Positions 1-64,000 of a stretch of 64,000 bases of DNA are shown here, one piece after another. The position numbers and the translations under genes were made by a program. The stretch comes from Prauserella flavalba (GTDB lineage Bacteria; Actinomycetota; Actinomycetes; Mycobacteriales; Pseudonocardiaceae), in contig NZ_MASU01000003.1 of NCBI RefSeq assembly GCF_003202235.1, positions 62,001 to 126,000 of the forward strand. Reading direction: 5' to 3'. A model generated the notes under the pieces. It did no database searches. It saw nothing but the letters and a program-made list of their open reading frames with translations, and was not told the DNA's origin. How positions within the stretch are numbered: position 1 is the stretch's first letter; each line of letters starts with the position of its first letter.

Positions 1-731
1 CCCGCCTGGACGGTGACCACTGGGTGCTCAACGGGACCAAGTGCTGGATCACCAACGCGGGCGAGTCGTCGTGGTACACGGTGATGGCCGTCAGCGACCC
101 CGACGCGGAGAAGAAGTCCAACGGCATCTCGGCGTTCGTGGTGCACAAGGACGACCCCGGCTTCTCGGTGGGGCCCAAGGAGAAGAAGCTGGGCATCAAG
201 GGCTCCCCGACGCGCGAGATCTACTTCGAGAACTGCACCATCCCCGCCGAGCGGATCATCGGCGAGCCGGGTACCGGGCTGAAGACCGCGCTGCGGACGC
301 TCGACCACACGCGCCCGACCATCGGCGCGCAGGCGCTGGGCATCGCGCAGGGCGCACTGGACGCGGCGGTGGCCTACGTCAAGGAGCGCAAGCAGTTCGG
401 CAAGGCGATCGGCGAGTTCCAGGGCGTGCAGTTCATGCTCGCCGACATGGGCACCAAGATCGAGGCGGCCAGGCACCTGGTGTACGCCAGCGCGGCGGCG
501 AGTGAGCGCGGCGACGCGCGCGCGGGCTTCGTGGCCAGCGCGGCGAAGTCGTACGCGTCGGACATCGCGATGGAGGTCACCACCGACGCGGTGCAGCTCT
601 TCGGCGGCGCCGGCTACACCCGTGACTTCCCGGTGGAGCGCATGATGCGCGACGCGAAGATCACGCAGATCTACGAGGGCACCAACCAGATCCAGCGCAT
701 GGTGATGGCGAGGAGCCTGCTCAAGGGCTGA
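1..731 (+). CDS. Acyl-CoA dehydrogenase, 5'-truncated by the window edge (FadE25-like)
   Basis: The frame is open from base 3 and its start lies upstream of the window; about 242 C-terminal residues are present. They cover the middle beta domain and the C-terminal helical domain of a FAD-dependent acyl-CoA dehydrogenase. The signature is complete: [20 protein letters not shown], then IYEGTNQIQ, whose glutamate is the usual catalytic base of the short/medium-chain family. The enzyme would oxidise an acyl-CoA to the trans-2-enoyl-CoA and pass electrons to ETF. A gene of this type (fadE25) lies near the LCP/rmlD/wbbL block in M. tuberculosis, which is why I compare it to FadE25; the substrate cannot be read from the sequence. 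Its stop overlaps the 3' end of the convergent toxin gene. Confidence 0.93.
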
Positions 732-1203
732 GCCGAGTCGGCATGGTGGTTCTCCGGGCGGCCGCGGGTACCCTGCGGCCGCCCGAACACGACGAGGACC
801 ACGGCATGAGTATCCGCAGACCCTCGCGCTCAGCGAAGTCCGCGTAATCCTTCACGTTCAGGGTCGCCAGTGGAACCTCGAACGCGAGACAGCAGGCCGC
901 GATCCACGTGTCGTTCTCCGGACGTGGGCGGCCTCGCCGCTGCGCGTAGGCCGACATCTCGCCCCACACCCGCGCGACCTTCGGTGTGCCGGGCAAGACC
1001 GGAAGTGGCTGCAACCACTGCTCGAGGCGCTCACGACGGGGGAGGCCCCAGGAGCGCAGGTGAGCCCACTTGCTGAGCTCGGCCAGCGTGACGAATGTGA
1101 TCGTCGGCCGGTAGCCCACCAGCTGGGATGCCAGCCACGGGGGAAGCCTTCGCTTGAACACCAGTGACGCGACATCGGTGTCCAGTACGACAGCTGGAGC
1201 CAC
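721..1203 (-). CDS. PIN-domain ribonuclease toxin, VapC type
   Basis: A 160-residue PIN-domain protein. The acidic set expected for a metal-dependent PIN nuclease is visible: D8 (VVLDTD), E42 (AELSKW), D98 (ENDTW), and D119 or D122 (NVKDYADF). VapC toxins usually cleave tRNA or rRNA and are held inactive by a cognate antitoxin. The GTG start at 1203 shares one base with the TAG of the upstream small gene, a TAGTG junction typical of coupled toxin-antitoxin pairs. The fold should end near residue 135. The last 25 or so residues are Ser/Arg/Ala-rich and run into the end of the convergent dehydrogenase gene, so they look like a read-on tail. Target and activity are inferred from the family. Confidence 0.85.
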
Positions 1204-1403
1204 TACGCCAGATCGGCCTTTCGCTCGGTCGCCACCCAGGAGAGGAACTCGTCCAGCTCATCGTCTCCCTCGAAGATGCCCTCATCGGCCAGCTCGTCGA
1301 CAGACTCGATCGGCCGGACGTGTTTGTCGGCCAGCAGCGCCTCCAGCAGGGCGGGACCATCCATGCCTTCGTGAGAAGGTTCCTCGGCGTTGCTCGTCGT
1401 CAT
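1203..1403 (-). CDS. Small acidic antitoxin, VapB-like partner of the PIN toxin
   Basis: A 66-residue acidic protein. The ATG at 1403 is preceded by a strong ribosome binding site (GGGAGGTGG, four bases before the ATG). This is better than the longer open frame reaching 1556, whose extra 51 residues are Cys/Ser/Arg-rich shadow sequence. It resembles the toxin-wrapping part of VapB-like antitoxins, with acidic helices EGDDELDEFLSW and DELADEG, but no DNA-binding motif is obvious. One-base overlap with the toxin start implies translational coupling. The role as antitoxin is inferred from position, size and charge. Confidence 0.75.
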   Translation of the reverse strand: MTTSNAEEPSHEGMDGPALLEALLADKHVRPIESVDELADEGIFEGDDELDEFLSWVATERKADLA

Positions 1404-1458
1404 GGTCCACCTCCCTCGCGACCGCGCTCCTCCAACAGACCTTACCGCGATTCCGGCG

Positions 1459-1851
1459 CTAGTCGGTTCCGTTCGGGGTGGCGTCGAGGCGGATGAGCAC
1501 CCGGTCGCTGAGCACCACGTCGTGCGGCAACCGCCCCAGCCGGCCCGCGTCGACATCGGCTCCCGCTCGTTGCGCGGCGCTCGCCAGTGAGCGCCAGTGG
1601 TCGGCTTCCATGCCCTCCCTCGTGCGATCGCCGGACGGTTCGTCGGGGCCGACCACGACGCGCGCGGTCGCGCGCAATTCCTCGGCCGAGGCCTCTGACC
1701 AGCTCTCTGTTGTGCCCCAGCCGCGGTCGGCGAGCAGGACCACGCGGCGCCCGTCGGCGAGTTCGGCCTCGTGCAGGGCCGACACCGAAACGGTCGCGGT
1801 CGCGAGGTCGTCGACGTCGACCGAGGTCACGAGGCGGGTCACCGCGGTCAT
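1459..1851 (-). CDS. Conserved-looking hypothetical protein, coupled to the upstream small gene
   Basis: A 130-residue acidic soluble protein that I do not recognise. It has a regular two-part pattern: a beta-rich N-terminal half (residues 5-45, with SVDVDDLATATVSV and VVLLADRGWG) and a helical C-terminal half ending in a strand with DVVLSDRVLIRLD. No membrane segment, signal peptide or catalytic motif is visible. The ATG at 1851 overlaps the TGA of the preceding gene by four bases, so the two are almost certainly translated as a unit. A longer open frame in another register (1442-1882) is Arg/Pro-rich and is a shadow. Confidence 0.65.
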   Translation of the reverse strand: MTAVTRLVTSVDVDDLATATVSVSALHEAELADGRRVVLLADRGWGTTESWSEASAEELRATARVVVGPDEPSGDRTREGMEADHWRSLASAAQRAGADVDAGRLGRLPHDVVLSDRVLIRLDATPNGTD

Positions 1852-2207
1852 GTGAGCCGTCCGAACCGGTTCGCGAGGTCACGGTGTCGCGTCGCGGCCT
1901 CGTGTGCCTGCGCCGCGGTGACGGGGGAGCCCGGCATCCGGGCCAGCCCCTCGACCTGTTCGGCGAGCCGCAGATGCCGCGCCCGGGCGTACTCGCGGCA
2001 GGGCAGGCAGGTGACGCTTTCCGGGCGAGGGGACGTCATCGCGTACGGGACCGTGCTACCGCAGCCGGTGGTCACCGTGTTCGGCAGTTCGCCGACCAGG
2101 CCGAACGTGGACGCGAGCAGGTTCCGGGCCGCGGCGTCGCCGTGGACCACGTCCTTGCCGACGTGCACGTGGGGGTCGTTCACTGCTTCTGCCACTCTCC
2201 GCACCAC
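1848..2207 (-). CDS. Small hypothetical protein with a Cys cluster
   Basis: A 119-residue protein of unknown function, first gene of a two-gene unit (ATGA overlap with the next). Near the middle it has a CG motif (TTGCG, about residue 48) followed by TCLPC (about 66-70). Three cysteines in this pattern suggest a structural metal site or a redox-active pair. The N-terminal part has several histidines (NDPHVHVGKDVVHGD). The GTG at 2207 is the first start in frame; a second GTG follows immediately. I do not recognise the family. Confidence 0.6.
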   Translation of the reverse strand: MVRRVAEAVNDPHVHVGKDVVHGDAAARNLLASTFGLVGELPNTVTTGCGSTVPYAMTSPRPESVTCLPCREYARARHLRLAEQVEGLARMPGSPVTAAQAHEAATRHRDLANRFGRLT

Positions 2208-2269
2208 ATCGTTTCGCGAGGGGTGTTGCGCCGGGATGCCGGATGGTGCCTTGCCCGCTGCCGAACCGG

Positions 2270-2935
2270 CTACACGGCGTCTCGCTTGCGGGCCAGCAGG
2301 AACGCCTGCCGGGTGGTCTCCGCGTACTTGCCGTCCTCGTCCGGTTCCCTGACCAGCCTGGCGCGCTCCTCGAAACCGGCCTCACGGAGCAGGCCGGCCA
2401 CCTCGTCCGGGTGCCACTGGTGGAAGTCGAGCGACACCTCGTGGCCGCCCGCGTCGGTCCGGTGCACCAGGCCCTCACCGGCCGGGAACGCGAGCTGGAG
2501 GTGACCGCCGGGGGCCAGCACGCGGTGGAACTCCGCGAAGACCGCGGGCAGCCGGTCCGGTGGGACGTGCATGATCGAGTACCAGGCCACGATAGCGCCG
2601 AGCGAGCCGTCCGCGACGTCCAGCGCGGTCATCGAGCCGACCTCGAACCGCAGGTCCGGATACCTGTCGATGGCCTGCGCGATCATGTTCGGCGACAGGT
2701 CGATGCCGAACACGCGCAGACCCAGCCTGTGCAGGTGTGCGGTCACGCGTCCGGTGCCGCAGCCGATGTCGGCGACCAGGCCGCGGCCCGCGAGCTCCGC
2801 GAACCCGCCGAGCACGGCGCGATCCAGCGGCTTCGCCGCGAGCTCGTCCTCGATCCACCCGGCGAACTCCGCGGCGATCGAGTCGTAGGAGACGCGGGTG
2901 CGGGCGAGGAAGTCGGGTTCCCTCACGATGCGCAC
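2270..2935 (-). CDS. Class I SAM-dependent methyltransferase
   Basis: Motif I of a Rossmann-fold methyltransferase is clear (VADIGCGTG, near residues 54-62), followed by the motif II acidic residue in FGIDLSPNM and the later motif VLAPGGHLQLAF. The N-terminal text REPDFLARTRVSYDSIA is typical of small actinobacterial methyltransferases of unknown substrate. I place the start at the GTG at 2935 (221 residues). The ATG at 2980 adds 15 residues, has no ribosome binding site and would leave only 15 bp to the divergent acetyltransferase gene. Substrate unknown; a small molecule is most likely. Confidence 0.85.
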   Translation of the reverse strand: MRIVREPDFLARTRVSYDSIAAEFAGWIEDELAAKPLDRAVLGGFAELAGRGLVADIGCGTGRVTAHLHRLGLRVFGIDLSPNMIAQAIDRYPDLRFEVGSMTALDVADGSLGAIVAWYSIMHVPPDRLPAVFAEFHRVLAPGGHLQLAFPAGEGLVHRTDAGGHEVSLDFHQWHPDEVAGLLREAGFEERARLVREPDEDGKYAETTRQAFLLARKRDAV

Positions 2936-2995
2936 GGTAGCCGCCACAACCGCTTGCGACCACCGATTTCCCCTTGCCATGCGTGACAGGATCGC

Positions 2996-3493
2996 GTGGT
3001 GACGACTTGGTCCGGACCTTTGGAGATCACCGCGGTCTCCGTTCACGACGCGGAGGCCACGGCCTTGCTGCGCACGTACTTCGACGACGTGGCAGGCCGC
3101 TACTACGGCCGTCCGGCGACGGAGGCCGAGCTGGACGAGGCCATGACGGAGGATCCCAGCGACGAGCTGGCCCCACCGCGGGGCACGCTGCTGCTCGCGC
3201 GCCTCGACGGCGCCGCCGTGGCGTGCGCGGGCCTGCGGCGGCATCGCGACGGCTTCGCCGAGCTCAAGCGCATGTTCGTGCTACCGGAGTTCCGGGGTCG
3301 CGGCATCGCCGCGCGGCTGCTGGCCGAGATCGAGCGCATCGCGCGTGAGCTGGGCATTTCCGCGATCCGTCTCGACACGCGGGCCGACCTCGTCGAGGCC
3401 CGCAACCTCTACGCCAAGCACGGCTACCGGGAGATCCCGGCGTACAACGACGAGCCGTACGCCGAGCACTGGTTCGAGAAGAAGCTTTCCTGA
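2996..3493 (+). CDS. GNAT-family N-acetyltransferase
   Basis: A 165-residue single GNAT domain. The acetyl-CoA pyrophosphate-binding loop is visible as FRGRGIAARLL (about residues 99-109), preceded by the motif A strand FAELKRMFVLPE and followed by IRLDTRADLVEARNLYAKHGYREIP, the usual C-terminal part. It would transfer an acetyl group from acetyl-CoA to an unknown amine. It is divergent from the methyltransferase gene with a very short spacer, so the two may share a control region. A second GTG directly follows the first, so the true start could be 2999. Confidence 0.88.
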   Translation: MVTTWSGPLEITAVSVHDAEATALLRTYFDDVAGRYYGRPATEAELDEAMTEDPSDELAPPRGTLLLARLDGAAVACAGLRRHRDGFAELKRMFVLPEFRGRGIAARLLAEIERIARELGISAIRLDTRADLVEARNLYAKHGYREIPAYNDEPYAEHWFEKKLS

Positions 3494-3557
3494 CGTGTCA
3501 CCCCTGCGGTGGGGTTCTTTCCATCCGCTTTACGCGTCCTGGCTACCCTGAGGCCTG

Positions 3558-3577
3558 TTAGTTGAACATTCAGCTAA
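3558..3577. promoter_or_regulatory. Candidate operator upstream of the DoxX gene
   Basis: A 20-bp near-perfect inverted repeat, TTAGTTGAAC facing ATTCAGCTAA (8 of 10 positions symmetric), lies 25 bp before the doxX start. It is AT-rich in an otherwise very GC-rich stretch. The TTGAA/TTCA form resembles operators of MarR-type regulators. No such regulator gene is adjacent, so the binding protein is unknown. Confidence 0.5.
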
Positions 3578-3601
3578 GACGCTAGAGGGGCTGATTCGGA
3601 C

Positions 3602-4039
3602 ATGTTCACCAGGGTTCAGGACGTCGCGGCGCTCATCGGGCGCATCGGCGTCGCGGTGGTGTTCCTCGCGCACGGGCTCGACAAATGGGAGATGGGCGTC
3701 GGCGGCACCACCGACATGATGTCGGCGACCGGTATTCCGCTTCCCACGTTGAGCGCGCTCTTCGTCATCGCCGTGGAGGTGATCGGCTCGATCCTGTTCA
3801 TCGTCGGGCTGGCGCTGCCGCTCGTGGGGCTCGGTTATGCCATCACGGGACTCGGCGCCGTGTTCTTCGTACATGCCGACGCCGGGCTCACCGGCCAGGG
3901 CGGCTACGAGCTGGTGCTGGTGCTCGCGCTGGCGGGGCTGGCGCTGGGCTGCAACGGCGGACGGCTCTCGCTCGATTACCTGGTGCTCGGCCGCAGGAAG
4001 GCGGCCGGGACACAGGACGCCGAGCTGCAGGCCGCGTAA
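3602..4039 (+). CDS. DoxX-family membrane protein
   Basis: A 145-residue protein with four predicted membrane helices (about residues 10-25, 50-72, 75-92 and 100-118). The N-terminal motif RIGVAVVFLAHGLDKW is characteristic of DoxX/SURF4-like proteins, including the conserved HG.DK stretch. Family members have been linked to thiol/redox balance and quinone-dependent oxidations, but no single reaction is established. The gene stands alone with its own AT-rich operator-like site upstream and a hairpin terminator downstream. Confidence 0.85.
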   Translation: MFTRVQDVAALIGRIGVAVVFLAHGLDKWEMGVGGTTDMMSATGIPLPTLSALFVIAVEVIGSILFIVGLALPLVGLGYAITGLGAVFFVHADAGLTGQGGYELVLVLALAGLALGCNGGRLSLDYLVLGRRKAAGTQDAELQAA

Positions 4040-4052
4040 CAGCGGCCAACCC

Positions 4053-4080
4053 CGGTTCCCCTCAGCGCGGAGGGGGACCG
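4053..4080. terminator. Bidirectional hairpin terminator
   Basis: CGGTTCCCCTC (4053-4063) pairs with GAGGGGGACCG (4070-4080) around a six-base loop, with one G-T wobble. It fills the gap between the convergent doxX and TIGR03089 genes, whose stop codon begins two bases later. There is no clear T-tract, so bidirectional function is inferred from position and stem strength. Confidence 0.6.
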
Positions 4081-4081
4081 T

Positions 4082-4786
4082 TCAGGTCAGGTCCACCGTC
4101 GTGCGCTCCGCCTCGCGATGCGCGGCGAGCTTGTCCGGCGTGGAACCGGTGACCTGAACCAGATGCGCTCCCACCACGAGTGGCGTCAGCAGCGCGTCGA
4201 GCACCCCGTCCGGCAACGTCCAGTCCCTCGTGGAAAGCACCCGGGCCCCCTCATCGATGCCGAGCTCACCCGCCCTCGCGCCCGCCCGCGCGAGCACATC
4301 GTCCACCGTCGAGCCCAGCAGCGCGGGCGTGTCACCCGCGATGGGAACCAGCGGCGAGAAGTCGTCACCGGCCAGGCGCGCTTCCGAGAGGTAGTCCAGC
4401 GCGCCGGAGGGCACCGACCCGCCGAGACCGCGGCCGAGCGGGTCGAGCGCGACGACAGCGGTGGCCTCCGCCTTGCCGACCGAGCCCTCCGGGCCGACGA
4501 ACGCGACCCGCGCGCCCGCCGCGTCGGCCACCACGTGCCCCCCGCACCACCACGCGCCGAGCAGCACACCTGCGGTCTGCCAGTGGGCGGGCAGCTCCAC
4601 GGCCACCTCGTCGCCCTCCTCCACGTCGAATTCCTCGACCAGCCAGTTCGCCGTCTTCGCGGCCCAGTTGGCGAGTGTCGCGACCGACAGCTCGATCCGG
4701 CTGCCCAGCACGTCGTCGTAGTGGGTCACCAGCGGCCGGGCCGAGGACTTGAGCAGGGGGCGGAGGAGGCGTTCGGTGAGGCTCAC
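4082..4786 (-). CDS. TIGR03089 family protein (truncated acyl-adenylate-like domain)
   Basis: A 234-residue protein of the actinobacterial TIGR03089 family (Rv3268-like). The family resembles the N-terminal part of AMP-binding acyl-CoA synthetases (ARPLVTHYDD, then ELSVATLANWAAKTANWLVEEF, then the helix ELPAHWQTAGVLLGAWWCGG). It lacks the ATP-binding P-loop and catalytic C-domain of a working ligase. Its function is unknown. The gene sits next to the LCP gene as Rv3268 sits next to Rv3267 in M. tuberculosis, which suggests a link to cell-wall polymer attachment. The ATG start at 4786 suits the family's usual length. Confidence 0.9.
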   Translation of the reverse strand: MSLTERLLRPLLKSSARPLVTHYDDVLGSRIELSVATLANWAAKTANWLVEEFDVEEGDEVAVELPAHWQTAGVLLGAWWCGGHVVADAAGARVAFVGPEGSVGKAEATAVVALDPLGRGLGGSVPSGALDYLSEARLAGDDFSPLVPIAGDTPALLGSTVDDVLARAGARAGELGIDEGARVLSTRDWTLPDGVLDALLTPLVVGAHLVQVTGSTPDKLAAHREAERTTVDLT

Positions 4787-4847
4787 GGCACGAATGTAAC
4801 CGCGGCGCGGAGCGTCTCCGTCGGGGAGGTGGGGGAGACGGGCGGGA

Positions 4848-6119
4848 TCAGTTCACGCACGGAACGGCCGCGCGCACCGGCGAGCCCGCGGAGGCCGAGC
4901 CGCCGCCCGACGGCTGCTGTTGCCCGCCCCTCACCAGGTTCTCGACGAACCGGCGCACCTCGCCCACGTCGACGGTGATGATGCTTTGACCGTCCTTGCT
5001 GCGGGCTCCGACCTGCTTCACGGGGATGGTCACGAACTCCATGTCGCCCGTGGCGATGCCCTTGGCCTGCTCGGCGAACTGCAGCAGGTCGAGCCCCGGG
5101 TCGAGCACGAGCGAGCGGCGCACGGTCTCGGTCAGCTGGTTCAGCCGGTCGGCACTGGCCAGCGTGCCCGCCGAGAGCACCTGGTTCAGGGCGGAGGAGA
5201 GGAACACCTGCTGGCGCACGATGCGGTCGAGGTCTCCCCTCGGCAGGTTCTTGCGCTGGCGGACGAACGACAGTGCCTCGCCACCGGACACCACCTGCGG
5301 GCCCGCCGCGAAGTCGGCGCCGGAGTCCTTGTCGGCGGTGGGGCTGTTGAGGCACACCTCGATTCCGCCGAGGGCCTCGGTGAGCAGGTAGAACCCGAGC
5401 AGGTTGATCTCGGCGTAGTGGTCGATGTGGATCTGTGTGAAGTCCTGGACGGTCCGCACCAGAGCCCTGCGCCCGGCCTGGTTCGAGTCGCGTTCGATCC
5501 GCGCCCCGTCGGTCATGCCCTCGGCGCGCAGCCGCTGGGCCTCCTCGACCTTCGCCGCCCCGTACGCCGAGTTGATCTTCGCCTTGCCGCCCTGCGGGAC
5601 GTCGACCCACGTGTCCCTCGGGATCGAGACGCCGGCCGGCTTCCCGCCGTCCTTCGGGATGCGCAGGATGATCAGGGTGTCGGTGTTGATGCCCGCCTTG
5701 TCCTCCGTGCGCAGTTCCTTGAGGACGTCCAGCGGCAGCGGGTTGCCCTGCATGTCCGTGCGGGCGTCGGCGCCGACGAGCAGGATGTCGGTGGCGCCGT
5801 CGTCCTGCGGTGGCGGCGGGGGCGCCCCGGGGTCGTCACCGAGGTTCTGTTGCAGCGCGTCCGTGGTCTGCACGTTGTCCTGCAGGTCGTCGAGGGCGAG
5901 ATAGGCGTAGCCGGTGGCGACGAGCGCGATCACCGACAGCAGCGCCATCACCGTGCGGTTGGTGCCCCGCAGCACCGAACGAGCCCTGCTGCGCGGAGGC
6001 GGCGGCGGCTCCGGCGCGGGACGGGGCCGCGGGTACGGCGTCGGAACCGGGCGCGCGGGAGCCTCGGCAGGCTCCGCTTCACCCCGTTCTCCGGCCTCGC
6101 GCTCCTCGCGCTCGTCCAC
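4848..6119 (-). CDS. LytR-CpsA-Psr (LCP) family wall-polymer ligase 1
   Basis: A 423-residue type II membrane protein. It has a Pro/Arg-rich cytoplasmic tail (1-50), one membrane helix (about 57-77), and an extracytoplasmic LCP domain with TDILLVGADARTDMQG, SIPRDTWVDVPQGGKAKINS (lipid-phosphate-binding arginine) and SFVRQRKNLPRGDLDRIVRQ. LCP enzymes move polyprenyl-phosphate-linked glycan onto peptidoglycan; in mycobacteria they attach arabinogalactan. It has no LytR_C domain, unlike its neighbour, yet both end in the residues PCVN. The GTG start has a strong GGGGAGGAG ribosome site. It lies 41 bp from the second LCP gene, probably in one operon. Confidence 0.93.
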   Translation of the reverse strand: MDEREEREAGERGEAEPAEAPARPVPTPYPRPRPAPEPPPPPRSRARSVLRGTNRTVMALLSVIALVATGYAYLALDDLQDNVQTTDALQQNLGDDPGAPPPPPQDDGATDILLVGADARTDMQGNPLPLDVLKELRTEDKAGINTDTLIILRIPKDGGKPAGVSIPRDTWVDVPQGGKAKINSAYGAAKVEEAQRLRAEGMTDGARIERDSNQAGRRALVRTVQDFTQIHIDHYAEINLLGFYLLTEALGGIEVCLNSPTADKDSGADFAAGPQVVSGGEALSFVRQRKNLPRGDLDRIVRQQVFLSSALNQVLSAGTLASADRLNQLTETVRRSLVLDPGLDLLQFAEQAKGIATGDMEFVTIPVKQVGARSKDGQSIITVDVGEVRRFVENLVRGGQQQPSGGGSASAGSPVRAAVPCVN

Positions 6120-6160
6120 GCTGGCTCCTCCCCACCCCGCGTGCGATCCGGACGGTCAGC

Positions 6161-7741
6161 TTAGTTGACGCAAGGCACGTCACCGGCGGTTATCGGCTCA
6201 TCGGGCGGGTCATCCCCGCCGTCGTCCTGCTGCGTCTGCGCACGGTGCGGGGGAGCGAAGAACTGCGGGCCCTGGCCCGCGTAGTTCGCGGGCGTGGTGT
6301 CGGTGGTGGCCGCCTGGAAGTCGGTGCCGAACAGCACCTGAAGCTGGCCCGGCGGCACGGTCGCGTCGCGTTCGGCGGCCAGGTCGGCGCCGAGGGCCTG
6401 CCGCAGCAGCTCCACCCCGGCCTCGTCGCCCGGCGCGTATCGCACCACGGTGCTCGCCTGTGGGTCCATTGTGGCCGAACTCTCGCCGAGGAAACCCTGT
6501 TGCCGCAACTGTTCCCGTATTTGCCCGCCGAGCGCATCGAGGCCCGAGGCGTTGTAGATCTCCACCGTGTACGCCTCGGCGCCGGGGATGGTCGACGGGG
6601 CGGAGGACCCGCCCGGCGAGGTTTCCGGATCGTTCTGGTGCGCGATGAGCCCGTCGACGAACCGGCGCACCTCGTCGACGTCGATCTCGAGCACGGCGGC
6701 GCCGCCGATCCAGGTGTTGCCGACGACCGGGATGGTGCGGAACTCGACGTTGGCGCCGTTCAGGTTGCGCAGCTGCGCGGCGAACTGCAGCAGGTCCCAG
6801 TCCTTGGAGAGCACGACGGACTTCTGCACGGCTCCGACGACGTCGCTGATCTTGCCGGGATCGAACAGCACGTCGGGGGAGAGCATCTTGCGGACGAGCC
6901 CGGAGAGGAACGCCTGCTGCCGCGCGATGCGGTCGAGGTCACCGTTCGGCAGGTCGTAACGCTGCCGGACGAACGCGAGCGCCTGCACGCCCTGGATCGT
7001 CTGCCTGCCAGCGCGCAGGTTGATGCCGGAGTTGCGCTCACGGACCGGGTTCCTGAGACACACCTCGACGCCGCCGAGCGCCTTGGTGACCTCGTAGAAG
7101 CTCGCCAGGTTCACCTCGGCGTAACGGTCGATGAGGCCCGGCTTGCCGAGCAGCTGCTCGATGGTGGCGATCAGGTTCTTGCGCCCCGCGACCTTGGCCT
7201 CCTCGTCGATCTGCTCCAGATCGGTGCGCCCCTGCTCCTGCAGGGTGTTGAAGGTGTCGTTGTAGGCGTAGACGAACGCGCTGTTGAGCTTGTGCGAGCC
7301 GTAGCCGCCCGCCAGCTCGACCCACGAGTCGCGGGGGAAGGAGATCGCGGAGGCGCGCGTGCCGTCCTGGGGGATGTGCACGAGGATCATCGTGTCGGTC
7401 TGGCGCTCGCCGTTCGCCTCACCGGCGTGCAGCCGGTCGAGCACCTCCTGCGGCAGCGGGTTGCCCTGCGCGTCGGTGCGGCTGTCCTGACCGACGAGCA
7501 GGATGTCGATCGCCCCGTCGAGCGGCTCGGCCCGGAGGCTCTCCTCGCCGTCGAACACGTCCGTGGTGGTGACGCCCTCGTTCACGTTGCCGATGAACTG
7601 CCAGACGTACCAGGTCAGAGCCAGTACGGTGACGGAGAGCAGCGAGATGACGACTTTGCCTCCGCGCAGGGCGAACGTGCCCACACGTCCCCTGCGGTCC
7701 ACCGTGGGCGCCTCGACCGGTCCCCGACGCCAGCCGGTCAC
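6161..7741 (-). CDS. LytR-CpsA-Psr (LCP) family wall-polymer ligase 2 with LytR_C domain
   Basis: A 526-residue protein with a short cytoplasmic tail, one membrane helix (about 28-50) and an LCP domain (about 85-340). Key motifs are IDILLVGQDSRTDAQG, SFPRDSWVEL and AFVRQRYDLPNGDLDRIARQ. A C-terminal LytR_C domain follows (about 395-490; YTVEIYNASGLDALGGQI). It ends in PCVN, as does its neighbour. The likely role is transfer of polyprenyl-linked glycan (arabinogalactan or another rhamnose-containing polymer) to peptidoglycan. It diverges from rmlB, which makes the rhamnose precursor. The GTG at 7741 has a GGGAGGAG ribosome site. Confidence 0.93.
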   Translation of the reverse strand: MTGWRRGPVEAPTVDRRGRVGTFALRGGKVVISLLSVTVLALTWYVWQFIGNVNEGVTTTDVFDGEESLRAEPLDGAIDILLVGQDSRTDAQGNPLPQEVLDRLHAGEANGERQTDTMILVHIPQDGTRASAISFPRDSWVELAGGYGSHKLNSAFVYAYNDTFNTLQEQGRTDLEQIDEEAKVAGRKNLIATIEQLLGKPGLIDRYAEVNLASFYEVTKALGGVEVCLRNPVRERNSGINLRAGRQTIQGVQALAFVRQRYDLPNGDLDRIARQQAFLSGLVRKMLSPDVLFDPGKISDVVGAVQKSVVLSKDWDLLQFAAQLRNLNGANVEFRTIPVVGNTWIGGAAVLEIDVDEVRRFVDGLIAHQNDPETSPGGSSAPSTIPGAEAYTVEIYNASGLDALGGQIREQLRQQGFLGESSATMDPQASTVVRYAPGDEAGVELLRQALGADLAAERDATVPPGQLQVLFGTDFQAATTDTTPANYAGQGPQFFAPPHRAQTQQDDGGDDPPDEPITAGDVPCVN

Positions 7742-7887
7742 GTGCGCTCCTCCCAGTCAGTCCCACGATTCACATTACTGATGTACTTGTGAGACGGCCG
7801 TTCGATCGCGAAACGTTGCCTGGATGTTGCGTATGCCGGACGGGGCGCCGTGGCAGACTGCGCGGACGAGCACGGGAGGAAACAAAC

Positions 7888-8880
7888 ATGCGGGTCCTGG
7901 TCACCGGAGGTGCCGGGTTCATCGGTTCGCACTACGTGCGGCAGGCGCTTTCCGGGGAGTACGCGGCGCTGCGGGACGCCGAGATCGTCGTGCTGGACAA
8001 GCTGACCTACGCGGGCAGCGAGACCAACCTCACGCCCGTCGCCGACAGCCCGCGGCTGCGGTTCGTCCGCGGCGACATCTGCGACCCGACCGTGGTCACC
8101 GAGGTGATGCGCGGTGTCGACCTCGTCGTGCACTTCGCCGCGGAGTCCCATGTGGACCGTTCGATCCTCGGTGCCGCGGACTTCGTGCTCACGAACGTCC
8201 TCGGCACGCAGACCCTGTTGCAGGCGGCGTGCGACGCCGGTGTCGGCAAGTTCGTGCACGTGTCGACCGACGAGGTGTACGGCTCGATCGACGAGGGCTC
8301 CTGGACCGAGGACCACATCCTCGAGCCGAACTCCCCCTACTCGGCGTCGAAGGCGTCGTCGGACCTGCTCGCCCGGTCCTTCCACCGCACCTACGGGCTG
8401 CCGGTGTGCGTCACGCGGTGCTCGAACAACTACGGGCCGTACCAGTTCCCCGAGAAAGTCATCCCTTTGTTCGTGACGAACCTGCTCGACGGGCAGCCCG
8501 TGCCGCTCTACGGTGACGGCCTCAACGTTCGCGACTGGCTGCACGTGGACGACCACTGCCACGGCATTCAGCTGGTCGCCGAGAAGGGAAGGGCCGGCGA
8601 GATCTACAACATCGGTGGCGGCACGGAACTCACCAACCGCGAGCTGACCGAGCGGCTGCTCGCCGCTGTCGGCGTCGGCTGGGAGATGGTGCGGCCGGTG
8701 GAGGACCGCAAGGGGCACGACCGGCGTTACTCCGTCGACATCACGAAGATCAGTACCGAACTGGGCTACCGGCCCCGGGTCGGCTTCACCACCGGTCTGG
8801 CCGACACCGTGCGCTGGTACACGGAGAACCGGGCGTGGTGGGAGCCCCTCAAGGGGCGGGCCGCGCTCACGGAAAGGTGA
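7888..8880 (+). CDS. rmlB: dTDP-glucose 4,6-dehydratase
   Basis: A 330-residue extended short-chain dehydrogenase. The NAD-binding motif GGAGFIG is at residues 7-13, the TDE triplet that donates the catalytic Asp/Glu at 127-129, and the YSASK catalytic Tyr/Lys at 151 and 155. CSNNYGPYQFPEK and the C-terminal KGHDRRYSVD are typical of RmlB. It converts dTDP-glucose to dTDP-4-keto-6-deoxyglucose, the second step of dTDP-L-rhamnose synthesis. The start is the ATG at 7888, seven bases after GGGAGGA; longer open sequence upstream is not coding. rmlD follows six bases later; rmlA and rmlC are not in this window. Confidence 0.97.
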   Translation: MRVLVTGGAGFIGSHYVRQALSGEYAALRDAEIVVLDKLTYAGSETNLTPVADSPRLRFVRGDICDPTVVTEVMRGVDLVVHFAAESHVDRSILGAADFVLTNVLGTQTLLQAACDAGVGKFVHVSTDEVYGSIDEGSWTEDHILEPNSPYSASKASSDLLARSFHRTYGLPVCVTRCSNNYGPYQFPEKVIPLFVTNLLDGQPVPLYGDGLNVRDWLHVDDHCHGIQLVAEKGRAGEIYNIGGGTELTNRELTERLLAAVGVGWEMVRPVEDRKGHDRRYSVDITKISTELGYRPRVGFTTGLADTVRWYTENRAWWEPLKGRAALTER

Positions 8881-8886
8881 TCTGTC

Positions 8887-9792
8887 TTGCCGAAACTGGC
8901 CTTACTCGTACCCGGGGGCGGCGGGCAGCTCGGCCGTGACCTCGCCGCGCTCGCGAGCGACGACGTCGAGGTGCGCGCCCCCGGCTCGGCCGAGCTGGAC
9001 GTGACGCGACCGGGCGCGGTGGTGGAGGCCGTCACGGAGCTCGCCGCCTCAGCGCGGGAGTCCGGCCGGTTCCCCGTCGTGGTCAACGCCGCCGCCTACA
9101 CCGCAGTGGACAGGGCCGAGGAGGACGAGGCGAGGGCGTTCGCGGTGAACGCCGACGGGCCGAGGGTGCTCGCCGCCGTGTGCTCGTCGCGCAGGGTGCC
9201 GCTGGTGCACGTCTCCACCGACTACGTCTTCGCCGGTGACGCCTCGACCCCGTACGAGCCGGACGCGCCGCTTGGGCCCCGTACCGCCTACGGCCGCACG
9301 AAGGCCGCGGGCGAGGACGCGGTGCTCGGCTCCGGCGCACAGGCGTGGGTCGTGCGCACGGCGTGGGTGTACGGCGCGAACGGTGCCAACTTCGTGAAAA
9401 CCATGACGCGCCTGGAAAGCGAGCGCGAGACACTGTCCGTTGTGGACGATCAGCGTGGGTCGCCGACGTGGTCGGCCGACCTCGCCGCGGGCCTGCTCGA
9501 ACTGGCGGGCCGGATCGCCGAGGGTGACGGCCCGTCGCGGAAGGTGCTGCACTGCACCGGCGGCGGCGACACGACGTGGTGCGGGTTCGCGCGCGCGATC
9601 TTCGAGGAGCTGGGTGCCGACCCGGACCGCGTGAAGCCGTGCACGACCGAGGAGTTCCCGCGCCCGGCGCCGCGACCCGCCTACTCGGTGCTGTCCAACG
9701 CCGCGTGGAGCGACGCGGGCCTCACGCCCCTGCGCCCGTGGCGCGACGCCCTGCGCGCCTTCCTCGCCGATCACGCGGCGTCACTGAAGTAG
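8887..9792 (+). CDS. rmlD: dTDP-4-dehydrorhamnose reductase
   Basis: A 301-residue RmlD/StrL reductase. The nucleotide-binding motif GGGGQLG is at residues 10-16, VSTDYVFAG at about 109-117, and the catalytic YGRTK at 135-139. RTAWVYGANGANFVKTM and VVDDQRGSPTW are strong family markers. It reduces dTDP-4-keto-L-rhamnose to dTDP-L-rhamnose, the donor for the wall linker and for the rhamnosyltransferases nearby. The start is a TTG six bases after rmlB. Its 3' end overlaps the convergent MerR gene by 12 bp. Confidence 0.96.
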   Translation: MPKLALLVPGGGGQLGRDLAALASDDVEVRAPGSAELDVTRPGAVVEAVTELAASARESGRFPVVVNAAAYTAVDRAEEDEARAFAVNADGPRVLAAVCSSRRVPLVHVSTDYVFAGDASTPYEPDAPLGPRTAYGRTKAAGEDAVLGSGAQAWVVRTAWVYGANGANFVKTMTRLESERETLSVVDDQRGSPTWSADLAAGLLELAGRIAEGDGPSRKVLHCTGGGDTTWCGFARAIFEELGADPDRVKPCTTEEFPRPAPRPAYSVLSNAAWSDAGLTPLRPWRDALRAFLADHAASLK

Positions 9793-10560
9793 TGCGCCCC
9801 CACTGCCCCCAAGGCCACCTTCGCTGCGTTCAACGCAACAAAGGTGGCCTTGGGGAGCGTTGGGGGTTATCAGGTGGGTGAAGGCGGTGCCTGCGGTGAG
9901 TAGCGAAAGGGTGCGCTGGGCGATGGCCGTCAACCGGTCGTGCAGCGCGTCGGCGAGGTCGTCGAGACCGGCATGCTCGCGCACCGCCTCGATCGCCCGG
10001 CGCACCTCGGGAATCCGGTAACCCGCGGCCCGCAGCACGGCGGTGATCCGCGCCTCGCGGATCGCCGCGGGCGGGTAGCGCCGCGCGGCCTGCGAGGTGA
10101 CGCGTTCGGGCACGACCAGCCCCTCCTGTTCCCAGAACTGCAGCGTGGACGAGCGGACCCCGAGCGCGCCGGCGAGCTGCGTGATGGACATCGAATCCTC
10201 CTCGCCCACCTCCAGCGGCGCCTCGGCCTGGATCGCCCGGAGCGCGGAGAGGGCGGCCAGCGCGTCGTGGCGCTCCTTCGCCAGGCCGACGTGCAGCTCG
10301 GAGACGCGCGCCGCCGCGTCCGCGAGCGGCGACACCCGGACCTCCCGCAGCGATTCGCGGGCGACAACCGGGCCCACGGCCGTCGCCAGTGCCCGGTAGG
10401 CGCGCAGCGCCAGCAGGTGCTCGCCGGTGAACTCGCGGTAGCCGTTGGCGGCCCGGACGGCGGGCGGGATCACGCCGAGGCGTTCCAGGTCGCGCACCTG
10501 CTGGACGGAGTAGCCGGACTCCGCCGCGACCTGCGCCGTCCGGTAGCGCTGCGCCATCAA
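9781..10560 (-). CDS. Transcriptional regulator with two MerR-type DNA-binding domains
   Basis: A 259-residue protein with two MerR winged-helix units. The first is at about residues 5-75 (YRTAQVAAESGYSVQQVRDLERLGVIPP) and the second at about 124-195 (SMSITQLAGALGVRSSTLQFWEQEGLVVP). Between them is a helical segment that may be the dimer coiled coil. The duplication is unusual, since MerR proteins normally carry one such unit and a small effector domain. The last 25 or so residues (from NAPQGHLCCVERSE) are encoded by the palindromic repeat at 9807-9855 and are probably not an evolved domain. The gene is divergent from the DUF6194 gene with a 34-bp gap holding an inverted repeat, so it probably controls that gene and itself. 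Confidence 0.88.
   Translation of the reverse strand: MMAQRYRTAQVAAESGYSVQQVRDLERLGVIPPAVRAANGYREFTGEHLLALRAYRALATAVGPVVARESLREVRVSPLADAAARVSELHVGLAKERHDALAALSALRAIQAEAPLEVGEEDSMSITQLAGALGVRSSTLQFWEQEGLVVPERVTSQAARRYPPAAIREARITAVLRAAGYRIPEVRRAIEAVREHAGLDDLADALHDRLTAIAQRTLSLLTAGTAFTHLITPNAPQGHLCCVERSEGGLGGSGGALLQ
9807..9855. repeat. AAGGCCACCTT palindrome, copy 1 (type A)
   Basis: CCCCAAGGCCACCTT (9807-9821) pairs exactly with AAGGTGGCCTTGGGG (9841-9855). The central part GCGTT/AACGC extends the stem with one mismatch. It sits between the convergent rmlD and MerR genes, as a bidirectional terminator would, but it is also translated as the C-terminal tail of the MerR protein. Confidence 0.9.
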
Positions 10561-10572
10561 CCCTCCATCAGC

Positions 10573-10594
10573 ACTTCAACCTCACACTTGAACC
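10573..10594. promoter_or_regulatory. Candidate MerR-type operator between divergent genes
   Basis: Within the 34-bp spacer between the MerR gene and the DUF6194 gene, ACTTCAA (10573-10579) faces CTTGAAC (10587-10593). This is an inverted repeat of TTCAA and TTGAA with eight bases between. Its placement just before the start codons and its form resemble operators bound by MerR-family dimers. The -10/-35 elements cannot be assigned with confidence. Confidence 0.45.
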
Positions 10595-11041
10595 ATGATG
10601 ATCCAGCAGATCCTTGACACGGTCACCTCGTTCGACGGTGCACTGGTGCTCGCGCCGGATGCCTCCAGCGGCGCGCCCGAGCTGGCGTGGGGCGACTACT
10701 TCTTCTACTACGCCCCGGACGGCCGGGTCCCGGCGAACGGGCAGCCCTACGCAACGATCGTCACGAAGAACTACCCCGGCGACACCGGCTCCGACCTCGA
10801 CGGCGACGACCGGTGGAGGGTCAACGTCCACGTCGGCCGTGCCGCGTTCGAACGGCTCACGAGCCACGGCGGCGGAACGGACCCCGCGGAGCCCGACGTG
10901 GTACTGCCGCATCCCGTCTACGGCAGGCAGGGCTGGATCGCGGTCGTCAACCCCGGTGAGCGGACGTCGGCGCAGGTGCTGAAGCTGCTGCGCGACGCAC
11001 ACGAGCGGGCCAGGGCAAGGGCACTGCGAAAGCTCGGTTAG
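10595..11041 (+). CDS. DUF6194 family protein
   Basis: A 148-residue soluble protein that I assign to DUF6194 from the pattern LAWGDYFFYYAPDGRVP followed by PYATIVTKNYPGD and the C-terminal HPVYGRQGWIAVVNPGERT. The family has no established reaction; the fold is small and alpha/beta. It is divergent from, and probably controlled by, the double-MerR regulator. This pairing with a MerR gene is the only functional clue: the protein may act on, or respond to, the ligand sensed by the regulator. It overlaps the convergent glycosyltransferase by four bases. Confidence 0.75.
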   Translation: MMIQQILDTVTSFDGALVLAPDASSGAPELAWGDYFFYYAPDGRVPANGQPYATIVTKNYPGDTGSDLDGDDRWRVNVHVGRAAFERLTSHGGGTDPAEPDVVLPHPVYGRQGWIAVVNPGERTSAQVLKLLRDAHERARARALRKLG

Positions 11042-12123
11042 TGCTCGACGGCCCGGCGGTACGCGGCGACCGTGGCCTCGGCGCAGCGCCGCCAGGTGAA
11101 GCTGGCCGCGTGCGCCCTGCGCGTGGCCGCCGTCGACGCCGCGTTGGGCTCGCTCACCGCGGCCCGCAGTTCGGCGGCGAGCCCCTCGACGTCGCCGTAC
11201 TCGACGAGGTGCGCGAACCCTCCCGACACCTCGCGCAGCGCGGGCACATCGGTGCACACCACGGGCACGTCGCAGGCCATCGCCTCCAGCACGGGCAGCC
11301 CGAAGCCCTCGTCGCGCGAGGGCAGCACGAGGGCGGAGGCGCCGGCGACCACGCGCTGCAGGTCCAGGTCGGACAGATAGCCGACGTGCCGGGTGCGGTC
11401 GGTGGCCGGGAACGTGCCGGGGCCCGCGAACACGAGCGGCGGCAGGTCCGCGTCGGCGGCGTGGGCCTTGAGCAGCCAGCCGAGGCCCTTGCGCGGGCCC
11501 GCCGCCCCCGCGAACAGCAGGTACTCGGGCGGCAGGCCGAGCCGCTCGCGCACCTGCTGGCTCGGCGGCCTGCCCGTGAACCAGCCCGCGTCGACACCGA
11601 GCGGGGTCACGTCGATCTTCGCGCGGTCGACGTCGAGCCGCTCGGCAACGGCGTCGGCGACGGCGGCGGTCGGCGTGCAGATGACGTCGGCGCGCGCGGC
11701 GCCGCGGCGCACCAGCTGCGGCAGCTCGGCGTCGCTGGGTGCCAGCTCGCCGGGTGCGTCGATGAAGGCGAGGTCGTGGATCGTGAGCACCCCGGCGGCG
11801 CGGAACGTGCCGGGCAGCACGAAGTTGGTGCCGTGCACGACATCGGTGGCACCGGCGAACAGCTCGACCGGCGGGAACGACGAGCGCAGCCACGTCTTGC
11901 GCAGCAGCCGCGCCGCCACCGGCATCCCGCGTGCCCGCACCCCGTGCGGCAGCACCGAGCGCAGCTTTCGCCAGCCCCGCAACGTGAACGCGACGGCCCG
12001 GGTGTCCACACCGGACAGTGAGGCCAGCTCCTCGGACAGCGACGCGGTGTAGCGGCCGATGCCGGTCCGGTCGCCGAGCAGGGGTGTGCCGTCGAGCAGC
12101 ACCCGCAGCTCCTGCCTAGCCAC
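11038..12123 (-). CDS. GT4-family glycosyltransferase
   Basis: A 361-residue GT-B fold enzyme. The N-terminal half has GTPLLGDRTGIGRYTASL. The C-terminal nucleotide-sugar half has FAGAAGPRKGLGWLL and the EX7E-type motif EGFGLPVLE. It is close in layout to the two GT4 proteins at 15577-16680 and 16690-17838, which suggests local duplication. The GTG at 12123 overlaps the end of the upstream 833-residue transferase by eight bases, so the two are co-translated. Donor and acceptor are unknown; mannose or rhamnose donors are plausible given the neighbouring genes. Confidence 0.9.
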   Translation of the reverse strand: MARQELRVLLDGTPLLGDRTGIGRYTASLSEELASLSGVDTRAVAFTLRGWRKLRSVLPHGVRARGMPVAARLLRKTWLRSSFPPVELFAGATDVVHGTNFVLPGTFRAAGVLTIHDLAFIDAPGELAPSDAELPQLVRRGAARADVICTPTAAVADAVAERLDVDRAKIDVTPLGVDAGWFTGRPPSQQVRERLGLPPEYLLFAGAAGPRKGLGWLLKAHAADADLPPLVFAGPGTFPATDRTRHVGYLSDLDLQRVVAGASALVLPSRDEGFGLPVLEAMACDVPVVCTDVPALREVSGGFAHLVEYGDVEGLAAELRAAVSEPNAASTAATRRAHAASFTWRRCAEATVAAYRRAVEH

Positions 12124-14617
12124 GGCGCAGTCCCCGTTTGGCGAGCTTCCTGACCCGGCCGCCCGCACGGCGAGCGAGCTCGACGGGCCCTCCCTCGGCG
12201 AGGTACTCCTTCACCAGCGCCAGATCGCGCCGCACCAGCTCCCTGCCGCGCACCGGCTCCGCCGGCGCGAGATCGGCCGCGCCGGGCAGCCGGTCGGCTG
12301 CGGGCCGGGGGTCGCGGCAGAACTCCACGAGCGGCTCCAGCACCACCGGCCACGTGTAGCGCTGAGCGACCCGTTCGATCCGCTCGCGGCACGCCTGCGC
12401 GAACTCGGTGTCGTAGAGGCAGCGCTCCAGTGCGTCGGCCAGCGCCTCGGTGTCCTCCGCCGGGACGACGACGCCCAGCCGTTCCTGGCGGACGAGGTCG
12501 GCGAACGCGTCGCCGTCGGTGGTGACGATCGGCAGCCCCGACCACAGGTAGTCGAGGACCCGCGTGCGGAAGGCGAACGTGGTCTCGACGTGCTCGAAGT
12601 GCGTGGTGACACCGCAGTCGGCGTCGAGCAGCCAGTTCTGCCGCTCGTCGTAGGGCACCCACTGCTCGTTGAAGAACACGTGCTTGCCGGTGAGCCCGAG
12701 CGAGTCGGCGAGCCGGATGGTCCGCGCGCCGATGTCCATCTCGGCGACCTCGGGATTCGGGTGCCGCATCCCCAGGAAGACCAGCCGCACGTCGGCGCGG
12801 CGGGTGCTCAGCCGCTCGATCGCGCGCACGAGCGTCAGTGGGTCGAACCAGCTGTAGACACCGCCGGCCCACAGCACCACGTGGTCGGTCTCGGCGATTC
12901 CGTCGAGGTTCGCGCGCAGGCCGGGGCCGGTGCGGCGCGGTGGCTTCGGCGAGAGGCCGAACGGCACCACCGACAGCAGCGACCGCGTGGTGGGGTCGGC
13001 GTCGTAGAGCCGCGGCGTGAGCCTGCCCAGCGCGGCGAGGTGACCGAGCCAGAAGTGCCGCTGCCGCTGCGAGGCGCACACGAAGAAGTCACCCCGCTCC
13101 AGCTGGGCGTCGAGCACCTTCGTGACGCCCGCGAGATCGGCGGCCCGCTTGTCGTCGGGCGCGTCCTTGCCCTGTTCGAGCAGCTCGAGGTGCATGGGGT
13201 CGTAGAGGTCGCACACCACGATCTTGTGCGCGTACTCCTTCTTCAGCGCCGGAGCCAGCTCCAGCACGTGCCCCTGCAGGATCACGATGTCGGCCCAGGC
13301 GATGGGCTCGCTCAGGTCGCGCCTGCGCGCCGCGCTGACCTGGAACGGCGCGGGCGGCGGGTCGGCGAGCGGGTTCACGGTCACGAGCCGCACCTCGTGC
13401 TCGCCCGAGAGCACCTCGGCGATGTTCCACGCGCGGATCGCGGGTCCCGCCATGCGCTCGGTGATCGCGTCGCCGGTGATCACCAGCACCCTGCGGCGCT
13501 TGCCGAACGCCTGCTCGATGCCGAACGCCGACACGAGGATGTCGTGCGCGGCGAGGTAGCGCGGCAGCGGGTAGGCGGGCTCGAGTGCGTTGCGCAGCAA
13601 CGGAAGCAGATCGGCATCGGTGCGCACGCGCGCGGCCTGTTCTTCCTCGCGGGCCTGGGCGAGCGAGGGCAGCAGCTCCACGAACTGGTCGACGGCGAGC
13701 ACCCCGGCGAGCGTGCTCCTCGGCACGGGCACCGGATCGGTCTCGGCGGGGCCGGCGCCGCGTTCGAGGTCGAGCTGCGTGGGGTCGAGCTCGCCCCTGG
13801 CCGTGGCGCGGCGCACGCTCAGCGCGAGCGCGGCGGGCAGCGCCCTCGCCAGCGTCTCGTCGGAGAGGTTCTTGTAGAGCGCGCACAGTGCGTTGCGCTC
13901 CAGCAGGAACGTCTCCCGGCCGCTGTCCGGCGTGTCCACTTCGGACATCGTGGCGTGGTGGCGGTGGTAGGCGAGCGACTCGGGAACGTAGCGCACCCGC
14001 CAGCCGCGCAGGTTCAGCCGCCAGCCGAGGTCGACGTCCTCGTAGAACATGAAGAAGCGCTCGTCGAACCCGCCCAGCTCGGCGAACACGCTCGCCCGTA
14101 CGAACATGGCCGAGCCCGTGGCGAAGAGCACGTCCTTGGCGGACTCGTGCTCGCCCTCCGGGACGTCGGCGATGGGCGTGCCCGCGTGCCGCTTGTAGCC
14201 CATGCCGAACCAGGTGAGCCCACCGTCGACGAAGTCGGTGCCGGTGCCCTCCCAGTCGAGGACCTTGCTCGCGACGGCGCCGACGGCCGGGTCGTCGCGC
14301 AGCGTGGCGACCGCCGCCTCGACCCAGCGAGCGCCGGGGCGGGCGTCGTTGTTGAGGAATGCGAGCACGGTGCCCTCGGCGTGCTTGGCGCCGAGGTTGC
14401 AGCCACCGGCGAAGCCGAGGTTGCGGTCCGACTCGATCACCCGCGCGCCCGGCGCGGCGGCACGGATGCGGGCGGCGTCGTCGCCGGGGGAGGCGTTGTC
14501 GACGCAGACGACCTCGAGCCGGGGGTAGTCGTGCTCGGCGAGCGCGCGCAGGCACGTGATGGTGTCGTCGGCGCCGCGGTAGTTGACCACGATCACCGAG
14601 ACCAGCGGTTGTACCAA
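12116..14617 (-). CDS. Bifunctional glycosyltransferase, GT2 domain fused to a GT4-like domain
   Basis: An 833-residue protein with two catalytic modules. Residues 1-260 form a GT-A/GT2 domain: VSVIVVNYRGADDT, CVDNASPGDD, LNNDARPG as the DxD-like site, GGFDERFFMFYEDVDLGWR. This part is typical of rhamnosyltransferases. After a helical linker (about 265-365), residues 367-745 form a GT-B domain (RVLVITGDAITERMAGPAIR, VDLYDPMH-like strand VVCDLYDP, VVLWAGGVYSWFDPLTL, FLGMRHPNPE). Such a fusion would add two successive sugars. The start is a TTG at 14617. It overlaps the downstream GT4 gene and lies 33 bp from the upstream GT2 gene, so the three probably form one unit. Confidence 0.88.
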   Translation of the reverse strand: MVQPLVSVIVVNYRGADDTITCLRALAEHDYPRLEVVCVDNASPGDDAARIRAAAPGARVIESDRNLGFAGGCNLGAKHAEGTVLAFLNNDARPGARWVEAAVATLRDDPAVGAVASKVLDWEGTGTDFVDGGLTWFGMGYKRHAGTPIADVPEGEHESAKDVLFATGSAMFVRASVFAELGGFDERFFMFYEDVDLGWRLNLRGWRVRYVPESLAYHRHHATMSEVDTPDSGRETFLLERNALCALYKNLSDETLARALPAALALSVRRATARGELDPTQLDLERGAGPAETDPVPVPRSTLAGVLAVDQFVELLPSLAQAREEEQAARVRTDADLLPLLRNALEPAYPLPRYLAAHDILVSAFGIEQAFGKRRRVLVITGDAITERMAGPAIRAWNIAEVLSGEHEVRLVTVNPLADPPPAPFQVSAARRRDLSEPIAWADIVILQGHVLELAPALKKEYAHKIVVCDLYDPMHLELLEQGKDAPDDKRAADLAGVTKVLDAQLERGDFFVCASQRQRHFWLGHLAALGRLTPRLYDADPTTRSLLSVVPFGLSPKPPRRTGPGLRANLDGIAETDHVVLWAGGVYSWFDPLTLVRAIERLSTRRADVRLVFLGMRHPNPEVAEMDIGARTIRLADSLGLTGKHVFFNEQWVPYDERQNWLLDADCGVTTHFEHVETTFAFRTRVLDYLWSGLPIVTTDGDAFADLVRQERLGVVVPAEDTEALADALERCLYDTEFAQACRERIERVAQRYTWPVVLEPLVEFCRDPRPAADRLPGAADLAPAEPVRGRELVRRDLALVKEYLAEGGPVELARRAGGRVRKLAKRGLRRG

Positions 14618-14650
14618 GGTCGCGCTCCCCTGTGTCTGCTTGGACAGAGC

Positions 14651-15559
14651 TTATCGGCCCGCCCACCGCCGCCAGAGGACGCCTCGGCGCACGCTCGCGC
14701 GCCTGCCGATGCCGGCGCGGGCCCACAGCGCCGCGGGCAGTCGCGCCGCGGTCTCGGCGAGTACGCGGACTCGGAGCCCGGCCCGGAAGTTGGCAGCCGC
14801 GGGCACGTCGCGGCGCAGGGGCAGCAGGACCGTGATGGCCGCGAACCGCGCCAGCTCTCGTGCCGCCACGATCGCGGGGGCGCAGCGCACGAGCATGAGC
14901 AGCCGGTTGCGCTCGTTCCACCGGTGGAACAACGCGGAGCCGGGCCGCGTGCTCGCGCCGTGCCGGTGCCGGGCGACGGCATCCGGCGCCACGACGACGT
15001 CCCATCCGGCGAGCCGCAGCCGCCACGCCGTGTCGGTGTCCTCGTAGTAGCAGAAGAAGCCGGCCGGGACCGAGCCCTCGGCCCGCAGCACGTCCGTGCG
15101 CAGCAGTGCGGCGCCACCGCAGAAGCCGAAGGGCTCGCCCGTGGAGAGCAGATCGGCGCCGTGACCGTCGGCCGTCAGGCGCACGCCGAGCGACTGCGCG
15201 CTGCCGTCGGGGTACTCCAGGCGGGAGGCGACCGCGGCCACGCCAGGGCGCATCGCGTCCTCCAGCGCCGCCAGCCAGCCCGGCTGTGGCGCGGCGTCGT
15301 CGTTCAGCCACGCCACGTACTCGGTGTCCACAGCGGACAGCGCGGCCGCGAGCCCGCCGGCGTAACCCGCGTTGCGGGGCAGTCGCAGCACCTCCGGCCG
15401 CGAAGGGTGCTCCGCGAGCAGCCGGGCCGAACCGTCGTCGGAGGCGTTGTCGACCACCAGCGTCCGGTGTGGACGATCCTGTGCCGCGAGCGCGTCGAGA
15501 CAGTCGGTCAGGTGCGCGGCGCCACGCCAGGTGACGACGACGACGGTGGTTGCGGGCAC
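14651..15559 (-). CDS. GT2-family glycosyltransferase (rhamnosyltransferase-like)
   Basis: A 302-residue GT-A enzyme: TVVVVTWRGAAHLTDCL, the nucleotide-binding strand TLVVDNASDDG, AWLNDDAAPQPGW as the metal-binding acidic motif, and the acceptor-side signature FFCYYEDTDTAWRL. These are the marks of WbbL-type rhamnosyltransferases. C-terminal hydrophobic or amphipathic segments (about 225-260) suggest membrane association, as expected for enzymes acting on polyprenyl-linked acceptors. The GTG start at 15559 is 17 bp from the divergent GT4 gene. The specific sugar is inferred, not shown. Confidence 0.88.
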   Translation of the reverse strand: MPATTVVVVTWRGAAHLTDCLDALAAQDRPHRTLVVDNASDDGSARLLAEHPSRPEVLRLPRNAGYAGGLAAALSAVDTEYVAWLNDDAAPQPGWLAALEDAMRPGVAAVASRLEYPDGSAQSLGVRLTADGHGADLLSTGEPFGFCGGAALLRTDVLRAEGSVPAGFFCYYEDTDTAWRLRLAGWDVVVAPDAVARHRHGASTRPGSALFHRWNERNRLLMLVRCAPAIVAARELARFAAITVLLPLRRDVPAAANFRAGLRVRVLAETAARLPAALWARAGIGRRASVRRGVLWRRWAGR

Positions 15560-15576
15560 GCGGGCAGAATAGCGGC

Positions 15577-16680
15577 GTGGGTGAACTCGTCGTGCTCGCC
15601 GAGCAGCTGCTGGCGCCCGTTCCCGGAGGCACGGGCCGCTACACCGCCGAGCTGCTGCGCGCGCTGGCGGAAACGGTGCCCGACGGCTGGACGCTCTCCA
15701 GTGCCGTGGCGGGACACCGCGACGTCGAGCCCGCCCGCGTCGAGGGCGTGCGGGGACCTCGCCGGCTGCCGCTGCCAGGAAAGGCGCTGGTCGCGGCGTG
15801 GCAGTACGGGCTGCCGCTGTGGCCGGGCGGCACGGCGGTGCACGCGCCGACGCCGCTCGCGCCGCCGCGTGCGGGCCGGGGGCGGACCCTGTCGGTGACC
15901 GTGCACGACACGGTGCCGTGGACCCATCCCGAGACGCTCACGCCGAGGGGCGTCGCGTGGCACCGGTCGATGATCACCAGGGCCGCGGCGAGGGCCGACG
16001 CGCTCGTGGTGCCCACGCACGCGGTCGCACGTGAGCTGGCGGCGTACGTGCCGGGCGCCGAGGGCGCGCGCGTGATCTGTCACGGCGTCACGGCGCTGCC
16101 CGACCCGGTGCCGATGGAGCTGCCGCCGCGGTACGTGCTCGCGATCGGCACCCTCGAACCGCGCAAGGGCATCGACGTGCTCGTGCGCGCCATGACGGGG
16201 CTCGACGAGCCGCTGCTGCTCGCGGGCCAGCCCGGCTGGGGCGGACTCGACCCGCTCCGGCTCGCGGCCGAGGCCGGCCTGCGCGACGGCCAGGTCCGCG
16301 TGCTCGGCAGGCTCACCGACGCCGAACTGGCGACCGTGCTGAGGGGCGCGTCGGTGCTGGCCGCGCCCAGCCTCGCGGAGGGCTTCGGGCTGCCCGTGCT
16401 GGAGGCCATGTCGGCCGGGGTGCCGGTGGTCCACTCCGACGCTCCCGCGCTCGCCGAGGTGGCCGGGGGAGCGGGCCGCCCGGTGCCTCGCGGCGATGCC
16501 ACGGCGCTGGGCGCGTCGTTGCGCGAGGTGCTGGGCTCACCGGCGACGGCGAAGACGCTCGCCGAGGCCGGGCGGGCCAGGGCGGCCGCGTTCTCGTGGC
16601 GGGCCGCCGCCGAGGCGGTCTGGACAATCCACACCACCAGTTCGTTGGATCCTGTCCGGCCGGAGTCGCCGGGGTCGTAG
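15577..16680 (+). CDS. GT4-family glycosyltransferase
   Basis: A 367-residue GT-B enzyme. PVPGGTGRYTAELLRAL at the N-terminus, HDTVPWTHPETLTPRG in the acceptor half, then LAIGTLEPRKGIDVLVRAM and EGFGLPVLEAM in the donor half mark a mannosyltransferase-like GT4. I start at the GTG at 15577 because the nine residues upstream in the open frame overlap the divergent gene's control region. The next GT4 gene follows after nine bases, so the two form an operon. The motif pattern is very similar to that next gene and to the gene at 11038-12123. Confidence 0.9.
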   Translation: MGELVVLAEQLLAPVPGGTGRYTAELLRALAETVPDGWTLSSAVAGHRDVEPARVEGVRGPRRLPLPGKALVAAWQYGLPLWPGGTAVHAPTPLAPPRAGRGRTLSVTVHDTVPWTHPETLTPRGVAWHRSMITRAAARADALVVPTHAVARELAAYVPGAEGARVICHGVTALPDPVPMELPPRYVLAIGTLEPRKGIDVLVRAMTGLDEPLLLAGQPGWGGLDPLRLAAEAGLRDGQVRVLGRLTDAELATVLRGASVLAAPSLAEGFGLPVLEAMSAGVPVVHSDAPALAEVAGGAGRPVPRGDATALGASLREVLGSPATAKTLAEAGRARAAAFSWRAAAEAVWTIHTTSSLDPVRPESPGS

Positions 16681-16689
16681 TCTGCACGG

Positions 16690-17838
16690 GTGGCAGAACC
16701 ACGCGTGTTGATCGACGCGACGGCCGTGCCTGCCGATCGCGGCGGCGTGGGCCGGTACGTCGACTCCCTCGTGGCCGCGCTCGACGTGGCCGGTGCCGAC
16801 ATCACCGTCGTGTGCCAGCCGAGGGACGTCCAGCTGTACGCCGAGCTGGCTCCTCGCTCGCGGATGGTGGGTGCCGCCGAGTCGACCGCGACCAGGACGG
16901 CCCGCCTGACCTGGGAACAGACGACGCTGCCGAGGCTCGTTCGGAGACTCGGCGTGGACGTGGTCCATTCCCCGCACTACACGATGCCGCTCGCCAGCCG
17001 GGCGGCATCGGTCGTGACGCTGCACGACGCGACGTTCTTCACGGACGCGGTGCTGCACTCCTCGGTGAAGGCCCGCTTCTTCCGGGCGTGGACCGCCACG
17101 GCGCTGCGCAGGGCGTCGGTGTGCGTGGTGCCGAGCGCGGCAACCGCGGAGGAGCTGGCGAGGGTCACGCGCGTGCGCGGCGCGGAGGTCGAGATCATCC
17201 AGCACGGGGTGGACGAGGAGCGGTTCCACCCGCCGTCGCTGGAGGAGATCCGCGCGGCCCGCGACGCCGTGGGCCTCGGCGACACCCCGTACGTCGCGTT
17301 CCTCGGCGCGCTCGAACCCCGCAAGAACGTTCCCGCGCTGATCAGAGGCTTCGCGCTGGCGGTCGCCGGCAGGCCGGAACCGCCCGCGCTCGTGCTCGCC
17401 GGGCAGCCCGGCTGGGACCGGCAGGTGGAGAACGCGCTCGACGCCGTGCCGCACCGGCTGCGCGTCATCCGCGCCGGGTACCTGCCGTTCGGCACGCTCG
17501 CCGGGTTCCTCGGCGGTGCCGAGCTGGTCGCCTACCCGAGCCTCGGGGAAGGCTTCGGGCTGCCGGTGCTGGAGGCGATGGCCTCCGGTGCGTGCGTGCT
17601 CACCACGCGCAGGCTCGCGCTACCCGAGGTGGGCGGTGACGCGGTGGCCTACTGCGGCGTGGGCGCGGGCGACGTCGCGGCCGCGCTGGGTGAGCTGCTT
17701 GACGACCCGACGCGCAGGGCCGCGCTCGCCGAGGCCGCGCAGCGCAGGGCGAAGGAGTTCTCGTGGGCGTCGTCCGCCGAGCGTCACCAGGAGGCCTATG
17801 ACCGGGCGTGGCACCGGCACCGCGCCCGTGAGATGTGA
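16690..17838 (+). CDS. GT4-family glycosyltransferase
   Basis: A 382-residue GT-B enzyme. IDATAVPADRGGVGRYVDSL, then HSPHYTMPLASRAASVVTLHD, the donor-domain motif FLGALEPRKNVPALIRGF, and EGFGLPVLEAMASG are standard for actinobacterial mannosyltransferases of GT4. It is last in a two-gene operon and is followed by a strong hairpin terminator. The cluster between rmlD and wbbL (two GT2-type and four GT4-type catalytic domains in five proteins) most likely builds one repeating oligosaccharide or wall-polymer linkage. Confidence 0.9.
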   Translation: MAEPRVLIDATAVPADRGGVGRYVDSLVAALDVAGADITVVCQPRDVQLYAELAPRSRMVGAAESTATRTARLTWEQTTLPRLVRRLGVDVVHSPHYTMPLASRAASVVTLHDATFFTDAVLHSSVKARFFRAWTATALRRASVCVVPSAATAEELARVTRVRGAEVEIIQHGVDEERFHPPSLEEIRAARDAVGLGDTPYVAFLGALEPRKNVPALIRGFALAVAGRPEPPALVLAGQPGWDRQVENALDAVPHRLRVIRAGYLPFGTLAGFLGGAELVAYPSLGEGFGLPVLEAMASGACVLTTRRLALPEVGGDAVAYCGVGAGDVAAALGELLDDPTRRAALAEAAQRRAKEFSWASSAERHQEAYDRAWHRHRAREM

Positions 17839-17904
17839 GGTGACAGGGGGAAGAGGGAAGGGATATGGTTGTCGATGCGAAGCTCCTGTGGAGCCGAGTA
17901 TGAG

Positions 17905-17943
17905 GGCCCGCGACGCGACCGGACGGTCGTCTTGCGGGCCTTT
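17905..17943 (+). terminator. Rho-independent-type terminator after the GT4 pair
   Basis: GGCCCGC (17905-17911) pairs with GCGGGCC (17934-17940). An inner ACCGGACGGT hairpin lies between, and TTT follows. It lies 66 bp after the GT4 stop and just before the stop of the convergent DUF3800-like gene, so it can serve both strands. Confidence 0.65.
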
Positions 17944-17957
17944 CGCCTGTCCGGCCC

Positions 17958-18500
17958 TCAGAGGCACACGACCTCGGCGATGATGCGCGCGACGCGCCTG
18001 CGGTACTCGCCACCGGCCCCGTGGCACCAGGCCACCGCGTCCGCGATCCAGAGCAACGGCTCCGCCGTCGAGGCGAGATGTTCGTACGTCAGCTCGGTCT
18101 TGGACGGACGGGCGCCGAGTGCCTGCCGAAGGGTGCGCTTGTCGTCGGCGTCGCGATGCTCTCGTGAGTCGAGCACCAGCCGGTGCGCGCCCACGTCCAC
18201 GAGATCGGCCGCGACCTGGCGAAGGCAGCGTTGCCTGGCGCCCTCCTGCGTCTTCGGCACGCAGGACGCGGAGTAGACCTGGTCGAGACCGGTAGCCCTC
18301 CCGATGCGGTCGGCGAGCTTCCGTCTTCGCGGGGCCTTCTCCCGGTTGAAGTGCAGTTCGCGGGCGCCGGGCAGCAGGAGCTTGCTCAGCTCCCGCCGGG
18401 TCGGAGTGAGCTGAGCAGGCTCGACAATGGCCATACCCACCAGGTAGAGCCCGCTGCGGATCGATTCGTCGACGAAGGCGTGCACCGTCATCCGGCTCAT
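17958..18500 (-). CDS. DUF3800-like hypothetical protein
   Basis: A 180-residue protein starting SRMTVHAFVDESIRSG. The FVDES strand at the N-terminus, the conserved HFNREK segment in the middle, VLDSREHRDADD, and the C-terminal TAEPLLWIADAVAWCHG are the acidic and hydrophobic anchors expected of a small RNase H-like fold of DUF3800 type. Function is unknown. Members of this fold are found both in housekeeping islands and near defence genes, but no partner gene is adjacent here. The longer open frame to 19358 is antisense to wbbL and is rejected. The start is the ATG at 18500; 18491 is an alternative. Confidence 0.65.
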   Translation of the reverse strand: MSRMTVHAFVDESIRSGLYLVGMAIVEPAQLTPTRRELSKLLLPGARELHFNREKAPRRRKLADRIGRATGLDQVYSASCVPKTQEGARQRCLRQVAADLVDVGAHRLVLDSREHRDADDKRTLRQALGARPSKTELTYEHLASTAEPLLWIADAVAWCHGAGGEYRRRVARIIAEVVCL

Positions 18501-18578
18501 CTTGCTGTCGACCCCCGACAGGAGTGCGCGCAAGGACCGGTCGGGAACTACCCACCGTGCCGGGTGCACAATGGCCGC

Positions 18579-19442
18579 GTGACCGAGCCGAAGACCTACG
18601 GCGACGGCGTCGCCGTGGTGACCGTGACGTACTCGCCAGGGGAGACGCTGGAGCGGTTCCTCGATACGCTCGCCAAGGCGACCGACCGCGACGTGCGGGT
18701 GGTGCTGGCCGACAACGGCTCCGTCGACGGCGCGCCCGAGAAGGCCGCCGAGCGCGAGAACGTGCACCTGCTGCGCACCGGCGAGAACCTCGGCTACGGC
18801 ACCGCCGTCAACCGGGGCGTCGCCGAGCTCGACGACAGCGTCGGCTGGGTCGTCATCGCCAACCCCGATCTCGAATGGGACCCCGGCTCGCTCGACGCGC
18901 TTCTCGAGGTCGCCAAGCGCTGGCCGCGCGGAGGGGCGTTCGGTCCGCTCATCCGCGAGCCGGACGGCACCGTCTACCCGTCGGCGCGGCTGCTGCCCTC
19001 GCTCGGGCGCGGTGTCGGGCACGCGATCTTCGGCAAGATCTGGCGCGGCAACCCGTGGACCCGCGCCTACCGCCAGGAGACCGCCGAGCCGACGGAGCGT
19101 ACCGCGGGCTGGTTGTCGGGTTCGTGCCAGCTCGTCCGGCGGGAGGCGTTCGACTCCGTCGACGGCTTCGATCCGCGCTACTTCATGTACTTCGAGGACG
19201 TCGACCTCGGCGACCGGCTCACGCGGGCGGGCTGGCTCAACGTCTACGCGCCCTCGGCCGCGGTGATGCACATCGGCGGGCAGGCGACGTCGAAGGCGTC
19301 GGCGAAGATGCTCGCCGCCCACCACGACAGCGCCTACCGTTACCTCGCCGACCGGCACCGCGGGCTGCTGTGGAAGCCGGTGCTGCTGGCGATCCGTGCG
19401 GGGCTGGCGGTCCGCCTGCGCATGGAGACCCGCCGCGGCTGA
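18579..19442 (+). CDS. wbbL: Rhamnosyltransferase, WbbL-type (decaprenyl-PP-GlcNAc acceptor)
   Basis: A 287-residue GT2 enzyme. The strand VAVVTVTYSPGE, the site VLADNGSVDG, NPDLEWDPGS (DxD-like) and the signature GFDPRYFMYFEDVDLGDR are all present. It should transfer L-rhamnose from dTDP-rhamnose to polyprenyl-diphospho-GlcNAc, making the linker between peptidoglycan and arabinogalactan. Assignment rests on domain motifs and on the order rmlD - wbbL - manB known in M. tuberculosis (Rv3266c-Rv3264c), here split by an inserted glycosyltransferase cluster. The GTG start at 18579 is 78 bp from the divergent DUF3800-like gene. A palindromic repeat follows the stop. Confidence 0.9.
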   Translation: MTEPKTYGDGVAVVTVTYSPGETLERFLDTLAKATDRDVRVVLADNGSVDGAPEKAAERENVHLLRTGENLGYGTAVNRGVAELDDSVGWVVIANPDLEWDPGSLDALLEVAKRWPRGGAFGPLIREPDGTVYPSARLLPSLGRGVGHAIFGKIWRGNPWTRAYRQETAEPTERTAGWLSGSCQLVRREAFDSVDGFDPRYFMYFEDVDLGDRLTRAGWLNVYAPSAAVMHIGGQATSKASAKMLAAHHDSAYRYLADRHRGLLWKPVLLAIRAGLAVRLRMETRRG

Positions 19443-19453
19443 GGCCCGTCAAA

Positions 19454-19510
19454 CCGCAGTGAAGGCCACCTTCACTGCGTTGAACGCAGTGAAGGTGGCC
19501 TTCACTGCGG
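19454..19510. repeat. AAGGCCACCTT palindrome, copy 2 (type B)
   Basis: A 57-bp perfect inverted repeat between convergent genes. Each arm begins CCGCAGTGAAGGCCACCTT and ends CACTGCGTT. Each arm is itself a small palindrome (CAGTGAAGG facing CCTTCACTG), so the element can fold as one long hairpin or two short ones. Its position at two gene 3' ends fits a bidirectional terminator. Confidence 0.92.
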
Positions 19511-19527
19511 CTGGGTGCGCCGTGGGG

Positions 19528-19884
19528 TCAGAGTCCTTCGAGGCGGCGGGCGACGTTCGAGCGGGTGGGCACCGTGCGAGTGGTCGGGACCAATCCGCTG
19601 ATCTCCGTCTCCTCGACATCCGGCTCGGCGTCCGCCCTGGCGGCGTCGAGCCGCGTGGTCGGCGGCGACTCGGCCAGGTGGCTGTCGCTGCTCTCGATGA
19701 ACGACGCCGACAGCTTCGTCGTGGTGTCCGGGTCCTGCTCGGAGTCGAGCCGCCGGACCACCGATCCCGGGATCTGCTGCGTGTTCGCGGCATCCATCGG
19801 CGACGTCATGTTGTCCGGCGTCACCACACCGTCGCGCGTCTGCGCGCGGGACAGCACGGCGTTCGCCCGATCGCGGGGATCCAT
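19528..19884 (-). CDS. Hypothetical protein, small and disordered-looking
   Basis: A 118-residue polar protein rich in Thr, Ser, Asp and Arg, with no hydrophobic core, signal peptide or membrane helix. It starts MDPRDRANAVLSRAQTRDGVVTPDN and ends TVPTRSNVARRLEGL. The ATG at 19884 follows a strong GGGGAGGCGAGGGA ribosome site, which supports it as a real gene; the open frame to 20670 is antisense to manB. Small proteins like this are common beside the wbbL-manB pair in related genomes by my recollection, but no function is known. It diverges from manB with a 141-bp spacer. Confidence 0.7.
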   Translation of the reverse strand: MDPRDRANAVLSRAQTRDGVVTPDNMTSPMDAANTQQIPGSVVRRLDSEQDPDTTTKLSASFIESSDSHLAESPPTTRLDAARADAEPDVEETEISGLVPTTRTVPTRSNVARRLEGL

Positions 19885-20025
19885 TCCCTCGCCTCCCCGA
19901 TACTTCAACCGAGGCCCTCTCTCGCCGGGGCCGCCGCGTTGCTGTCTAGGGTAGGCCCTCCGGCCGCTCACCGTCAGCGTTTCCCCCGGTTTGTCGCCGG
20001 ATGATCGCAGCCGAGGAAGGGAAAG

Positions 20026-21114
20026 GTGCTCGTGATGACGTCCGTGACCGGAGCCGACGCCGTCGTGCTCGTCGGTGGCAAGGGCACCCGCCTGCGCCCG
20101 CTCACGCTCTCCGCGCCGAAACCCATGCTCCCCACCGCGGGCGCGCCGTTCCTCTCGCACCTGCTGTCGCGGATCCGGGAGGCGGGGATCACGCACGTGG
20201 TGCTCGGCACGTCGTACCGCGCCGAGGTGTTCGAGGACTACTTCGGTGACGGTTCGTCGCTCGGGCTGGAGATCGAGTACGTCGTCGAGGACGAGCCGCT
20301 CGACACCGGCGGCGCCATCCGCAACGTCGCCGAGCACCTCCGCGCCGACGACGTCGTGATCTTCAACGGCGACATCCTGTCGGGCGCCGACCTCGGCGCG
20401 CTCGTAGCGACCCACCGCGAGGCGTCGGCCGACGTGACGCTGCACCTCCAGCGCGTCGACGACCCGAGCCGGTTCGGCTCCGTGCCGACCGACGAGAACG
20501 GGCGTGTGACGGCGTTTCTGGAGAAGACGCCGAACCCGCCGACCGACCAGATCAACGCCGGGTGCTATGTGTTCCGGCGCGAGGTGGTCGAGGCCATTCC
20601 CGCAGGCCGCAGGGTGTCGGTCGAGCGTGAGACGTTCCCCGGCCTGCTCGCCGAGGGCGCGCACGTGCACGGTTTTGTCGACAGCTCCTACTGGCTCGAC
20701 GTCGGTACGCCCGAGGCGTTCGTGCGTGGGTCGGCGGACCTCGTGCGCGGGCTGGCTCCCACGTCGGCGCTGCCCGGTCCGGTCGGCGAGGTGCTGCGGC
20801 TCGACGGTGCCACGGTGGCCGACGACGCCGAGGTGACCGGCGGCACCACGCTCGGCGCCGGATCGGTCGTGGGAGCGGGCGCGCGGGTGACGGGATCCGT
20901 GCTCTTCGACGGCGCGCGGGTGGAAAATGGGGCCGTGGTGGAGAACTCGGTCCTCGGCACGGGCGCGTGCGTCGGCGCCGGCACCGTGCTGCGTGGCGTG
21001 GTGCTCGGTGACGGGGCTTCGGTCGGCGCCGGATGCGAGTTGCTCGACGGGGCCCGCGTGTGGCCGGACGCGGTGCTGCCACCAGGGTCGATCCGGTTCT
21101 CCAGCGATGCCTGA
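20026..21114 (+). CDS. manB: Mannose-1-phosphate guanylyltransferase (NDP-sugar pyrophosphorylase with LbH domain)
   Basis: A 362-residue nucleotidyltransferase. The signature VGGKGTRLRPLT is near residues 16-27, with PKPMLP following, FNGDILSG (metal-binding Asp) near 115, and SYWLDVGTP in the sugar-binding part. Residues from about 265 onward are left-handed beta-helix hexapeptide repeats (VENGAVVENSVLGTGACVGAG). It makes GDP-mannose (M. tuberculosis Rv3264c type) for lipomannan, phosphatidylinositol mannosides and glycan donors. A glucose or dTTP preference cannot be excluded from sequence alone. GTG at 20026 or ATG at 20035 could be the start; both follow AGGAAGGGAAAGG. Confidence 0.88.
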   Translation: MLVMTSVTGADAVVLVGGKGTRLRPLTLSAPKPMLPTAGAPFLSHLLSRIREAGITHVVLGTSYRAEVFEDYFGDGSSLGLEIEYVVEDEPLDTGGAIRNVAEHLRADDVVIFNGDILSGADLGALVATHREASADVTLHLQRVDDPSRFGSVPTDENGRVTAFLEKTPNPPTDQINAGCYVFRREVVEAIPAGRRVSVERETFPGLLAEGAHVHGFVDSSYWLDVGTPEAFVRGSADLVRGLAPTSALPGPVGEVLRLDGATVADDAEVTGGTTLGAGSVVGAGARVTGSVLFDGARVENGAVVENSVLGTGACVGAGTVLRGVVLGDGASVGAGCELLDGARVWPDAVLPPGSIRFSSDA

Positions 21115-22018
21115 GCTGTTCCGCCGCTGGGAACCGGACTTCCCGGTGGACGTCTCCTCGGCGATCGCCCCGCTGCGGCGCGGCCGGGGTGACCCGTGCC
21201 TGCGTCAGGACGACGCGGGCAGGCTGTGGCTCACCGCGAACACCGAGGGCGGCCCCGGCACGCTCGTGCTGGTGTGCCGCACGGACGGCGCGGTGGAGGC
21301 GAAGGCGTGGGGCGGCGGCGCCGAGGTCCTGCTCGACGGGCTGCCCGCGCTGCTCGGCGCCGACGATGACGACTCCGGCTTCGTGGCCCACCACGACGCC
21401 GTCGCCTGGGCACGGCGACAGCGGCCGCTGCTGCGGCTCGGTGCGACGGGCCGCGTGTGGGACGTGCTGATCCCCGCCGTGCTGGAGCAGAAGGTCACCG
21501 GGCACGAGGCGCGCCGTTCGTGGCGGGAGCTGTGCCGCCGCTTCGGCGAGCCGGCGCCCGGCCCGGCGCCCGAGGGCATGCGGGTGCCGCCGACGCCCAG
21601 GGCGATCCGCTCCATTGTGGACTGGAACTGGCACAAGGCGGGCGTGGACGTGAGCAGGCGCAGGGCGTTGCTCGCGGCGGCGAGCGTGGCGCCGAGGCTG
21701 GAGCGGGCGGTTGAGCTGCGTGGCGCCGAGGGGCGGGCGCTGCTGCGGAAGGTGCCCGGCATCGGCGTCTGGACGGCGGCCGAGATCGCGCAGCGCGCGT
21801 GGGGCGATCCGGATGCCGTGAGCTTCGGCGACTTCCACATTCCCGCTGTCGTGGGGCACGCGCTCGTGGGCAGGGCGCTCGACGACGAGGGCATGCACGC
21901 CGTGCTCGCTCCGTACGCGCCGCAGCGGCAGCGCGCGGTGCGGTACCTGGAGTCCGCCGGGTTCTCCCGGCCGAGGTTCGGCCCGCGCTACCCGGTTCGC
22001 GACTACCGCGCGATCTGA
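21107..22018 (+). CDS. DNA-3-methyladenine glycosylase II-like (HhH-GPD) protein
   Basis: A 303-residue AlkA-type protein. The helix-hairpin-helix is clear (LLRKVPGIGVWTAAEIAQRA, about residues 205-224), followed by the GPD-type catalytic aspartate in SFGDFHIP. The N-terminal part (WEPDFPVDV, PCLRQDDAGRLWLTANTEGG) is the usual AlkA-like beta domain. It would remove alkylated or deaminated bases from DNA. The ATG at 21107 overlaps the end of manB by eight bases. M. tuberculosis has a DNA methylase gene at this position (Rv3263), so the neighbour has changed. The 3' end overlaps the convergent GntR gene by 16 bp. Confidence 0.85.
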   Translation: MPELFRRWEPDFPVDVSSAIAPLRRGRGDPCLRQDDAGRLWLTANTEGGPGTLVLVCRTDGAVEAKAWGGGAEVLLDGLPALLGADDDDSGFVAHHDAVAWARRQRPLLRLGATGRVWDVLIPAVLEQKVTGHEARRSWRELCRRFGEPAPGPAPEGMRVPPTPRAIRSIVDWNWHKAGVDVSRRRALLAAASVAPRLERAVELRGAEGRALLRKVPGIGVWTAAEIAQRAWGDPDAVSFGDFHIPAVVGHALVGRALDDEGMHAVLAPYAPQRQRAVRYLESAGFSRPRFGPRYPVRDYRAI

Positions 22019-22701
22019 CGGTAGGCGTCGAGCAGCTGCGCCTCGGCGATGTCGAGGTAGGACTCCATCCGGCTCTCGGCCTCGGTGAACTCGCCCTTGG
22101 TGAGCAGGTCGGCGATGCCGCGGTTGAGCTCGATGTAAGGCTCGTGGAACTCCCGGGGGCGGGCCATCACGTGGAAGGCCAGCCGGAGCTCCGCCACCAC
22201 CCTGCGCATGATGTCGTCGACGCGCGGGCTGCCGAGCAGGCCGGTGACGGCCTGGTGGAACCGGATGTTCGCGGTGCCGACGTCGACCCAGCGCTCCTGC
22301 GGCGCGGCCTTCTCGGCGATGGTGACCTCGGCGTCGATCGCGGCGATGCGCTCCGCGTCGGCGCGGGGGCCGTGGCGGATGGCGCTGGTCTCCAGCACCC
22401 GCCGCGTGCGGTACAGGTCCACGATGTCGTCGGCGTCGAGCACCCTGACGAACACGCCGCGGTGGAACTCGTGCACCAGTAGCCGCTCGTGGACGAGGAG
22501 GCGGAACGCCTCCCGCAGCGTGTTGCGGGAAACGGAGAGCGCGCGGCCGGCACTTTCCTCGGAGAGGCGGGTACCCGGGGGGAGCGCGCCCTCGATGATG
22601 CGCTGTCGCAGCAGGTCGGCGACGCGTTCGGCCGTGCTCGTGCGGTCGAGCAGCGAGCGGTCGCCCGCGAGCAGATCCACCCACGGGTCTGTGGCGGCCA
22701 T
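22003..22701 (-). CDS. GntR/FadR-family (FCD) transcriptional regulator
   Basis: A 232-residue regulator. It has an N-terminal winged helix (about 22-85; ERVADLLRQRIIEGALPPGT, then SRNTLREAFRLL) and a C-terminal all-helical FCD ligand domain (about 95-225) with the metal-site residues of the family in YRTRRVLE and RFHQAVTGLLGS. It is divergent from the NRAMP-pxpB-pxpC-DUF1445 operon, and a GntR-type palindrome lies in the shared spacer. It probably represses that operon and responds to 5-oxoproline or a related acid; the ligand is inferred. Confidence 0.92.
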   Translation of the reverse strand: MAATDPWVDLLAGDRSLLDRTSTAERVADLLRQRIIEGALPPGTRLSEESAGRALSVSRNTLREAFRLLVHERLLVHEFHRGVFVRVLDADDIVDLYRTRRVLETSAIRHGPRADAERIAAIDAEVTIAEKAAPQERWVDVGTANIRFHQAVTGLLGSPRVDDIMRRVVAELRLAFHVMARPREFHEPYIELNRGIADLLTKGEFTEAESRMESYLDIAEAQLLDAYRQIAR

Positions 22702-22762
22702 GACCCCTCCGTTCCGTGTCGCCGCAGCTTAACAAAAGAAGTTCACCAAGGGTCTTGCAGGA

Positions 22763-22773
22763 TTGTTCAACAA
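22763..22773. promoter_or_regulatory. Candidate GntR/FCD operator
   Basis: TTGTTCAACAA is a perfect 5-bp inverted repeat around one base. It fits the general GT-N-AC pattern of FadR-subfamily sites. It lies in the 115-bp divergent spacer, 44 bp before the first gene of the pxp-like operon. Confidence 0.5.
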
Positions 22774-22816
22774 CTCAGTACCGTCTTCGGAAACCGACGG
22801 GAAATGGGAGGCCCCC

Positions 22817-24070
22817 ATGGCCGACGACATCAGCACGTCCACCAGCGAGAAAACCGGCGAGAAGGCGGGCACCGCGCTGGGTGCCGCCACCAAACGCGGT
22901 GCCCTGCTCGGTGCGATCTTCCTGATGGCGACCAGTGCCATCGGCCCCGGCTTCATCACCCAGACCACGTCGTTCACGGCGCAGCTCGGCGCCGCATTCG
23001 CGTTCGCGATCCTGCTGTCGATCATCATCGACATCGCCGTGCAGCTGAACGTGTGGCGCGTCATCGGCGTCTCGGGCATGCGGGCACAGGACCTCGGCAA
23101 CAAGGTGCTGCCGGGCATCGGCTACGTGATGGCGGCGCTGGTGGTGCTCGGCGGGCTGGTGTTCAACATCGGCAACGTCGCGGGCACGTCACTGGGCATG
23201 GACGCGCTGTTCGGCCTCGACGTCAAGATCGGCGGCACGATCTCCGCGGCCATCGCGATCGGGATCTTCCTCAGCAAGAAGGCCGGCATCGCGATGGACC
23301 GGCTCGTGGTGGTGCTCGGCGTGCTGATGATCGGCCTCACCACCTATGTCGCGATCGTGTCGGGGCCGCCGGTCGGCGAGGCCCTGACGCAGGCCGTGGT
23401 GCCGGATACCGTGGACTTCCTCGTGATCACCACGCTCATCGGCGGCACGGTGGGCGGCTACATCACCTACGCGGGCGCGCACCGGCTCGTCGACTCGGGC
23501 ACCACCGGACCCGAGCAGGTCAAGGAGGTCTCCCGCAGCTCGGTCGTGGCGCTGCTGGTGACCGGTGTGATGCGGGTGGTGCTGTTCCTCGCGATCCTCG
23601 GCGTCGTGGCGGGCGGCGTCACCCTCGCGGCCGACAACCCGGCCGCCGACGCGTTCGGCCACGCCGCGGGCGAGGTCGGCCTCCGGTTGTTCGGCATGGT
23701 GCTGTGGGCGGCCGCGATCACGTCCGTGGTGGGCGCCTCCTACACGTCGGTCTCGTTCCTCGTGACGTTCTCGCCCGCGCTCAAGCGGCGGCAGAACTGG
23801 CTGGTCGGCGGGTTCATCGCCGTCTCGCTCATCGCGTTCCTGCTGCTGAACCAGGCGCCGACCACGCTGCTGATCCTGGCGGGCGCGCTCAACGGGCTGA
23901 TCCTGCCGGTCGGCTTCGGTGTGCTGATGTGGGTCGCCGCGCGGCGCCGTGACCTGCTGGGTGGCTACCGTTATCCGCGCTGGCTGCTGGTGATCGGCGT
24001 ACTGGCGTGGCTGCTGACGCTGTACCTCGGCTGGAACTCGCTGAGCGGTATCGCCGATCTGTGGAGCTGA
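22817..24070 (+). CDS. NRAMP-family transporter homologue (YcsG-like)
   Basis: A 417-residue protein with about 11 membrane helices from residue 30 onward. The first helix contains TSAIGPGFITQTTSF, where metal-transporting NRAMPs have the DPGN motif; here the metal-binding Asp and Asn are absent, so classical Mn/Fe transport is doubtful. NRAMP relatives beside 5-oxoprolinase genes (ycsG in the Bacillus kip operon) have no proven substrate; uptake of 5-oxoproline or another organic acid is a reasonable inference. The ATG at 22817 has a GGGAG site seven bases upstream. pxpB starts within a few bases of its stop. Confidence 0.88.
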   Translation: MADDISTSTSEKTGEKAGTALGAATKRGALLGAIFLMATSAIGPGFITQTTSFTAQLGAAFAFAILLSIIIDIAVQLNVWRVIGVSGMRAQDLGNKVLPGIGYVMAALVVLGGLVFNIGNVAGTSLGMDALFGLDVKIGGTISAAIAIGIFLSKKAGIAMDRLVVVLGVLMIGLTTYVAIVSGPPVGEALTQAVVPDTVDFLVITTLIGGTVGGYITYAGAHRLVDSGTTGPEQVKEVSRSSVVALLVTGVMRVVLFLAILGVVAGGVTLAADNPAADAFGHAAGEVGLRLFGMVLWAAAITSVVGASYTSVSFLVTFSPALKRRQNWLVGGFIAVSLIAFLLLNQAPTTLLILAGALNGLILPVGFGVLMWVAARRRDLLGGYRYPRWLLVIGVLAWLLTLYLGWNSLSGIADLWS

Positions 24071-24072
24071 CG

Positions 24073-24684
24073 ATGCGTGTGCTGCCGTGTGCCGACTCCG
24101 GCCTGCTGGTCGAGCTCGACGACCTCGACCAGGTCAGGGCGTTGCACGCGGCACTCGAAGCCGATCCGCCCGACGGCGTGACCGACTTCGTGCCCGCGGC
24201 CAGGACGCTGCTGCTGCGGCTCGATCCCGCTGCCGCCGACGCGGCCGGGATCGAGCAGGCGGTCCGGTCGGTCCGGCCAGGCGAGGTGAGCACGCAGGAC
24301 AGCGAGCTGCTGCGGATCCCGGTGGTCTACGACGGCGCCGACCTCGAAGAGGTGGCCATGCTGACCGGACTCACCGAGTGCGAGGTCGTCGAGGAGCACA
24401 CCGGTACGGAGTGGACGGTCGCTTTCGGTGGGTTCGCGCCCGGCTTCGGTTACCTGACGGGCGGATCGCCCCGGCTGGAGGTGCCGAGGCGGGCGGAGTC
24501 CAGGACGAGGGTGCCGGTCGGCGCCGTCGGACTCGCCGGGACGTTCTCGGGGGTCTATCCGAGGGAGTCGCCTGGCGGCTGGCAGCTCATCGGACGCACG
24601 GAGCTGAGGATGTGGGACGTCGACCGGGATCCGCCCGCGTTGCTGCGGCCCGGCGTGCGGGTGCGATTCGAGGAGGCGGAATGA
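24073..24684 (+). CDS. pxpB: 5-oxoprolinase subunit B
   Basis: A 203-residue PxpB/KipI protein. Family marks are RVLPCADSGLLVELDD at the start, VAFGGFAPGFGYLTG near residue 125, VPRRAESRTRVPVGAVGLAG, and SPGGWQLIGRT near the end. With PxpC and PxpA it forms the ATP-dependent 5-oxoprolinase that opens 5-oxo-L-proline to glutamate; KipI is also known as a histidine-kinase inhibitor in Bacillus. The ATG at 24073 is taken as start, though a GTG at 24061 would overlap the upstream stop. Its own stop is part of a 77-bp tandem repeat. Confidence 0.9.
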   Translation: MRVLPCADSGLLVELDDLDQVRALHAALEADPPDGVTDFVPAARTLLLRLDPAAADAAGIEQAVRSVRPGEVSTQDSELLRIPVVYDGADLEEVAMLTGLTECEVVEEHTGTEWTVAFGGFAPGFGYLTGGSPRLEVPRRAESRTRVPVGAVGLAGTFSGVYPRESPGGWQLIGRTELRMWDVDRDPPALLRPGVRVRFEEAE

Positions 24685-24832
24685 GCCAGAATCGCGTAGC
24701 CCGTGCTCAGTTCCGCCGACCGGGTGCGGGTGTCCCGCAGGAAACCGAGGAGGCGGAATGAGCCAGAATCGCGTAGCCCGTGCTCAGTTCCGCCGACCGG
24801 GTGCGGGTGTCCCGCGAGACACCGAGGAGGCC
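24669..24832 (+). repeat. 77-bp tandem duplication between pxpB and pxpC
   Basis: Unit 1 is 24669-24745, unit 2 is 24746-24822, and the first bases of a third (CGAGGAGG) start at 24823. Each unit begins CGAGGAGGCGGAATGAGCC. The two units are identical until the last few bases before each boundary. Each carries a ribosome site and an ATGA junction. The period of 77 equals an 81-bp ORF minus a four-base overlap, so the translational coupling is kept through the duplication. Confidence 0.93.
24681..24761 (+). CDS. Coupled micro-ORF 1 in the pxpB-pxpC junction
   Basis: A possible 26-residue peptide beginning MSQNRVARAQF and ending TEEAE. Its ATG overlaps the pxpB stop (ATGA) and is preceded by GAGGAGGCGG, and its own stop overlaps the ATG of micro-ORF 2. 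It is basic in the first half and acidic at the end, with no known motif. It may only be a relay that hands ribosomes from pxpB to pxpC rather than a functional peptide. Confidence 0.4.
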   Translation: MSQNRVARAQFRRPGAGVPQETEEAE

Positions 24833-24841
24833 GGCTCGTGA
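24758..24841 (+). CDS. Coupled micro-ORF 2 in the pxpB-pxpC junction
   Basis: A possible 27-residue peptide, identical to micro-ORF 1 for the first 19 residues and differing only near the end (PRDTEEAGS). Its ATG overlaps the stop of micro-ORF 1, and its TGA overlaps the GTG start of pxpC (GTGA). The chain pxpB, micro-1, micro-2, pxpC is therefore joined by four-base overlaps throughout. Confidence 0.4.
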   Translation: MSQNRVARAQFRRPGAGVPRDTEEAGS

Positions 24842-25713
24842 GCGTCGGCCTCGAGGTGCTCGAAACCGGTCCGCTGTCGACGGTCCAGGACCTGGGCCGC
24901 CCGGGGCTGGCCGGTATCGGCGTCGGGATCTCGGGTGCGGCCGACCGCGGCTCGCTGCGGCTCGCCAACCGGCTGCTCGGCAACGACGAGAGCGCCGCCG
25001 CCGTGGAGGTGACCCTCGGCGGGTTCGCCGCGCGGGCGCGACGCGACCTCACGGTGGCGATCACGGGAGCGCCGTGCCCGGTCACGGTGGACGGCAGGGG
25101 CGCGGCGACCAACGCGCTCGTGCGGGTTCGGGCAGGGGCGTTGCTGCGGCTCGGTGTGCCCGAGCGCGGCCTGCGCAGCTACATCGCCGTGCGCGGCGGG
25201 ATCGCGGTGGAGCCAGTGCTGGGTTCGCGCTCCACGGACGTGCTCGCCGGGCTGGGGCCGGACCGGCTGAGCCCGGGCGCGATGCTGCCGGTCGGACCCC
25301 CTCCAGGGCGGTGCCCGGTCACCGACTTCGCGCCGGTCGCCGAGCTGCCCGCGGATGAGCTCGTGCTCACCGTGGTGCCGGGGCCGAGGGCCGACTGGTT
25401 CGCCGGCGGCGCGCTGGACGCGCTGCTGTCCGAGCCGTACACGGTGACGGCCGAGGCCAACCGCGTCGGCATCAGGCTCGACGGTCCCGAGCTCAAACGC
25501 AGCAGGGACGAGGAACTGCCGAGCGAGGGAATGGTCGTCGGTGCGCTCCAGGTGCCGCCGTCGAGCAGGCCGACGCTCTTCCTCGCCGATCATCCGGTCA
25601 CCGGAGGCTATCCGGTGATCGCCGTCGTCGTGTCGGGCGACGTCGACAAGGCGGCACAGGCGCGTCCGGGGATGCGGCTGCGGTTCGCCGTGGGGAGAAG
25701 GAGAAACCGATGA
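24838..25713 (+). CDS. pxpC: 5-oxoprolinase subunit C
   Basis: A 291-residue PxpC/KipA protein. [17 protein letters not shown] at the start, [20 protein letters not shown] (residues 22-41), [18 protein letters not shown] and [11 protein letters not shown] in the C-terminal part are family signatures. It is the biotin-carboxylase-like partner of PxpB. The GTG at 24838 is preceded by GAGGAGG; the open frame reaching 24703 reads through the tandem repeat in the wrong register and is not used. It overlaps the DUF1445 gene start by four bases. Confidence 0.92.
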
Positions 25714-26480
25714 TGGTGTCACCAGCGGAGATCAGGGAGAAGTTCCGTGCCGGGCTGAGGGTTCCCACCTCCGGTTACTGTCCGGGGTGGACACAGGCGA
25801 ACCTGCTGTGCCTGCCGAAGGAGGACGCCTACGACTTCCTGCTGTTCGCCCAGCGCAACCCCAAGTCGTGCCCCGTGCTCGACGTGACCGAACCGGGGGA
25901 GACGAGTGCGTCGATCTTCGCCGGCGACCTGCGCACCGACCTGCCCGCCTACCGCGTCTACCGCGACGGCGAGCTGGTGGACGAGCGCGTCGAGGTCGCC
26001 GACCTCTGGCGCGACGACCTGGTGTCGTTCCTGATCGGTTGCAGCTTCACCTTCGAGGCGGCGCTGCTGGACGCGGGTGTCCCGGTGCGGCACATCGACG
26101 CGGGTTCGAACGTGCCGATGTACCGGACCAACCGCGAATGCCGCCCCGCGGGCTCACTGTCCGGGCCGCTGGTGGTGTCGATGCGGCCGATCCCCGCCGA
26201 CCTGGTGGCGACGGCGGTGCGGGTGACCTCGCGGTACCCGGCCGTGCACGGTGCCCCCGTCCACATCGGATCGCCCGGCCTGCTCGGCATCGACGACCTC
26301 GGCAACCCTGATTTCGGCGACGCCGTGGAGGTCCGGCCGGGTGAGATCCCGGTGTTCTGGGCGTGTGGCGTGACCCCGCAGGCCGCGGTGATGCGCTCGA
26401 GGCCGTCGTTCGCGATCGGCCACGCGCCGGGCCACATGGCGATCACCGACGTCCGCGACTCGACGTTCCAGGTGCCCTGA
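25710..26480 (+). CDS. DUF1445 putative hydro-lyase (YcsI / D-glutamate cyclase-like)
   Basis: A 256-residue DUF1445 protein. It is near full length for the family, with [25 protein letters not shown], then [17 protein letters not shown], the conserved [12 protein letters not shown] and [10 protein letters not shown]. The only studied relative is the mitochondrial D-glutamate cyclase, which makes 5-oxo-D-proline from D-glutamate; bacterial members are unproven. Its place after pxpB and pxpC supports a step in 5-oxoproline or D-glutamate metabolism. It starts at the ATG at 25710, overlapping the pxpC stop. An interrupted palindrome follows. Confidence 0.88.
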
Positions 26481-26500
26481 CGCGCGACCAGGGCCCAGCT

Positions 26501-26608
26501 GCAGTGAAGGCCACCTTCACTGCGCCCGCCCGTCTCCCGCCACCACCCAAACGGAGACGCTTCGCGTCGCTGTGCTTGATTCAACGCAGTGAAGGTGGCC
26601 TTCACTGC
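26501..26608. repeat. AAGGCCACCTT palindrome, copy 3 (type B, interrupted)
   Basis: Arms GCAGTGAAGGCCACCTT... (26501-26524) and ...AAGGTGGCCTTCACTGC (26585-26608) match the other copies, but 60 bp lie between them in place of the usual short loop. The insert contains its own GACGC/GCGTC hairpin. It sits between the convergent DUF1445 and GntR genes; the GntR stop codon (26602-26604) lies inside the right arm. Confidence 0.88.
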
Positions 26609-26964
26609 GGAGACTTCAGCGCCGCGGTGACGATCGCCAGTGCCTCTTCGGTGCCGAGGCCGAGCTTGTGCACGGTTTGCGCGTACCTCGCCGCGGCGTC
26701 GCGGGCGCGACGGCGGCTCTGGTCGCCCGAAGTGCCCACGAAGCTGCCCGCCCTGCCGCGCGTTTCGATGAGCCCCGCCTCCTCCAGCTCACGGTAGGAG
26801 CGGGCGATCGTGTTCGGCGCGATGCCGAGATCGGTGGCGAGCTGCCGCACGGTCGGCAGCTTCGTGCCGACCGGCAGCGTGCCGTCGTTGATCTGCCGCG
26901 CGAGCTCCGAACGGACCTGCTCGTAGGGCGGCACCTTCGAGCCGCTGTCCACGTTGACGATCAT
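26602..26964 (-). CDS. GntR-family regulator, short YtrA-type
   Basis: A 120-residue regulator with one winged helix (about 10-78; VPPYEQVRSELARQINDG, then TVRQLATDLGIAPNTIARSYRELEEAGLI) and a short helical tail (about 82-115) instead of a ligand domain. This is the YtrA subfamily, which often controls ABC transporters or small-molecule resistance. It ends in KSPQ with its TGA in the palindrome arm. The NUDIX gene upstream is 19 bp away, so it may be last in the fbiA-fbiB-NUDIX operon. The target is unknown. Confidence 0.88.
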   Translation of the reverse strand: MIVNVDSGSKVPPYEQVRSELARQINDGTLPVGTKLPTVRQLATDLGIAPNTIARSYRELEEAGLIETRGRAGSFVGTSGDQSRRRARDAAARYAQTVHKLGLGTEEALAIVTAALKSPQ

Positions 26965-26983
26965 GGTGCCTCCGGCGGGGATG

Positions 26984-27517
26984 TCACGCGCGTTCGAGCG
27001 CGGCGGCGATCAGCTCCGTCAGCTCCTCGCTGCCCGGCGGCAGCGCGTGCACCGGCCACCAGCGCAGGTCGTCGGACTCGTCGCTCGCCACCGGCTCGGC
27101 CCCCTGCGGCGCGCGCACGAGGAACCGGACGTCGAAATGCCGCGTCGGCACCCCGAGTGAGCACGTGATCGGGTGGACGTCGAGGTGCACCGGCTCGGGG
27201 TCGAGCTTGAGCCCCGTCATGCCCGACTCCTCCGTGGCCTCGCGCAGCGCCGCTTCGGCGAGCGTCGCGTCGCCGGGCTCACAGTGCCCGCCGAGCTGCA
27301 GCCACCGGCCGACCCTCGGGTGCAGCGTCAGCAGCACCCGCTCGCCCGGCTCGTCCAGTACCACGGCCGACGCCGTGATGTGCCCGGGTGCGCACTCACG
27401 CGCGCACGCGTCCTGGCGCGCGGCGAGGAAACCGAGGTAGCTCTGCCGCAACGACTCCTGGCCCCGCGTCGAGGGCCGCCAGGCGTCCAGGACGGACACG
27501 ACATCGGCGTGCAGCAC
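26984..27517 (-). CDS. NUDIX hydrolase
   Basis: A 177-residue NUDIX protein. The Nudix box is recognisable as GGHCEPGDATLAEAALREATEESGM (residues about 93-117, given here as its span). Relative to the consensus it has Asp in place of the first Glu and one extra residue before the REATEESG core, so the metal-binding loop is slightly altered but the REXXEE core is intact. It would hydrolyse a nucleoside diphosphate linked to another group. The GTG at 27517 shares one base with the fbiB TAG (TAGTG), so it is coupled to F420 genes; a role in F420 or precursor clean-up is possible but unproven. Confidence 0.85.
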   Translation of the reverse strand: MLHADVVSVLDAWRPSTRGQESLRQSYLGFLAARQDACARECAPGHITASAVVLDEPGERVLLTLHPRVGRWLQLGGHCEPGDATLAEAALREATEESGMTGLKLDPEPVHLDVHPITCSLGVPTRHFDVRFLVRAPQGAEPVASDESDDLRWWPVHALPPGSEELTELIAAALERA

Positions 27518-28854
27518 TAGAACTCCACCAGTCCTTCTCCGGGGTCCCGCGGTTCGCGCGGTTCCGGGGCTCGCAGGGGATGACCGATCGCGACGGCGCC
27601 GAGCGGCTCCCACGTCTCGTCGAGCCCGAGCGTCTCGCGCACGATGTCCGCGGCGAAGATCGTCGAGCCGATCCAGCACGAGCCGAGCCCCTCCGCCGCC
27701 AGCGCCACCAGCAGCCCCTGCACGGCGGCCCCGCCCGCGACCGTGAACATCGTGTGCTCGCAGGCGTTGCGCCGCGCGTCGGGGTAGGTGTGCGCGCCCT
27801 CGGCGACCAGGAACGGCACCACCACCTCGGGCGCGTTGAACAGAATGTCGCCGCGCCGCAGGCGCTTGGCCACCTGCTCCTCGGTGAAGCCGTCGGCCAC
27901 CAGGTCGGCCCGCCACGCGTCGCGCATGGCCTCCAGCAGCTTGATCCGGACCGGCCGGTTGCGCAGCCACGCGAAACGCATCGGGTGCGTGTGGTGCGGG
28001 GCGGGCGCGGTGAGCGCGGAGCCGATCGCCGCCCGCAGCGACTCCTCGGCCACCGGCTCGTCGCTGAACTCGCGCACCGACCGCCGCGCGGGCACCGCTT
28101 CGCGGCGGCCCTGCGCGATGGCCTCGTTGGTGCCGAGCCGGAACAGGTCCTCCTCGACGGGCCGCACCAGGTCACGCGCCGACGAGTCGTTGTCGCCGAT
28201 CTCCAGTCCGCGCACGATCGCGACCGGGGTGCCGCCGAGCTTGCCCTTCACCAGGTCCGCCGCCGCGGCCACCTCGTCGGCCACGGCGATCTCGGTGACG
28301 GCGAGCTCGTTGCCCTGCGGGTCCACCTGACCCTCGTAGGAATGCAGCACCCGCAGGCCAGACGAGCCGATCGCCGCGTCGGTCTGCCCGACGCGCCACG
28401 CCCTGCCCATCGTGTCGGTGACCACTACGGCCACCTCGACGCCGAGCCGCTCGCGCAACCCGTTGCGCAGCGCCAGCGCCGAGGCGTCCGGATCGGCCGG
28501 CAGCAACGCGATCTCGTTCAGCGCGACGTTGGAGGCGTCGACCCCCGAGGCCGCCTGCACGATGCCGAGGTGGTTCTGGGTGATCATCGTGCGCGCGATC
28601 CTGGCGATCACGCGCACCGACTCCTCCTCGACGAGCCTGCGCCTCACGGCATCGCGGGCCTCCGGCTCGCTCGGCACGGTGACGAGCCTGCCCTCGACCT
28701 TGGAGACGACCTTGCTGGTCACCACCACGACGTCGCCGGAACGCAGCCACGGCGCGGCCTTCGCGAGGGCACCGGTCAGGTCGTCGCCGGGCCGGAACTC
28801 CGGTAGCCCCTCGACAGGAATGATCTCCAGCTTGCTCGCGCTGTGGTCAGTCAA
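27517..28854 (-). CDS. fbiB: F420:gamma-glutamyl ligase fused to FMN-dependent reductase
   Basis: A 445-residue FbiB. Residues 1-245 are the CofE ligase domain ([69 protein letters not shown]). Residues 255-440 are a nitroreductase-like FMN domain ([34 protein letters not shown]). The protein adds the glutamate tail to F420-0 and reduces dehydro-F420. Length and domain order match mycobacterial FbiB. The start is taken as the TTG at 28854, which overlaps the fbiA stop by eight bases (TTGACTGA); the frame upstream of it is fbiA in another register. Confidence 0.95.
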
Positions 28855-29842
28855 CGTCCACTCCGGACAAATCGAGCGCGGCGCGGGCCATCTTCGCCGT
28901 CGCGTCCACATCGGACATCAGCAGGGGGACCGCGCGGACGGCGACCCCTGGCACGTCCACCGACTCGCCCGACTGCACGAGCCAGCCGTCGAGCAGCCCG
29001 TCGTCGGACGTCTGCCGCGAGCCGTAGTGCCTGCCCACCGCCTCGGCCGAGGTCTCGACGCCGATCGCGCTCAGGCACGCGTCGGCCATACCGCGCAACG
29101 GCTTGTTCCCGATGATGGGCGAGATGCCGACGATGCCCGCCGACGTCTTGCGCAGCGCCTCGCGCACCCCGGGCACCGAGAGCACGGTCCCGATCGAGAC
29201 CACCGGGTTCGACGGCGCCAACAGCACCGCGTCGGCCTCCTCGATGGCCTCCACGACCCCGGGGCCCGGCGTGGACTCGTCGGCCCCGACCGGAACGATC
29301 GAATGGGCGGGCAGCTCGGCCCGGTACCGCACCCACCACTCCTGGAAGTGCAGCGCCTTGCGCTGGCCCTTCTCCTCGGGATCGTCCACCACCACGTGGG
29401 TCTCCACGCGGTCGTCGGTCATCGGCAGCAGCCGCACCCCCGGCCGCCACCGGTCGCACAGCGCCTCGGTGACCGCCGAGAGCGGGTAGCCGGCCCGCAG
29501 CATCCGCGAGCGGATCAGGTGGGTGGCGATGTCCTTGTCGCCGAGCCCGAACCACGTCGGCTCCGCGCCGTACGCCTCGAGCTCGGCCTTGACGGTCCAG
29601 GTCTCGCCCGCGTGCCCCCAGCCGCGCGCGGTGTCGATGCCCCCGCCGAGCGTGTACATGCACGTGTCGAGGTCCGGGCAGATCCGCAACCCGTGCAGCC
29701 ACACGTCGTCACCCGTGTTGACCAGTGCGGTCACCTCGTGCGGTGACTCGCCCTCGCCGATCGGCGGCAGTCCCAGCGCGGCCTTGACCCCCAGCAGGAA
29801 CCGGGCGCCGCCGACCCCGCCGACCACAACGACAACCTTCAC
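28847..29842 (-). CDS. fbiA: 2-phospho-L-lactate / enolpyruvyl transferase (CofD/FbiA)
   Basis: A 331-residue CofD-fold enzyme. [20 protein letters not shown] at the N-terminus, [20 protein letters not shown] (GDD substrate site), [18 protein letters not shown], and [12 protein letters not shown] are diagnostic. It joins the lactyl- or enolpyruvyl-diphosphoguanosine donor to Fo, giving (dehydro)F420-0. The GTG at 29842 gives exactly the mycobacterial length. It is coupled to fbiB. The fbiA-fbiB pair parallels Rv3261-Rv3262. Confidence 0.96.
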
Positions 29843-29858
29843 AGCGCCTGCCTTTCCC

Positions 29859-30602
29859 TCACGACGCCCGATCCTTCCACGGAACCCAGTACCGATACCG
29901 GTGGTGTTCACGGAAACCGAGCCCTTCGTAGAGGGCCAGCGCCTCGGTGTTACCGACGGAGACCTGGAGAACACAGCGGGTAGCGCCGTGGGTGGCAGCC
30001 CAGTCACCGATGCCCGCCATCAACGCGGTCGCGAGCCCCCGCCTGCGGTAGCCGGGGTCGACGGCGAGGCGGGCCACGAGCAGCACGTCGCCCGCGACGG
30101 CGCCGCGCACGGCACCCGCCGTGTGCCCGTCGGCCTCGGCGACCCCGTAGCCGACCAGCGGGCCGCCGGTGAGCACGTGGCGCTGCGCCTCCGTGGGCTC
30201 GGTCGTGTCCGCCGTGAGCCGCCACCAGCCGGGTGTCGGCGCGTCGAGCACGCGCACCCGGTCGTCGCTTCCAGCGGTGACCTCGCCGACGAGCACCGAC
30301 ACCACGTTGCCGTTGGCGTACTCGTCGTAGGGGCGCCAGCCGTGTGCGGGCAGCTCGCGCTCGACCCGTCCGCCCTGGATCACCTGCACCACCGGATCGA
30401 TGCCGTGGACGTGGGCGAAGTCACACACCGAGTGCAGTGCGTCGCCCATCGTCGTGCCCGGGTCGCCGAGCGCCAGCGCGCTGTTGGCCCTCCCGGTGAA
30501 GCCGCCCGCCGCGCGCAACCGCCATTGCCCGAGCGGTCGCTCGATCTGGGCGGGCCACGCGTCGGCACACGCTCGTTCGATCTGCTCGGCGTCGTCCTTC
30601 AC
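29859..30602 (-). CDS. GNAT-family acetyltransferase (cg3035/Rv0428c-like)
   Basis: A 247-residue protein. The N-terminal half has the WRLRAAGGFTGRANSAL segment (about residues 22-38), typical of a family of two-part GNATs in mycobacteria and corynebacteria. The C-terminal half is a standard GNAT with VARLAVDPGYRRRGLATALM and VSVGNTEALALYEGLGF. The substrate is unknown. The GTG at 30602 is used; the open frame to 30815 overlaps the divergent small gene. It lies 16 bp before fbiA on the same strand and may be co-transcribed. Confidence 0.82.
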   Translation of the reverse strand: MKDDAEQIERACADAWPAQIERPLGQWRLRAAGGFTGRANSALALGDPGTTMGDALHSVCDFAHVHGIDPVVQVIQGGRVERELPAHGWRPYDEYANGNVVSVLVGEVTAGSDDRVRVLDAPTPGWWRLTADTTEPTEAQRHVLTGGPLVGYGVAEADGHTAGAVRGAVAGDVLLVARLAVDPGYRRRGLATALMAGIGDWAATHGATRCVLQVSVGNTEALALYEGLGFREHHRYRYWVPWKDRAS

Positions 30603-30639
30603 GACTAGATTGGTACCAAAAGCGCTGAAAGGAGAGCCG

Positions 30640-30825
30640 ATGAGCATCGCGCGCAAGGACGACCGGCACAACGACGACCTGGTGCGGGAGATCGCCGACG
30701 GCTTCAATCGCGCCGTGGGTCCCAAGCCGGAGGAAGGCGAGGAGGCCGCCACCGAGAAGCCGCGTTTCGTCGTCACCGGGGACATGCGCAATCCGCCCAA
30801 GCCGGGCCGCGACAAGAGGCTGTGA
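30640..30825 (+). CDS. Small hypothetical protein
   Basis: A 61-residue charged protein starting MSIARKDDRHND and ending PPKPGRDKRL. The ATG follows GGAGAG by four bases. It has no hydrophobic segment and is probably disordered or a small binding protein. It is divergent from the GNAT gene. The open frame extending back to 30400 is antisense to that gene and is not used. Function unknown. Confidence 0.7.
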   Translation: MSIARKDDRHNDDLVREIADGFNRAVGPKPEEGEEAATEKPRFVVTGDMRNPPKPGRDKRL

Positions 30826-30934
30826 CCGAGCCCTCGGGGATCGCCCGATTAGGGCAGCCTGAGCATAGGATGCCTGCCGGGACCGCGTAGTGTCCATGAG
30901 CGGGCCAGACCAAAGAAAACAGCAGGAGAACGCA

Positions 30935-31255
30935 GTGACCTATGTGATCGCCGAGCCCTGCGTCGACGTGCTCGACAAGGCATGCATCGACGAGTGCCCC
31001 GTCGACTGCATCTACGAGGGCGAGCGGATGCTCTACATCCACCCCGACGAGTGTGTCGACTGCGGAGCCTGCGAGCCGGTCTGTCCGGTGGAAGCCATCT
31101 ACTACGAGGACGACGTCCCTGACGAGTGGAACGGCTACACCAAGGCCAACGTCGACTTCTTCGACGAGCTGGGTTCCCCGGGTGGTGCGTCGAAGGTCGG
31201 CAAGACCGCTCACGACCCGCAGTGGATCAAGGACCTGCCCCCGCAGGGCGAATGA
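30935..31255 (+). CDS. fdxA: 7Fe ferredoxin
   Basis: A 106-residue ferredoxin. The cysteine pattern C..., [14 protein letters not shown] and [16 protein letters not shown] is that of a seven-iron protein (one 3Fe-4S and one 4Fe-4S cluster), followed by the usual long tail ([17 protein letters not shown]). It carries electrons in redox metabolism. The GTG at 30935 follows GCAGGAGA. Its TGA overlaps the dapC ATG by four bases; the fdxA-dapC pair matches Rv1177-Rv1178. Confidence 0.96.
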
Positions 31256-32343
31256 CCCGCGCCGCTCTACCCGACTTTCCCTGGGACTCGCTGGCGGACC
31301 ACACGGCGAAGGCGCGGGCACATCCCGACGGGATCGTCGACCTCTCGGTCGGCACCCCGGTGGACCCGGTGCCCGAGCCCATCCGTGAGGCGCTGGCCTC
31401 GGTGTCGGACATCCCCGGGTATCCCACGACGCACGGCACGCCACAGCTGCGCGCCGCCGCCGTGGAGGCGTTGCGCAGGCGGCACGGCATCGAGGGGATC
31501 GACCCCGAGGCCGTGCTGCCCACGATCGGCTCCAAGGAGCTCGTGGCGTGGCTGCCGACGCTGCTCGGCGCCGGGGCGGGCGACGTCGTCGTCATTCCCG
31601 AACTGGCGTACCCGACCTACGAGGTGGGTGCGCTGCTCGCCGGTGCGTCGCCGGTGCGGGCCGACGGGCTGACCCAGCTCGGGCCGCAGAAGCCGGCGAT
31701 GATCTGGCTCAACTCCCCGTCGAACCCGACCGGCCGCGTGCTGGGCGTCGAGCACCTGCGCAAGGTCGTGGAGTGGGCTCGGGAACGCGGCACCGTGGTC
31801 GTCTCCGACGAGTGCTATCTGGCGCTTGGGTGGGAGGGCGAGCCGGTGTCGGTGCTGCACCCCGACGTCCACGGCGGCAGCCTCGACGGCCTGCTCGCCG
31901 TGCACTCGCTGTCGAAGTCGGCGAACCTCGCCAGCTACCGGGCCGGTTTCGTCACCGGTGACCCCGCGCTCGTGCGTCGGCTGCTCGCGGTGCGCAAGCA
32001 CGCCGGCATGATCGTGCCGAGGCCGGTGCAGGAGGCCATGACGGTCGCGCTGACCGACGACAAGGCCCTGCTCGCCCAGCGTGAGCGGTACGCGGCGCGC
32101 CGGTCGGTGCTGCGCAAGGCGTTGCTGGGCAGCGGTTTCCGGATCGACCACTCCGAGGCGGGCCTGTACCTCTGGGCGACCAGGGACGAGGAGTCGGCCG
32201 CGACGGTCGGCTGGCTCGCCGAACGCGGCATCCTCGTCGCGCCGGGTACCTTCTACGGCCCCCGTGGCGGCAAGCACGTCCGGGTCGCCCTGACGGCGAC
32301 CGACGAGCGCGTCAACGCCGCCGCCGAACGCCTGCGGGCCTGA
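31252..32343 (+). CDS. dapC: Succinyldiaminopimelate transaminase
   Basis: A 363-residue fold-type I aminotransferase. The PLP site is visible in [13 protein letters not shown] (substrate/PLP-binding Asn), [18 protein letters not shown], and [19 protein letters not shown], where the SLSKS lysine forms the Schiff base. The DapC assignment rests on the family text ([19 protein letters not shown]) and on coupling to fdxA and nearness to dapD and dapE. It makes N-succinyl-LL-2,6-diaminopimelate in the lysine/peptidoglycan pathway. The ATG start overlaps the fdxA stop. Confidence 0.93.
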
Positions 32344-32349
32344 CCCCAC

Positions 32350-32620
32350 CGCGAGTCCCCCGCTCCGGCCCGCGAGTCGTGCGCTCCCGCGCGCGAGTCG
32401 TGCGTTCCCGACCGCGAGTTGTGCGTTCCCGACCGCGAGTTGTGCGTTCCGCAGCGGGCAACTCGCGGGCTCGGGCGGGGACTCGCGGGTCCGAGCGCAC
32501 AACTCGGCGTCCTGGACGCACGACTCGCGCGCTGGAGTGCACGACTCGCGGCCCTGGAGGTACGACTCGCGCGCTGGAGTGCACGACTCGCGCGCCGACC
32601 ACCGCCGGCGCGCGAGTCGG
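32350..32620. repeat. 21-bp-period array of GCGAGT units facing ACTCGC units
   Basis: Five forward GCGAGT units start at 32351, 32372, 32393, 32414 and 32435, exactly 21 bp apart. They are followed by seven reverse units with ACTCGC, or one-mismatch ACTCGG at 32502, starting at 32461, 32481, 32502, 32523, 32544, 32565 and 32586 (spacings 20, then 21 each). One more forward unit is at 32612. The consensus after GCGAGT is YGTGCGTTCCC. It occupies the whole gap between the convergent dapC and dapD genes, the longest gene-free stretch in the window. Both strands are open as 7-residue repeats, but there is no good start site, so I treat it as non-coding. Confidence 0.92.
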
Positions 32621-32629
32621 TGCCCTGGG

Positions 32630-33613
32630 TCAGTCGTTCGCGTGCAGGGCGGCGTTCAGCTCGATGCCGGTGCCCTCGCGGGGCACGACCTCGACAGCGC
32701 CCGTCGCCGAGTTGCGGCGGAACAGCACGCCGGAAACGCCGGACAGCTCGCGGGCCTTGACGGACCTGCCCTCGACGACCACCTTCGTACCCGCCGTGAC
32801 GTACAGGCCGGCCTCGACGACGGAGTCGTCGCCGAGCGAGATGCCGACGCCACCGTTGGCACCGATGAGGCAGCGCTCGCCGACCGAGATCACCTCGGTG
32901 CCGCCGCCGGAGAGCGTGCCCATGATCGACGCGCCGCCGCCCACGTCGCTGCCGTCGCCCACCACGACACCCGCGGAGATGCGGCCCTCGACCATGGAGG
33001 CGCCGAGCGTGCCGGCGTTGAAGTTCACGAAGCCCTCGTGCATCACGGTGGTGCCGCTCGCCAGGTGGGCGCCGAGCCGGACGCGGTCGGCGTCACCGAT
33101 CCGCACACCGCTGGGCGTCACGTAGTCCACCATGCGCGGGAACTTGTCCACGCTGTAGACGGTCACCGGGCCCTTCGCGCGCAGCCGCAGGCGCGTCGCC
33201 TCGAAGCCCTCCACCGGGCACGGGCCGTGGTTGGTCCACACCACGTTGGCCAGCAGCCCGAACTGGCCGTCGAGGCTCAGCCCGTGCGGCCGGACGAGCC
33301 GGTGCGACAGCAGGTGCAGGCGCAAGTACACGTCGTGCGCGTCGGCGGGCGCCTTCGCCAGCGAGGCGATCGAGGTGCGCACGGCGACGACCTCGACCCC
33401 GCGGTCGGTGTCCGTGCCGAGCAGCGCGACGGCGGCCTCGCCGAGCACCTCGGCGGCCTCCTCGCTCGACAACCGCGTGGTGCCGGCCTCGCCGTCGGTG
33501 GTCAGCTTCGGGTGCGGGAACCACGTGTCGAGCACCGTGCCGTCGGTGGTGATGGTCGCCAGGCCGACGCCGGTCGCGCCCGTGGTCTCCGGATTGGGGG
33601 TCTGCTCACTCAC
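32630..33613 (-). CDS. dapD: 2,3,4,5-tetrahydropyridine-2,6-dicarboxylate N-succinyltransferase
   Basis: A 327-residue DapD of the actinobacterial type. The N-terminal domain contains [14 protein letters not shown], followed by the left-handed beta-helix (about 150-285; [19 protein letters not shown], then [12 protein letters not shown], then [20 protein letters not shown]). It succinylates tetrahydrodipicolinate, the first committed step of the succinylase route to diaminopimelate. The GTG at 33613 gives the usual length; the 43 residues upstream in the open frame are Arg/Trp-rich shadow. It is convergent with dapC across the repeat array. Confidence 0.95.
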
Positions 33614-33635
33614 GGCCGTAACGGTAACCCGTGGC

Positions 33636-34079
33636 TCAGCTCGACTGCGTCGAGACTTCGGGCAGCTTCGCCAGGTGCGCCTCCACCTGTCCGAGCGCGG
33701 TCGACATGTCGACCAGTGCCTGCGTGCACGCGTCGGCAGCACCCTCGGTGCCGCACGTGTTGTCGCGGTAGGCCCGGATGGCCTTGTCGAGCGACCGTCC
33801 CGCGCCGGCCAGCTCGGGATGTTCAGTACCCGCGAACTTCTGCGCCGTGCCGGGGATGGTGCCGAGCTGGGTGACGTACTTCTGGCAGCCGGGCGGGTCC
33901 ATCTCCCTCGGGTCGGTGAAGCACACGTCCACCGTCAGTGCCTCGAGCTTCACGCGGAGTTCCGCGGGGCCGGGGTCGGGCGCGGCAGCCTTCGGGGTCG
34001 GGCCCGCCTCGCGGGAACAAGCGGACAGCGGCAGCAACACCACCGCGGCGGCGGTGACCAGAAGAGCACGGGTACGCAC
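33636..34079 (-). CDS. Putative lipoprotein
   Basis: A 147-residue secreted protein with a lipoprotein signal peptide. It has RTRA at the start, a hydrophobic stretch, and the lipobox LSAC with Cys21. The mature part is alpha-helical, with paired cysteines ([27 protein letters not shown]) that could form disulfides. No family is recognised. The GTG at 34079 gives the correct signal-peptide length; the open frame back to 34460 is antisense to dapE. It diverges from dapE with a 37-bp spacer and lies just upstream of dapD. Confidence 0.85.
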
Positions 34080-34116
34080 GACTTCACGGTACGCACCGCG
34101 AGATACGGTGCTGCTC

Positions 34117-35193
34117 ATGCCCTTGCTCGACCTGCGTACCGATCCCGTCGACCTCACCGCCGCGCTGGTGGACATCCCGAGCGTCTCGGGGGAGGAGGCG
34201 GTGATCGCCGACGCCGTGGAGTCCGCGCTCCGTGCCCAGGCACCGCACCTCGAGGTGGTTCGCAACGGCGACGCCGTGCTCGCGCGCACGTCGCTCGGCA
34301 GGCCGTCACGGGTGGTGCTCGCCGGGCACCTGGACACGGTGCCCGTCAACGACAATCTCCCCGGCAAGCGCACCGGAGACGGAGCCGGCGAGGTGCTGCA
34401 CGGCCTCGGCACCGTGGACATGAAGGGCGGCGACGCCGTGTTCCTGCACCTCGCCGCCACCCTTCCGGAGCCGAGGCACGATGTGACGTTCGTGTTCTAC
34501 GACTGCGAGGAGGTGGAGGCCGTCCGCAACGGTCTCGGCCGGATCGAGCGTGAGCTGCCCGAGTGGCTCGGCGGTGACCTCGCGATCGTCGGGGAGCCGT
34601 CCAACGCCGTGATCGAGGCCGGCTGCCAGGGGACCATGCGCATCGAGCTGCGCACGGCCGGTACGCGGGCGCACACGGCACGGGCGTGGATGGGCAGCAA
34701 CGCCATCCACGCACTCGCCGAACCGCTGCGCAGGCTCACCGCCTACGAGCCGAGGGTCGTGGAGATCGACGGGCTCACCTACCGCGAGGGCCTGCAGGCC
34801 GTGCGCATCGGCGGCGGGGTCTCCGGCAACGTCGTGCCGGACGCGGCCCTGCTCGCCGTCAACCACCGGTTCGCCCCCGACCGCAGCCCCGAGCAGGCCG
34901 AGCAGCACCTGCGCGAGGTGTTCGACGGCTTCGACGTGACCGTGGTCGACAGCTCACCCGGTGCGCTGCCGGGGCTCGGTGAGCCCGCTGCGGCGGAGCT
35001 GGTGGCGGCCGCGGGTGGCGAGGTCGCGGCGAAGCTCGGCTGGACCGATGTCGCCCGCTTCGCCGCGCTCGGGATGCCCGCGGTGAACTTCGGCCCCGGC
35101 GACCCGACGCTCGCGCACACGCGGCAGGAGCACGTCGCCGCCGCCGAGATCCGCCGCGTCGCGAAGGTTCTCGGGGCGTTCCTGTCGTCCTGA
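34117..35193 (+). CDS. dapE: Succinyl-diaminopimelate desuccinylase
   Basis: A 358-residue M20 metallopeptidase. Zinc-site motifs are [13 protein letters not shown] (His and Asp), [16 protein letters not shown] (bridging Asp), FYDCEEVEA (catalytic Glu) and AVIEAGCQG. The dimerisation lid lies between about 180 and 290. It releases succinate to give LL-diaminopimelate. The start is the ATG at 34117, although a GTG at 34108 is in frame. With dapC and dapD this makes three of the four succinylase-route steps present here. Confidence 0.94.
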
Positions 35194-35210
35194 CCTTTAG
35201 GCTGGGCGCT

Positions 35211-35996
35211 GTGAGTGACCAGGTGACACACAGCGTCCAGGACGACGCGGAACACCCTCCCGAGCGGCACCGCGGTCCGGTGGTGCTGCGCCGGTCCCGG
35301 CAGGCGGAGGACTCGACCACCGACCAGCGCCTGCTGGACTCGAGGGGCCCCAGCGACTGGGTGCACACCGATCCGTGGCGCGTGCTGCGCATCCAGGCCG
35401 AGTTCGTGGAGGGCTTCGGCGCGCTGGCCGAGGTGCCGCGTGCCGTCACGGTGTTCGGTTCCGCGCGCACGCCGCGCGACCACCCCGAGTACCAGCTGGG
35501 CCGCGACATCGGCACCGCGCTGGCCAACGCGGGCTTCGCCGCGATCACCGGTGGCGGGCCCGGTTCGATGGAGGCCGTCAACCGGGGCGCGTCGGAGGCC
35601 GGCGGGCTGTCCATCGGCCTCGGGATCGAGCTGCCCTTCGAGCAGGGCCTGAACCCGTGGGTGGATCTCGGCGTCAACTTCCGCTACTTCTTCACCCGCA
35701 AGACGATGTTCATCAAGTACGCGCAGGCGTTCATCTGCCTGCCGGGCGGGTTCGGCACGCTGGACGAGCTGTTCGAGGCGCTGACGCTCGTGCAGACGAA
35801 GAAGGTGACCAAGTTCCCCGTGGTGCTCTTCGGCCGCGACTACTGGGGCGGGCTCTACGAATGGGTTCGCAACACGGTGCTCGCGGAGGGCAAGATCGGG
35901 GAGCGCGACGCCGCTCTGCTCCACGTCACCGACGACATCGACGACGCGGTGGGCGTCGTGCTCGAGGCGTACAAGGCGTGGGAGGACACTCACTAG
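35211..35996 (+). CDS. LOG/TIGR00730-family protein, longer paralogue
   Basis: A 261-residue LOG-type protein with a polar N-terminal extension of about 65 residues. The core has VTVFGSARTPRDHPEY, AITGGGPGSMEAVNRGA and the nucleotide/phosphoribohydrolase motif PGGFGTLDE (about residues 178-186). Members release free bases from nucleoside 5'-monophosphates, for example cytokinin nucleotides, and may have a general salvage or detoxification role. Its stop shares one base with the start of a second LOG gene. The GTG start is at 35211. Confidence 0.88.
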   Translation: MSDQVTHSVQDDAEHPPERHRGPVVLRRSRQAEDSTTDQRLLDSRGPSDWVHTDPWRVLRIQAEFVEGFGALAEVPRAVTVFGSARTPRDHPEYQLGRDIGTALANAGFAAITGGGPGSMEAVNRGASEAGGLSIGLGIELPFEQGLNPWVDLGVNFRYFFTRKTMFIKYAQAFICLPGGFGTLDELFEALTLVQTKKVTKFPVVLFGRDYWGGLYEWVRNTVLAEGKIGERDAALLHVTDDIDDAVGVVLEAYKAWEDTH

Positions 35997-36562
35997 TGCG
36001 ACGCGTATGCGTGTTCTGCGGCTCGTCGGCCGGCAACAGCTCCGACTACGCGGAGGAGGCCGCGAAGGTGGGCACGTTGCTCGCCGAACGCGGCCTGGGC
36101 GTGGTCTACGGCGGGGCGAGCGTGGGCCTGATGGGTGCCGTCGCCGATGCCGCGCTGGCCGCGGGTGGTGAGGTGATCGGTGTGATCCCGAAGCACCTGA
36201 TGCGGGTGGAGATCGCGCACCACAACCTCACCGAGCTGCATGTCGTGGAGGACATGCACGAGCGCAAGGCGACGATGGCCGCGCTGTCGGACGCGTTCCT
36301 CGCGCTGCCGGGCGGGGCCGGGACGCTGGAGGAGCTGTTCGAGGTGTGGACGTGGGCCCAGCTCGGGCTGCACGCCAAACCGATCGGCCTCGTCGACTCG
36401 GGGGGCTACTTCGCCAAGCTCGCCGAGTTCATCGACCACATGTCGGCCGAGGGCTTCCTCAACCGGGCCAGCCGCGAGCTGATCACGATCGACGCGGACC
36501 CGGCCGCGCTGCTCGACGCCTTCGAGAAGCACGACGCGGTCCCTGTCGACAAGTGGGCTTGA
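35996..36562 (+). CDS. LOG/TIGR00730-family protein, shorter paralogue
   Basis: A 188-residue protein with the complete LOG core and no extension: RRVCVFCGSSAG at the start, VYGGASVGLMGAVADAAL, the MHERKATM helix (Arg/Lys) and PGGAGTLEE (about 103-111). It matches the cytokinin riboside 5'-monophosphate phosphoribohydrolase type (Rv1205-like). It is coupled to the preceding paralogue by a TAGTG junction, so the two are made together. They differ in length and in the loop before PGG, suggesting different substrates or a mixed oligomer. Confidence 0.9.
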   Translation: MRRVCVFCGSSAGNSSDYAEEAAKVGTLLAERGLGVVYGGASVGLMGAVADAALAAGGEVIGVIPKHLMRVEIAHHNLTELHVVEDMHERKATMAALSDAFLALPGGAGTLEELFEVWTWAQLGLHAKPIGLVDSGGYFAKLAEFIDHMSAEGFLNRASRELITIDADPAALLDAFEKHDAVPVDKWA

Positions 36563-36568
36563 TGACCT

Positions 36569-36619
36569 CCCCCAAGGCCACCTTTGTTGCGTTGAACGCA
36601 ACAAAGGTGGCCTTGGGGG
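36569..36619. repeat. AAGGCCACCTT palindrome, copy 4 (type A, perfect)
   Basis: A 51-bp element with 25-bp arms that match at every position around a single G. Arms begin CCCCCAAGGCCACCTTTG. It fills most of the gap between the convergent LOG and acyltransferase genes, and is the best-preserved copy in the window. The position fits a bidirectional terminator; there is no T-tract. Confidence 0.95.
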
Positions 36620-36634
36620 CCACTTGCTGAGGAC

Positions 36635-37303
36635 TCAGGCCGCGTCGGGACGCTTGTGATAGGCGTCCACGTACTCCTGCTTCGACAGTTCCATGATCGC
36701 GTACATGATCTCGTCGGTCACCGCGCGGCGGATGGCAGGCGAATCCCTGAGTCCGTCGTAACGGGAGAACTCCAGCGGGTCACCGAAGCGCACGGTGACC
36801 CGCACGAGCCTCGGCACCTTCTTGCCATGTGGGAGGAGCCGGTCGGTGCCGGTCAGCGCCACGGGCACCACAGGCGCACCCGTCGCGAGCGCGAGCGCCC
36901 CGACCCCGGTGTGCCCCCGGTGCAGGCGGCCGTCGAGCGAACGCGTGCCCTCCGGGTAGATGCCGAACGCGCCGCCGTCATCGAGCACCCTGCGGGCGGC
37001 GCCGAGCGCGGCCAGGCCCGCCGCCGCGTTGCCGCGCTCCACCGGCACGTAGCCGAGGGCGGAGAGGAACGCCGCCATCAGCCGCGCCTTCGGTCCCTTG
37101 CCGGTGAAGTACTCGGCTTTGCCGAGGAACGCCACGGGCCGCGGCGTCACGATGGGGATCACGAAGGTGTCGGCGGCGGAGCGGTGGTTGGCGGCCAGGA
37201 TCACCGGCCCGTTCAGTGGCACCTTGTCCGCGTCGACGACGACCGGCCGGTACACGAGCCTGGCCAGCGGCGCGAGTATCCGGCGGATCAGCAGTTGCAG
37301 CAC
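36635..37303 (-). CDS. 1-acyl-sn-glycerol-3-phosphate acyltransferase (PlsC-type)
   Basis: A 222-residue PlsC-fold protein. The catalytic NHRSAAD (H40 and D45) and the phosphate-binding IYPEGTRS (about 133-140) are present, with VPVERGN and TGAPVVPVALTG. It would acylate lysophosphatidic acid to phosphatidic acid or act on a related lipid such as a phosphatidylinositol mannoside. The N-terminus is moderately hydrophobic (LLIRRILAPLARLVY), consistent with membrane association. The GTG at 37303 follows GGAGGAG. It diverges from gpgS. Confidence 0.9.
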   Translation of the reverse strand: MLQLLIRRILAPLARLVYRPVVVDADKVPLNGPVILAANHRSAADTFVIPIVTPRPVAFLGKAEYFTGKGPKARLMAAFLSALGYVPVERGNAAAGLAALGAARRVLDDGGAFGIYPEGTRSLDGRLHRGHTGVGALALATGAPVVPVALTGTDRLLPHGKKVPRLVRVTVRFGDPLEFSRYDGLRDSPAIRRAVTDEIMYAIMELSKQEYVDAYHKRPDAA

Positions 37304-37350
37304 GTCTCCTCCAGCGGCGTTGTCCGTCCAGCATGGCACGATCGGTTCTC

Positions 37351-38268
37351 ATGAACGAGGAGTGGTTCGCCCGGCGAACCTGGCAGGCTCCACAGTGGAC
37401 GGCCGATGAGCTGCGGCTCGCCAAGGGCGGGCGCACGGTGTCCGTGGTGCTGCCCGCGCTGGACGAGGCCGGCACGGTGGGTGACGTCGTCGCGTCGGTG
37501 CGCCCGCTGCTGGGCACGCTCGTCGACGAGCTCGTGGTGGTCGACTCGGGCTCCACCGACGGCACGGCCGACGTCGCCGAGCGCGCGGGGGCGCGCGTGG
37601 TGCACCGCGAGGACGTGCTGCCGGACTGGCCGCCGTTGCCCGGCAAGGGCGAGGTGCTGTGGCGGTCGCTGGCGGCGACCACCGGCGACGTCGTGGTGTT
37701 CCTCGACTCCGACCTCGTCGACCCCGATCCCGGGTTCGTGCCGTCGCTGCTCGGTCCGCTGCTGTGCGAGGACGGCGTCCAGCTGGTCAAGGGCTTCTAC
37801 CGCAGGCCGCTGCGGCTCGAATCGGCCGAGCTGGGCACCGGCGGAGGCCGCGTCACCGAGCTGCTCGCGAGGCCGCTGCTGGCAGCGCTGCGGCCCGCGC
37901 TGTCCGGACTCGTGCAGCCGCTCGGCGGCGAGTACGCGGGCACACGGGACCTGCTGGAGTCGGTGCCGTTCGCCACCGGGTACGGCGTGGAGATCGGCCT
38001 GCTGCTCGACGCCGAATCCCGGTACGGGCTCGACGCGCTCGCGCAGGTGAACCTGGGCGTGCGCAAGCACCGCAACCGTTCGCTGCTGCAGCTCGGCGTC
38101 ATGGCGCGGCAGATCCTCGGCACGGCACTCTCCCGCTGCGACATCGACGCGTCCGGCGCTGGGCTGACCCAGTTCACGCAGGTGGCGGGGGAGTGGCTGC
38201 CCGAGCACACCGAGGTGGCCGTCACCGACCGCCCGCCGATGCGCGAGGTGCTCGCCGCCCGCCGCTGA
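37351..38268 (+). CDS. gpgS: Glucosyl-3-phosphoglycerate synthase
   Basis: A 305-residue GT81/GT-A enzyme. VSVVLPALDEAGTVGDV near residue 30, VVVDSGSTDGTADVA, and VVFLDSDLVDPDPGFV (DxD-type metal site) are present, with the GpgS-specific LVKGFYRRPLR, GGGRVTEL and PLGGEYAGTRDLL. It joins glucose from UDP-glucose to 3-phosphoglycerate, the first step to methylglucose lipopolysaccharide. Synteny (LOG, gpgS, DivIVA-like, TagA, DUF3117) matches Rv1205-Rv1211. The start is the ATG at 37351. Confidence 0.95.
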   Translation: MNEEWFARRTWQAPQWTADELRLAKGGRTVSVVLPALDEAGTVGDVVASVRPLLGTLVDELVVVDSGSTDGTADVAERAGARVVHREDVLPDWPPLPGKGEVLWRSLAATTGDVVVFLDSDLVDPDPGFVPSLLGPLLCEDGVQLVKGFYRRPLRLESAELGTGGGRVTELLARPLLAALRPALSGLVQPLGGEYAGTRDLLESVPFATGYGVEIGLLLDAESRYGLDALAQVNLGVRKHRNRSLLQLGVMARQILGTALSRCDIDASGAGLTQFTQVAGEWLPEHTEVAVTDRPPMREVLAARR

Positions 38269-38335
38269 GGTGGCCGACGGTGGCCCGGGTGGTGGCTCTC
38301 CCGCGGGTGTCGGTGCCGTGTGCCACGATCGGGGC

Positions 38336-38656
38336 GTGACCACCGCGCTCATCTATCTCGTCGTGATGCTGCTCGTGGCCGCCGTGGTGTTCCTGCTCGC
38401 GGCCGTGGTGTTCGGCCGGGGCGAGGAGCTGGCACCGCTGGCGCCCGGCAGCTCGCCGACCCGGCTGCCTGCCGAGGACATCACCGGTGAGGACGTGAGC
38501 GCCGTGAAGTATCAGCTCGTGCTGCGCGGCTACAAGATGTCCGAGGTCGACTGGGTGATGGGACGGCTCGGCGGCGAGATCGACAGTCTGCGCGCGCGGG
38601 TGGCCGAGCTCGAGGCGCAGCTGGCCCAGCGCAACGAACGCGAGGCGTCCCAGTGA
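38336..38656 (+). CDS. DivIVA-domain membrane protein (Rv1209-like)
   Basis: A 106-residue protein with one N-terminal membrane helix (about 4-30; ALIYLVVMLLVAAVVFLL). A short DivIVA-type segment follows (DVSAVKYQLVLRGYKMSEVDWVM), then a coiled coil (LRARVAELEAQLAQRN). It is likely a small scaffold at the membrane linked to envelope growth. The GTG at 38336 is used; upstream open sequence is Gly/Pro-rich non-coding. Its stop overlaps the SRPBCC gene by four bases. Confidence 0.85.
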   Translation: MTTALIYLVVMLLVAAVVFLLAAVVFGRGEELAPLAPGSSPTRLPAEDITGEDVSAVKYQLVLRGYKMSEVDWVMGRLGGEIDSLRARVAELEAQLAQRNEREASQ

Positions 38657-39105
38657 GCGATCTGGTGTCGTCCGTCGACGTCGCGGCGCCGGCGGGGACG
38701 ACGTGGCTGGCGCTCACCGACTGGCACCGGCAGCGCGAGTGGATGCTCGGCACCGAGGTTCGGGTGGTGTCCGGCAACGGCCGCAGCGTCGGTTCGAAGC
38801 TGGAGGCGTTCACCGGTGTCGCGGGTGTCGGCTTCACCGACTCGATGGAGATCATGAGCTGGGAGCCGCCCGTGCGTTGCACCGTGCGTCACCTGGGATT
38901 CCTGGTGCGCGGGACCGGTTCTTTCCACGTGCAGGAGCGGGGTCAGAACCGTTCGGTGCTGATCTGGTCGGAACAGCTGGACCTGCCGTTCGGGGTCGTG
39001 GGGCGGCTCGGCTGGCCGGTGGTGAAGCCCGTGTTCTCCCTTGGCCTGCGCCGCTCGCTGCACAACTTCGCGAAGTTCGCCGAGTCGTATGTGGTGGGCG
39101 GATGA
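38653..39105 (+). CDS. SRPBCC/polyketide-cyclase-like protein
   Basis: A 150-residue START/Bet v1-fold protein: VDVAAPAGTTWLALTDWHRQ, VRVVSGNGRSVGSKLEAFTG, FTDSMEIMSWEPPVRC, and a C-terminal helix LGLRRSLHNFAKFAE. Such proteins bind a hydrophobic ligand in a groove. Ligand unknown. Four-base overlaps at both ends (with the DivIVA-like gene and the glycosylase gene) show it is in one operon with them. Confidence 0.85.
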   Translation: MSDLVSSVDVAAPAGTTWLALTDWHRQREWMLGTEVRVVSGNGRSVGSKLEAFTGVAGVGFTDSMEIMSWEPPVRCTVRHLGFLVRGTGSFHVQERGQNRSVLIWSEQLDLPFGVVGRLGWPVVKPVFSLGLRRSLHNFAKFAESYVVGG

Positions 39106-39671
39106 GCGAGCTGCTGGGCCAGGATGGCGTCGCGCGGTGCTCGTGGGGCAACTCCGCGCCCGACTACGCCGCCTACCACGACACCGAGTGGGGCGTGCCG
39201 TTGCGGGGCGAGGTGGCGCTGTTCGAGCGGCTCTCGCTGGAGGCGTTCCAGTCCGGGCTGTCGTGGCTGGTGATCCTCCGCAAACGCGAGGCGTTCCGGC
39301 GGGTGTTCCACGGCTTCGACCCCGAGCGCGTGGCCGCCTTCGGCGAGGACGACGTGACGCGCCTGCTCGCCGACGCCTCGATCGTGCGCAACCGTGCGAA
39401 GATCCACGCGACCATCACCAACGCGCGGGCCATCGCGAACCTCGACGTGCCGCTCGATGAGCTGCTGTGGTCGTTCGCGCCGGACCCGGAAGTCCGCGTC
39501 CGGCCGGCCACGATGTCGGACGTGCCCGCGGTGACGGCCGAGTCGAAGGCGATGGCGCGCGCGTTGAAGAAGCGCGGCTTCGCCTTCGTCGGCCCCACCA
39601 CGTGCTACGCGATGATGCAGGCCACCGGCATGGTCGACGACCACGTCGAGGGCTGCTTCCGCGCGGGCTGA
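39102..39671 (+). CDS. tag: DNA-3-methyladenine glycosylase I
   Basis: A 189-residue TagA-type enzyme. Zinc- and base-binding landmarks are RCSWGNSAPDYAAYHDTEWG at the N-terminus, FERLSLEAFQSGLSW, NRAKIHATITNARAI and, near the end, KKRGFAFVGPTTCYAMMQA with the His/Cys zinc ligands (MVDDHVEGC). It excises 3-methyladenine from DNA. It overlaps the SRPBCC gene by four bases and corresponds to Rv1210. It is the second alkylation-repair glycosylase in the window, the AlkA-like protein at 21107 being the other. Confidence 0.95.
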   Translation: MSELLGQDGVARCSWGNSAPDYAAYHDTEWGVPLRGEVALFERLSLEAFQSGLSWLVILRKREAFRRVFHGFDPERVAAFGEDDVTRLLADASIVRNRAKIHATITNARAIANLDVPLDELLWSFAPDPEVRVRPATMSDVPAVTAESKAMARALKKRGFAFVGPTTCYAMMQATGMVDDHVEGCFRAG

Positions 39672-39677
39672 GCAGGC

Positions 39678-40472
39678 TCAGGCGCCGGTGAAGTCGGGCT
39701 TGCGCTTGTTGACGAACGCGTCCACGGCCTCGCGGTGGTCGGCGGTGGCGCCGAGCGCCGTCTGCGCGGCGTCCTCCTCGGCGAGCGCCTCCTCCAGCGT
39801 GCTCTCGGCGGCGGCCGTGAGGGTGCCCTTGATTCTGGCGTAGGCCGCGGTCGGCCCCCCGGCGAGTTTCGCTGCCAGTTCCTGCGCCCTCGCCGCGAGG
39901 TCCTCGTCGGCGACGACCTCGCCGACGAGGCCGATGCGCAGCGCCTCGGCGGAGTCGACCGGACGCGCGAGCAGCATCAGCTCCGCCGCGCGGCCGTAGC
40001 CGACCAACCGCTGCAGGGTCCACGACGCGCCCGAGTCGGGACCGAGGCCGACGCTGGCGAAGGCCATCAGGAAGTTGGCGGAGGCCGCGGCGATCCGCAG
40101 GTCGGCGGCGTAGGCGAACGCGGCGCCCGCCCCGGCGGCCGGGCCGTTCACGGCGGCGATCACGGGCTTGGGTGCCTCGACGATCGCCCGCACGATGGGG
40201 TTGTAGTGCTGGGTGACCGTGCGCAGTGGTGCGTCGTCGCCCGCCTGCAGCAGCCCGATGTGCTGCTTGAGATCCTGCCCCGCGCAGAACGCCTTGCCCG
40301 CGCCGGTGAGCACGATCGCCCGGACCTCCTGATCGGCCGAGGCGTCCCGCAGCTCGGCGAGCAGCCGCTCCTTCAGCTCGACCGTGAGCGAGTTGTATGC
40401 CTTGGGGCGGTTCAGGATCAGGGTGCGCACGCGGCCGCTGTCGCTGCGCAGCAGCACGTCCTCGGTGGTCAC
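39678..40472 (-). CDS. Enoyl-CoA hydratase/isomerase family protein
   Basis: A 264-residue crotonase-fold protein. LILNRPKAYNSLTVEL, VLTGAGKAFCAGQDL (oxyanion hole), VNGPAAGAGAAFAYAADLRIA and VGLGPDSGASWTLQRLVG are clear. The second acidic catalytic residue of true hydratases is replaced in GPDSGAS, so the exact reaction (hydratase or isomerase) is open. I use the GTG at 40472 because GGAGGG lies six bases upstream; the open frame to 40502 adds 10 residues without a ribosome site. It lies convergent to and six bases from tag. Confidence 0.9.
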   Translation of the reverse strand: MTTEDVLLRSDSGRVRTLILNRPKAYNSLTVELKERLLAELRDASADQEVRAIVLTGAGKAFCAGQDLKQHIGLLQAGDDAPLRTVTQHYNPIVRAIVEAPKPVIAAVNGPAAGAGAAFAYAADLRIAAASANFLMAFASVGLGPDSGASWTLQRLVGYGRAAELMLLARPVDSAEALRIGLVGEVVADEDLAARAQELAAKLAGGPTAAYARIKGTLTAAAESTLEEALAEEDAAQTALGATADHREAVDAFVNKRKPDFTGA

Positions 40473-40661
40473 GAAAAACCCTCCGTTCGTCTGGGTCGCC
40501 ACGCGAGTCTGGCAGCCCCGCGAGCCGCATACCAGCAGGGATGCGCCGACGCTAAGATCGGTCCGCGTTCACGGCCCGCTGCTGATGGGGGACAATGGTC
40601 ACGACCCGGTTGTTCCCAGGAGCGCGAGCCGGGCACTGCTTGAAGACGGAGGGAGCACGCT

Positions 40662-40829
40662 ATGGCGGCCATGAAGCCCCGGACCGGAGATGGTCCCCTC
40701 GAAGTTACTAAGGAGGGGCGGGGCCTCGTGATGCGCGTACCGCTCGAGGGCGGTGGGCGACTCGTCGTCGAGCTGTCGGCCGAGGAGGCCAAGGACCTCG
40801 GTGCGGCCCTTCAGGAGGCCACCAGCTAA
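40662..40829 (+). CDS. DUF3117 family protein (Rv1211-like)
   Basis: A 55-residue protein: MAAMKPRTGDGPLEVTKEG, then GLVMRVPLEGGGRLVVEL, then EEAKDLGAALQEATS. This very conserved small actinobacterial protein is DUF3117; I identify it from memory and from its position after tag (as Rv1210-Rv1211). The ATG at 40662 follows GGAGGGAGC. Its function is unknown. The gene was placed by reading the sequence directly because it is very short. The 189 bp before it hold no gene I can support. Confidence 0.9.
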   Translation: MAAMKPRTGDGPLEVTKEGRGLVMRVPLEGGGRLVVELSAEEAKDLGAALQEATS

Positions 40830-40904
40830 TCACGTTCTCTGCCCGTACCCGCCAGCGTCGAGTCCTTTCGGGCTGGCTGTCTTCATCGTGCCTGGAGGCC
40901 GCTG

Positions 40905-42374
40905 ATGACGCGCTCCCCGCTCCCGTCCGTACCCAGCCGGCTGCTCGACGTCGAGGTCGGCGACACCGCGCGCAAGGGGGAGCCGCTCGCCGCGGTGCTC
41001 ACCTCTGACGGCGAGTCACCGTTCGCCGACGTCGCGGACCGGGTGCGCGCGACCGGCAAGGCGGGTGAGGTGCACGTGGTGCCCGGTGACGACGGGCCGA
41101 GGTGGCTCGTCGGCGTCGGCGGCGGCGAGGAGAAGCAGTACCGGGCGGCGGGCGCGGCGTTCATCCGCGCGGCCAACGCGTTCGCGGAGGCCGAGTCGGA
41201 CGCGGGGCGCAAGGCGCCGAAGCGGGTGCACGTCCAGCTGCCCGCCGATGCCGGATCCGAGGAGTACGCCGCCTTCGCGACAGGCGCCCTGCTCGGCGGC
41301 TACCGCTACCGCGTCAGCTCCGAGGAGCCGAAGGCGAGCGTGCGGACGGTGCGCCTGCTGACGGAGGCCGCGTCCACGCACGAGGGCGCCGTGAGCAGGG
41401 CGCGCGAGCTGGCGGCTTCCTCCGCGCTGGCCCGCGATCTCGCCAACACCCCGGCGAACGTCAAGAATCCGGCGTGGCTGGCCGACGTGGCCGAGAAGGC
41501 CGCCGACGAGGTGCCGGGACTCTCGGTCACGGTCCGGGACGAGGAGTGGCTCGCGGCGCAGGGCTTCGGCGGCGTGCTCGCGGTGGGCGGCGGCTCGGTG
41601 AGCCCGCCGAGGCTGATCGAGCTGAACCACCGGCCTCGCGGAGCCACCACACACCTGCTGCTCGTCGGCAAGGGCATCACGTTCGACACGGGCGGGATCT
41701 CGATCAAGCCCGCTCAGGGCATGCACCTCATGCGCACCGACATGTCCGGCGGCGGCGCGGTGATCGCGGCGATGCGGGCGATCGCGGCGCTGCGGCTCGG
41801 CGTGCGCGTGACGGGCCTCGTGCCTGCCGCGGAGAACCACGTGTCCGGCTCGTCCTACCGGCCCGGCGACGTCGTGCGGCACTACGGCGGGCGCACCACG
41901 GAGGTCGCCAACACCGACGCCGAGGGCCGGATGGTGCTGGCCGACGCGATCGCCTACGGCGTCCAGCGGTACCGGCCGGACGCCGTCGTGGACGTCGCGA
42001 CGCTGACGGGTGCGATGAAGGTGGCGCTCGGCCTGCGTACCGGTGGTCTCTTCGCCAGCGACGACGAACTGGCCGAGCGCGTGCGGGCCGCCGGGGAGCG
42101 GGCCGGTGAGCAGTGGTGGCGGATGCCGCTGCTGGAGGACCACGCCGCCGACGTGCACAGCGACATCGCCGACGTCCGGCAGGCCCCGCCCGGGCCCGGC
42201 GGGATCACCGCGGCGCTGTTCCTGCGCGAGTTCACCGCGGGGCTGCCGTGGGCGCACTTGGACATCGCGGGCCCTGCGCGCTCGGAGAAGAACTACGACG
42301 AGGTGGTGCCGGGCGGCACCGGGTTCGCGGCGCGCACGCTGGTGGAGCTTGCCGCCTCCTACGTCACCGGCTGA
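40905..42374 (+). CDS. pepA: Leucyl aminopeptidase (M17)
   Basis: A 489-residue M17 peptidase. The N-terminal regulatory domain (1-165) precedes a catalytic domain with LVGKGITFDTGGISIKPA (Lys and Asp metal ligands), MRTDMSGGGAV, and NTDAEGRMVLADAI (Asp/Glu ligands and catalytic Arg). It forms di-zinc hexamers and cleaves N-terminal residues from peptides. The start is the ATG at 40905. Its 3' end overlaps the convergent LysR gene by 16 bp. Confidence 0.96.
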   Translation: MTRSPLPSVPSRLLDVEVGDTARKGEPLAAVLTSDGESPFADVADRVRATGKAGEVHVVPGDDGPRWLVGVGGGEEKQYRAAGAAFIRAANAFAEAESDAGRKAPKRVHVQLPADAGSEEYAAFATGALLGGYRYRVSSEEPKASVRTVRLLTEAASTHEGAVSRARELAASSALARDLANTPANVKNPAWLADVAEKAADEVPGLSVTVRDEEWLAAQGFGGVLAVGGGSVSPPRLIELNHRPRGATTHLLLVGKGITFDTGGISIKPAQGMHLMRTDMSGGGAVIAAMRAIAALRLGVRVTGLVPAAENHVSGSSYRPGDVVRHYGGRTTEVANTDAEGRMVLADAIAYGVQRYRPDAVVDVATLTGAMKVALGLRTGGLFASDDELAERVRAAGERAGEQWWRMPLLEDHAADVHSDIADVRQAPPGPGGITAALFLREFTAGLPWAHLDIAGPARSEKNYDEVVPGGTGFAARTLVELAASYVTG

Positions 42375-43276
42375 GCCCGGTCACCGACGAAGTCCCGGAA
42401 CGCCGCCACGGCAGGCGGCAGCGGGTGGCGCACCGGCCAGACGAGCCCGATGGCGCGGGTGACCCTCGGCGCGAGCGGTACCTCCGCGACGCCCGCCGGG
42501 GTGCCCGGCTCGAACTTCGGCAGCAGCGCGATGCCGAGTCCCGCGGCGACCAGGCCGCGCACGGTGTCGGACTCCTGCCCCTCGAACGCGATCGCCGGCG
42601 TGAACCCGGCGCGGCGGCACAGGTCGTCGGTGATGGTGCGCAGGCCGTAGCCGTGTTCGAGCAGCACGAAGTCCTCGTCGGCGAGGTCGGTCATCCGCAC
42701 GTGCCCCCGGCCTGCGAAGCGGTGCTCCGCCGGGACCGACACAAACAGCTCCTCCTCGGCGAGCGTGACGGCCTCGACGTCGGGGTCCGCTGGCGGCGGG
42801 GCGACCAGCGCGAGGTCGATCGTGCCCGCGCGCAGGCGCTCGACGATGTCCTGCCGGGAGCCCTGGACCAGGCTGAACCGGGCGTGCGGGTACGCGACGC
42901 GGAAGTCGCGCAGCAGGCGGGGCACGAGCGAGCGGCCGAGCAGGTGCAGGAAGCCCAGCACGACGTGCCCGCGTTGCGGGTCGATCTCCTCGCGGGCCTG
43001 GCGGACTCCGCTCGCGAGAACGTCGAGCGCGCGGTCGGCGGCCTCGGCGAGCAGCTCGCCCGCGCGCGTCAGCCGGATGCCGCGTCCCTCCGGGACGATC
43101 ACCGGGGCGCCGAGGTGCTCGCCGAGTGCCGCGAGCCGCCTGCTGGCCGTGGGTTGCGGGATGCCGAGTTCCTGTGCCGCGCGGGTGACGTTGCGAGTGA
43201 GCCTGAGCACGCGCAGCAGCGGCGCGTGCGCGGCGATCTCGGCCGTGAGCGGGGCGTCCGCCGATTCATCCAGCAC
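42359..43276 (-). CDS. LysR-family transcriptional regulator
   Basis: A 305-residue LysR protein. The winged helix is at about 12-70 (LLRVLRLTRNVTRAAQELGIPQPTASRRLAALGEHLGAPVIV) and the periplasmic-binding-like effector domain at about 95-295 (GHVVLGFLHLLGRSLVPRLL, DIVERLRAGTIDLALVAPP, DTVRGLVAAGLGIALLPKF). It is divergent from an MFS transporter with a 63-bp spacer that holds a direct repeat CGTATTGG, ACGTATTGG. It most likely controls that transporter. The GTG at 43276 is used; the long open frame to 43843 is antisense. Confidence 0.9.
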   Translation of the reverse strand: MLDESADAPLTAEIAAHAPLLRVLRLTRNVTRAAQELGIPQPTASRRLAALGEHLGAPVIVPEGRGIRLTRAGELLAEAADRALDVLASGVRQAREEIDPQRGHVVLGFLHLLGRSLVPRLLRDFRVAYPHARFSLVQGSRQDIVERLRAGTIDLALVAPPPADPDVEAVTLAEEELFVSVPAEHRFAGRGHVRMTDLADEDFVLLEHGYGLRTITDDLCRRAGFTPAIAFEGQESDTVRGLVAAGLGIALLPKFEPGTPAGVAEVPLAPRVTRAIGLVWPVRHPLPPAVAAFRDFVGDRAQPVT

Positions 43277-43339
43277 GGTATCGATTATCGCTGATCCGCG
43301 TATTGGACGTATTGGTTGCCGGTGCTTAGCGTCGCCGGA

Positions 43340-44599
43340 GTGGCGACGTTGGCGCGGGAACGCGCGGTGGGGACCCGCTGGATCAGCCTGGCGATGGCGG
43401 CGGCGGGCGTGTGCTCGTTCGCGCTGCTCTACGCGCCGCAGCCGCTGCTGCCGCAGCTGGCGGCGGAGTTCGGGCTCGACCCGGGGAGGGCGTCGCTCGC
43501 GGTGAGCGTCGCGACGGGAGCGCTCGCGATCGCGGTGCTGCCGGTCGCGGTGCTCTCGGAGCTGGTCGGGCGGCGCCCGATCATCGTCGCGTCGGTACTC
43601 GCGTCGGCCGCGCTGGGGCTGGCGCTGCCGTTCGCGCCATCCTTCGAGACCCTGCTCGCGCTGCGGGTGCTGCAGGGCATCGCGATCGCGGGCTTCCCAG
43701 GGGTGGCCGCGGCGTACCTGGTGGAGCAGCTCGGCCGCACCGGCGTCGCGGCGGCGGTCGGGATGATGATCGCCGGCAACACCATCGGCGGCATGGCGGG
43801 CAGGCTGGCGAGCGGCTTCACCACCGACTGGCTCGGCTGGCACGGCGCACTCGCCGCGGTGGCGCTCCTGGCTCTCCTCTGCGCACTACTCACCGTGTTC
43901 ACCCTGCCGCCCGGCCCCCGCTCGCGTAGGGAGCAAGGGAGCTTTACTACCGCGAAACGAGAGCAAAGCTCCCTTGCTCCCCGAGAGGCGGGGTCGGGGA
44001 GGTTGCGGAGCGTGTTCGCCGGGATCGGGCTGGCGCTGCGGAAGCCGGTGCTGCTCGCCCAGTACGCGGTCGCCCTGCTCGCGATGGGCTCTTTCGTCGC
44101 GCTCTACAACGCCGCCGGGTTCCGCCTCACCGGGGAGCCGCTCGGGCTCCGCCCCGCCGTCGCCTCGTTGGTCTTCCTCGCCTACGCGCTGGGCTCGGTG
44201 TCGTCCGCGACGGCGGGCAGGCTCGTCGGGCGGCTCGGCCGCCGCCGCGCCCTGCTGCTCGGTCTCTCGACGACCATCGCGGGCACCCTGCTGACGCTGC
44301 CCGACTCGCTGCCGCTCGTCATCGCCGGGTTCCTGCTGCTCACGGCAGGGTTCTTCGCCGCGCACGCCGTCGCCAACGGGTGGGCCGCCGCGGAGGCTCC
44401 CGACGGGGCACGCGGCCAGGCGGGTGGCCTCTACACGCTCGCGTATTATCTCGGCAGCAGCGTCGGCGGCACCCTCGGCAGCGTCGTCTACGGCCACGCG
44501 GGGTGGGGCTGGCTCGTCGCCGTCGTCACCACCTGGCTCGCGCTCGCGATGCTCAGCTGCCTACCGCGGCCGCGAGCAGCCCGCTCCCGACCGGGATGA
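43340..44599 (+). CDS. MFS transporter (drug/metabolite efflux type) with palindromic repeat in its central loop
   Basis: A 419-residue major facilitator with 12 predicted helices. The motif A loop is LSELVGRRPII (between helices 2 and 3) and motif C-like SGFTTDWLGWHG follows. The central cytoplasmic loop between helices 6 and 7 contains GSFTTAKREQSSLAPREAG, encoded by a 17-bp-arm palindrome (43929-43981) that keeps the frame. Family members export hydrophobic compounds. It is controlled by the divergent LysR gene. Its last 47 bp overlap the 3' end of the convergent O-methyltransferase. Confidence 0.88.
   Translation: MATLARERAVGTRWISLAMAAAGVCSFALLYAPQPLLPQLAAEFGLDPGRASLAVSVATGALAIAVLPVAVLSELVGRRPIIVASVLASAALGLALPFAPSFETLLALRVLQGIAIAGFPGVAAAYLVEQLGRTGVAAAVGMMIAGNTIGGMAGRLASGFTTDWLGWHGALAAVALLALLCALLTVFTLPPGPRSRREQGSFTTAKREQSSLAPREAGSGRLRSVFAGIGLALRKPVLLAQYAVALLAMGSFVALYNAAGFRLTGEPLGLRPAVASLVFLAYALGSVSSATAGRLVGRLGRRRALLLGLSTTIAGTLLTLPDSLPLVIAGFLLLTAGFFAAHAVANGWAAAEAPDGARGQAGGLYTLAYYLGSSVGGTLGSVVYGHAGWGWLVAVVTTWLALAMLSCLPRPRAARSRPG
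43929..43981 (+). repeat. Palindromic element inside the MFS coding sequence
   Basis: GGGAGCAAGGGAGCTTT (43929-43945) and AAAGCTCCCTTGCTCCC (43965-43981) are perfect 17-bp inverted arms around 19 bases. It differs from the AAGGCCACCTT palindromes in sequence but not in size. It lies in frame in the central loop of the transporter, where inserted residues are likely to be tolerated. Confidence 0.93.
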
Positions 44600-45203
44600 T
44601 CGCCGGGCGCAGCCGCTCGTCCTCCCGCACCGCCCTCGCCACCTCGCGCAGGGCCAGCAGCTCGGGATCCCGCCGCGCCGGGTCGCCGAGCCTGCCGCCG
44701 ACCAGCACGTTGTGGAACACGATCACGCCGCCCGGCCGCAGCAGCTGCACCCCGAGGTCGAAGTACCCCGGGTACTCGACCCGCGCCGCGTCGGCGAACA
44801 CCATGTCGTAGCCGCCCGAGGTGAGCCTCGGCAGCACATCGAGCGCCCTGCCCATGATCAGCCGCATCCGACCCGGCGGGAAGCCCGCGTCGAGGAACAC
44901 CCTGCGCGCCGAACGGTGGAACTCCGGTTCGAGGTCGATCGTGGTCAGCACCCCGTCCGCGGCCATGCCTCTCAGCAGGTGCAGGCCACTCACCCCGGTG
45001 CCCGTTCCGATCTCCACGACGGCTCTGGCCTGCAGCGTCGCGGCGAGGAAACCCAGCGCGGCGCCGGTCGCGCACGACACCGGCAGGCAGCCGAGCTCCT
45101 CGGCCCGCGCTCGCGTGGCGGCGAGGAGCTCGTCGTCGGGGAGGTAGGTCTCGACGAAGTCGCCGAGGTCGACCGGCCCCGTGATGCTCGTCTCGGAGTT
45201 CAC
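44553..45203 (-). CDS. O-methyltransferase (Rv1220c-like)
   Basis: A 216-residue class I methyltransferase of the catechol-O-methyltransferase type. AVVEIGTGTGVSGLHLL is motif I, TIDLEPEFHRSARRVF motif II, and YDMVFADAARVEYPGYFDL the metal- and substrate-side motif. Substrate unknown. It is divergent from sigE, as Rv1220c is in M. tuberculosis. The 3' end overlaps the MFS gene. The ATG is at 45203. Confidence 0.9.
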   Translation of the reverse strand: MNSETSITGPVDLGDFVETYLPDDELLAATRARAEELGCLPVSCATGAALGFLAATLQARAVVEIGTGTGVSGLHLLRGMAADGVLTTIDLEPEFHRSARRVFLDAGFPPGRMRLIMGRALDVLPRLTSGGYDMVFADAARVEYPGYFDLGVQLLRPGGVIVFHNVLVGGRLGDPARRDPELLALREVARAVREDERLRPAIIPVGSGLLAAAVGS

Positions 45204-45326
45204 GCGCAGAGGTTAGCGCGGGAGTCCCGGCGACTCGGTCAACCACGCTGAACCGTCTTCTCAGGCTGCTCTCAGACGTATCTCACTAGAACCATAAGGA
45301 AGCACGGAAAACTACGTCCCAAGGAT

Positions 45327-45353
45327 GGGAACACTCCACGCAAGCACTGCGTT
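45327..45353 (+). promoter_or_regulatory. Candidate ECF-sigma promoter upstream of sigE
   Basis: GGGAAC (45327-45332) and CGTT (45350-45353) are separated by 17 bases, the shape of SigE-type ECF promoters (GGAAC and CGTT). It lies 30 bp before the sigE ATG at 45384. This would make the gene autoregulated, as is known for sigE in mycobacteria. Two further weak GAACC-type elements lie upstream. Confidence 0.55.
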
Positions 45354-45383
45354 GGGCAGGGTAGAAAAGGGGGAGACAGGCCG

Positions 45384-46022
45384 ATGGAGGTGCCTCAGCT
45401 GTCGCGAAACAGCACGCAGACCGCGCCGAAGCCGACCGATACCGAGGTGGCGGAGCCGACCACGGTGAGCGCCGCGGGCGATCAGGGGGACGCCGCGTGG
45501 ACGCCGCCGTCGTGGGACGAGGTCGTGCGGGAGCACGCCGACCGCGTCTACCGGCTGGCCTACCGCCTCACGGGCAACACGCACGACGCCGAGGACCTCA
45601 CCCAGGAGACCTTCATCCGGGTGTTCCGCTCGCTCGCGTCGTACAAGCCCGGCACGTTCGAGGGCTGGCTGCACCGCATCACCACCAACCTGTTCCTCGA
45701 CATGGCACGACGCCGCTCGCGCGTGCGCATGGAGGGACTGCCCGACGACACCGACCGCATCGTCGGTGACGACCCGAGCCCCGAGCAGGTCTACTCCGAG
45801 ACGCATCTCGACCCCGACCTGCAGGACGCGCTCGACGAGCTGCCTCCCGAGTTCCGCGCCGCCGTCGTGCTGTGCGACGTCGAAGGTCTTTCGTACGAGG
45901 AGATCGGCGCTACCCTCGGGGTTAAGCTCGGCACCGTGCGCAGCAGGATCCACCGCGGCCGCCAGGCACTGAAGGCTTCCCTGGAGCGTCGCCGCGCGCT
46001 CAAGCTGGAGGCCACGGTATGA
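45384..46022 (+). CDS. sigE: ECF RNA polymerase sigma factor SigE
   Basis: A 212-residue ECF sigma factor with a polar N-terminal extension of about 40 residues. Region 2 (about 45-110) has [33 protein letters not shown] and [20 protein letters not shown]. Region 4 (about 145-205) has [40 protein letters not shown], and [15 protein letters not shown]. It recognises GGAAC promoters during envelope stress. Identity is supported by the following anti-sigma, htrA and tatB genes (Rv1221-Rv1224 order). Its stop overlaps the anti-sigma ATG by four bases. Confidence 0.95.
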
Positions 46023-46696
46023 CCGAACACCGGGGGTGGGGGCTCCCCGAGTCGCATCTGTTGCCGGACGCGGTGGTCGCGTTCGTCGACAGGGAGCTGT
46101 CGCTGGGCGCCCACGAGCGCGCCGCGGCACACATCGCCCGGTGTCCAGGCTGCGCGGCCGACGTCCGCGCGCAGCGGCAGGCCCGCTCCGCCGTGCAGCA
46201 CGCACAGGCTCCCTCGATGTCGCCAGGGTTCCTCGCGAGCCTGCGCTCGATACCGGAGCACACCGACATCACGACCACGCCGGACAACCTCGCGATCACC
46301 GAGGACGGCCAGCTCGTCGCCATCCAGCGGCCGGACCGCGTCGCGGGCCTGCGCAACGGCCTGCCGAGCGGACCGCTGGGCAGCTCGGCCCCGCTGGGCA
46401 ACTCGGCCAACGTGCTGGGCAGCGGTGCACGTCTCGGCTCCTCGCGGCGCCGCGCGGCACAGGGTGCCGGTGTCGTCGTGTCCGGGCTGGTGCTGAGCGC
46501 GCTCGCGCTCGTCGCCACGGTCGGAGCCGACGACCCGGACGGCGAGCAGGGCGGCACGGCCCCCGCCGGGGTACTGCGGGCGCAGTTCGGCAACAGCCCC
46601 GCCCCGACGCCGACCACCACCAGCGTCAGTACGACCACCCCGGCTCCGGCGCTGAGCACCACCCCGGCCGCCGTGCCGATGGAAGGTCCGCGCTGA
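46019..46696 (+). CDS. rseA: Anti-sigma factor, RseA-like with zinc finger
   Basis: A 225-residue protein. The ZAS-type zinc motif HXXXCXXC is at H38, C42 and C45 ([15 protein letters not shown]). A linker with Ser/Gly/Leu repeats follows, then one membrane helix (about 147-168; [19 protein letters not shown]) and a Thr/Pro-rich extracytoplasmic tail of about 55 residues. It holds SigE at the membrane until stress or proteolysis releases it. Coupled to sigE by ATGA overlap. The tail is longer and more Thr/Pro-rich than I recall for mycobacterial RseA. Confidence 0.9.
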
Positions 46697-46804
46697 GCAA
46701 CGCCCACTTCACTGTGGGGGCGGCAGAATTCGAGTGCTGAGCTCGGCGCGTAGGGTCGCTTCGAGCAACCACACCGAGCACTGAAGCCGTCTGTCTGTCG
46801 GGGA

Positions 46805-48337
46805 ATGATGAACCAGCCACCGAACCCGCCCCAGGAGGAACCCGGCGAGCAGGGCCCTCGGCTGCGGCCGAGGCCCATCGCCCGCCCCTCCGTCGATCCG
46901 GCACTCGCCGCGACGTTCGGCAGGCCGCGCGGGGTCGACGGTCCCTTCGACAAGCTCTACACCCCCGACAGCGCGAGCCACCGCAACGGCGGCGCCGTCA
47001 CACCGCCGCCTCCGGAGTCGCTGGCCGAGGCGTTCGGCAAGCCGCCGGGCTCGGAGAGCGTGCTCCTCCAGCGGCCACCCGACGACAACGGGGCCCACCC
47101 CGGCCAGGAACCGGGTAAACCGCTGTGGTCCTCGTCGGGTGATCCGTGGCGAGACCCCGGCTCCGGCGCGGTGCTCGGCGGCCCCGCGGTGCTCGCGGAG
47201 GACGACGAGCCCGACGAGCAGGAACGTCCGCGCGGAGCGCTGCTCAGCCTGCCCGAGGTGCTGTTCGGCCGCCGCGTCAAGCCCACCGCGCTGGCCCTGC
47301 TCGGGGCGATCGCCCTGCTCGTCGGCGCGGCGGGCGGCCTCGTCGGCTGGGGTTTGGCCAGCGCGGGCGACTCGCTGACCGGTGAGCTCAACATCGCCGA
47401 GGCGGAGGCGGGCAAGGAACGGGCGGCGGGCTCCATCGCCGACATCGCGAAGCGGGTGTCGCCCGCGGTCGTGTCCATCGAGGTCAAGTCCGGGCAGTCG
47501 GGCGGCTTCGGCTCCGGCGTGGTGATCGACCCGCAGGGCTACGTGATCACCAACAACCATGTGGTCTCCCAGGCCACGCGCGACGAGCAGGCAGAGATCA
47601 CCGCCGTGTTCATCGACGGCACCAGGGCGAAGGCCGAGATCGTCGGCACGGACCCCAAGACCGACCTCGCCGTGATCAAGGTGAACGTCTCGAACCCCGT
47701 GGTGATCGAGATCGGCAAGTCGTCCGACCTGGCGCCAGGGGACGCGGTGATCGCCGTCGGCTCACCGTTCGGCCTGGAGAACACCGTCACCGAGGGCATC
47801 GTCAGCGCACTGGACCGGCCGGTCACGGCGCCCGGCGAGAACGGCGACCCGCCCGTCACCTACGACGCGATCCAGACCGACGCCGCGATCAACCCCGGCA
47901 ACTCCGGCGGCGCCCTGGTCGACTCCACCGGTGCCCTCGTGGGCATCAACTCCCTCATCCGCACCGTCGGCACCGGCGGGGAGGGCGGGAGCATCGGCCT
48001 CGGCTTCGCGATCCCGGTGGACCAGGCCATGCGGATCAGCGAGGCGCTCGTGCGCGACGGCAAGGTCAACCACGCCGACCTGGGCGTCAACGCGTCGTCC
48101 GTCGCGGCCAACACCTCCGAGGGCGCGCAGATCCAGAACGTGGTCGACGGAGGCCCCGCCGCGAACGCGGGCATCAAGGAAGGCGACGTGATCACGAAGG
48201 TCGGCGACCGCCAGGTACGCAACGCCGCCGAGCTGACCGTCGCCGTCCGCGAGCACGACATCGGCGAGGTGGTGCCGGTCAGGGTGGTCCGTAACGGTCG
48301 TCCCCTTACCGTCGACGTCACCTTGGGTTCAGACTAA
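46805..48337 (+). CDS. htrA: HtrA-like serine protease with PDZ domain
   Basis: A 510-residue protein with a long disordered cytoplasmic region (1-155), one membrane helix (about 160-185), a trypsin-like domain and a C-terminal PDZ domain (about 410-500; [27 protein letters not shown]). The catalytic triad is H252 (NNHVV), D287 (KTDLAV) and S367 (GNSGGA). It degrades or refolds damaged exported proteins. It follows the SigE/RseA pair by about 110 bp and is a likely SigE target. ATG at 46805 or 46808. Confidence 0.94.
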
Positions 48338-48380
48338 CGGGGTACGCTGGTCGCGACGGGTCCGAGCGGAGGTTCGCAGC

Positions 48381-48803
48381 GTGTTCGAAAACATCGGCTG
48401 GGGCGAGATCCTCGTCCTGCTCGTTGCCGCGTTGTTCATCCTCGGCCCCGAGCGTCTGCCCGAGGCGGCCGCCTGGCTCGGCCGGTCGGTGCGCAAGGTC
48501 AGGGACTTCGCCTCCGGTGCGCGACAGCAGCTGCGCGACGAGATGGGTCCCGAATTCGAGGAGTACCGCAAGCCCATCGAGGACCTTCGCGCGTTGCGCA
48601 ACTTCGACCCGAAGCGCGCCGTGACCCAGCACCTCTTCGACGGCGACCCGGACCCGCTCGGTCTGAACAACATCAACGGCACGAACGGGCACTCCAACGG
48701 CTCGAACGGCCACGCGAACGGCATCCCCAAAGCCGCGGCCGCGCCGGCGCCCGAACCTCTCAAGCCGGGTGAGAAGCCCCCGGTGGACCCCGACGCGACG
48801 TAG
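48381..48803 (+). CDS. tatB: Sec-independent protein translocase subunit TatB
   Basis: A 140-residue TatB. One N-terminal membrane helix (about 4-22; [20 protein letters not shown]) ends in the GPERLPE turn, then an amphipathic helix ([20 protein letters not shown]) and an Asn/Gly-rich low-complexity tail with [16 protein letters not shown]. It forms the receptor with TatC for twin-arginine substrates. The GTG start is preceded by GGAGG. Its link to sigE-htrA is the same as in M. tuberculosis. Confidence 0.94.
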
Positions 48804-48811
48804 CCGACTGC

Positions 48812-48908
48812 CCGCGAGTCCCCCGCTCGTGCCCGCGAGTTCCGCGTTCGCGTCACCTCAGGCGAAGCACGAGTGGGAAACTCGCGGGGCCTGAGCAGGA
48901 GACTCGCG
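48812..48908. repeat. Small GCGAGT/ACTCGC inverted array, sister of the dapC-dapD array
   Basis: Forward GCGAGT units begin at 48814 and 48835 (21 bp apart), reverse ACTCGC units at 48880 and 48902 (22 bp apart). Sequence around the units (CCCGCGAGTCCCCCGCTC) is the same as at 32350. It fills the gap between the convergent tatB and mrp genes and ends within two bases of the mrp stop. Confidence 0.88.
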
Positions 48909-48909
48909 G

Positions 48910-50055
48910 CTAGCGGCCTGCGGGGCTGACGTTCAGCATCATGCCGGCGAGGCCGCGGGCGCGGACCGTCAGCTTCTCGGCGGCGCCCTTCAGCACCTTC
49001 GAAGCGGCGGCGTCCGGCTCGGCGAGCACCAGCGGAGTTCCCGCGTCGCCCTGTTCGCGCAGCCGCGGGTCGAGCGGCACCTGGCCGAGCAGCGGAACCT
49101 CCGAGCCGACGGACTTCGACAGCGAGTCGGCCACGGTCTGACCGCCGCCCGCACCGAAGATCTCCATCCGCGAGCCGTCCGGGGTTTCCAGCCACGACAT
49201 GTTCTCGATCACGCCGGCGATCCGCTGCCGCGTCTGCAACGCGATCGCGCCCGCCCGCTCGGCCACCTCGGCGGCGGCCTGCTGCGGCGTGGTGACCACG
49301 AGGATCTCGGCGTTCGGGATGAGCTGCGCCACCGAGATCGCGATGTCGCCGGTGCCCGGCGGCAGATCGAGCAGCAGGATGTCCAGGTCGCCCCAGAACA
49401 CGTCGGCGAGGAACTGCTGCAGCGCGCGGTGCAGCATCGGTCCGCGCCACACCACCGGCGTGTTGCCGGGGGTGAACATGCCGATGGAGATCACCTTCAC
49501 GCCGTGCGCCTGCGGCGGCATGATCATCTGCTCGACCTTGGTGGGCTTCTCGCTCGCGCCGAGCATGCGCGGCACCGAGTGCCCGTAGATGTCGGCGTCC
49601 ACGACGCCGACGGACAGTCCGCGCTCGGCCATCGCGACCGCGAGGTTCACCGTCACGCTCGACTTGCCGACGCCGCCCTTGCCGGACGCGACGCAGTACA
49701 CCCTGGTCATCGAGCCGGGCTGCGCGAACGGGATCACCGGCTCCGCCGAATCGCCGCGCAACCGTTTGCGCAGCTCGGTGCGCTGCTCGTCGCTCATCAC
49801 GTCGAGCTCGACGCGGACGTCCGTGACCCCGGGCAGCTTCGACACGGCCGCCGTGGTGTCGCGCGTGATGGTCTCCTTGAGCGGACAGCCCGCGACCGTG
49901 AGGTACACGGCGACGGTCACCGCACCGTCGTCGCCGACGGTGACGTCCTTGACCATGCCGAGCTCGGTGATCGGCTTGCGGATCTCCGGGTCCTGGACGT
50001 CCTTCAACGCAGTTCGGACGTCCTCGACGCTGGGGGTCTCTTGCGTAGTGGTCAC
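48910..50055 (-). CDS. mrp: Mrp/ApbC-type iron-sulfur carrier ATPase
   Basis: A 381-residue P-loop protein. The N-terminal MIP18/DUF59 domain (1-95; VQDPEIRKPITELGMVKDV, TVAGCPLKE) precedes the deviant Walker A (ASGKGGVGKSS), the switch strands (VDADIYGHSVPRMLG) and LLDLPPGTGDIAISVAQLI. Members carry or insert 4Fe-4S clusters. The usual CXXC near the C-terminus is not obvious here, so the cluster-binding mode is uncertain. The ATG at 50055 overlaps the DUF1003 stop by four bases. Rv1229c is the equivalent. Confidence 0.93.
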   Translation of the reverse strand: MTTTQETPSVEDVRTALKDVQDPEIRKPITELGMVKDVTVGDDGAVTVAVYLTVAGCPLKETITRDTTAAVSKLPGVTDVRVELDVMSDEQRTELRKRLRGDSAEPVIPFAQPGSMTRVYCVASGKGGVGKSSVTVNLAVAMAERGLSVGVVDADIYGHSVPRMLGASEKPTKVEQMIMPPQAHGVKVISIGMFTPGNTPVVWRGPMLHRALQQFLADVFWGDLDILLLDLPPGTGDIAISVAQLIPNAEILVVTTPQQAAAEVAERAGAIALQTRQRIAGVIENMSWLETPDGSRMEIFGAGGGQTVADSLSKSVGSEVPLLGQVPLDPRLREQGDAGTPLVLAEPDAAASKVLKGAAEKLTVRARGLAGMMLNVSPAGR

Positions 50056-50582
50056 TGCTCGGGCACCGACCTTCTGTCGCTGGCGGTTGCGGTTGCTCTC
50101 CTCATGCTACGTGGCTGCCCATTCAGGTCTTCCCGCAACTTGTCCAGCTCACTGCGCAGGTAGTCGCGCGTGGCGACCTCGCCGACCGCCAGCCGCAACG
50201 CCGCCAGCTCCCGGGCCAGGTACTCCGTGTCGGCCTTGGTCTGCGCCGCCCGCAGGCGGTCCTCCTCCAGCGAGACGCGGTCGCGGTCGTCCTGCCGGTT
50301 CTGCGCCAGCAGGATCAACGGCGCCGCGTAGGCGGCCTGGGTGGAGAAAGCCAGGTTGAGCAGGATGAACGGGTACGGGTCCCAGCGCAGCGACACCGCC
50401 GCCAGGTTCAGCGTGATCCACACGATCACCACGAGCGTCTGCCAGAACAGGTACTTCCCGGTACCGAGGAAGCGCGCGAGCCGTTCGGAGAACCGGCCGA
50501 AGGCCTCCACGTCGACGTTGAGCGCCAGCCGCCGTGGCTGCCGTGGCTGGTCGAGGCGTCGGCGGCTCAGCAGCTCAGGCAT
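50052..50582 (-). CDS. DUF1003 membrane protein
   Basis: A 176-residue DUF1003 protein. After a basic leader come two membrane helices (about 45-65 FWQTLVVIVWITLNLAAVSL and 70-92 PYPFILLNLAFSTQAAYAAP). A long coiled coil follows (about 95-155; EDRLRAAQTKADTEYLARELA). The second helix carries the family's NLAFSTQAA motif. Function unknown. It is wedged between the MgtE-like gene and mrp with overlaps at both ends (eight and four bases), suggesting one operon. Confidence 0.88.
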   Translation of the reverse strand: MPELLSRRRLDQPRQPRRLALNVDVEAFGRFSERLARFLGTGKYLFWQTLVVIVWITLNLAAVSLRWDPYPFILLNLAFSTQAAYAAPLILLAQNRQDDRDRVSLEEDRLRAAQTKADTEYLARELAALRLAVGEVATRDYLRSELDKLREDLNGQPRSMRRATATASDRRSVPEQ

Positions 50583-51873
50583 GTTCGGCCTCCTGTGTCG
50601 TCGCGGTGCCCACGTCGTGCAGCCCGGTCTCGCGCCAGCCCTCCGGCAGCAGGTGGTCGAGCACGTCGTCCACGGTCACCGCGCCGAGCAGATGGTCCTC
50701 GGCGTCCACGACCGGTGCGCACGTGAGGTTGTACGCCGCGAAGTACCGCGTGACGTCCGTCAGCGACGCGGTGGCGCGCAGCGGAGGCAGGTCGGTGTCG
50801 GCCGCGGCGGCCACCAGGTCGGCGGGCGGCTCGCGCAGCAGCTGCTGAAAATGCGCGCAGCCGACGTAGCGCCCGGTGGGCGTCGCGCTCGGCGGGCGGC
50901 ACACGAACACCATGCTCGCCAACGCGGGCGTCAGGTCGGGGTTGCGGATGTGCGCGAGCGCCTCGGCCACGGTCGCGTCGGGCGTCAGCACGACAGGCTC
51001 CGGAGTCATGAGCCCGCCAGCCGTGTCCGAGGAGTACTCCAGCAGCCGCTTGACCGGCTCCGACTCGTCCGGATGCATGAGCTCCAGCAGCCGGTTCTGG
51101 TCGGCCGGGGTCAGCTCCGAGAGCAGGTCGGCGGCGTCGTCGGGGTTCATCGCCTCGAGGATGTCGGCCGCGCGCTCCTCGGCGAGGTGGGAGAGCAGCT
51201 CCTTCTGGTTGTCCTCGGGCAGCTCCTCCAGCACGTCGGCGAGCCGTTCGTCATCCATCGCGTCGGCGACCTCCTGCCTGCGTTTGAGCGGCAGGTCGCG
51301 CAGGGTCGCGGCCACGTCCACCGCGCGCATCGTGTCGAACAGCATCAGCAGCTGGCCCGCGCCCTGCGGCTGGGCGGTGAGGTCGGCGAGCCCGAGGCCG
51401 GAGACGTCCGCCCAGGGCAGCACACGCAGCGCCGAGCGCCGCCTGCCGATGCCGAGCGGTCCGCTGCGTTCCTGGATCGCGAGCTTCGCGAGCACCCAGT
51501 CCCGCGTACGGGCCTGTTCCATCGCGGCGTCGACGACGGTGACCCTGGCACCGGTGGCGGAGAGCGTCGCCCGCGCGTCGAACAGCTGGCCCAGCACCAG
51601 CACCTCGTTGGGGCGCTGGGTGAACCGGCGCATGTTCACCGAGCCGCTGGCAAGCGTCACGGCGTTCGGCTCGATCGCGGTGACCCGCAGCATGGGCACG
51701 AAGACGCGACGGCGCGTGGCCAGCTCGACCACGAGGCCCAGCACGCGCGGCGGCTGCTGGTCGAGACGCAGACCGGCGACCAGATCGCGCACCTTGCCGA
51801 TCGACTCGCCGTCGGGGCCGAACACCGGCAGCCGTGCCAGCTGAGCTGCGAAGACCCTGTTCACGGCAGCCAT
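50575..51873 (-). CDS. MgtE N-domain and CBS protein lacking the transport domain (Rv1232c-like)
   Basis: A 432-residue soluble protein. It has PRC-barrel-like parts at about 1-75 and 90-165, an MgtE superhelical N-domain at about 180-265 (VAATLRDLPLKRRQEVADAM, LEELPEDNQKELLSHLAEERAAD, EAMNPDDAADLLSELTPAD), and paired CBS domains (about 290-420; GLMTPEPVVLTPDATVAEAL, APVVDAEDHLLGAVTVDDVLDH). There is no membrane part, so it cannot itself transport magnesium. It may sense Mg2+ or nucleotides and control a partner, with the overlapping DUF1003 membrane protein the obvious candidate. Confidence 0.88.
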   Translation of the reverse strand: MAAVNRVFAAQLARLPVFGPDGESIGKVRDLVAGLRLDQQPPRVLGLVVELATRRRVFVPMLRVTAIEPNAVTLASGSVNMRRFTQRPNEVLVLGQLFDARATLSATGARVTVVDAAMEQARTRDWVLAKLAIQERSGPLGIGRRRSALRVLPWADVSGLGLADLTAQPQGAGQLLMLFDTMRAVDVAATLRDLPLKRRQEVADAMDDERLADVLEELPEDNQKELLSHLAEERAADILEAMNPDDAADLLSELTPADQNRLLELMHPDESEPVKRLLEYSSDTAGGLMTPEPVVLTPDATVAEALAHIRNPDLTPALASMVFVCRPPSATPTGRYVGCAHFQQLLREPPADLVAAAADTDLPPLRATASLTDVTRYFAAYNLTCAPVVDAEDHLLGAVTVDDVLDHLLPEGWRETGLHDVGTATTQEAEHA

Positions 51874-51945
51874 GAGGCCAGACTATGCCGTCAGCGGTGC
51901 CATCGCCCGGCCACGCGCCGTGACGCGTGCGGAGCCTCTCGTCTG

Positions 51946-51996
51946 CCCCCAAGGCCACCTTTGTTGCGTTGAGCGCAACAAAGGTGGCCTTGGGGG
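51946..51996. repeat. AAGGCCACCTT palindrome, copy 5 (type A)
   Basis: A 51-bp inverted repeat with arms CCCCCAAGGCCACCTTTG. One base of the inner stem is mismatched (GAGCGC against GCGTT). Unlike the others it lies between two minus-strand genes: five bases after the kinase stop and about 70 bp before the MgtE-like start, so it ends the kinase transcript. Confidence 0.92.
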
Positions 51997-52000
51997 CCGT

Positions 52001-52897
52001 TCAGGAGCCCGCCGCCCAAGGGGCGATGTCGGTGACCGCGGCGAGCACGAAGTCGTCGGCGTCCTCCTCCACCGCCCACAGCCAGTTGACCACCGCGCGC
52101 ACGAGGGTCCAGTCGCGCGCGAGGTCGGCGTCCAGCTCCGCGGCGGCGACCACTGCGGCGAACCGTTCCGCGAGCGGCGACTCGGCCCGCCGGTTCCACA
52201 GCAGCGGGATCACGCCGAACTCCACGTCGGCGACGATCGGTTTCGGGTCGATCACCAGCCACGGCTCCCGGGTGCCTGCGAGGACGTTCTCGAAGTGCGG
52301 ATCCTCGTTGACCATCAGGTTCGCGCGGCGCGGCCCCCGTTCGCGGCACACCTCGACCGCCGCGTCCAGCAGCCGTTTCGGCAGCGGCCTGCCCAGCTCC
52401 TCCCAGTAGCCCGGCAGCTCGTCGGCCCATCCGGCGGCGTCGACCCGCAGGTCCCGGCGCAGCGGCGGGGGCGGGACGGCGAGCCTGCGCAGCAGCCCCC
52501 CGGCGACGTTCACGGCCTCGTCGATCGACACGTCCGCGAGCGAGGAGCCTGCGGCCAGCCGTTCCAGCAGCAACGCGCCCTCGGCCGGGTCGCTCTCCAG
52601 CAGCCTCACCGCACCCTCGCCGTTCCACGCCGCGAGCGCCACGGGCTCGTCGCGGGTCTCGGTGTCGAGCCACGTCAGCTTGAGCACGGCAGGTACGCCG
52701 CGCCGCCGCACCGGAACGACCAGGCCGACGTAGCCGTGCAGCACGGGCCCGTCCGGCTCGAGGTCCCAGGCCCGGCAGTACCGCCGCGCCAGTGCGGGCA
52801 GCCGTGCCAGCCACCTCCGGCCCGCCTCGCCCTCGTGCTGCCCGAGCCGCTCCGCGAAGGCGCCGGGAATAGTCGCGTCGCGCACGATCATCAGCAT
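52001..52897 (-). CDS. Aminoglycoside/hydroxyurea phosphotransferase-like kinase
   Basis: A 298-residue APH-type kinase. Landmarks are VPVRRRGVPAVLKLTW (nucleotide-binding Lys), GAVRLLESDPAEGALLLERL, NLMVNEDPHFENVLAG (in place of the catalytic HGDxxxxN) and WLVIDPKPIVADVEFGV (the metal-binding Asp, as in the streptomycin 6-kinase group). It resembles StrN/hydroxyurea kinases. It could phosphorylate an antibiotic or a metabolite; resistance is not shown. The catalytic loop DPHFEN fits the subfamily. The start is the ATG at 52897; the open frame to 53428 is antisense. Confidence 0.86.
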   Translation of the reverse strand: MLMIVRDATIPGAFAERLGQHEGEAGRRWLARLPALARRYCRAWDLEPDGPVLHGYVGLVVPVRRRGVPAVLKLTWLDTETRDEPVALAAWNGEGAVRLLESDPAEGALLLERLAAGSSLADVSIDEAVNVAGGLLRRLAVPPPPLRRDLRVDAAGWADELPGYWEELGRPLPKRLLDAAVEVCRERGPRRANLMVNEDPHFENVLAGTREPWLVIDPKPIVADVEFGVIPLLWNRRAESPLAERFAAVVAAAELDADLARDWTLVRAVVNWLWAVEEDADDFVLAAVTDIAPWAAGS

Positions 52898-52966
52898 TTC
52901 AGCAGGATCAAACCCTTTCGCCGGGAGTACGATCGGTTGACAGGGGTTCACCATCTGGGAGCCGCC

Positions 52967-53830
52967 ATGCTGGTAGAGATCCTGACCACCGTGGCCGCCA
53001 TCGGCGCTGTCGGGCTGGCGGCCAGCGTACGGGTCGTGAAGCAGTTCGAACGCGGTCTCGTGTTCCGCTTCGGCAGAGTGGACAGCCCGCCCCGCGAGCC
53101 GGGGCTCACCATGATCGTCCCCATCGTCGACCGGTTGACCAAGGTCAACATGCAGATCGTGACGCTGCCCGTGCCCGCGCAGGACGGCATCACCCGCGAC
53201 AACGTGACCGTGCGCGTCGACGCCGTCGTGTACTTCAAGGTGATCGACCCGAAGCAGGCGATCGTCGGTGTCGAGAACTACCGGTTCGCGATGTTGCAGG
53301 TGGCCCAGACCTCGCTGCGCTCGATCATCGGCAAGAGCGATCTCGACGACCTGCTGTCCAACCGCGAGCGGCTGAACGAGGGCCTCGAGCTGATGATCGA
53401 CAGCCCCGCGCTGGCCTGGGGCATCCACATCGACCGGGTGGAGATCAAGGACGTCGCGCTGCCGGAGACGATGAAGCGGGCGATGTCGCGGCAGGCCGAG
53501 GCCGAGCGCGAACGGCGCGGTCGCGTCATCGCCGCCGACGGCGAGCTGCAGGCGTCGGAGAAGCTAGCCAAGGCCGCCGAGCAGATGGCCCACACACCCG
53601 CCGCGTTGCAGCTGCGGCTGCTGGAGACCGTGGTGGAAGTGGCGGCGGAGAAGAACTCGACGCTGGTGCTGCCGTTCCCGGTCGAGCTGCTGCGCTTCCT
53701 CGACAAGGCCGCGGCAGGCGCCGACCAGCCGTCGGTGCCTGAGCAGAACCGCACGGTGTCCAACGGGGAGCGCGGCGCCGCGCAGCTGACCCCGGCGGAC
53801 GAGACGGGAACGGGTCATACTCAGCGGTAA
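52967..53830 (+). CDS. SPFH/band-7 (stomatin-like) membrane protein
   Basis: A 287-residue stomatin/slipin protein with one N-terminal membrane segment (about 1-22). A band-7 domain (about 25-210) follows, with FERGLVFRFGRVDSPPREPG, NVTVRVDAVVYFKVIDPKQA, LRSIIGKSDLDDLLSNRERL and IDRVEIKDVALPETMKRAMS. A coiled coil comes next (AEAERERRGRVIAADGELQA), then a disordered tail. It would form membrane microdomain scaffolds. The ATG at 52967 is used; the open frame to 51872 runs antisense over the kinase. The adjacent NfeD-type partner common with slipins is not present. Confidence 0.9.
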   Translation: MLVEILTTVAAIGAVGLAASVRVVKQFERGLVFRFGRVDSPPREPGLTMIVPIVDRLTKVNMQIVTLPVPAQDGITRDNVTVRVDAVVYFKVIDPKQAIVGVENYRFAMLQVAQTSLRSIIGKSDLDDLLSNRERLNEGLELMIDSPALAWGIHIDRVEIKDVALPETMKRAMSRQAEAERERRGRVIAADGELQASEKLAKAAEQMAHTPAALQLRLLETVVEVAAEKNSTLVLPFPVELLRFLDKAAAGADQPSVPEQNRTVSNGERGAAQLTPADETGTGHTQR

Positions 53831-53858
53831 CCAAACGCCGAGTCACGGGAGACGAAGC

Positions 53859-55055
53859 ATGGCCCGCCTTGCGCAGACCGCTGGTTTGACCGATGTGCAG
53901 CAGGAGATTGTGTCCACGGTGCGGGGGTTCGTGGATAAGGAGATCGTTCCGTGTGCGCAGGAGCTGGAGCGTGGGGATGTGTATCCGGCGGACATTGTGG
54001 CGGGGATGCGGGAGATGGGCCTGTTCGGGCTGATGATCCCGGAGGAGTTTGGTGGGTTGGGTGAGTCGCTGCTGACGTATGCGCTGGTGGTGGAGGAGAT
54101 CGCGCGGGGGTGGATGAGTGTGTCGGGGGTGATCAACACGCATTTCATCGTGGCGTACATGATTTCCCGGCACGGTACCGAGGAGCAGAAGCGGTATTTC
54201 CTGCCCAGGATGGCCACGGGGGAGGTGCGGGGGGCGTTTTCGATGTCGGAGCCGGATCTGGGGTCGGATGTGGCGGCGATCAAGACTCGTGCCCGGCGGG
54301 ATGGGGACGAGTACGTCATCGATGGGGCGAAGATGTGGCTGACCAATGGGGGCACGTCGAATTTGATCGCGGTGCTGGCCCGGACGGAGGAGGGGGCGGA
54401 GAAGCCGCATCGGAATTTGACGGCGTTGTTGGTGGAGAAGCCGGAGGGCTATGGGGAGGTGGCGCCGGGGCTGACGATTCCGGGCAAGATCGACAAGATG
54501 GGTTACAAGGGGGTGGATACCACCGAGGCGGTGTTTGACGGGTTCCGGGTGCCTGCCTCCCGGGTGCTGGGGGAGGCGCCGGGCCGGGGGTTCGGGTTCA
54601 TGATGGACGGTATTGAGGTGGGGCGGGTGAACGTGGCGGCGCGGGCGTGTGGGATCGCGATCCGGGCGTTCGAGCTGGCGGTGGAGTATGCCCAGCAGCG
54701 TCGCACGTTCGGTAAGCCGATCGCTGAGCATCAGGCGATCGCGTTCAAGCTGGCGGAGATGGCCACGAAGGTGGAGGCGGCGCATTTGATGATGGTCAAT
54801 GCGGCGCGGTTGAAGGATGCGGGGGCGCGTAACGACGTGGAGGCGGGGATGGCGAAGCTGCTCGCGTCGGAGTATTGCGCGGAGGTGACCCAGGAGGCGT
54901 TCCGTATTCATGGTGGTTACGGCTATTCCAAGGAGTATGAGATCGAGCGGCTGATGCGTGAGGCGCCGTTCCTGCTCATCGGGGAGGGCACCAGCGAGAT
55001 CCAGAAGACCATCATCAGCCGCGGCCTGCTCCGCGAATACAAAACCAAGAACTGA
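53859..55055 (+). CDS. Acyl-CoA dehydrogenase with atypical codon use
   Basis: A 398-residue acyl-CoA dehydrogenase. EEFGGLGESLLTYALVVEEI, FSMSEPDLGSDVAAIKTRAR (FAD/substrate motif 1), ARACGIAIRAFELAVEYAQQ, HGGYGYSKEYEIERLMREAP and GEGTSEIQK, with the catalytic Glu in the expected E-G-T context, are all present. It oxidises a short or branched acyl-CoA. Bases 53880-54960 use GAT, GGG, GTG and CGT where neighbours use GAC, GGC, GTC and CGC; the last 60 or so bases return to normal. This suggests transfer or gene conversion. It may act with the CoA-transferase set downstream. Confidence 0.95.
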   Translation: MARLAQTAGLTDVQQEIVSTVRGFVDKEIVPCAQELERGDVYPADIVAGMREMGLFGLMIPEEFGGLGESLLTYALVVEEIARGWMSVSGVINTHFIVAYMISRHGTEEQKRYFLPRMATGEVRGAFSMSEPDLGSDVAAIKTRARRDGDEYVIDGAKMWLTNGGTSNLIAVLARTEEGAEKPHRNLTALLVEKPEGYGEVAPGLTIPGKIDKMGYKGVDTTEAVFDGFRVPASRVLGEAPGRGFGFMMDGIEVGRVNVAARACGIAIRAFELAVEYAQQRRTFGKPIAEHQAIAFKLAEMATKVEAAHLMMVNAARLKDAGARNDVEAGMAKLLASEYCAEVTQEAFRIHGGYGYSKEYEIERLMREAPFLLIGEGTSEIQKTIISRGLLREYKTKN

Positions 55056-55093
55056 CCCCCCCACCGCGGTGACCCTCACCGCGCTGACCCCAC

Positions 55094-55148
55094 TGCGGTG
55101 AAGGCCACCATGCCTGCGTTCAACGCAGTGAAGGTGGCCTTCACTGCG
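55094..55148. repeat. AAGGCCACCTT palindrome, copy 6 (imperfect, mixed type)
   Basis: Left arm GCGGTGAAGGCCACC then ATGCCTGCGTT. Right arm AACGCAGTGAAGGTGGCCTTCACTGC. The left inner part matches the GCCTG variant seen at 55858 and the right inner part the CACTG variant, so several inner pairs are broken. It lies between the dehydrogenase and IclR genes on the same strand, at the 3' end of the former. Confidence 0.85.
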
Positions 55149-55186
55149 GTCGGCCGGCCTCGAGGGCGCGGGGCTACCGTGGCGAT

Positions 55187-55843
55187 GTGGTGACGAAGGA
55201 AACCGGGGAGACCGGGGTTTCGACAGGGGTCGGCGTGCTGGACCGCGTCGTGGCGATCCTCGACGCGGTGGAGCGGGCGCCGATGGGCGCGAGTGAGCTG
55301 GCCCGGCATCTCGGGCTGTCGGTGCCGACGGCGCACCGCCTCGTCTCGGGCATGGTGCGGCACGGCCTGCTGCGCCGCGACGCCGAGGGGCGACACCACA
55401 TCGGGCACCGGTTCACGTCGTCGGCGCTCGCGGGCGCGGCCGTCCCGGTGCTGAAGGAACTGGGCCGCGCGACGGGGGAGACCGCGCAGTTGTGGGTGCG
55501 GCGGGATGCGGACCGGCTCTGCCTCGCGAGCGTCGAGTCGCCGGAGGAACTGCGCGCGTCCGTGCCCGTCGGCACCACGCTTCCGTTGTCCGCCAAGGGA
55601 TCCGCCGCGCTCGCGCTCACCGAGCCTGCGACGGGCTCGCCGCGCTGGCAGGAGAGCGTCTCGGAACGCACTCCCGGGTTGTGTTCGGTGAGCGCCGCGG
55701 TGTGGCACGGCGACGAAGTGGTCGCCGCGGTGTGTCTCGCGGCCCCGGTGTCGCGTGTGAGTGCCGCCGGCCCCGGCGCCGACTACGGAGACCTGGTGGT
55801 CGCCGCCGCCGACGAGCTGAGCGACACCCTCCGCTACCGCTGA
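55187..55843 (+). CDS. IclR-family transcriptional regulator
   Basis: A 218-residue IclR protein. The winged helix is at about 15-75 (GVLDRVVAILDAVERAP, then ASELARHLGLSVPTAHRLVSGM) and the effector domain follows (VGTTLPLSAKGSAALALTEP, SVSAAVWHGDEVVAAVCLAA). It is shorter than many IclR proteins in the effector part. It sits between the dehydrogenase and the CoA-transferase operon, which has a symmetric site in its upstream region, so that operon is the likely target. GTG at 55187. Confidence 0.9.
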   Translation: MVTKETGETGVSTGVGVLDRVVAILDAVERAPMGASELARHLGLSVPTAHRLVSGMVRHGLLRRDAEGRHHIGHRFTSSALAGAAVPVLKELGRATGETAQLWVRRDADRLCLASVESPEELRASVPVGTTLPLSAKGSAALALTEPATGSPRWQESVSERTPGLCSVSAAVWHGDEVVAAVCLAAPVSRVSAAGPGADYGDLVVAAADELSDTLRYR

Positions 55844-55857
55844 CCCGTCCGAAGCCT

Positions 55858-55914
55858 CTGCAGTGAAGGCCACCTTGCCTGCGTTCAACGCAGGCAAGGT
55901 GGCCTTCACTGCAG
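55858..55914. repeat. AAGGCCACCTT palindrome, copy 7 (compensated variant)
   Basis: A 57-bp inverted repeat with perfect arms (CTGCAGTGAAGGCCACCTTG ... ). The inner stem is GCCTGCGTT with AACGCAGGC, where other B copies have CACTGCGTT with AACGCAGTG. Changes are present on both arms, so pairing is kept. It lies 15 bp after the IclR stop. Confidence 0.93.
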
Positions 55915-55965
55915 TTTGGGGCTTGCTCTCGGTGGGTTCGTGCGCTTATCGTCCTTCTCGTTAAT

Positions 55966-55981
55966 TGAGTATATATGCTCA
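55966..55981. promoter_or_regulatory. Candidate operator upstream of the CoA-transferase operon
   Basis: TGAGTATATATGCTCA is a 16-bp near-palindrome (seven of eight pairs) inside a strikingly AT-rich patch (55959-55987), 24 bp before the CoA-transferase ATG. Position and symmetry suit binding by the adjacent IclR regulator or overlap with the -10 region. Confidence 0.55.
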
Positions 55982-56005
55982 TTATTTGAGAAGCGAGGAG
56001 TGCTG

Positions 56006-57217
56006 ATGGCAGAGGCGCCGTTGACCGGGATCCGCGTGCTCGAGCTGGGCAACTTCATCGCTGGCCCCTTCGCGACCCGGATCTTCGCGGACTTCGGCGC
56101 GGAGGTCGTCAAGATCGAGCGCCCCGGCGTCGGCGACGAGCTGCGCGGCTGGCGGCGCACTCGCGGCGAGACGTCGATGATGTTCCGCACCGTGGCGCGC
56201 AACAAGAAGTCGGTGACGCTCGACCTCGCCTCGTCCGAGGGCAGGGAGATCGCGCTCGACCTCGTCCGCCACAGCGACGTCGTGGTGGAGAACTTCCGCC
56301 CCGGCACGCTCGAGCGCTGGGGGCTCGGCCCGGACGAACTCACCGCCGTCAACCCCGACGTCGTGTTCGTGCGCATCTCCGGCTACGGCCAGACCGGCCC
56401 CTACCGCGACCGTGCCGGGTTCGGCGGCGTGGCCGAGGCGTTCGCCGGGCTGCGCAACATCACCGGCTACCCGGACCGCCCTCCGGTGCGCCCCGCGGCC
56501 CCCATCGGCGACGCCACGGCGGGCCTCTACGGCGCCATCGGGGCGCTGATGTTGTTGCTGGCCAAGGAAAAAGGCCGGGCTCAAGCAGGACCCAAGGTCG
56601 TCGACGTCGCGCTGTACGAGTCGGTGTTCATGACGATGGAGTCGCTGATCCCCGACTACGACGCCTACGGCATGGTGCGCGAGCGCACGGCCGGCAACCT
56701 CCCCGGCGTGGTCCCGAGCGGCGTCTACCCGACCTCCGACGGGCAGTCCGTGATGATCTCCGGCAACTCCAGCGGCGCCTTCGGCAGGCTCATGCGGACG
56801 GTCGGCAGACCGGACCTCGCCGACGACCCCGAGCTGGCCGACGGCGACGCGCGGTACGCCCGCGAGCGCGAGCTCGACGACGCCATCACCGCGTGGACGC
56901 GGCGGCATTCCGCGCCCGAGGCCGTCCGCATCCTGAGCGACGCCGGCGTGCCCGCAGGCCCGGTGTACGACGCTCGCGCGATCGCCGAGGACGAGCACTA
57001 CCAGGCTCGCGGCATGCTGCGGCCGCTCGAGGTCGTGGTGGACGGCGACCCGGAGAAGATCCGGTTCCCGGGCGTGGTTCCGCACCTCCCGGCGACCCCG
57101 GGCGACGTCCGCTGGCCGGGCCCCGAGCTCGGCGAGCACACCGAGTCCGTACTGAGCGAGGTGCTCGGCCTCTCGGGTGAGCGGATCGCCGATTTCCGCG
57201 CCAGGAAGGTGGTCTGA
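56006..57217 (+). CDS. CaiB/BaiF family III CoA-transferase
   Basis: A 403-residue family III CoA-transferase: GIRVLELGNFIAGPFATRIFADFGAEV, KIERPGVGDELRGW, VTLDLASSEGRE, VVVENFRPGTLERWG, FGGVAEAFAGLRNITGYPDRP, GDATAGLYGAIGALM (aspartate nucleophile in the D-A-T context). It moves CoA from a donor such as succinyl-CoA to a carboxylic acid. With the HMG-CoA-lyase-like gene two bases after it and a dicarboxylate carrier next, a 3-hydroxy-3-methylglutarate or citramalate-type substrate is plausible. ATG at 56006 follows GCGAGGAG. Confidence 0.93.
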   Translation: MAEAPLTGIRVLELGNFIAGPFATRIFADFGAEVVKIERPGVGDELRGWRRTRGETSMMFRTVARNKKSVTLDLASSEGREIALDLVRHSDVVVENFRPGTLERWGLGPDELTAVNPDVVFVRISGYGQTGPYRDRAGFGGVAEAFAGLRNITGYPDRPPVRPAAPIGDATAGLYGAIGALMLLLAKEKGRAQAGPKVVDVALYESVFMTMESLIPDYDAYGMVRERTAGNLPGVVPSGVYPTSDGQSVMISGNSSGAFGRLMRTVGRPDLADDPELADGDARYARERELDDAITAWTRRHSAPEAVRILSDAGVPAGPVYDARAIAEDEHYQARGMLRPLEVVVDGDPEKIRFPGVVPHLPATPGDVRWPGPELGEHTESVLSEVLGLSGERIADFRARKVV

Positions 57218-57219
57218 GG

Positions 57220-58074
57220 ATGAGCGTCACGATCACCGACGTCGTGCTGCGCGACGGCCTGCAGGACGAGCCCGTCGTGGTGCCCGTCGCCGACCGGCTC
57301 GCCATCGCGGAGGCGCTCACGGACGCGGGCCTGCGCCACCTCGAGGTCGCGTCGTTCGTCAATCCCCGCCGGGTGCCGCAGATGAGTGGCGCCGAGGAAC
57401 TGCTCGCGAACCTGCCGAAGGTACCCGTGCGATACAGCGTGCTGGCCCTCAACGCCCGCGGCGTCGAGCGGGCCGTGGCGGCGGGCGCGCAGGAGGTCGT
57501 GCTGGTCACCTCGGCCAGCCAGGGGCACAGCAAGGCCAACGCGGGCAAGGACGTCGACGCCGCACTGTCCGATGTGGCCGATGCGGTGGCGGCGCATCCC
57601 GAGGTGGAGTTCGTCGCCGGGATCTCCACGGCGTTCGTGTGCCCGTTCGACGGCGAGATCGACGCCTCGGTGACCCTGCGGATCGCCCGCCGGTTCGCCG
57701 GTATGGGCATCCGCCGCATCGGCCTCGCCGACACGCTCGGCACCGCCGAACCCGGGCAGGTCCTGAATACGCTGCGGGTGGTCAGAGAAGCGCTGCCCGG
57801 CAACGAGTTCGGCCTGCACCTGCACAACGCACACGGTCGCGCGCTCGACACCGTCGACGCCGCGATCGACGAGGGGATCACCCGGTTCGACAGCGCCGCG
57901 GGAGGCTACGGCGGCTGCCCCTTCGCCCCCGGCGCCCACGGCAACATCGCCACCGGGGAACTGGTGGCCCATCTCCACGCGCGAGGCATCCCCACCGGGA
58001 TCGACGAGCGCGCTCTCGCCCACGCCGTCGCCGTGCTGGAGGAGGCGCTGGCCCGCGCGACACCGCTGACCTGA
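57220..58074 (+). CDS. Hydroxymethylglutaryl-CoA lyase-like enzyme
   Basis: A 284-residue TIM-barrel lyase of the HMGL family. VVLRDGLQDEP (metal-binding Asp) is at residues 8-18, SFVNPRRVPQMS, LVTSASQGHSKANAGKD, GLADTLGTAEPGQV, GLHLHNAHGRALDTV (His pair) and DSAAGGYGGCPFAPGAHGN (catalytic Cys in the G-G-C-P-F loop) follow. It cleaves a 3-hydroxy-3-methyl acyl-CoA, giving acetyl-CoA and a keto product. The exact acyl group could be HMG-CoA or citramalyl-CoA. It is two bases after the CoA-transferase stop. Confidence 0.92.
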   Translation: MSVTITDVVLRDGLQDEPVVVPVADRLAIAEALTDAGLRHLEVASFVNPRRVPQMSGAEELLANLPKVPVRYSVLALNARGVERAVAAGAQEVVLVTSASQGHSKANAGKDVDAALSDVADAVAAHPEVEFVAGISTAFVCPFDGEIDASVTLRIARRFAGMGIRRIGLADTLGTAEPGQVLNTLRVVREALPGNEFGLHLHNAHGRALDTVDAAIDEGITRFDSAAGGYGGCPFAPGAHGNIATGELVAHLHARGIPTGIDERALAHAVAVLEEALARATPLT

Positions 58075-58168
58075 CCGGTCGGCACCAGCCCGTTCACGCA
58101 GTTCCCGTCAATGGTGACGTGGCCCGGAGGCAGCGAGCCCGGGTCGTGCGTACCGGAATAGGTCGGCA

Positions 58169-59458
58169 ATGGTTCACACACTGTCCATCCTCGTGCTCGT
58201 CGCCGTGTTCACGGTGGCGACCCTCACCCCGGTCAACATGGGCATCCTCGCGTTCGTCGCGGCGTTCCTCGTCGGAACCGTCTCCGGCGTGACGCTGGAG
58301 GACGTACTCGGATATTTCCCTGGCGACACGTTCGTGCTCGTCGTCGGCATCACCCTCCTCTTCGGCGTCGCCAAGGTGAACGGCACGATCGACCTCGTCG
58401 TCGCCGCGTCGCTCAGGCTCGTCAAAGGCCGTCGCTGGGCGATCGTGTGGTTGATGTTCGGGCTCGCCGCGGTGCTGATGTCGCTGGGTTCCGTGCTCGC
58501 CGTCGGCATGCTCGCGCCGATCGCGATGCCCATCGCGGCGCGGTACCGGATCAACCCGCTGCTGATGGGCATGATGCTCAGCCACGGCGCGCTGTCGACG
58601 GCGTTCAGCCCGATCACCGTGTACGGCGCGTTCAGCTCGGAGCTGGTCTCCGACGCGGGCATCAACCTCAGCCCGCTGCTGATGTTCGTCGTGCCGTTCG
58701 CGTTCAACGTCGTGATCGCGGCTGTGCTGTTCCTCGTGCTTGGCCGGGACCTGTTCAAGGGCGGCCCTGACGACCGCGTTGAGCTGCCGGGGCCTCAAGA
58801 GCCCACTGGCGCCGGTGGAGCGGTCGGCACCATCGCGCCCCCGCGTGCATCGCAGGCGGTGGAGGTGACGCCGATGCGCCTGCTGACGTTGACGGGCATG
58901 CTCGCGCTGCTCGTGCTCGGCGCGTTCGGGCTCGACGTCGGTGTCGCGGCGTTCGTGGTCGCCACCGCGCTGTTGCTGCTGGCCCCCAACGGGCACAAGA
59001 GCTCGGGCGAGCACATCGCGTGGCCTGCCGTGCTGCTGGTGTGCGGCATGCTCAGCTACATGGCGGTGCTGCAGGAGAACGGCACGCTCGACCTGCTCGG
59101 CGACGCCGCCGTCGCGCTCGGTTCGCCGGTGCTCGCCGCATTGCTGCTGTGCCTGTCCGTCGCGATCGTGTCGGCGTTCGGCTCGTCCATCGGCACGCTC
59201 GGCATCGCGCTGCCGCTCGCGTTCCCGCTGCTGGCGGGCGGCGAGATCGGTGCCGTGGGCTTCATCGTCGCGCTCGGTTTCTGCTCCACCGTCGTGGACG
59301 TGAGCCCGTTCTCGACCAACGGCGTCATCGTGCTGGCTCAGGCCCAGGTGCCCGACAAGCGGCGTTTCCAGCGGCAGATGCTGGGCTACACGGGGCTCGT
59401 CGTCGTGGGCGCCCCGCTACTGTCCTGGGCGGTGGCGATCCTGCCGTCGTCGCTGTAA
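58169..59458 (+). CDS. MatC/SLC13-type dicarboxylate carrier
   Basis: A 429-residue membrane protein with about 11-12 helices and a central cytoplasmic loop at about 195-235. The N-terminal third fits the MatC_N domain (TVATLTPVNMGILAFVAAFL, VLGYFPGDTFVLVVGITLLF), and the pseudo-repeat motifs GALSTAFSPITVYGAF and FCSTVVDVSPFSTNG correspond to the two substrate-binding loops of DASS/SLC13 carriers. It most likely imports the dicarboxylate used by the preceding CoA-transferase and lyase. 94 bp separate it from the lyase gene. Confidence 0.88.
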   Translation: MVHTLSILVLVAVFTVATLTPVNMGILAFVAAFLVGTVSGVTLEDVLGYFPGDTFVLVVGITLLFGVAKVNGTIDLVVAASLRLVKGRRWAIVWLMFGLAAVLMSLGSVLAVGMLAPIAMPIAARYRINPLLMGMMLSHGALSTAFSPITVYGAFSSELVSDAGINLSPLLMFVVPFAFNVVIAAVLFLVLGRDLFKGGPDDRVELPGPQEPTGAGGAVGTIAPPRASQAVEVTPMRLLTLTGMLALLVLGAFGLDVGVAAFVVATALLLLAPNGHKSSGEHIAWPAVLLVCGMLSYMAVLQENGTLDLLGDAAVALGSPVLAALLLCLSVAIVSAFGSSIGTLGIALPLAFPLLAGGEIGAVGFIVALGFCSTVVDVSPFSTNGVIVLAQAQVPDKRRFQRQMLGYTGLVVVGAPLLSWAVAILPSSL

Positions 59459-59477
59459 GCAACGGAAGGAACCGAAC

Positions 59478-59990
59478 GTGGAGATCAACGGTCATCGCCC
59501 GCAGGTCGACGACGCTGCGTGGGTCGCGCCCGACGCCCGCCTCTGCGGCCAGGTGACGCTGCACGCCGAGGCCAGCGTCTGGTACACGTCGGTGCTGCGT
59601 GCCGACCTCGACTCGATCACGGTGGGTGCCGGCAGCAACATCCAGGACGGCACCGTGGTGCACGCCGACCCCGGTTTCCCGGTGACGATCGGGGAGGGCG
59701 TTAGCGTGGGCCACCGGGCCGTGCTGCACGGCTGCACGATCGAGGACAACGCGCTCGTGGGAATGGGCGCGGTCGTGCTGAACGGCGCCGTCGTGGGCCG
59801 TGGCTCGCTCATCGCGGCGGGTGCCGTGGTGCTGGAGGGCACACAGATCCCGCCGGGCTCGCTGGTGGCCGGCGTGCCGGGCAAGGTCCGCAGGGAGCTG
59901 ACGGCCGAGGAGCGCGAGAGCACCGTCAACAACGCGGAGGCGTACCGGGCACTCGCCACCATGCATGCGAAGGCCACGAACGACCGCTGA
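59478..59990 (+). CDS. Gamma-carbonic-anhydrase-family hexapeptide protein
   Basis: A 170-residue left-handed beta-helix protein: VAPDARLCGQVTLHAEASVW, VLRADLDSITVGAGSNIQDG, TVVHADPGFPVTIGEGVSVG, HRAVLHGCTIEDNALVGMG, with the three metal-ligand histidines placed as in gamma-class enzymes (VVHAD, GHRA, LHG). It could be a carbonic anhydrase or a related paralogue without activity. Close ties to acyl-CoA/dicarboxylate genes in other genomes hint at a role in bicarbonate or CoA chemistry. GTG at 59478, 19 bp after the carrier. Confidence 0.92.
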   Translation: MEINGHRPQVDDAAWVAPDARLCGQVTLHAEASVWYTSVLRADLDSITVGAGSNIQDGTVVHADPGFPVTIGEGVSVGHRAVLHGCTIEDNALVGMGAVVLNGAVVGRGSLIAAGAVVLEGTQIPPGSLVAGVPGKVRRELTAEERESTVNNAEAYRALATMHAKATNDR

Positions 59991-60119
59991 TCACCTGAAC
60001 GGGCTAGCCGGACGAACTTCACCGCTTGCCGTGTTCGCGTGGTTACATCCGTATTGGCAGGATGAGACCATGGGCGGAGCGCTGGTGAGGGCCCACAGCG
60101 CGGACTAATCGAGGCACAG

Positions 60120-60644
60120 GTGATGATCGTGACCGGTCCACTCTCGTCGGGGCGGCAGGCGCCCGGCCTGCCCCGCCTTCCGACGCCACCCTCCGGCTGG
60201 CCGATCGGCTCGTACGGCACCTACGAGGAGGCGCAACGCGCCGTCGACTACCTCGCCGACAACGACTTCACCGTCCAGGACGTGACGATCGTCGGCGTCG
60301 ACCTCATGCTCGTCGAGCGGGTCATCGGCAGGCTCTCCTGGGGCCGCGTGCTGGGCACCGGCGCACTGTCCGGCGCCTGGTTCGGTCTCTTCGTCGGCCT
60401 GCTGCTGGGCATGTTCAACAGCTCGCAGGGCATGTCCTACGCGCCGATCCTGGTCGGCCTGATCGCCGGTGTGCTCTTCGGCGTGGTGTTCGCCGCGCTC
60501 AGCTACGCGTCGTCGCGCGGGCGGCGCGACTTCTCCTCGGCGAGCCAGCTGGTGGCGGGCCGGTACGACGTCCTGTGCCAGCCGCGCAACGCCGAGAAGG
60601 GCCGCGACCTGCTCGCGAAGCTCGCGATGAGGGCGTCCGGCTGA
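60120..60644 (+). CDS. General-stress-protein-17M-like membrane protein (Rv1234-like)
   Basis: A 174-residue protein. An N-terminal general stress protein 17M-like fold (about 27-65; WPIGSYGTYEEAQRAVDYLADNDF then VTIVGVDLMLVERV) is followed by two membrane helices (about 75-95 and 105-130, with GxxxG-rich GALSGAWFGLFVGLLLGM) and a basic tail. Function is unknown; it is placed before lpqY as Rv1234 is before Rv1235. GTG at 60120 or ATG at 60123. Confidence 0.85.
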   Translation: MMIVTGPLSSGRQAPGLPRLPTPPSGWPIGSYGTYEEAQRAVDYLADNDFTVQDVTIVGVDLMLVERVIGRLSWGRVLGTGALSGAWFGLFVGLLLGMFNSSQGMSYAPILVGLIAGVLFGVVFAALSYASSRGRRDFSSASQLVAGRYDVLCQPRNAEKGRDLLAKLAMRASG

Positions 60645-60708
60645 CGTTTCGTGTCCGCAGGGCGCCACCCATGGACGAGGTCCGGCGCTGAATCGTTACT
60701 GTCAGTGC

Positions 60709-60737
60709 TTGCGTGCTCTGATCGGCGGGCATAGGTT
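60709..60737 (+). promoter_or_regulatory. Candidate sigma-70-type promoter of the lpqY-sugABC operon
   Basis: TTGCGT (60709-60714) and TAGGTT (60732-60737) are separated by 17 bases in the 204-bp gap before lpqY. The first three bases of the -35 and the TA..T pattern of the -10 are the usual conserved positions. The remaining gap has no gene I can support; the last 20 bases hold the ribosome site GGGAGGGAG. Confidence 0.45.
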
Positions 60738-60848
60738 TTTCGACACCGGTCAGCGGCACACTGATGTTTGCCGTGAGGTTGGTTCTCACGCACGACGGGG
60801 TGCGAACGGGTTTCCCGCCCTGTCTGCGTGACATGGGAGGGAGACCAG

Positions 60849-62174
60849 ATGGCGAAGCCCCCGACGTGGTCAAGGCGAGGCCGACCGCCCGCCAGGGCCG
60901 CGGGACTACTCGGCGCGACGGTCGTGGGCGCGGGCCTGCTCACCGCCTGCGGGACCGAAGGCGGGATGAAGATCAACGTCTACTACGCGCCCGAGGACAA
61001 CTTCCAGACGGTGGTGGACAACTGCAACGAGGACGCGAACGGTCGCTACGAGATCGTCTACAACAAGCTCCCGCGTGACGCGGACGGCCAGCGCGAGCAG
61101 ATGGTGCGCAGACTGGCCGCCGGAGACGACACGATGGACGTGCTCGGTCTCGACGTGACGTGGGTGCCGGAGTTCGCCGAGGCGGGCTGGGTCGAGGAGT
61201 GGACGGGCGCCAACAAGGCCGAGGCCGAGCGCGACGTCCTGCCGGGACCGCTGGAGACGGCGACGTGGAACGGCAAGCTGTACGCGGCGCCGAAGAACAC
61301 CAACGTGCAGCTGCTGTGGTACGACGAGCGCATCACGCCGGAGCCGCCGCGCACGTGGGACCAGATGATGCAGATGTCCCGCGACCTGCAGGAACGCGGT
61401 GAGCCGCACGAGATCCTGTTCACCGGGGCCCAGTACGAGGGCCTGGTGGTGGTTTACAACTCGATCGTCGAGTCAGCGGGCGGGCGCATCCTCTCCGAGG
61501 ACGGGCAGTCCGTGGTGATGGACGAGGGCGCGGTGCGCGCGCTGGAGATCCTCAAGGAGGTCACCACTTCCGGACTGACCGACCCGTCGCTGACCAACAT
61601 GGAGGAGGACCAGGTCCGCCTGGCGATGCAGGAGGGCCGCGGCGCGTTCGAGCTGAACTGGCCGTTCGTCTACGCCTCCTACGCGTCGGAGAAGGCGGAT
61701 GACCTCGAGCACTTCAAGTGGGCGCCGTACCCCGGCGTCGGGTCGAACGGCGACGGTCGCACGACGATCGGTGGCTACGACCTTGCGGTCAGCTCGGCAT
61801 CGCAGCACAAGCCCGAGGCCTTCGAGGCGGCACTCTGCCTGCGGAGCGCGGAGCACCAGAAGTTCTCGGCGCTCAACGACGGTGTGCCGCCGACGATCGA
61901 GTCGGTGTACACCGATCCGCGTCCGCTCGACCCTTCGAAGCCTGCCGACCCGGAGAACAACCCGAGCATGGCGACCGAGTACCCGATGAAGGACACGATC
62001 CTGGAGGCGCTGAAGAACGCGGCCGTGCGGCCGTTGACCCCGGCCTACCAGAACCTGTCCACGGTGATGTCGAAGGTGCTCTCCCCGCCGTCGGACATCG
62101 ATCCGCAAGGCACGGCGGAGCAGTTGCGTGAGCAGCTGACCGACGCGCTCGACTCGAAGGGCGTGATCCCATGA
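60849..62174 (+). CDS. lpqY: Trehalose ABC transporter substrate-binding lipoprotein
   Basis: A 441-residue solute-binding protein. A basic Tat/Sec-like leader (KPPTWSRRGRPPARAA) precedes a hydrophobic stretch and the lipobox LLTAC (Cys near residue 34). The mature part is a family 1 sugar-binding protein with INVYYAPEDNFQTVVDNCNE, LGLDVTWVPEFAEAGW, YAAPKNTNVQLLWYDERI, FELNWPFVYASY and TTIGGYDLAVSS. The order lpqY-sugA-sugB-sugC is that of the M. tuberculosis trehalose-recycling importer. The ATG at 60849 follows GGGAGGGAG. Confidence 0.93.
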   Translation: MAKPPTWSRRGRPPARAAGLLGATVVGAGLLTACGTEGGMKINVYYAPEDNFQTVVDNCNEDANGRYEIVYNKLPRDADGQREQMVRRLAAGDDTMDVLGLDVTWVPEFAEAGWVEEWTGANKAEAERDVLPGPLETATWNGKLYAAPKNTNVQLLWYDERITPEPPRTWDQMMQMSRDLQERGEPHEILFTGAQYEGLVVVYNSIVESAGGRILSEDGQSVVMDEGAVRALEILKEVTTSGLTDPSLTNMEEDQVRLAMQEGRGAFELNWPFVYASYASEKADDLEHFKWAPYPGVGSNGDGRTTIGGYDLAVSSASQHKPEAFEAALCLRSAEHQKFSALNDGVPPTIESVYTDPRPLDPSKPADPENNPSMATEYPMKDTILEALKNAAVRPLTPAYQNLSTVMSKVLSPPSDIDPQGTAEQLREQLTDALDSKGVIP

Positions 62175-63115
62175 GCCACGCAGTCACCGAGGCACCGGCG
62201 AAACCCGTACCCGCCAAGGGAAAGCCGGCGCTGAGCGAGGGCAAGCGGGCGGAGCGGAGGCTGGGGCTGCTGCTGTGCGCCCCGGCGGCGATCGTGATGC
62301 TCGCCGTCACCGGCTACCCGATCGCCTACTCGATCTGGCTGTCGTTGCAGCGCTACGACCTGCGGTTCCCCGACGAGCGGCAGTTCGTGGGCTTCGAGAA
62401 CTACGTCGCGGTGCTGTCCAACTCGTACTGGTGGACCGCGTTCGGCACGACGATGTTCATCACCGTCGTGTCGGTGGCGATCGAGCTCGTGCTCGGCATG
62501 GCCCTCGCGCTGATCATGCACCGCACACTGGTCGGCCGTGGCCTCGTGCGCACGGTGACGCTGATCCCGTACGGCATCGTCACCGTGGTGGCGGCGTTCT
62601 CGTGGTTCTACGCGTGGACGCCGGAGACCGGTTATCTGGCCAACGCGCTGGCGGGGGAGAGCGCTCCGCTCACCGAGCAGTGGCCGTCGCTGTGGATCAT
62701 CATCCTCGCCGAGGTGTGGAAGACGACGCCGTTCATGGCACTGCTGCTGATGGCGGGGCTGGCTCTGGTGCCGGACGACCTGCTGAAGGCGGCGTCGATG
62801 GACGGCGCCAACGCGTGGCAGCGGTTCACCAAGGTCATGGTGCCGGTGATGAAGCCGGCGATCCTGGTGGCGTTGCTGTTCCGCACGCTGGACGCCTTCC
62901 GCGTCTTCGACAACATCTTCGTGCTCACCAACGGCGCGAACGACACGGCGTCGGTGTCGATGCAGACCTACAACAACCTGATCAAGGGGTTGAACCTCGG
63001 CATCGGTTCGGCGATGGCGGTGCTGATCTTCATCACGGTGGCGCTGATCGCGTTCATCTTCATCAAGGTGTTCGGCACCGCCGCACCGGGCAGCGACCAA
63101 GGGGGTAAGCGCTGA
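62171..63115 (+). CDS. sugA: Trehalose ABC transporter permease SugA
   Basis: A 314-residue MalF-type permease with six predicted helices (first about 35-55, [22 protein letters not shown]). The EAA loop is [20 protein letters not shown], near residue 205. It forms the channel with SugB and is driven by SugC. Its ATG overlaps the lpqY stop by four bases, and its own stop overlaps the sugB start by one. A longer cytoplasmic N-terminus (about 30 residues, Lys/Pro-rich) is present. Confidence 0.95.
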
Positions 63116-63957
63116 TGGCCATCGGAGGTGCGGTCACGACCGGCCGCAAAGCCAGGTGGGCCCTGGTCGACATCATCGTCGTGGTGTACGCGCTGGTGCC
63201 GGTGCTCTGGATCGTGTCGCTGTCGTTCAAGACCAAGGAAACCCTGGCCGACGGCAACTTCATCCCGCGTGAGTGGACGTTCCAGAACTACGCCGACATC
63301 TTCGCCACCGACGAGTTCATCCGGCCGCTGATCAACTCGCTGGGCATCTCGATCATCGCGACGCTCATCGCGGTGGTGCTGGGCATGATGGCCGCCTACG
63401 CCATCGCCCGGCTCGACTTCCCAGGCAAGAAGGCCCTTGTCGGTGTCTCGCTGCTGATCGCGATGTTCCCGCAGATCTCGCTGGTGACGCCGCTGTTCAA
63501 CATCGAGCGTCAGCTGGGGCTGTTCGACACGTGGCCCGGCCTGATCCTGCCCTACATCACCTTCGCGCTGCCGCTGGCGATCTACACGCTGTCGGCGTTC
63601 TTCCGCGAGATCCCGTGGGAGCTGGAGAAGGCGGCCAAGATGGACGGTGCCACGCCGGGGCAGGCGTTCTGGAAGGTGATCGCTCCGCTGGCCGCGCCGG
63701 GCGTGTTCACCACCGCGATCTTGGTGTTCATCTTCTGCTGGAACGACTTCCTGTTCGCCATCTCGCTGACGTCCACGGAGGCGTCGCGCACGGTGCCGGC
63801 GGCGCTGTCGTTCTTCACCGGTGCCTCGCAGTTCGAGGACCCGACCGGGACGATCTCCGCGGCAGCCGTGGTGATCACCATCCCGATCATCATTTTCGTG
63901 TTGTTCTTCCAGCGCCGCATCGTCGCGGGGCTGACCTCCGGTGCGGTTAAGGGGTAA
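63115..63957 (+). CDS. sugB: Trehalose ABC transporter permease SugB
   Basis: A 280-residue MalG-type permease with six helices and the EAA loop [20 protein letters not shown] at about residue 180. [20 protein letters not shown] is the first helix, with the usual [15 protein letters not shown] after it. It pairs with SugA. The ATG shares its A with the sugA stop (TGATG). sugC starts four bases after its stop. Confidence 0.95.
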
Positions 63958-63961
63958 CGCA

Positions 63962-64000
63962 ATGGCTGAGATCGTGCTCGACAAGGTGACCAAGCGGTAC
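63962..64000 (+). CDS. sugC: Trehalose ABC transporter ATP-binding protein SugC, cut by the window edge
   Basis: Only the first 13 residues are inside the window (MAEIVLDKVTKRY), which is the typical opening of MalK/SugC ATPases before the Walker A strand. Identity rests on this opening and on its place after sugB; the rest of the gene lies to the right. Confidence 0.85.
   Translation, partial: MAEIVLDKVTKRY

What the first reader, a model, noticed from the sequence alone, without database searches (positions are those of the whole stretch)
32350..32620. 21-bp-period array of forward and reversed GCGAGT units filling the dapC-dapD gap
Five forward units at exactly 21-bp steps face seven reversed units at 20-21-bp steps, plus one further forward unit. 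21 bp is two helical turns, so every unit faces the same side of the DNA, as expected for a site bound by a cooperative protein array. It is also 7 codons, so both strands stay open as heptad repeats. The orientation switch in the middle makes the whole array a large imperfect inverted repeat between two convergent genes. I know of no described element with this layout in this group.
Basis: seen in the sequence. Interest (0 to 1): 0.75.

Follow-up and report, generated by a model that had tools for sequence, protein, structure and literature searches.

The report
Helix-phased 21-bp repeat arrays at gene ends
The repeat array between these two genes belongs to a family of 21-base repeat arrays that sit just after stop codons at many places in this actinomycete's genome and in some relatives; the sites are inherited while the repeat wording changes between species, and the arrays probably mark or enforce the ends of genes.

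Summary
The host genome (8.1 Mb, Pseudonocardiaceae by nearest named relatives) gives 361 hits of CGCGAGT-N14-CGCGAGT against 6 for the backwards control. Of 53 sampled elements, 25 lie in convergent, 27 in tandem and 1 in a divergent gap; 46 lie within 18 nt of a stop codon; 325 of 358 core spacings are 21 bp. Orthologous gaps in three congeners keep arrays at 4/4, 5/5 and 4/6 sites, with none gained in 163 other comparisons, while unit wording changes genome by genome: concerted evolution in place. No RAYT (REP-associated transposase) domain was found. Opposed arms are phase-locked at 10.5 bp, the B-DNA pitch (41 elements), again in genera g15 and g26, not in g41; a founder effect is not excluded. 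In g15 and g26 the arms run in the opposite order. Best reading: a transcription-boundary (terminator-like) array, probably read on DNA by a cooperatively bound protein, with RNA hairpins auxiliary. Protein and function are inferred. Nine paper searches found no description.

The parts
32350..32454 (+). forward arm: five 21-bp units (CGCGAGT cores at 32350, 32371, 32392, 32413, 32434), beginning 6 nt after the dapC stop codon, sense to dapC; the stop-proximal unit is CGCGAGTCCCCCGCTC, the inner ones CGTGC/TGTGC types
32455..32592 (-). reverse arm: seven units (ACTCGCG starts 32461, 32481, 32502 degenerate, 32523, 32544, 32565, 32586), sense to dapD
32584..32619. compact hairpin, 14-bp perfect stem and 8-nt loop, formed by the last reversed unit and the extra forward unit, 10 nt from the dapD stop codon; in G084 the stem differs by a paired A-T to G-C change (read by eye)
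31252..32343 (+). dapC (succinyldiaminopimelate transaminase)
32630..33613 (-). dapD (tetrahydropyridine dicarboxylate N-succinyltransferase)
48813..48908 (.). second member of the family in the window: two forward and two reversed units between convergent genes ending 48803 (+) and 48910 (-); the orthologous gap in G084, G053 and G014 holds an array with more units

Best explanation
A gene-end boundary array. Tandem runs of 21-bp units lie directly after stop codons; in this genus each arm is normally sense to the gene it abuts, and two arms face each other in convergent gaps and in many tandem gaps. Proposed mechanism: the units (CGC-GAGT-N5-RYTC) are bound at DNA level by a cooperatively assembling protein that lines one face of the helix (two turns per unit, with the phasing carried across the change of orientation). 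The bound array stops or insulates RNA polymerase at the gene end and keeps converging transcription apart; where both arms exist the transcript can also fold into a very stable hairpin that helps termination. Shown: position, period, orientation in this genus, phasing in three genera, site retention, unit turnover. Inferred: protein binding, termination, insulation. Confidence in a transcription-boundary role of some kind is about 0.6; in the protein-on-DNA mechanism as stated, 0.37 (lowered from 0.4 on recheck, because of the antisense arms listed under evidence against).
For: Gene-end placement: in four genus stretches (698 kb) arrays were called in 18 of 63 convergent, 4 of 147 tandem and 0 of 101 divergent gaps of 60 bp or more. 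46 of 53 own elements lie within 18 nt of a stop codon; all 41 two-armed ones read '><' (arms of at least two cores). In an open scan of lags 8-60, lag 21 is best in 18 of 28 repetitive gaps and 41-42 in 4 more. Apex phasing at 10.5 bp: own n=41, R=0.665, best period 10.45; G084 n=9, R=0.78, or n=10, R=0.63, p=0.019 under the rule; G129 (genus g26, opposite arm order) n=9, R=0.90; g15 n=17 pairs from six genomes, R=0.92. Sites kept in relatives: 4/4 (G084), 5/5 (G053), 4/6 (G014); the window's second site has arrays in all three.
Against: No binding protein identified. In g15 and g26 the usual order is '<>', so the arm next to a stop is antisense, often 12-118 nt away, and a few g15 and g20 arrays were classed divergent. 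In own genome 4 of 53 elements have an antisense arm within 30 nt of a stop; in G044 2 of 20 are antisense single arms and 13 of 20 lie within 18 nt of a stop (counted by eye). Apex phase falls in two classes modulo 21; at 7 orthologous loci D differs by 0, 21, 22, 22, 128, 128 and 61 bp, so phase is largely inherited with the locus. A two-founder null reaches the own value in 36% of simulations, G129's in 2.8%, g15's in 0.1%. G041 shows no phasing (n=5, R=0.16), g44 has another phase (n=3), one G019 pair is off phase. Two arms at 20 of 27 tandem sites are not needed by a simple oriented roadblock.
Confidence: 0.37

Rival explanations
1. RNA-level terminator: the two arms form a very long G+C-rich hairpin in the transcript that ends transcription without a U-tract (the 'I-shaped' type discussed for high-GC actinobacteria), bidirectionally in convergent gaps. 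The 21-bp period is only the size of the duplicating module.
For: Mean z = -9.6 for 40 '><' elements; window array z = -11.2, no U-tract terminator found. Convergent gaps without arrays also fold strongly (n=8, mean z -5.6; tandem n=31, -1.7; divergent n=20, 0.1), so hairpins seem normal at these gene ends. In tandem sites the transcribed strand folds better than its complement in 16 of 20, 14 of 20 after shuffle correction, p = 0.007. Compact dapD-side hairpin with a paired change in G084 (by eye). I-shaped terminators within 50 bp of stop codons are described for mycobacteria (PMC12288462, passages) and considered for U-less ends in Streptomyces clavuligerus (PMC8269248, passages).
Against: One-armed own arrays fold no better than shuffles (8 with mean z -1.2, 4 with +0.4; those of G044, 16 of 20 elements, were not folded). 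At 4 mapped loci both own and G084 are one-armed. Partner arms pair worse than arms swapped between loci (35 elements, -88.7 v -94.9 kcal/mol; permuted mean at or below the own mean in 99.96% of permutations). Strand-biased C-to-T change would give the same strand asymmetry. Does not predict 10.5-bp apex phasing.
Confidence: 0.3
2. Neutral or selfish minisatellites: tandem units grow, shrink and are homogenised by recombination between dozens of similar arrays; they survive only where tolerated (3' ends), and two founder apex geometries explain the phase classes.
For: Units are more alike between loci of one genome than between genomes (0.602 v 0.550 at other loci, permutation p = 0.002; 0.575 at the same locus and arm in another genome, difference not tested). 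Unit number varies at orthologous sites. Phase class largely inherited by locus; two-founder null not rejected by own data alone.
Against: Array sites kept over 78-92% regional identity, and of 166 comparisons at gaps scored arrayless in own, 163 were arrayless in the relative; the 3 others are the second window site, where own has a small array. Retention is better than for the 30-bp palindromic family (4/4, 3/8, 0/7). Close abutment to stop codons.
Confidence: 0.2
3. REP/BIME-type mobile palindromes spread by a RAYT-like transposase.
For: Extragenic, dispersed, gene-end and convergent-gap placement, as described for REPs (PMC1525189, passages).
Against: No Y1_Tnp (PF01797) match in the genome, while the control rings in 5 of 14 named genomes; sites are mostly fixed between species.
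Confidence: 0.04

Closest known systems
REP / BIME elements (bacterial repetitive extragenic palindromes)
   Same: Dispersed, extragenic, frequent in convergent gaps (PMC1525189, passages), unit with a short inverted repeat
   Different: Strict 21-bp tandem period, abutting stop codons, mostly fixed orthologous sites, no RAYT domain found in the genome
I-shaped (U-less) intrinsic terminators of high-GC actinobacteria
   Same: Strong G+C hairpin potential right after stop codons without a U-tract
   Different: Built of 21-bp modules of one genome-wide sequence family, much longer, sometimes one-armed and then not unusually structured
Neisserial DNA uptake sequence dialects
   Same: Genome-wide short motif whose wording changes by species round a constant core, with inverted pairs associated with terminators (PMC3630211, passages)
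   Different: Here the motif comes as 21-bp arrays at gene ends; in the window CGCGAGT occurs only 10 times outside the two arrays against 15.2 expected from base composition; no uptake role suggested
Plasmid iterons and TTF-I/Sal-box or Reb1-type roadblock terminators (recalled, not from a call)
   Same: Direct repeats near two helical turns bound on one DNA face (iterons); oriented protein-bound repeats downstream of genes that stop polymerase (Sal boxes)
   Different: No protein known here; chromosomal, dozens of loci, concerted sequence turnover
MIRU-VNTR of mycobacteria (recalled, not from a call)
   Same: Dispersed tandem units at stop codons, oriented with the upstream gene
   Different: Longer units inside operons; these are 21 bp, at 3' ends and often inverted

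Membership tests
REP/BIME with RAYT | RAYT (Y1_Tnp) transposase in the genome | tested here: not met
   0 matches in own genome; control rings in 5 of 14
REP/BIME with RAYT | imperfect palindromic unit in extragenic space | tested here: met
   unit contains GAGT-N5-RYTC; sampled own elements lie in intergenic gaps
REP/BIME with RAYT | variable insertion sites between close species | tested here: not met
   array sites kept at 4/4, 5/5, 4/6 orthologous gaps; none gained in 163 comparisons
Canonical intrinsic (L-shaped) terminator | hairpin followed by a U-tract | tested here: not met
   0 terminator-like sites in 32200-32750
I-shaped intrinsic terminator | stable hairpin close after the stop codon | tested here: inconclusive
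   met by two-armed own elements (mean z -9.6), not by one-armed ones
I-shaped intrinsic terminator | transcripts end there | not testable with these tools
   needs 3'-end mapping
Cooperative one-face protein array | sites spaced by whole helical turns, also across the change of orientation | tested here: inconclusive
   met in g1, g26, g15; not in g41; different phase in g44; founder effects not excluded
Cooperative one-face protein array | a bound protein | not testable with these tools
   none identified; needs pull-down
Known RNA family | Rfam match above gathering score | tested here: not met
   window 32200-32750: only MIR898 at 22.5 bits v 75 gathering
Protein-coding heptad repeat | frame constraint with neighbouring gene | tested here: not met
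   stop-to-core distance mod 3 = 22/22/21

The most novel reading that the evidence does not exclude
Some Pseudonocardiaceae mark gene ends with a chromosomal 'punctuation' system: 21-bp arrays coated on one helix face by a dedicated protein that stops or insulates RNA polymerase, with wording (dialect) replaced genome-wide in each lineage through concerted evolution while positions, period and helical phase are kept, a bacterial counterpart of protein-roadblock terminators.
Probability: 0.26. Interest if true: 0.88.

Novelty: new variant of a known kind. Interest (0 to 1): 0.67.

Why it matters
If right, it is an undescribed class of gene-end element (as far as nine searches of an open-licence library show) in antibiotic-producing actinomycetes, where how transcription ends between convergent genes without U-tracts is unsettled. 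The combination of fixed sites, turned-over sequence and 10.5-bp phasing makes a direct prediction: a protein that reads the array in each lineage's dialect, findable by pull-down. It would also be a bacterial case of genome-wide concerted evolution of repeats that stay in place.

Tried and rejected
Chance local expansion: rejected. Coding heptads: rejected. RAYT/REP membership: rejected. Known Rfam family: none above cut-off. Canonical terminator or sigma-70 promoter: none in 32200-32750. Arm co-adaptation by RNA pairing: tested, result against. Sense/antisense fold asymmetry: present, but mostly base composition and compatible with strand-biased mutation. The AT dinucleotide at unit positions 12-13 is nearly absent (4 of 373); a within-unit hairpin does not explain it. 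The first unit comparison mixed in wrong-phase units and was replaced. Apex phasing at period 21: absent (R=0.12). Literature: nine searches listed no description of this element; the library holds open-licence papers only. In the S. espanaensis and Pseudonocardia genome papers the word 'repeat' does not occur in the main text (term finds). PMC1590033 was seen as outline and abstract only.

Full report
WHAT IS THERE. The array is in the sequence as stated: forward CGCGAGT cores at 32350-32434 in 21-bp steps, reversed cores at 32461-32586 in 20-21-bp steps (one degenerate), and one more forward core at 32611. It starts 6 nt after the stop codon of dapC and its last core ends 12 nt before the stop of the convergent dapD (gene names by NCBIfam). 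A second, smaller array lies at 48813-48908, also between convergent genes.

A GENOME-WIDE FAMILY. The own genome (8,093,541 bases, 39 contigs) gives 91 BLAST matches to the array, with 40 of 175 candidates scored, and 176+185 hits of CGCGAGT-N14-CGCGAGT against 3+3 for the backwards control. The nearest named relatives by dapC are Amycolatopsis and Prauserella (81-83%), so I place the host in Pseudonocardiaceae; its own name is not given. The consensus of 232 units selected by an exact core is CGCGAGTCGTGC[GA][CT]TC[CAG][CG]G[AC]N. In 53 elements taken from the best BLAST and first-listed pattern hits plus a 200-kb stretch, 325 of 358 core spacings are exactly 21 and 15 more are 42 (steps of 19-23 and 41-43 were allowed). 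41 elements are two-armed and all of these read '><', counting arms of two or more cores; 12 have one arm. Isolated cores of the other orientation occur, as at 32611.

POSITION. In the same 53: 25 convergent gaps, 27 tandem, 1 divergent; 46 of 53 lie within 18 nt of a stop codon; 4 of 53 have an antisense arm within 30 nt of a stop. In four genus stretches, arrays were called in 18 of 63 convergent, 4 of 147 tandem and 0 of 101 divergent gaps of 60 bp or more. Lag 21 is the best lag in 18 of 28 repetitive gaps, 41-42 in 4 more, out of lags 8-60 (first version). Gene calls come from a codon-usage finder written here. In G044, another genus, 20 elements split into 12 convergent, 8 tandem, 0 divergent; 74 of 75 spacings are 21; 16 of 20 are one-armed; 13 of 20 lie within 18 nt of a stop and 2 are antisense single arms (the last two counted by eye). 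There the unit next to the stop is CGCGAGTCCCCC in 14 of 19, while inner units are mostly other types. The stop-proximal unit is of that type in 5 of 8 arms of G084, 6 of 7 of G053, 3 of 5 of G014 and 2 of 8 of own; in G084 and G053 it is also the commonest type overall. In genera g15 and g26 the usual order is '<>', so the arm next to a stop is antisense and often farther away, and a few g15 and g20 arrays were classed divergent.

DISTRIBUTION. In 297 family genomes 35, in 9 of 46 genera, have 20 or more hits of the two-unit pattern (counted by eye); many have 0-3, as the control mostly does (33 in G041). With four GAGT at 21 bp, 25 of 79 family genomes match against 23 of 318 genomes of other families in the order, there never more than 9 hits and mostly single tandem repeats; the backwards control also rings in some of those, up to 69 (counted by eye). 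Unit wording differs by genus and within g15. By eye, of 33 dapC loci printed, Saccharothrix carnea (L122) carries a two-armed 21-bp array with a different core at the dapC-dapD gap, and Prauserella rugosa (L063) a 21-bp array of another wording after dapC; I saw none in the others.

FIXED SITES, CHANGING WORDS. At the dapC-dapD gap all four congeners examined have a 21-bp array, with different unit types and numbers. Regional DNA identity to own is 92.2% (G084), 85.1% (G053) and 78.1% (G014). Of own array gaps with an ortholog pair, 4 of 4, 5 of 5 and 4 of 6 have an array in G084, G053 and G014. Of 166 comparisons at gaps scored arrayless in own, 163 are arrayless in the relative; the other 3 are the window's second site, where own has a small array under the threshold. 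The 30-bp palindromic family of the same genome is kept less well (4/4, 3/8, 0/7). Spacer identity is 0.671 within an arm, 0.602 at other loci of the same genome, 0.575 at the same locus and arm in another genome, 0.550 at other loci of another genome; 0.602 v 0.550 has permutation p = 0.002, the 0.602 v 0.575 step was not tested. Of 20 G084 array loci, 11 map to sampled own array loci; by the loose rule, 4 are one-armed in both and 7 two-armed in both, but by the rule two of the 7 (L301, L302) count as one-armed in G084.

RNA OR DNA? Two-armed elements fold far better than shuffles (40 elements, mean z -9.6); one-armed ones do not. Arrayless convergent gaps also fold strongly (n=8, mean -5.6), so hairpins are usual at such ends. 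Partner arms pair worse than swapped arms (35 elements), so there is no sign of locus-level co-adaptation. The transcribed strand folds better than its complement in 16 of 20 tandem elements, 14 of 20 after shuffle correction, which strand-biased mutation could also produce. At DNA level, the distance between dyad centres of the innermost opposed exact cores is phase-locked at 10.5 bp in 41 own elements (R=0.665; R=0.12 at 21 bp; best period 10.4-10.5). It recurs in G084 (n=9, R=0.78; n=10, R=0.63), in G129 of genus g26 with the opposite order (n=9, R=0.90; five of the nine share D=24) and in six g15 genomes by coordinates (n=17, R=0.92, best period 10.25). Against this: G041 shows none (n=5, R=0.16), g44 has another phase (n=3), one G019 pair is off phase. 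At 7 orthologous loci D differs by 0, 21, 22, 22, 128, 128 and 61, so phase is largely inherited by locus, and a two-founder null reaches the own value in 36% of simulations, G129's in 2.8%, g15's in 0.1%. I therefore call the phasing shown for three genera, and its cause (one-face protein binding) inferred.

VERDICT. A gene-end boundary element, most likely terminator-like, is the best reading (about 0.6). A cooperative protein array on one DNA face is my preferred mechanism (0.37), an RNA I-shaped terminator the main rival (0.3), and recombination-maintained neutral arrays remain possible (0.2). Passages of PMC8269248, PMC12288462, PMC3630211 and PMC1525189 were read by term search; none of those passages describes this element.

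Noticed in passing
own genome contig C3, joined stretch L153-L162, e.g. 31842-31985, 63943-64027, 158545-158669, 164804-164988: A second dispersed 3'-end family: ~25-bp palindromes (CGCAGTGAAGGCCACCTTCACTGCG) in 30-bp steps; related words in 10 gaps of the 200 kb, kept at 4/4, 3/8 and 0/7 orthologous gaps.
   Followed up: partly
own C3 about 22.5-23.7 kb (L059): One-armed forward array, then a gene, then a one-armed reversed array, present in own, G084, G053 and G014; the own gap holds two TTATCCACA (DnaA-box-like) words and the gene looks AbiEi-like (recalled resemblance, not searched).
   Followed up: no
window 32584-32619: Compact 14-bp perfect hairpin beside the dapD stop; by eye G084 shows a paired A-T to G-C change in the stem and G053 has a different hairpin there.
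   Followed up: partly
window 24669-24831: 77-bp tandem repeat, 2.1 copies at 96%, between two co-oriented predicted genes.
   Followed up: no
window 48674-48723: 21-bp repeat (2.4 copies) inside the predicted gene just before the second array.
   Followed up: no
genome G614 (other family, f8), several contigs: 21-bp GAGTGGGCGG-type repeats at several places (6+3 hits), unlike the single-place repeats of most other out-of-family hits.
   Followed up: no
G129 (g26) loci L309-L328 and g15 loci L218-L225: Arms in the opposite order ('<>'), sometimes with ACTCGCG-N5-CGCGAGT or fused ACTCGCGAGT at the centre.
   Followed up: partly
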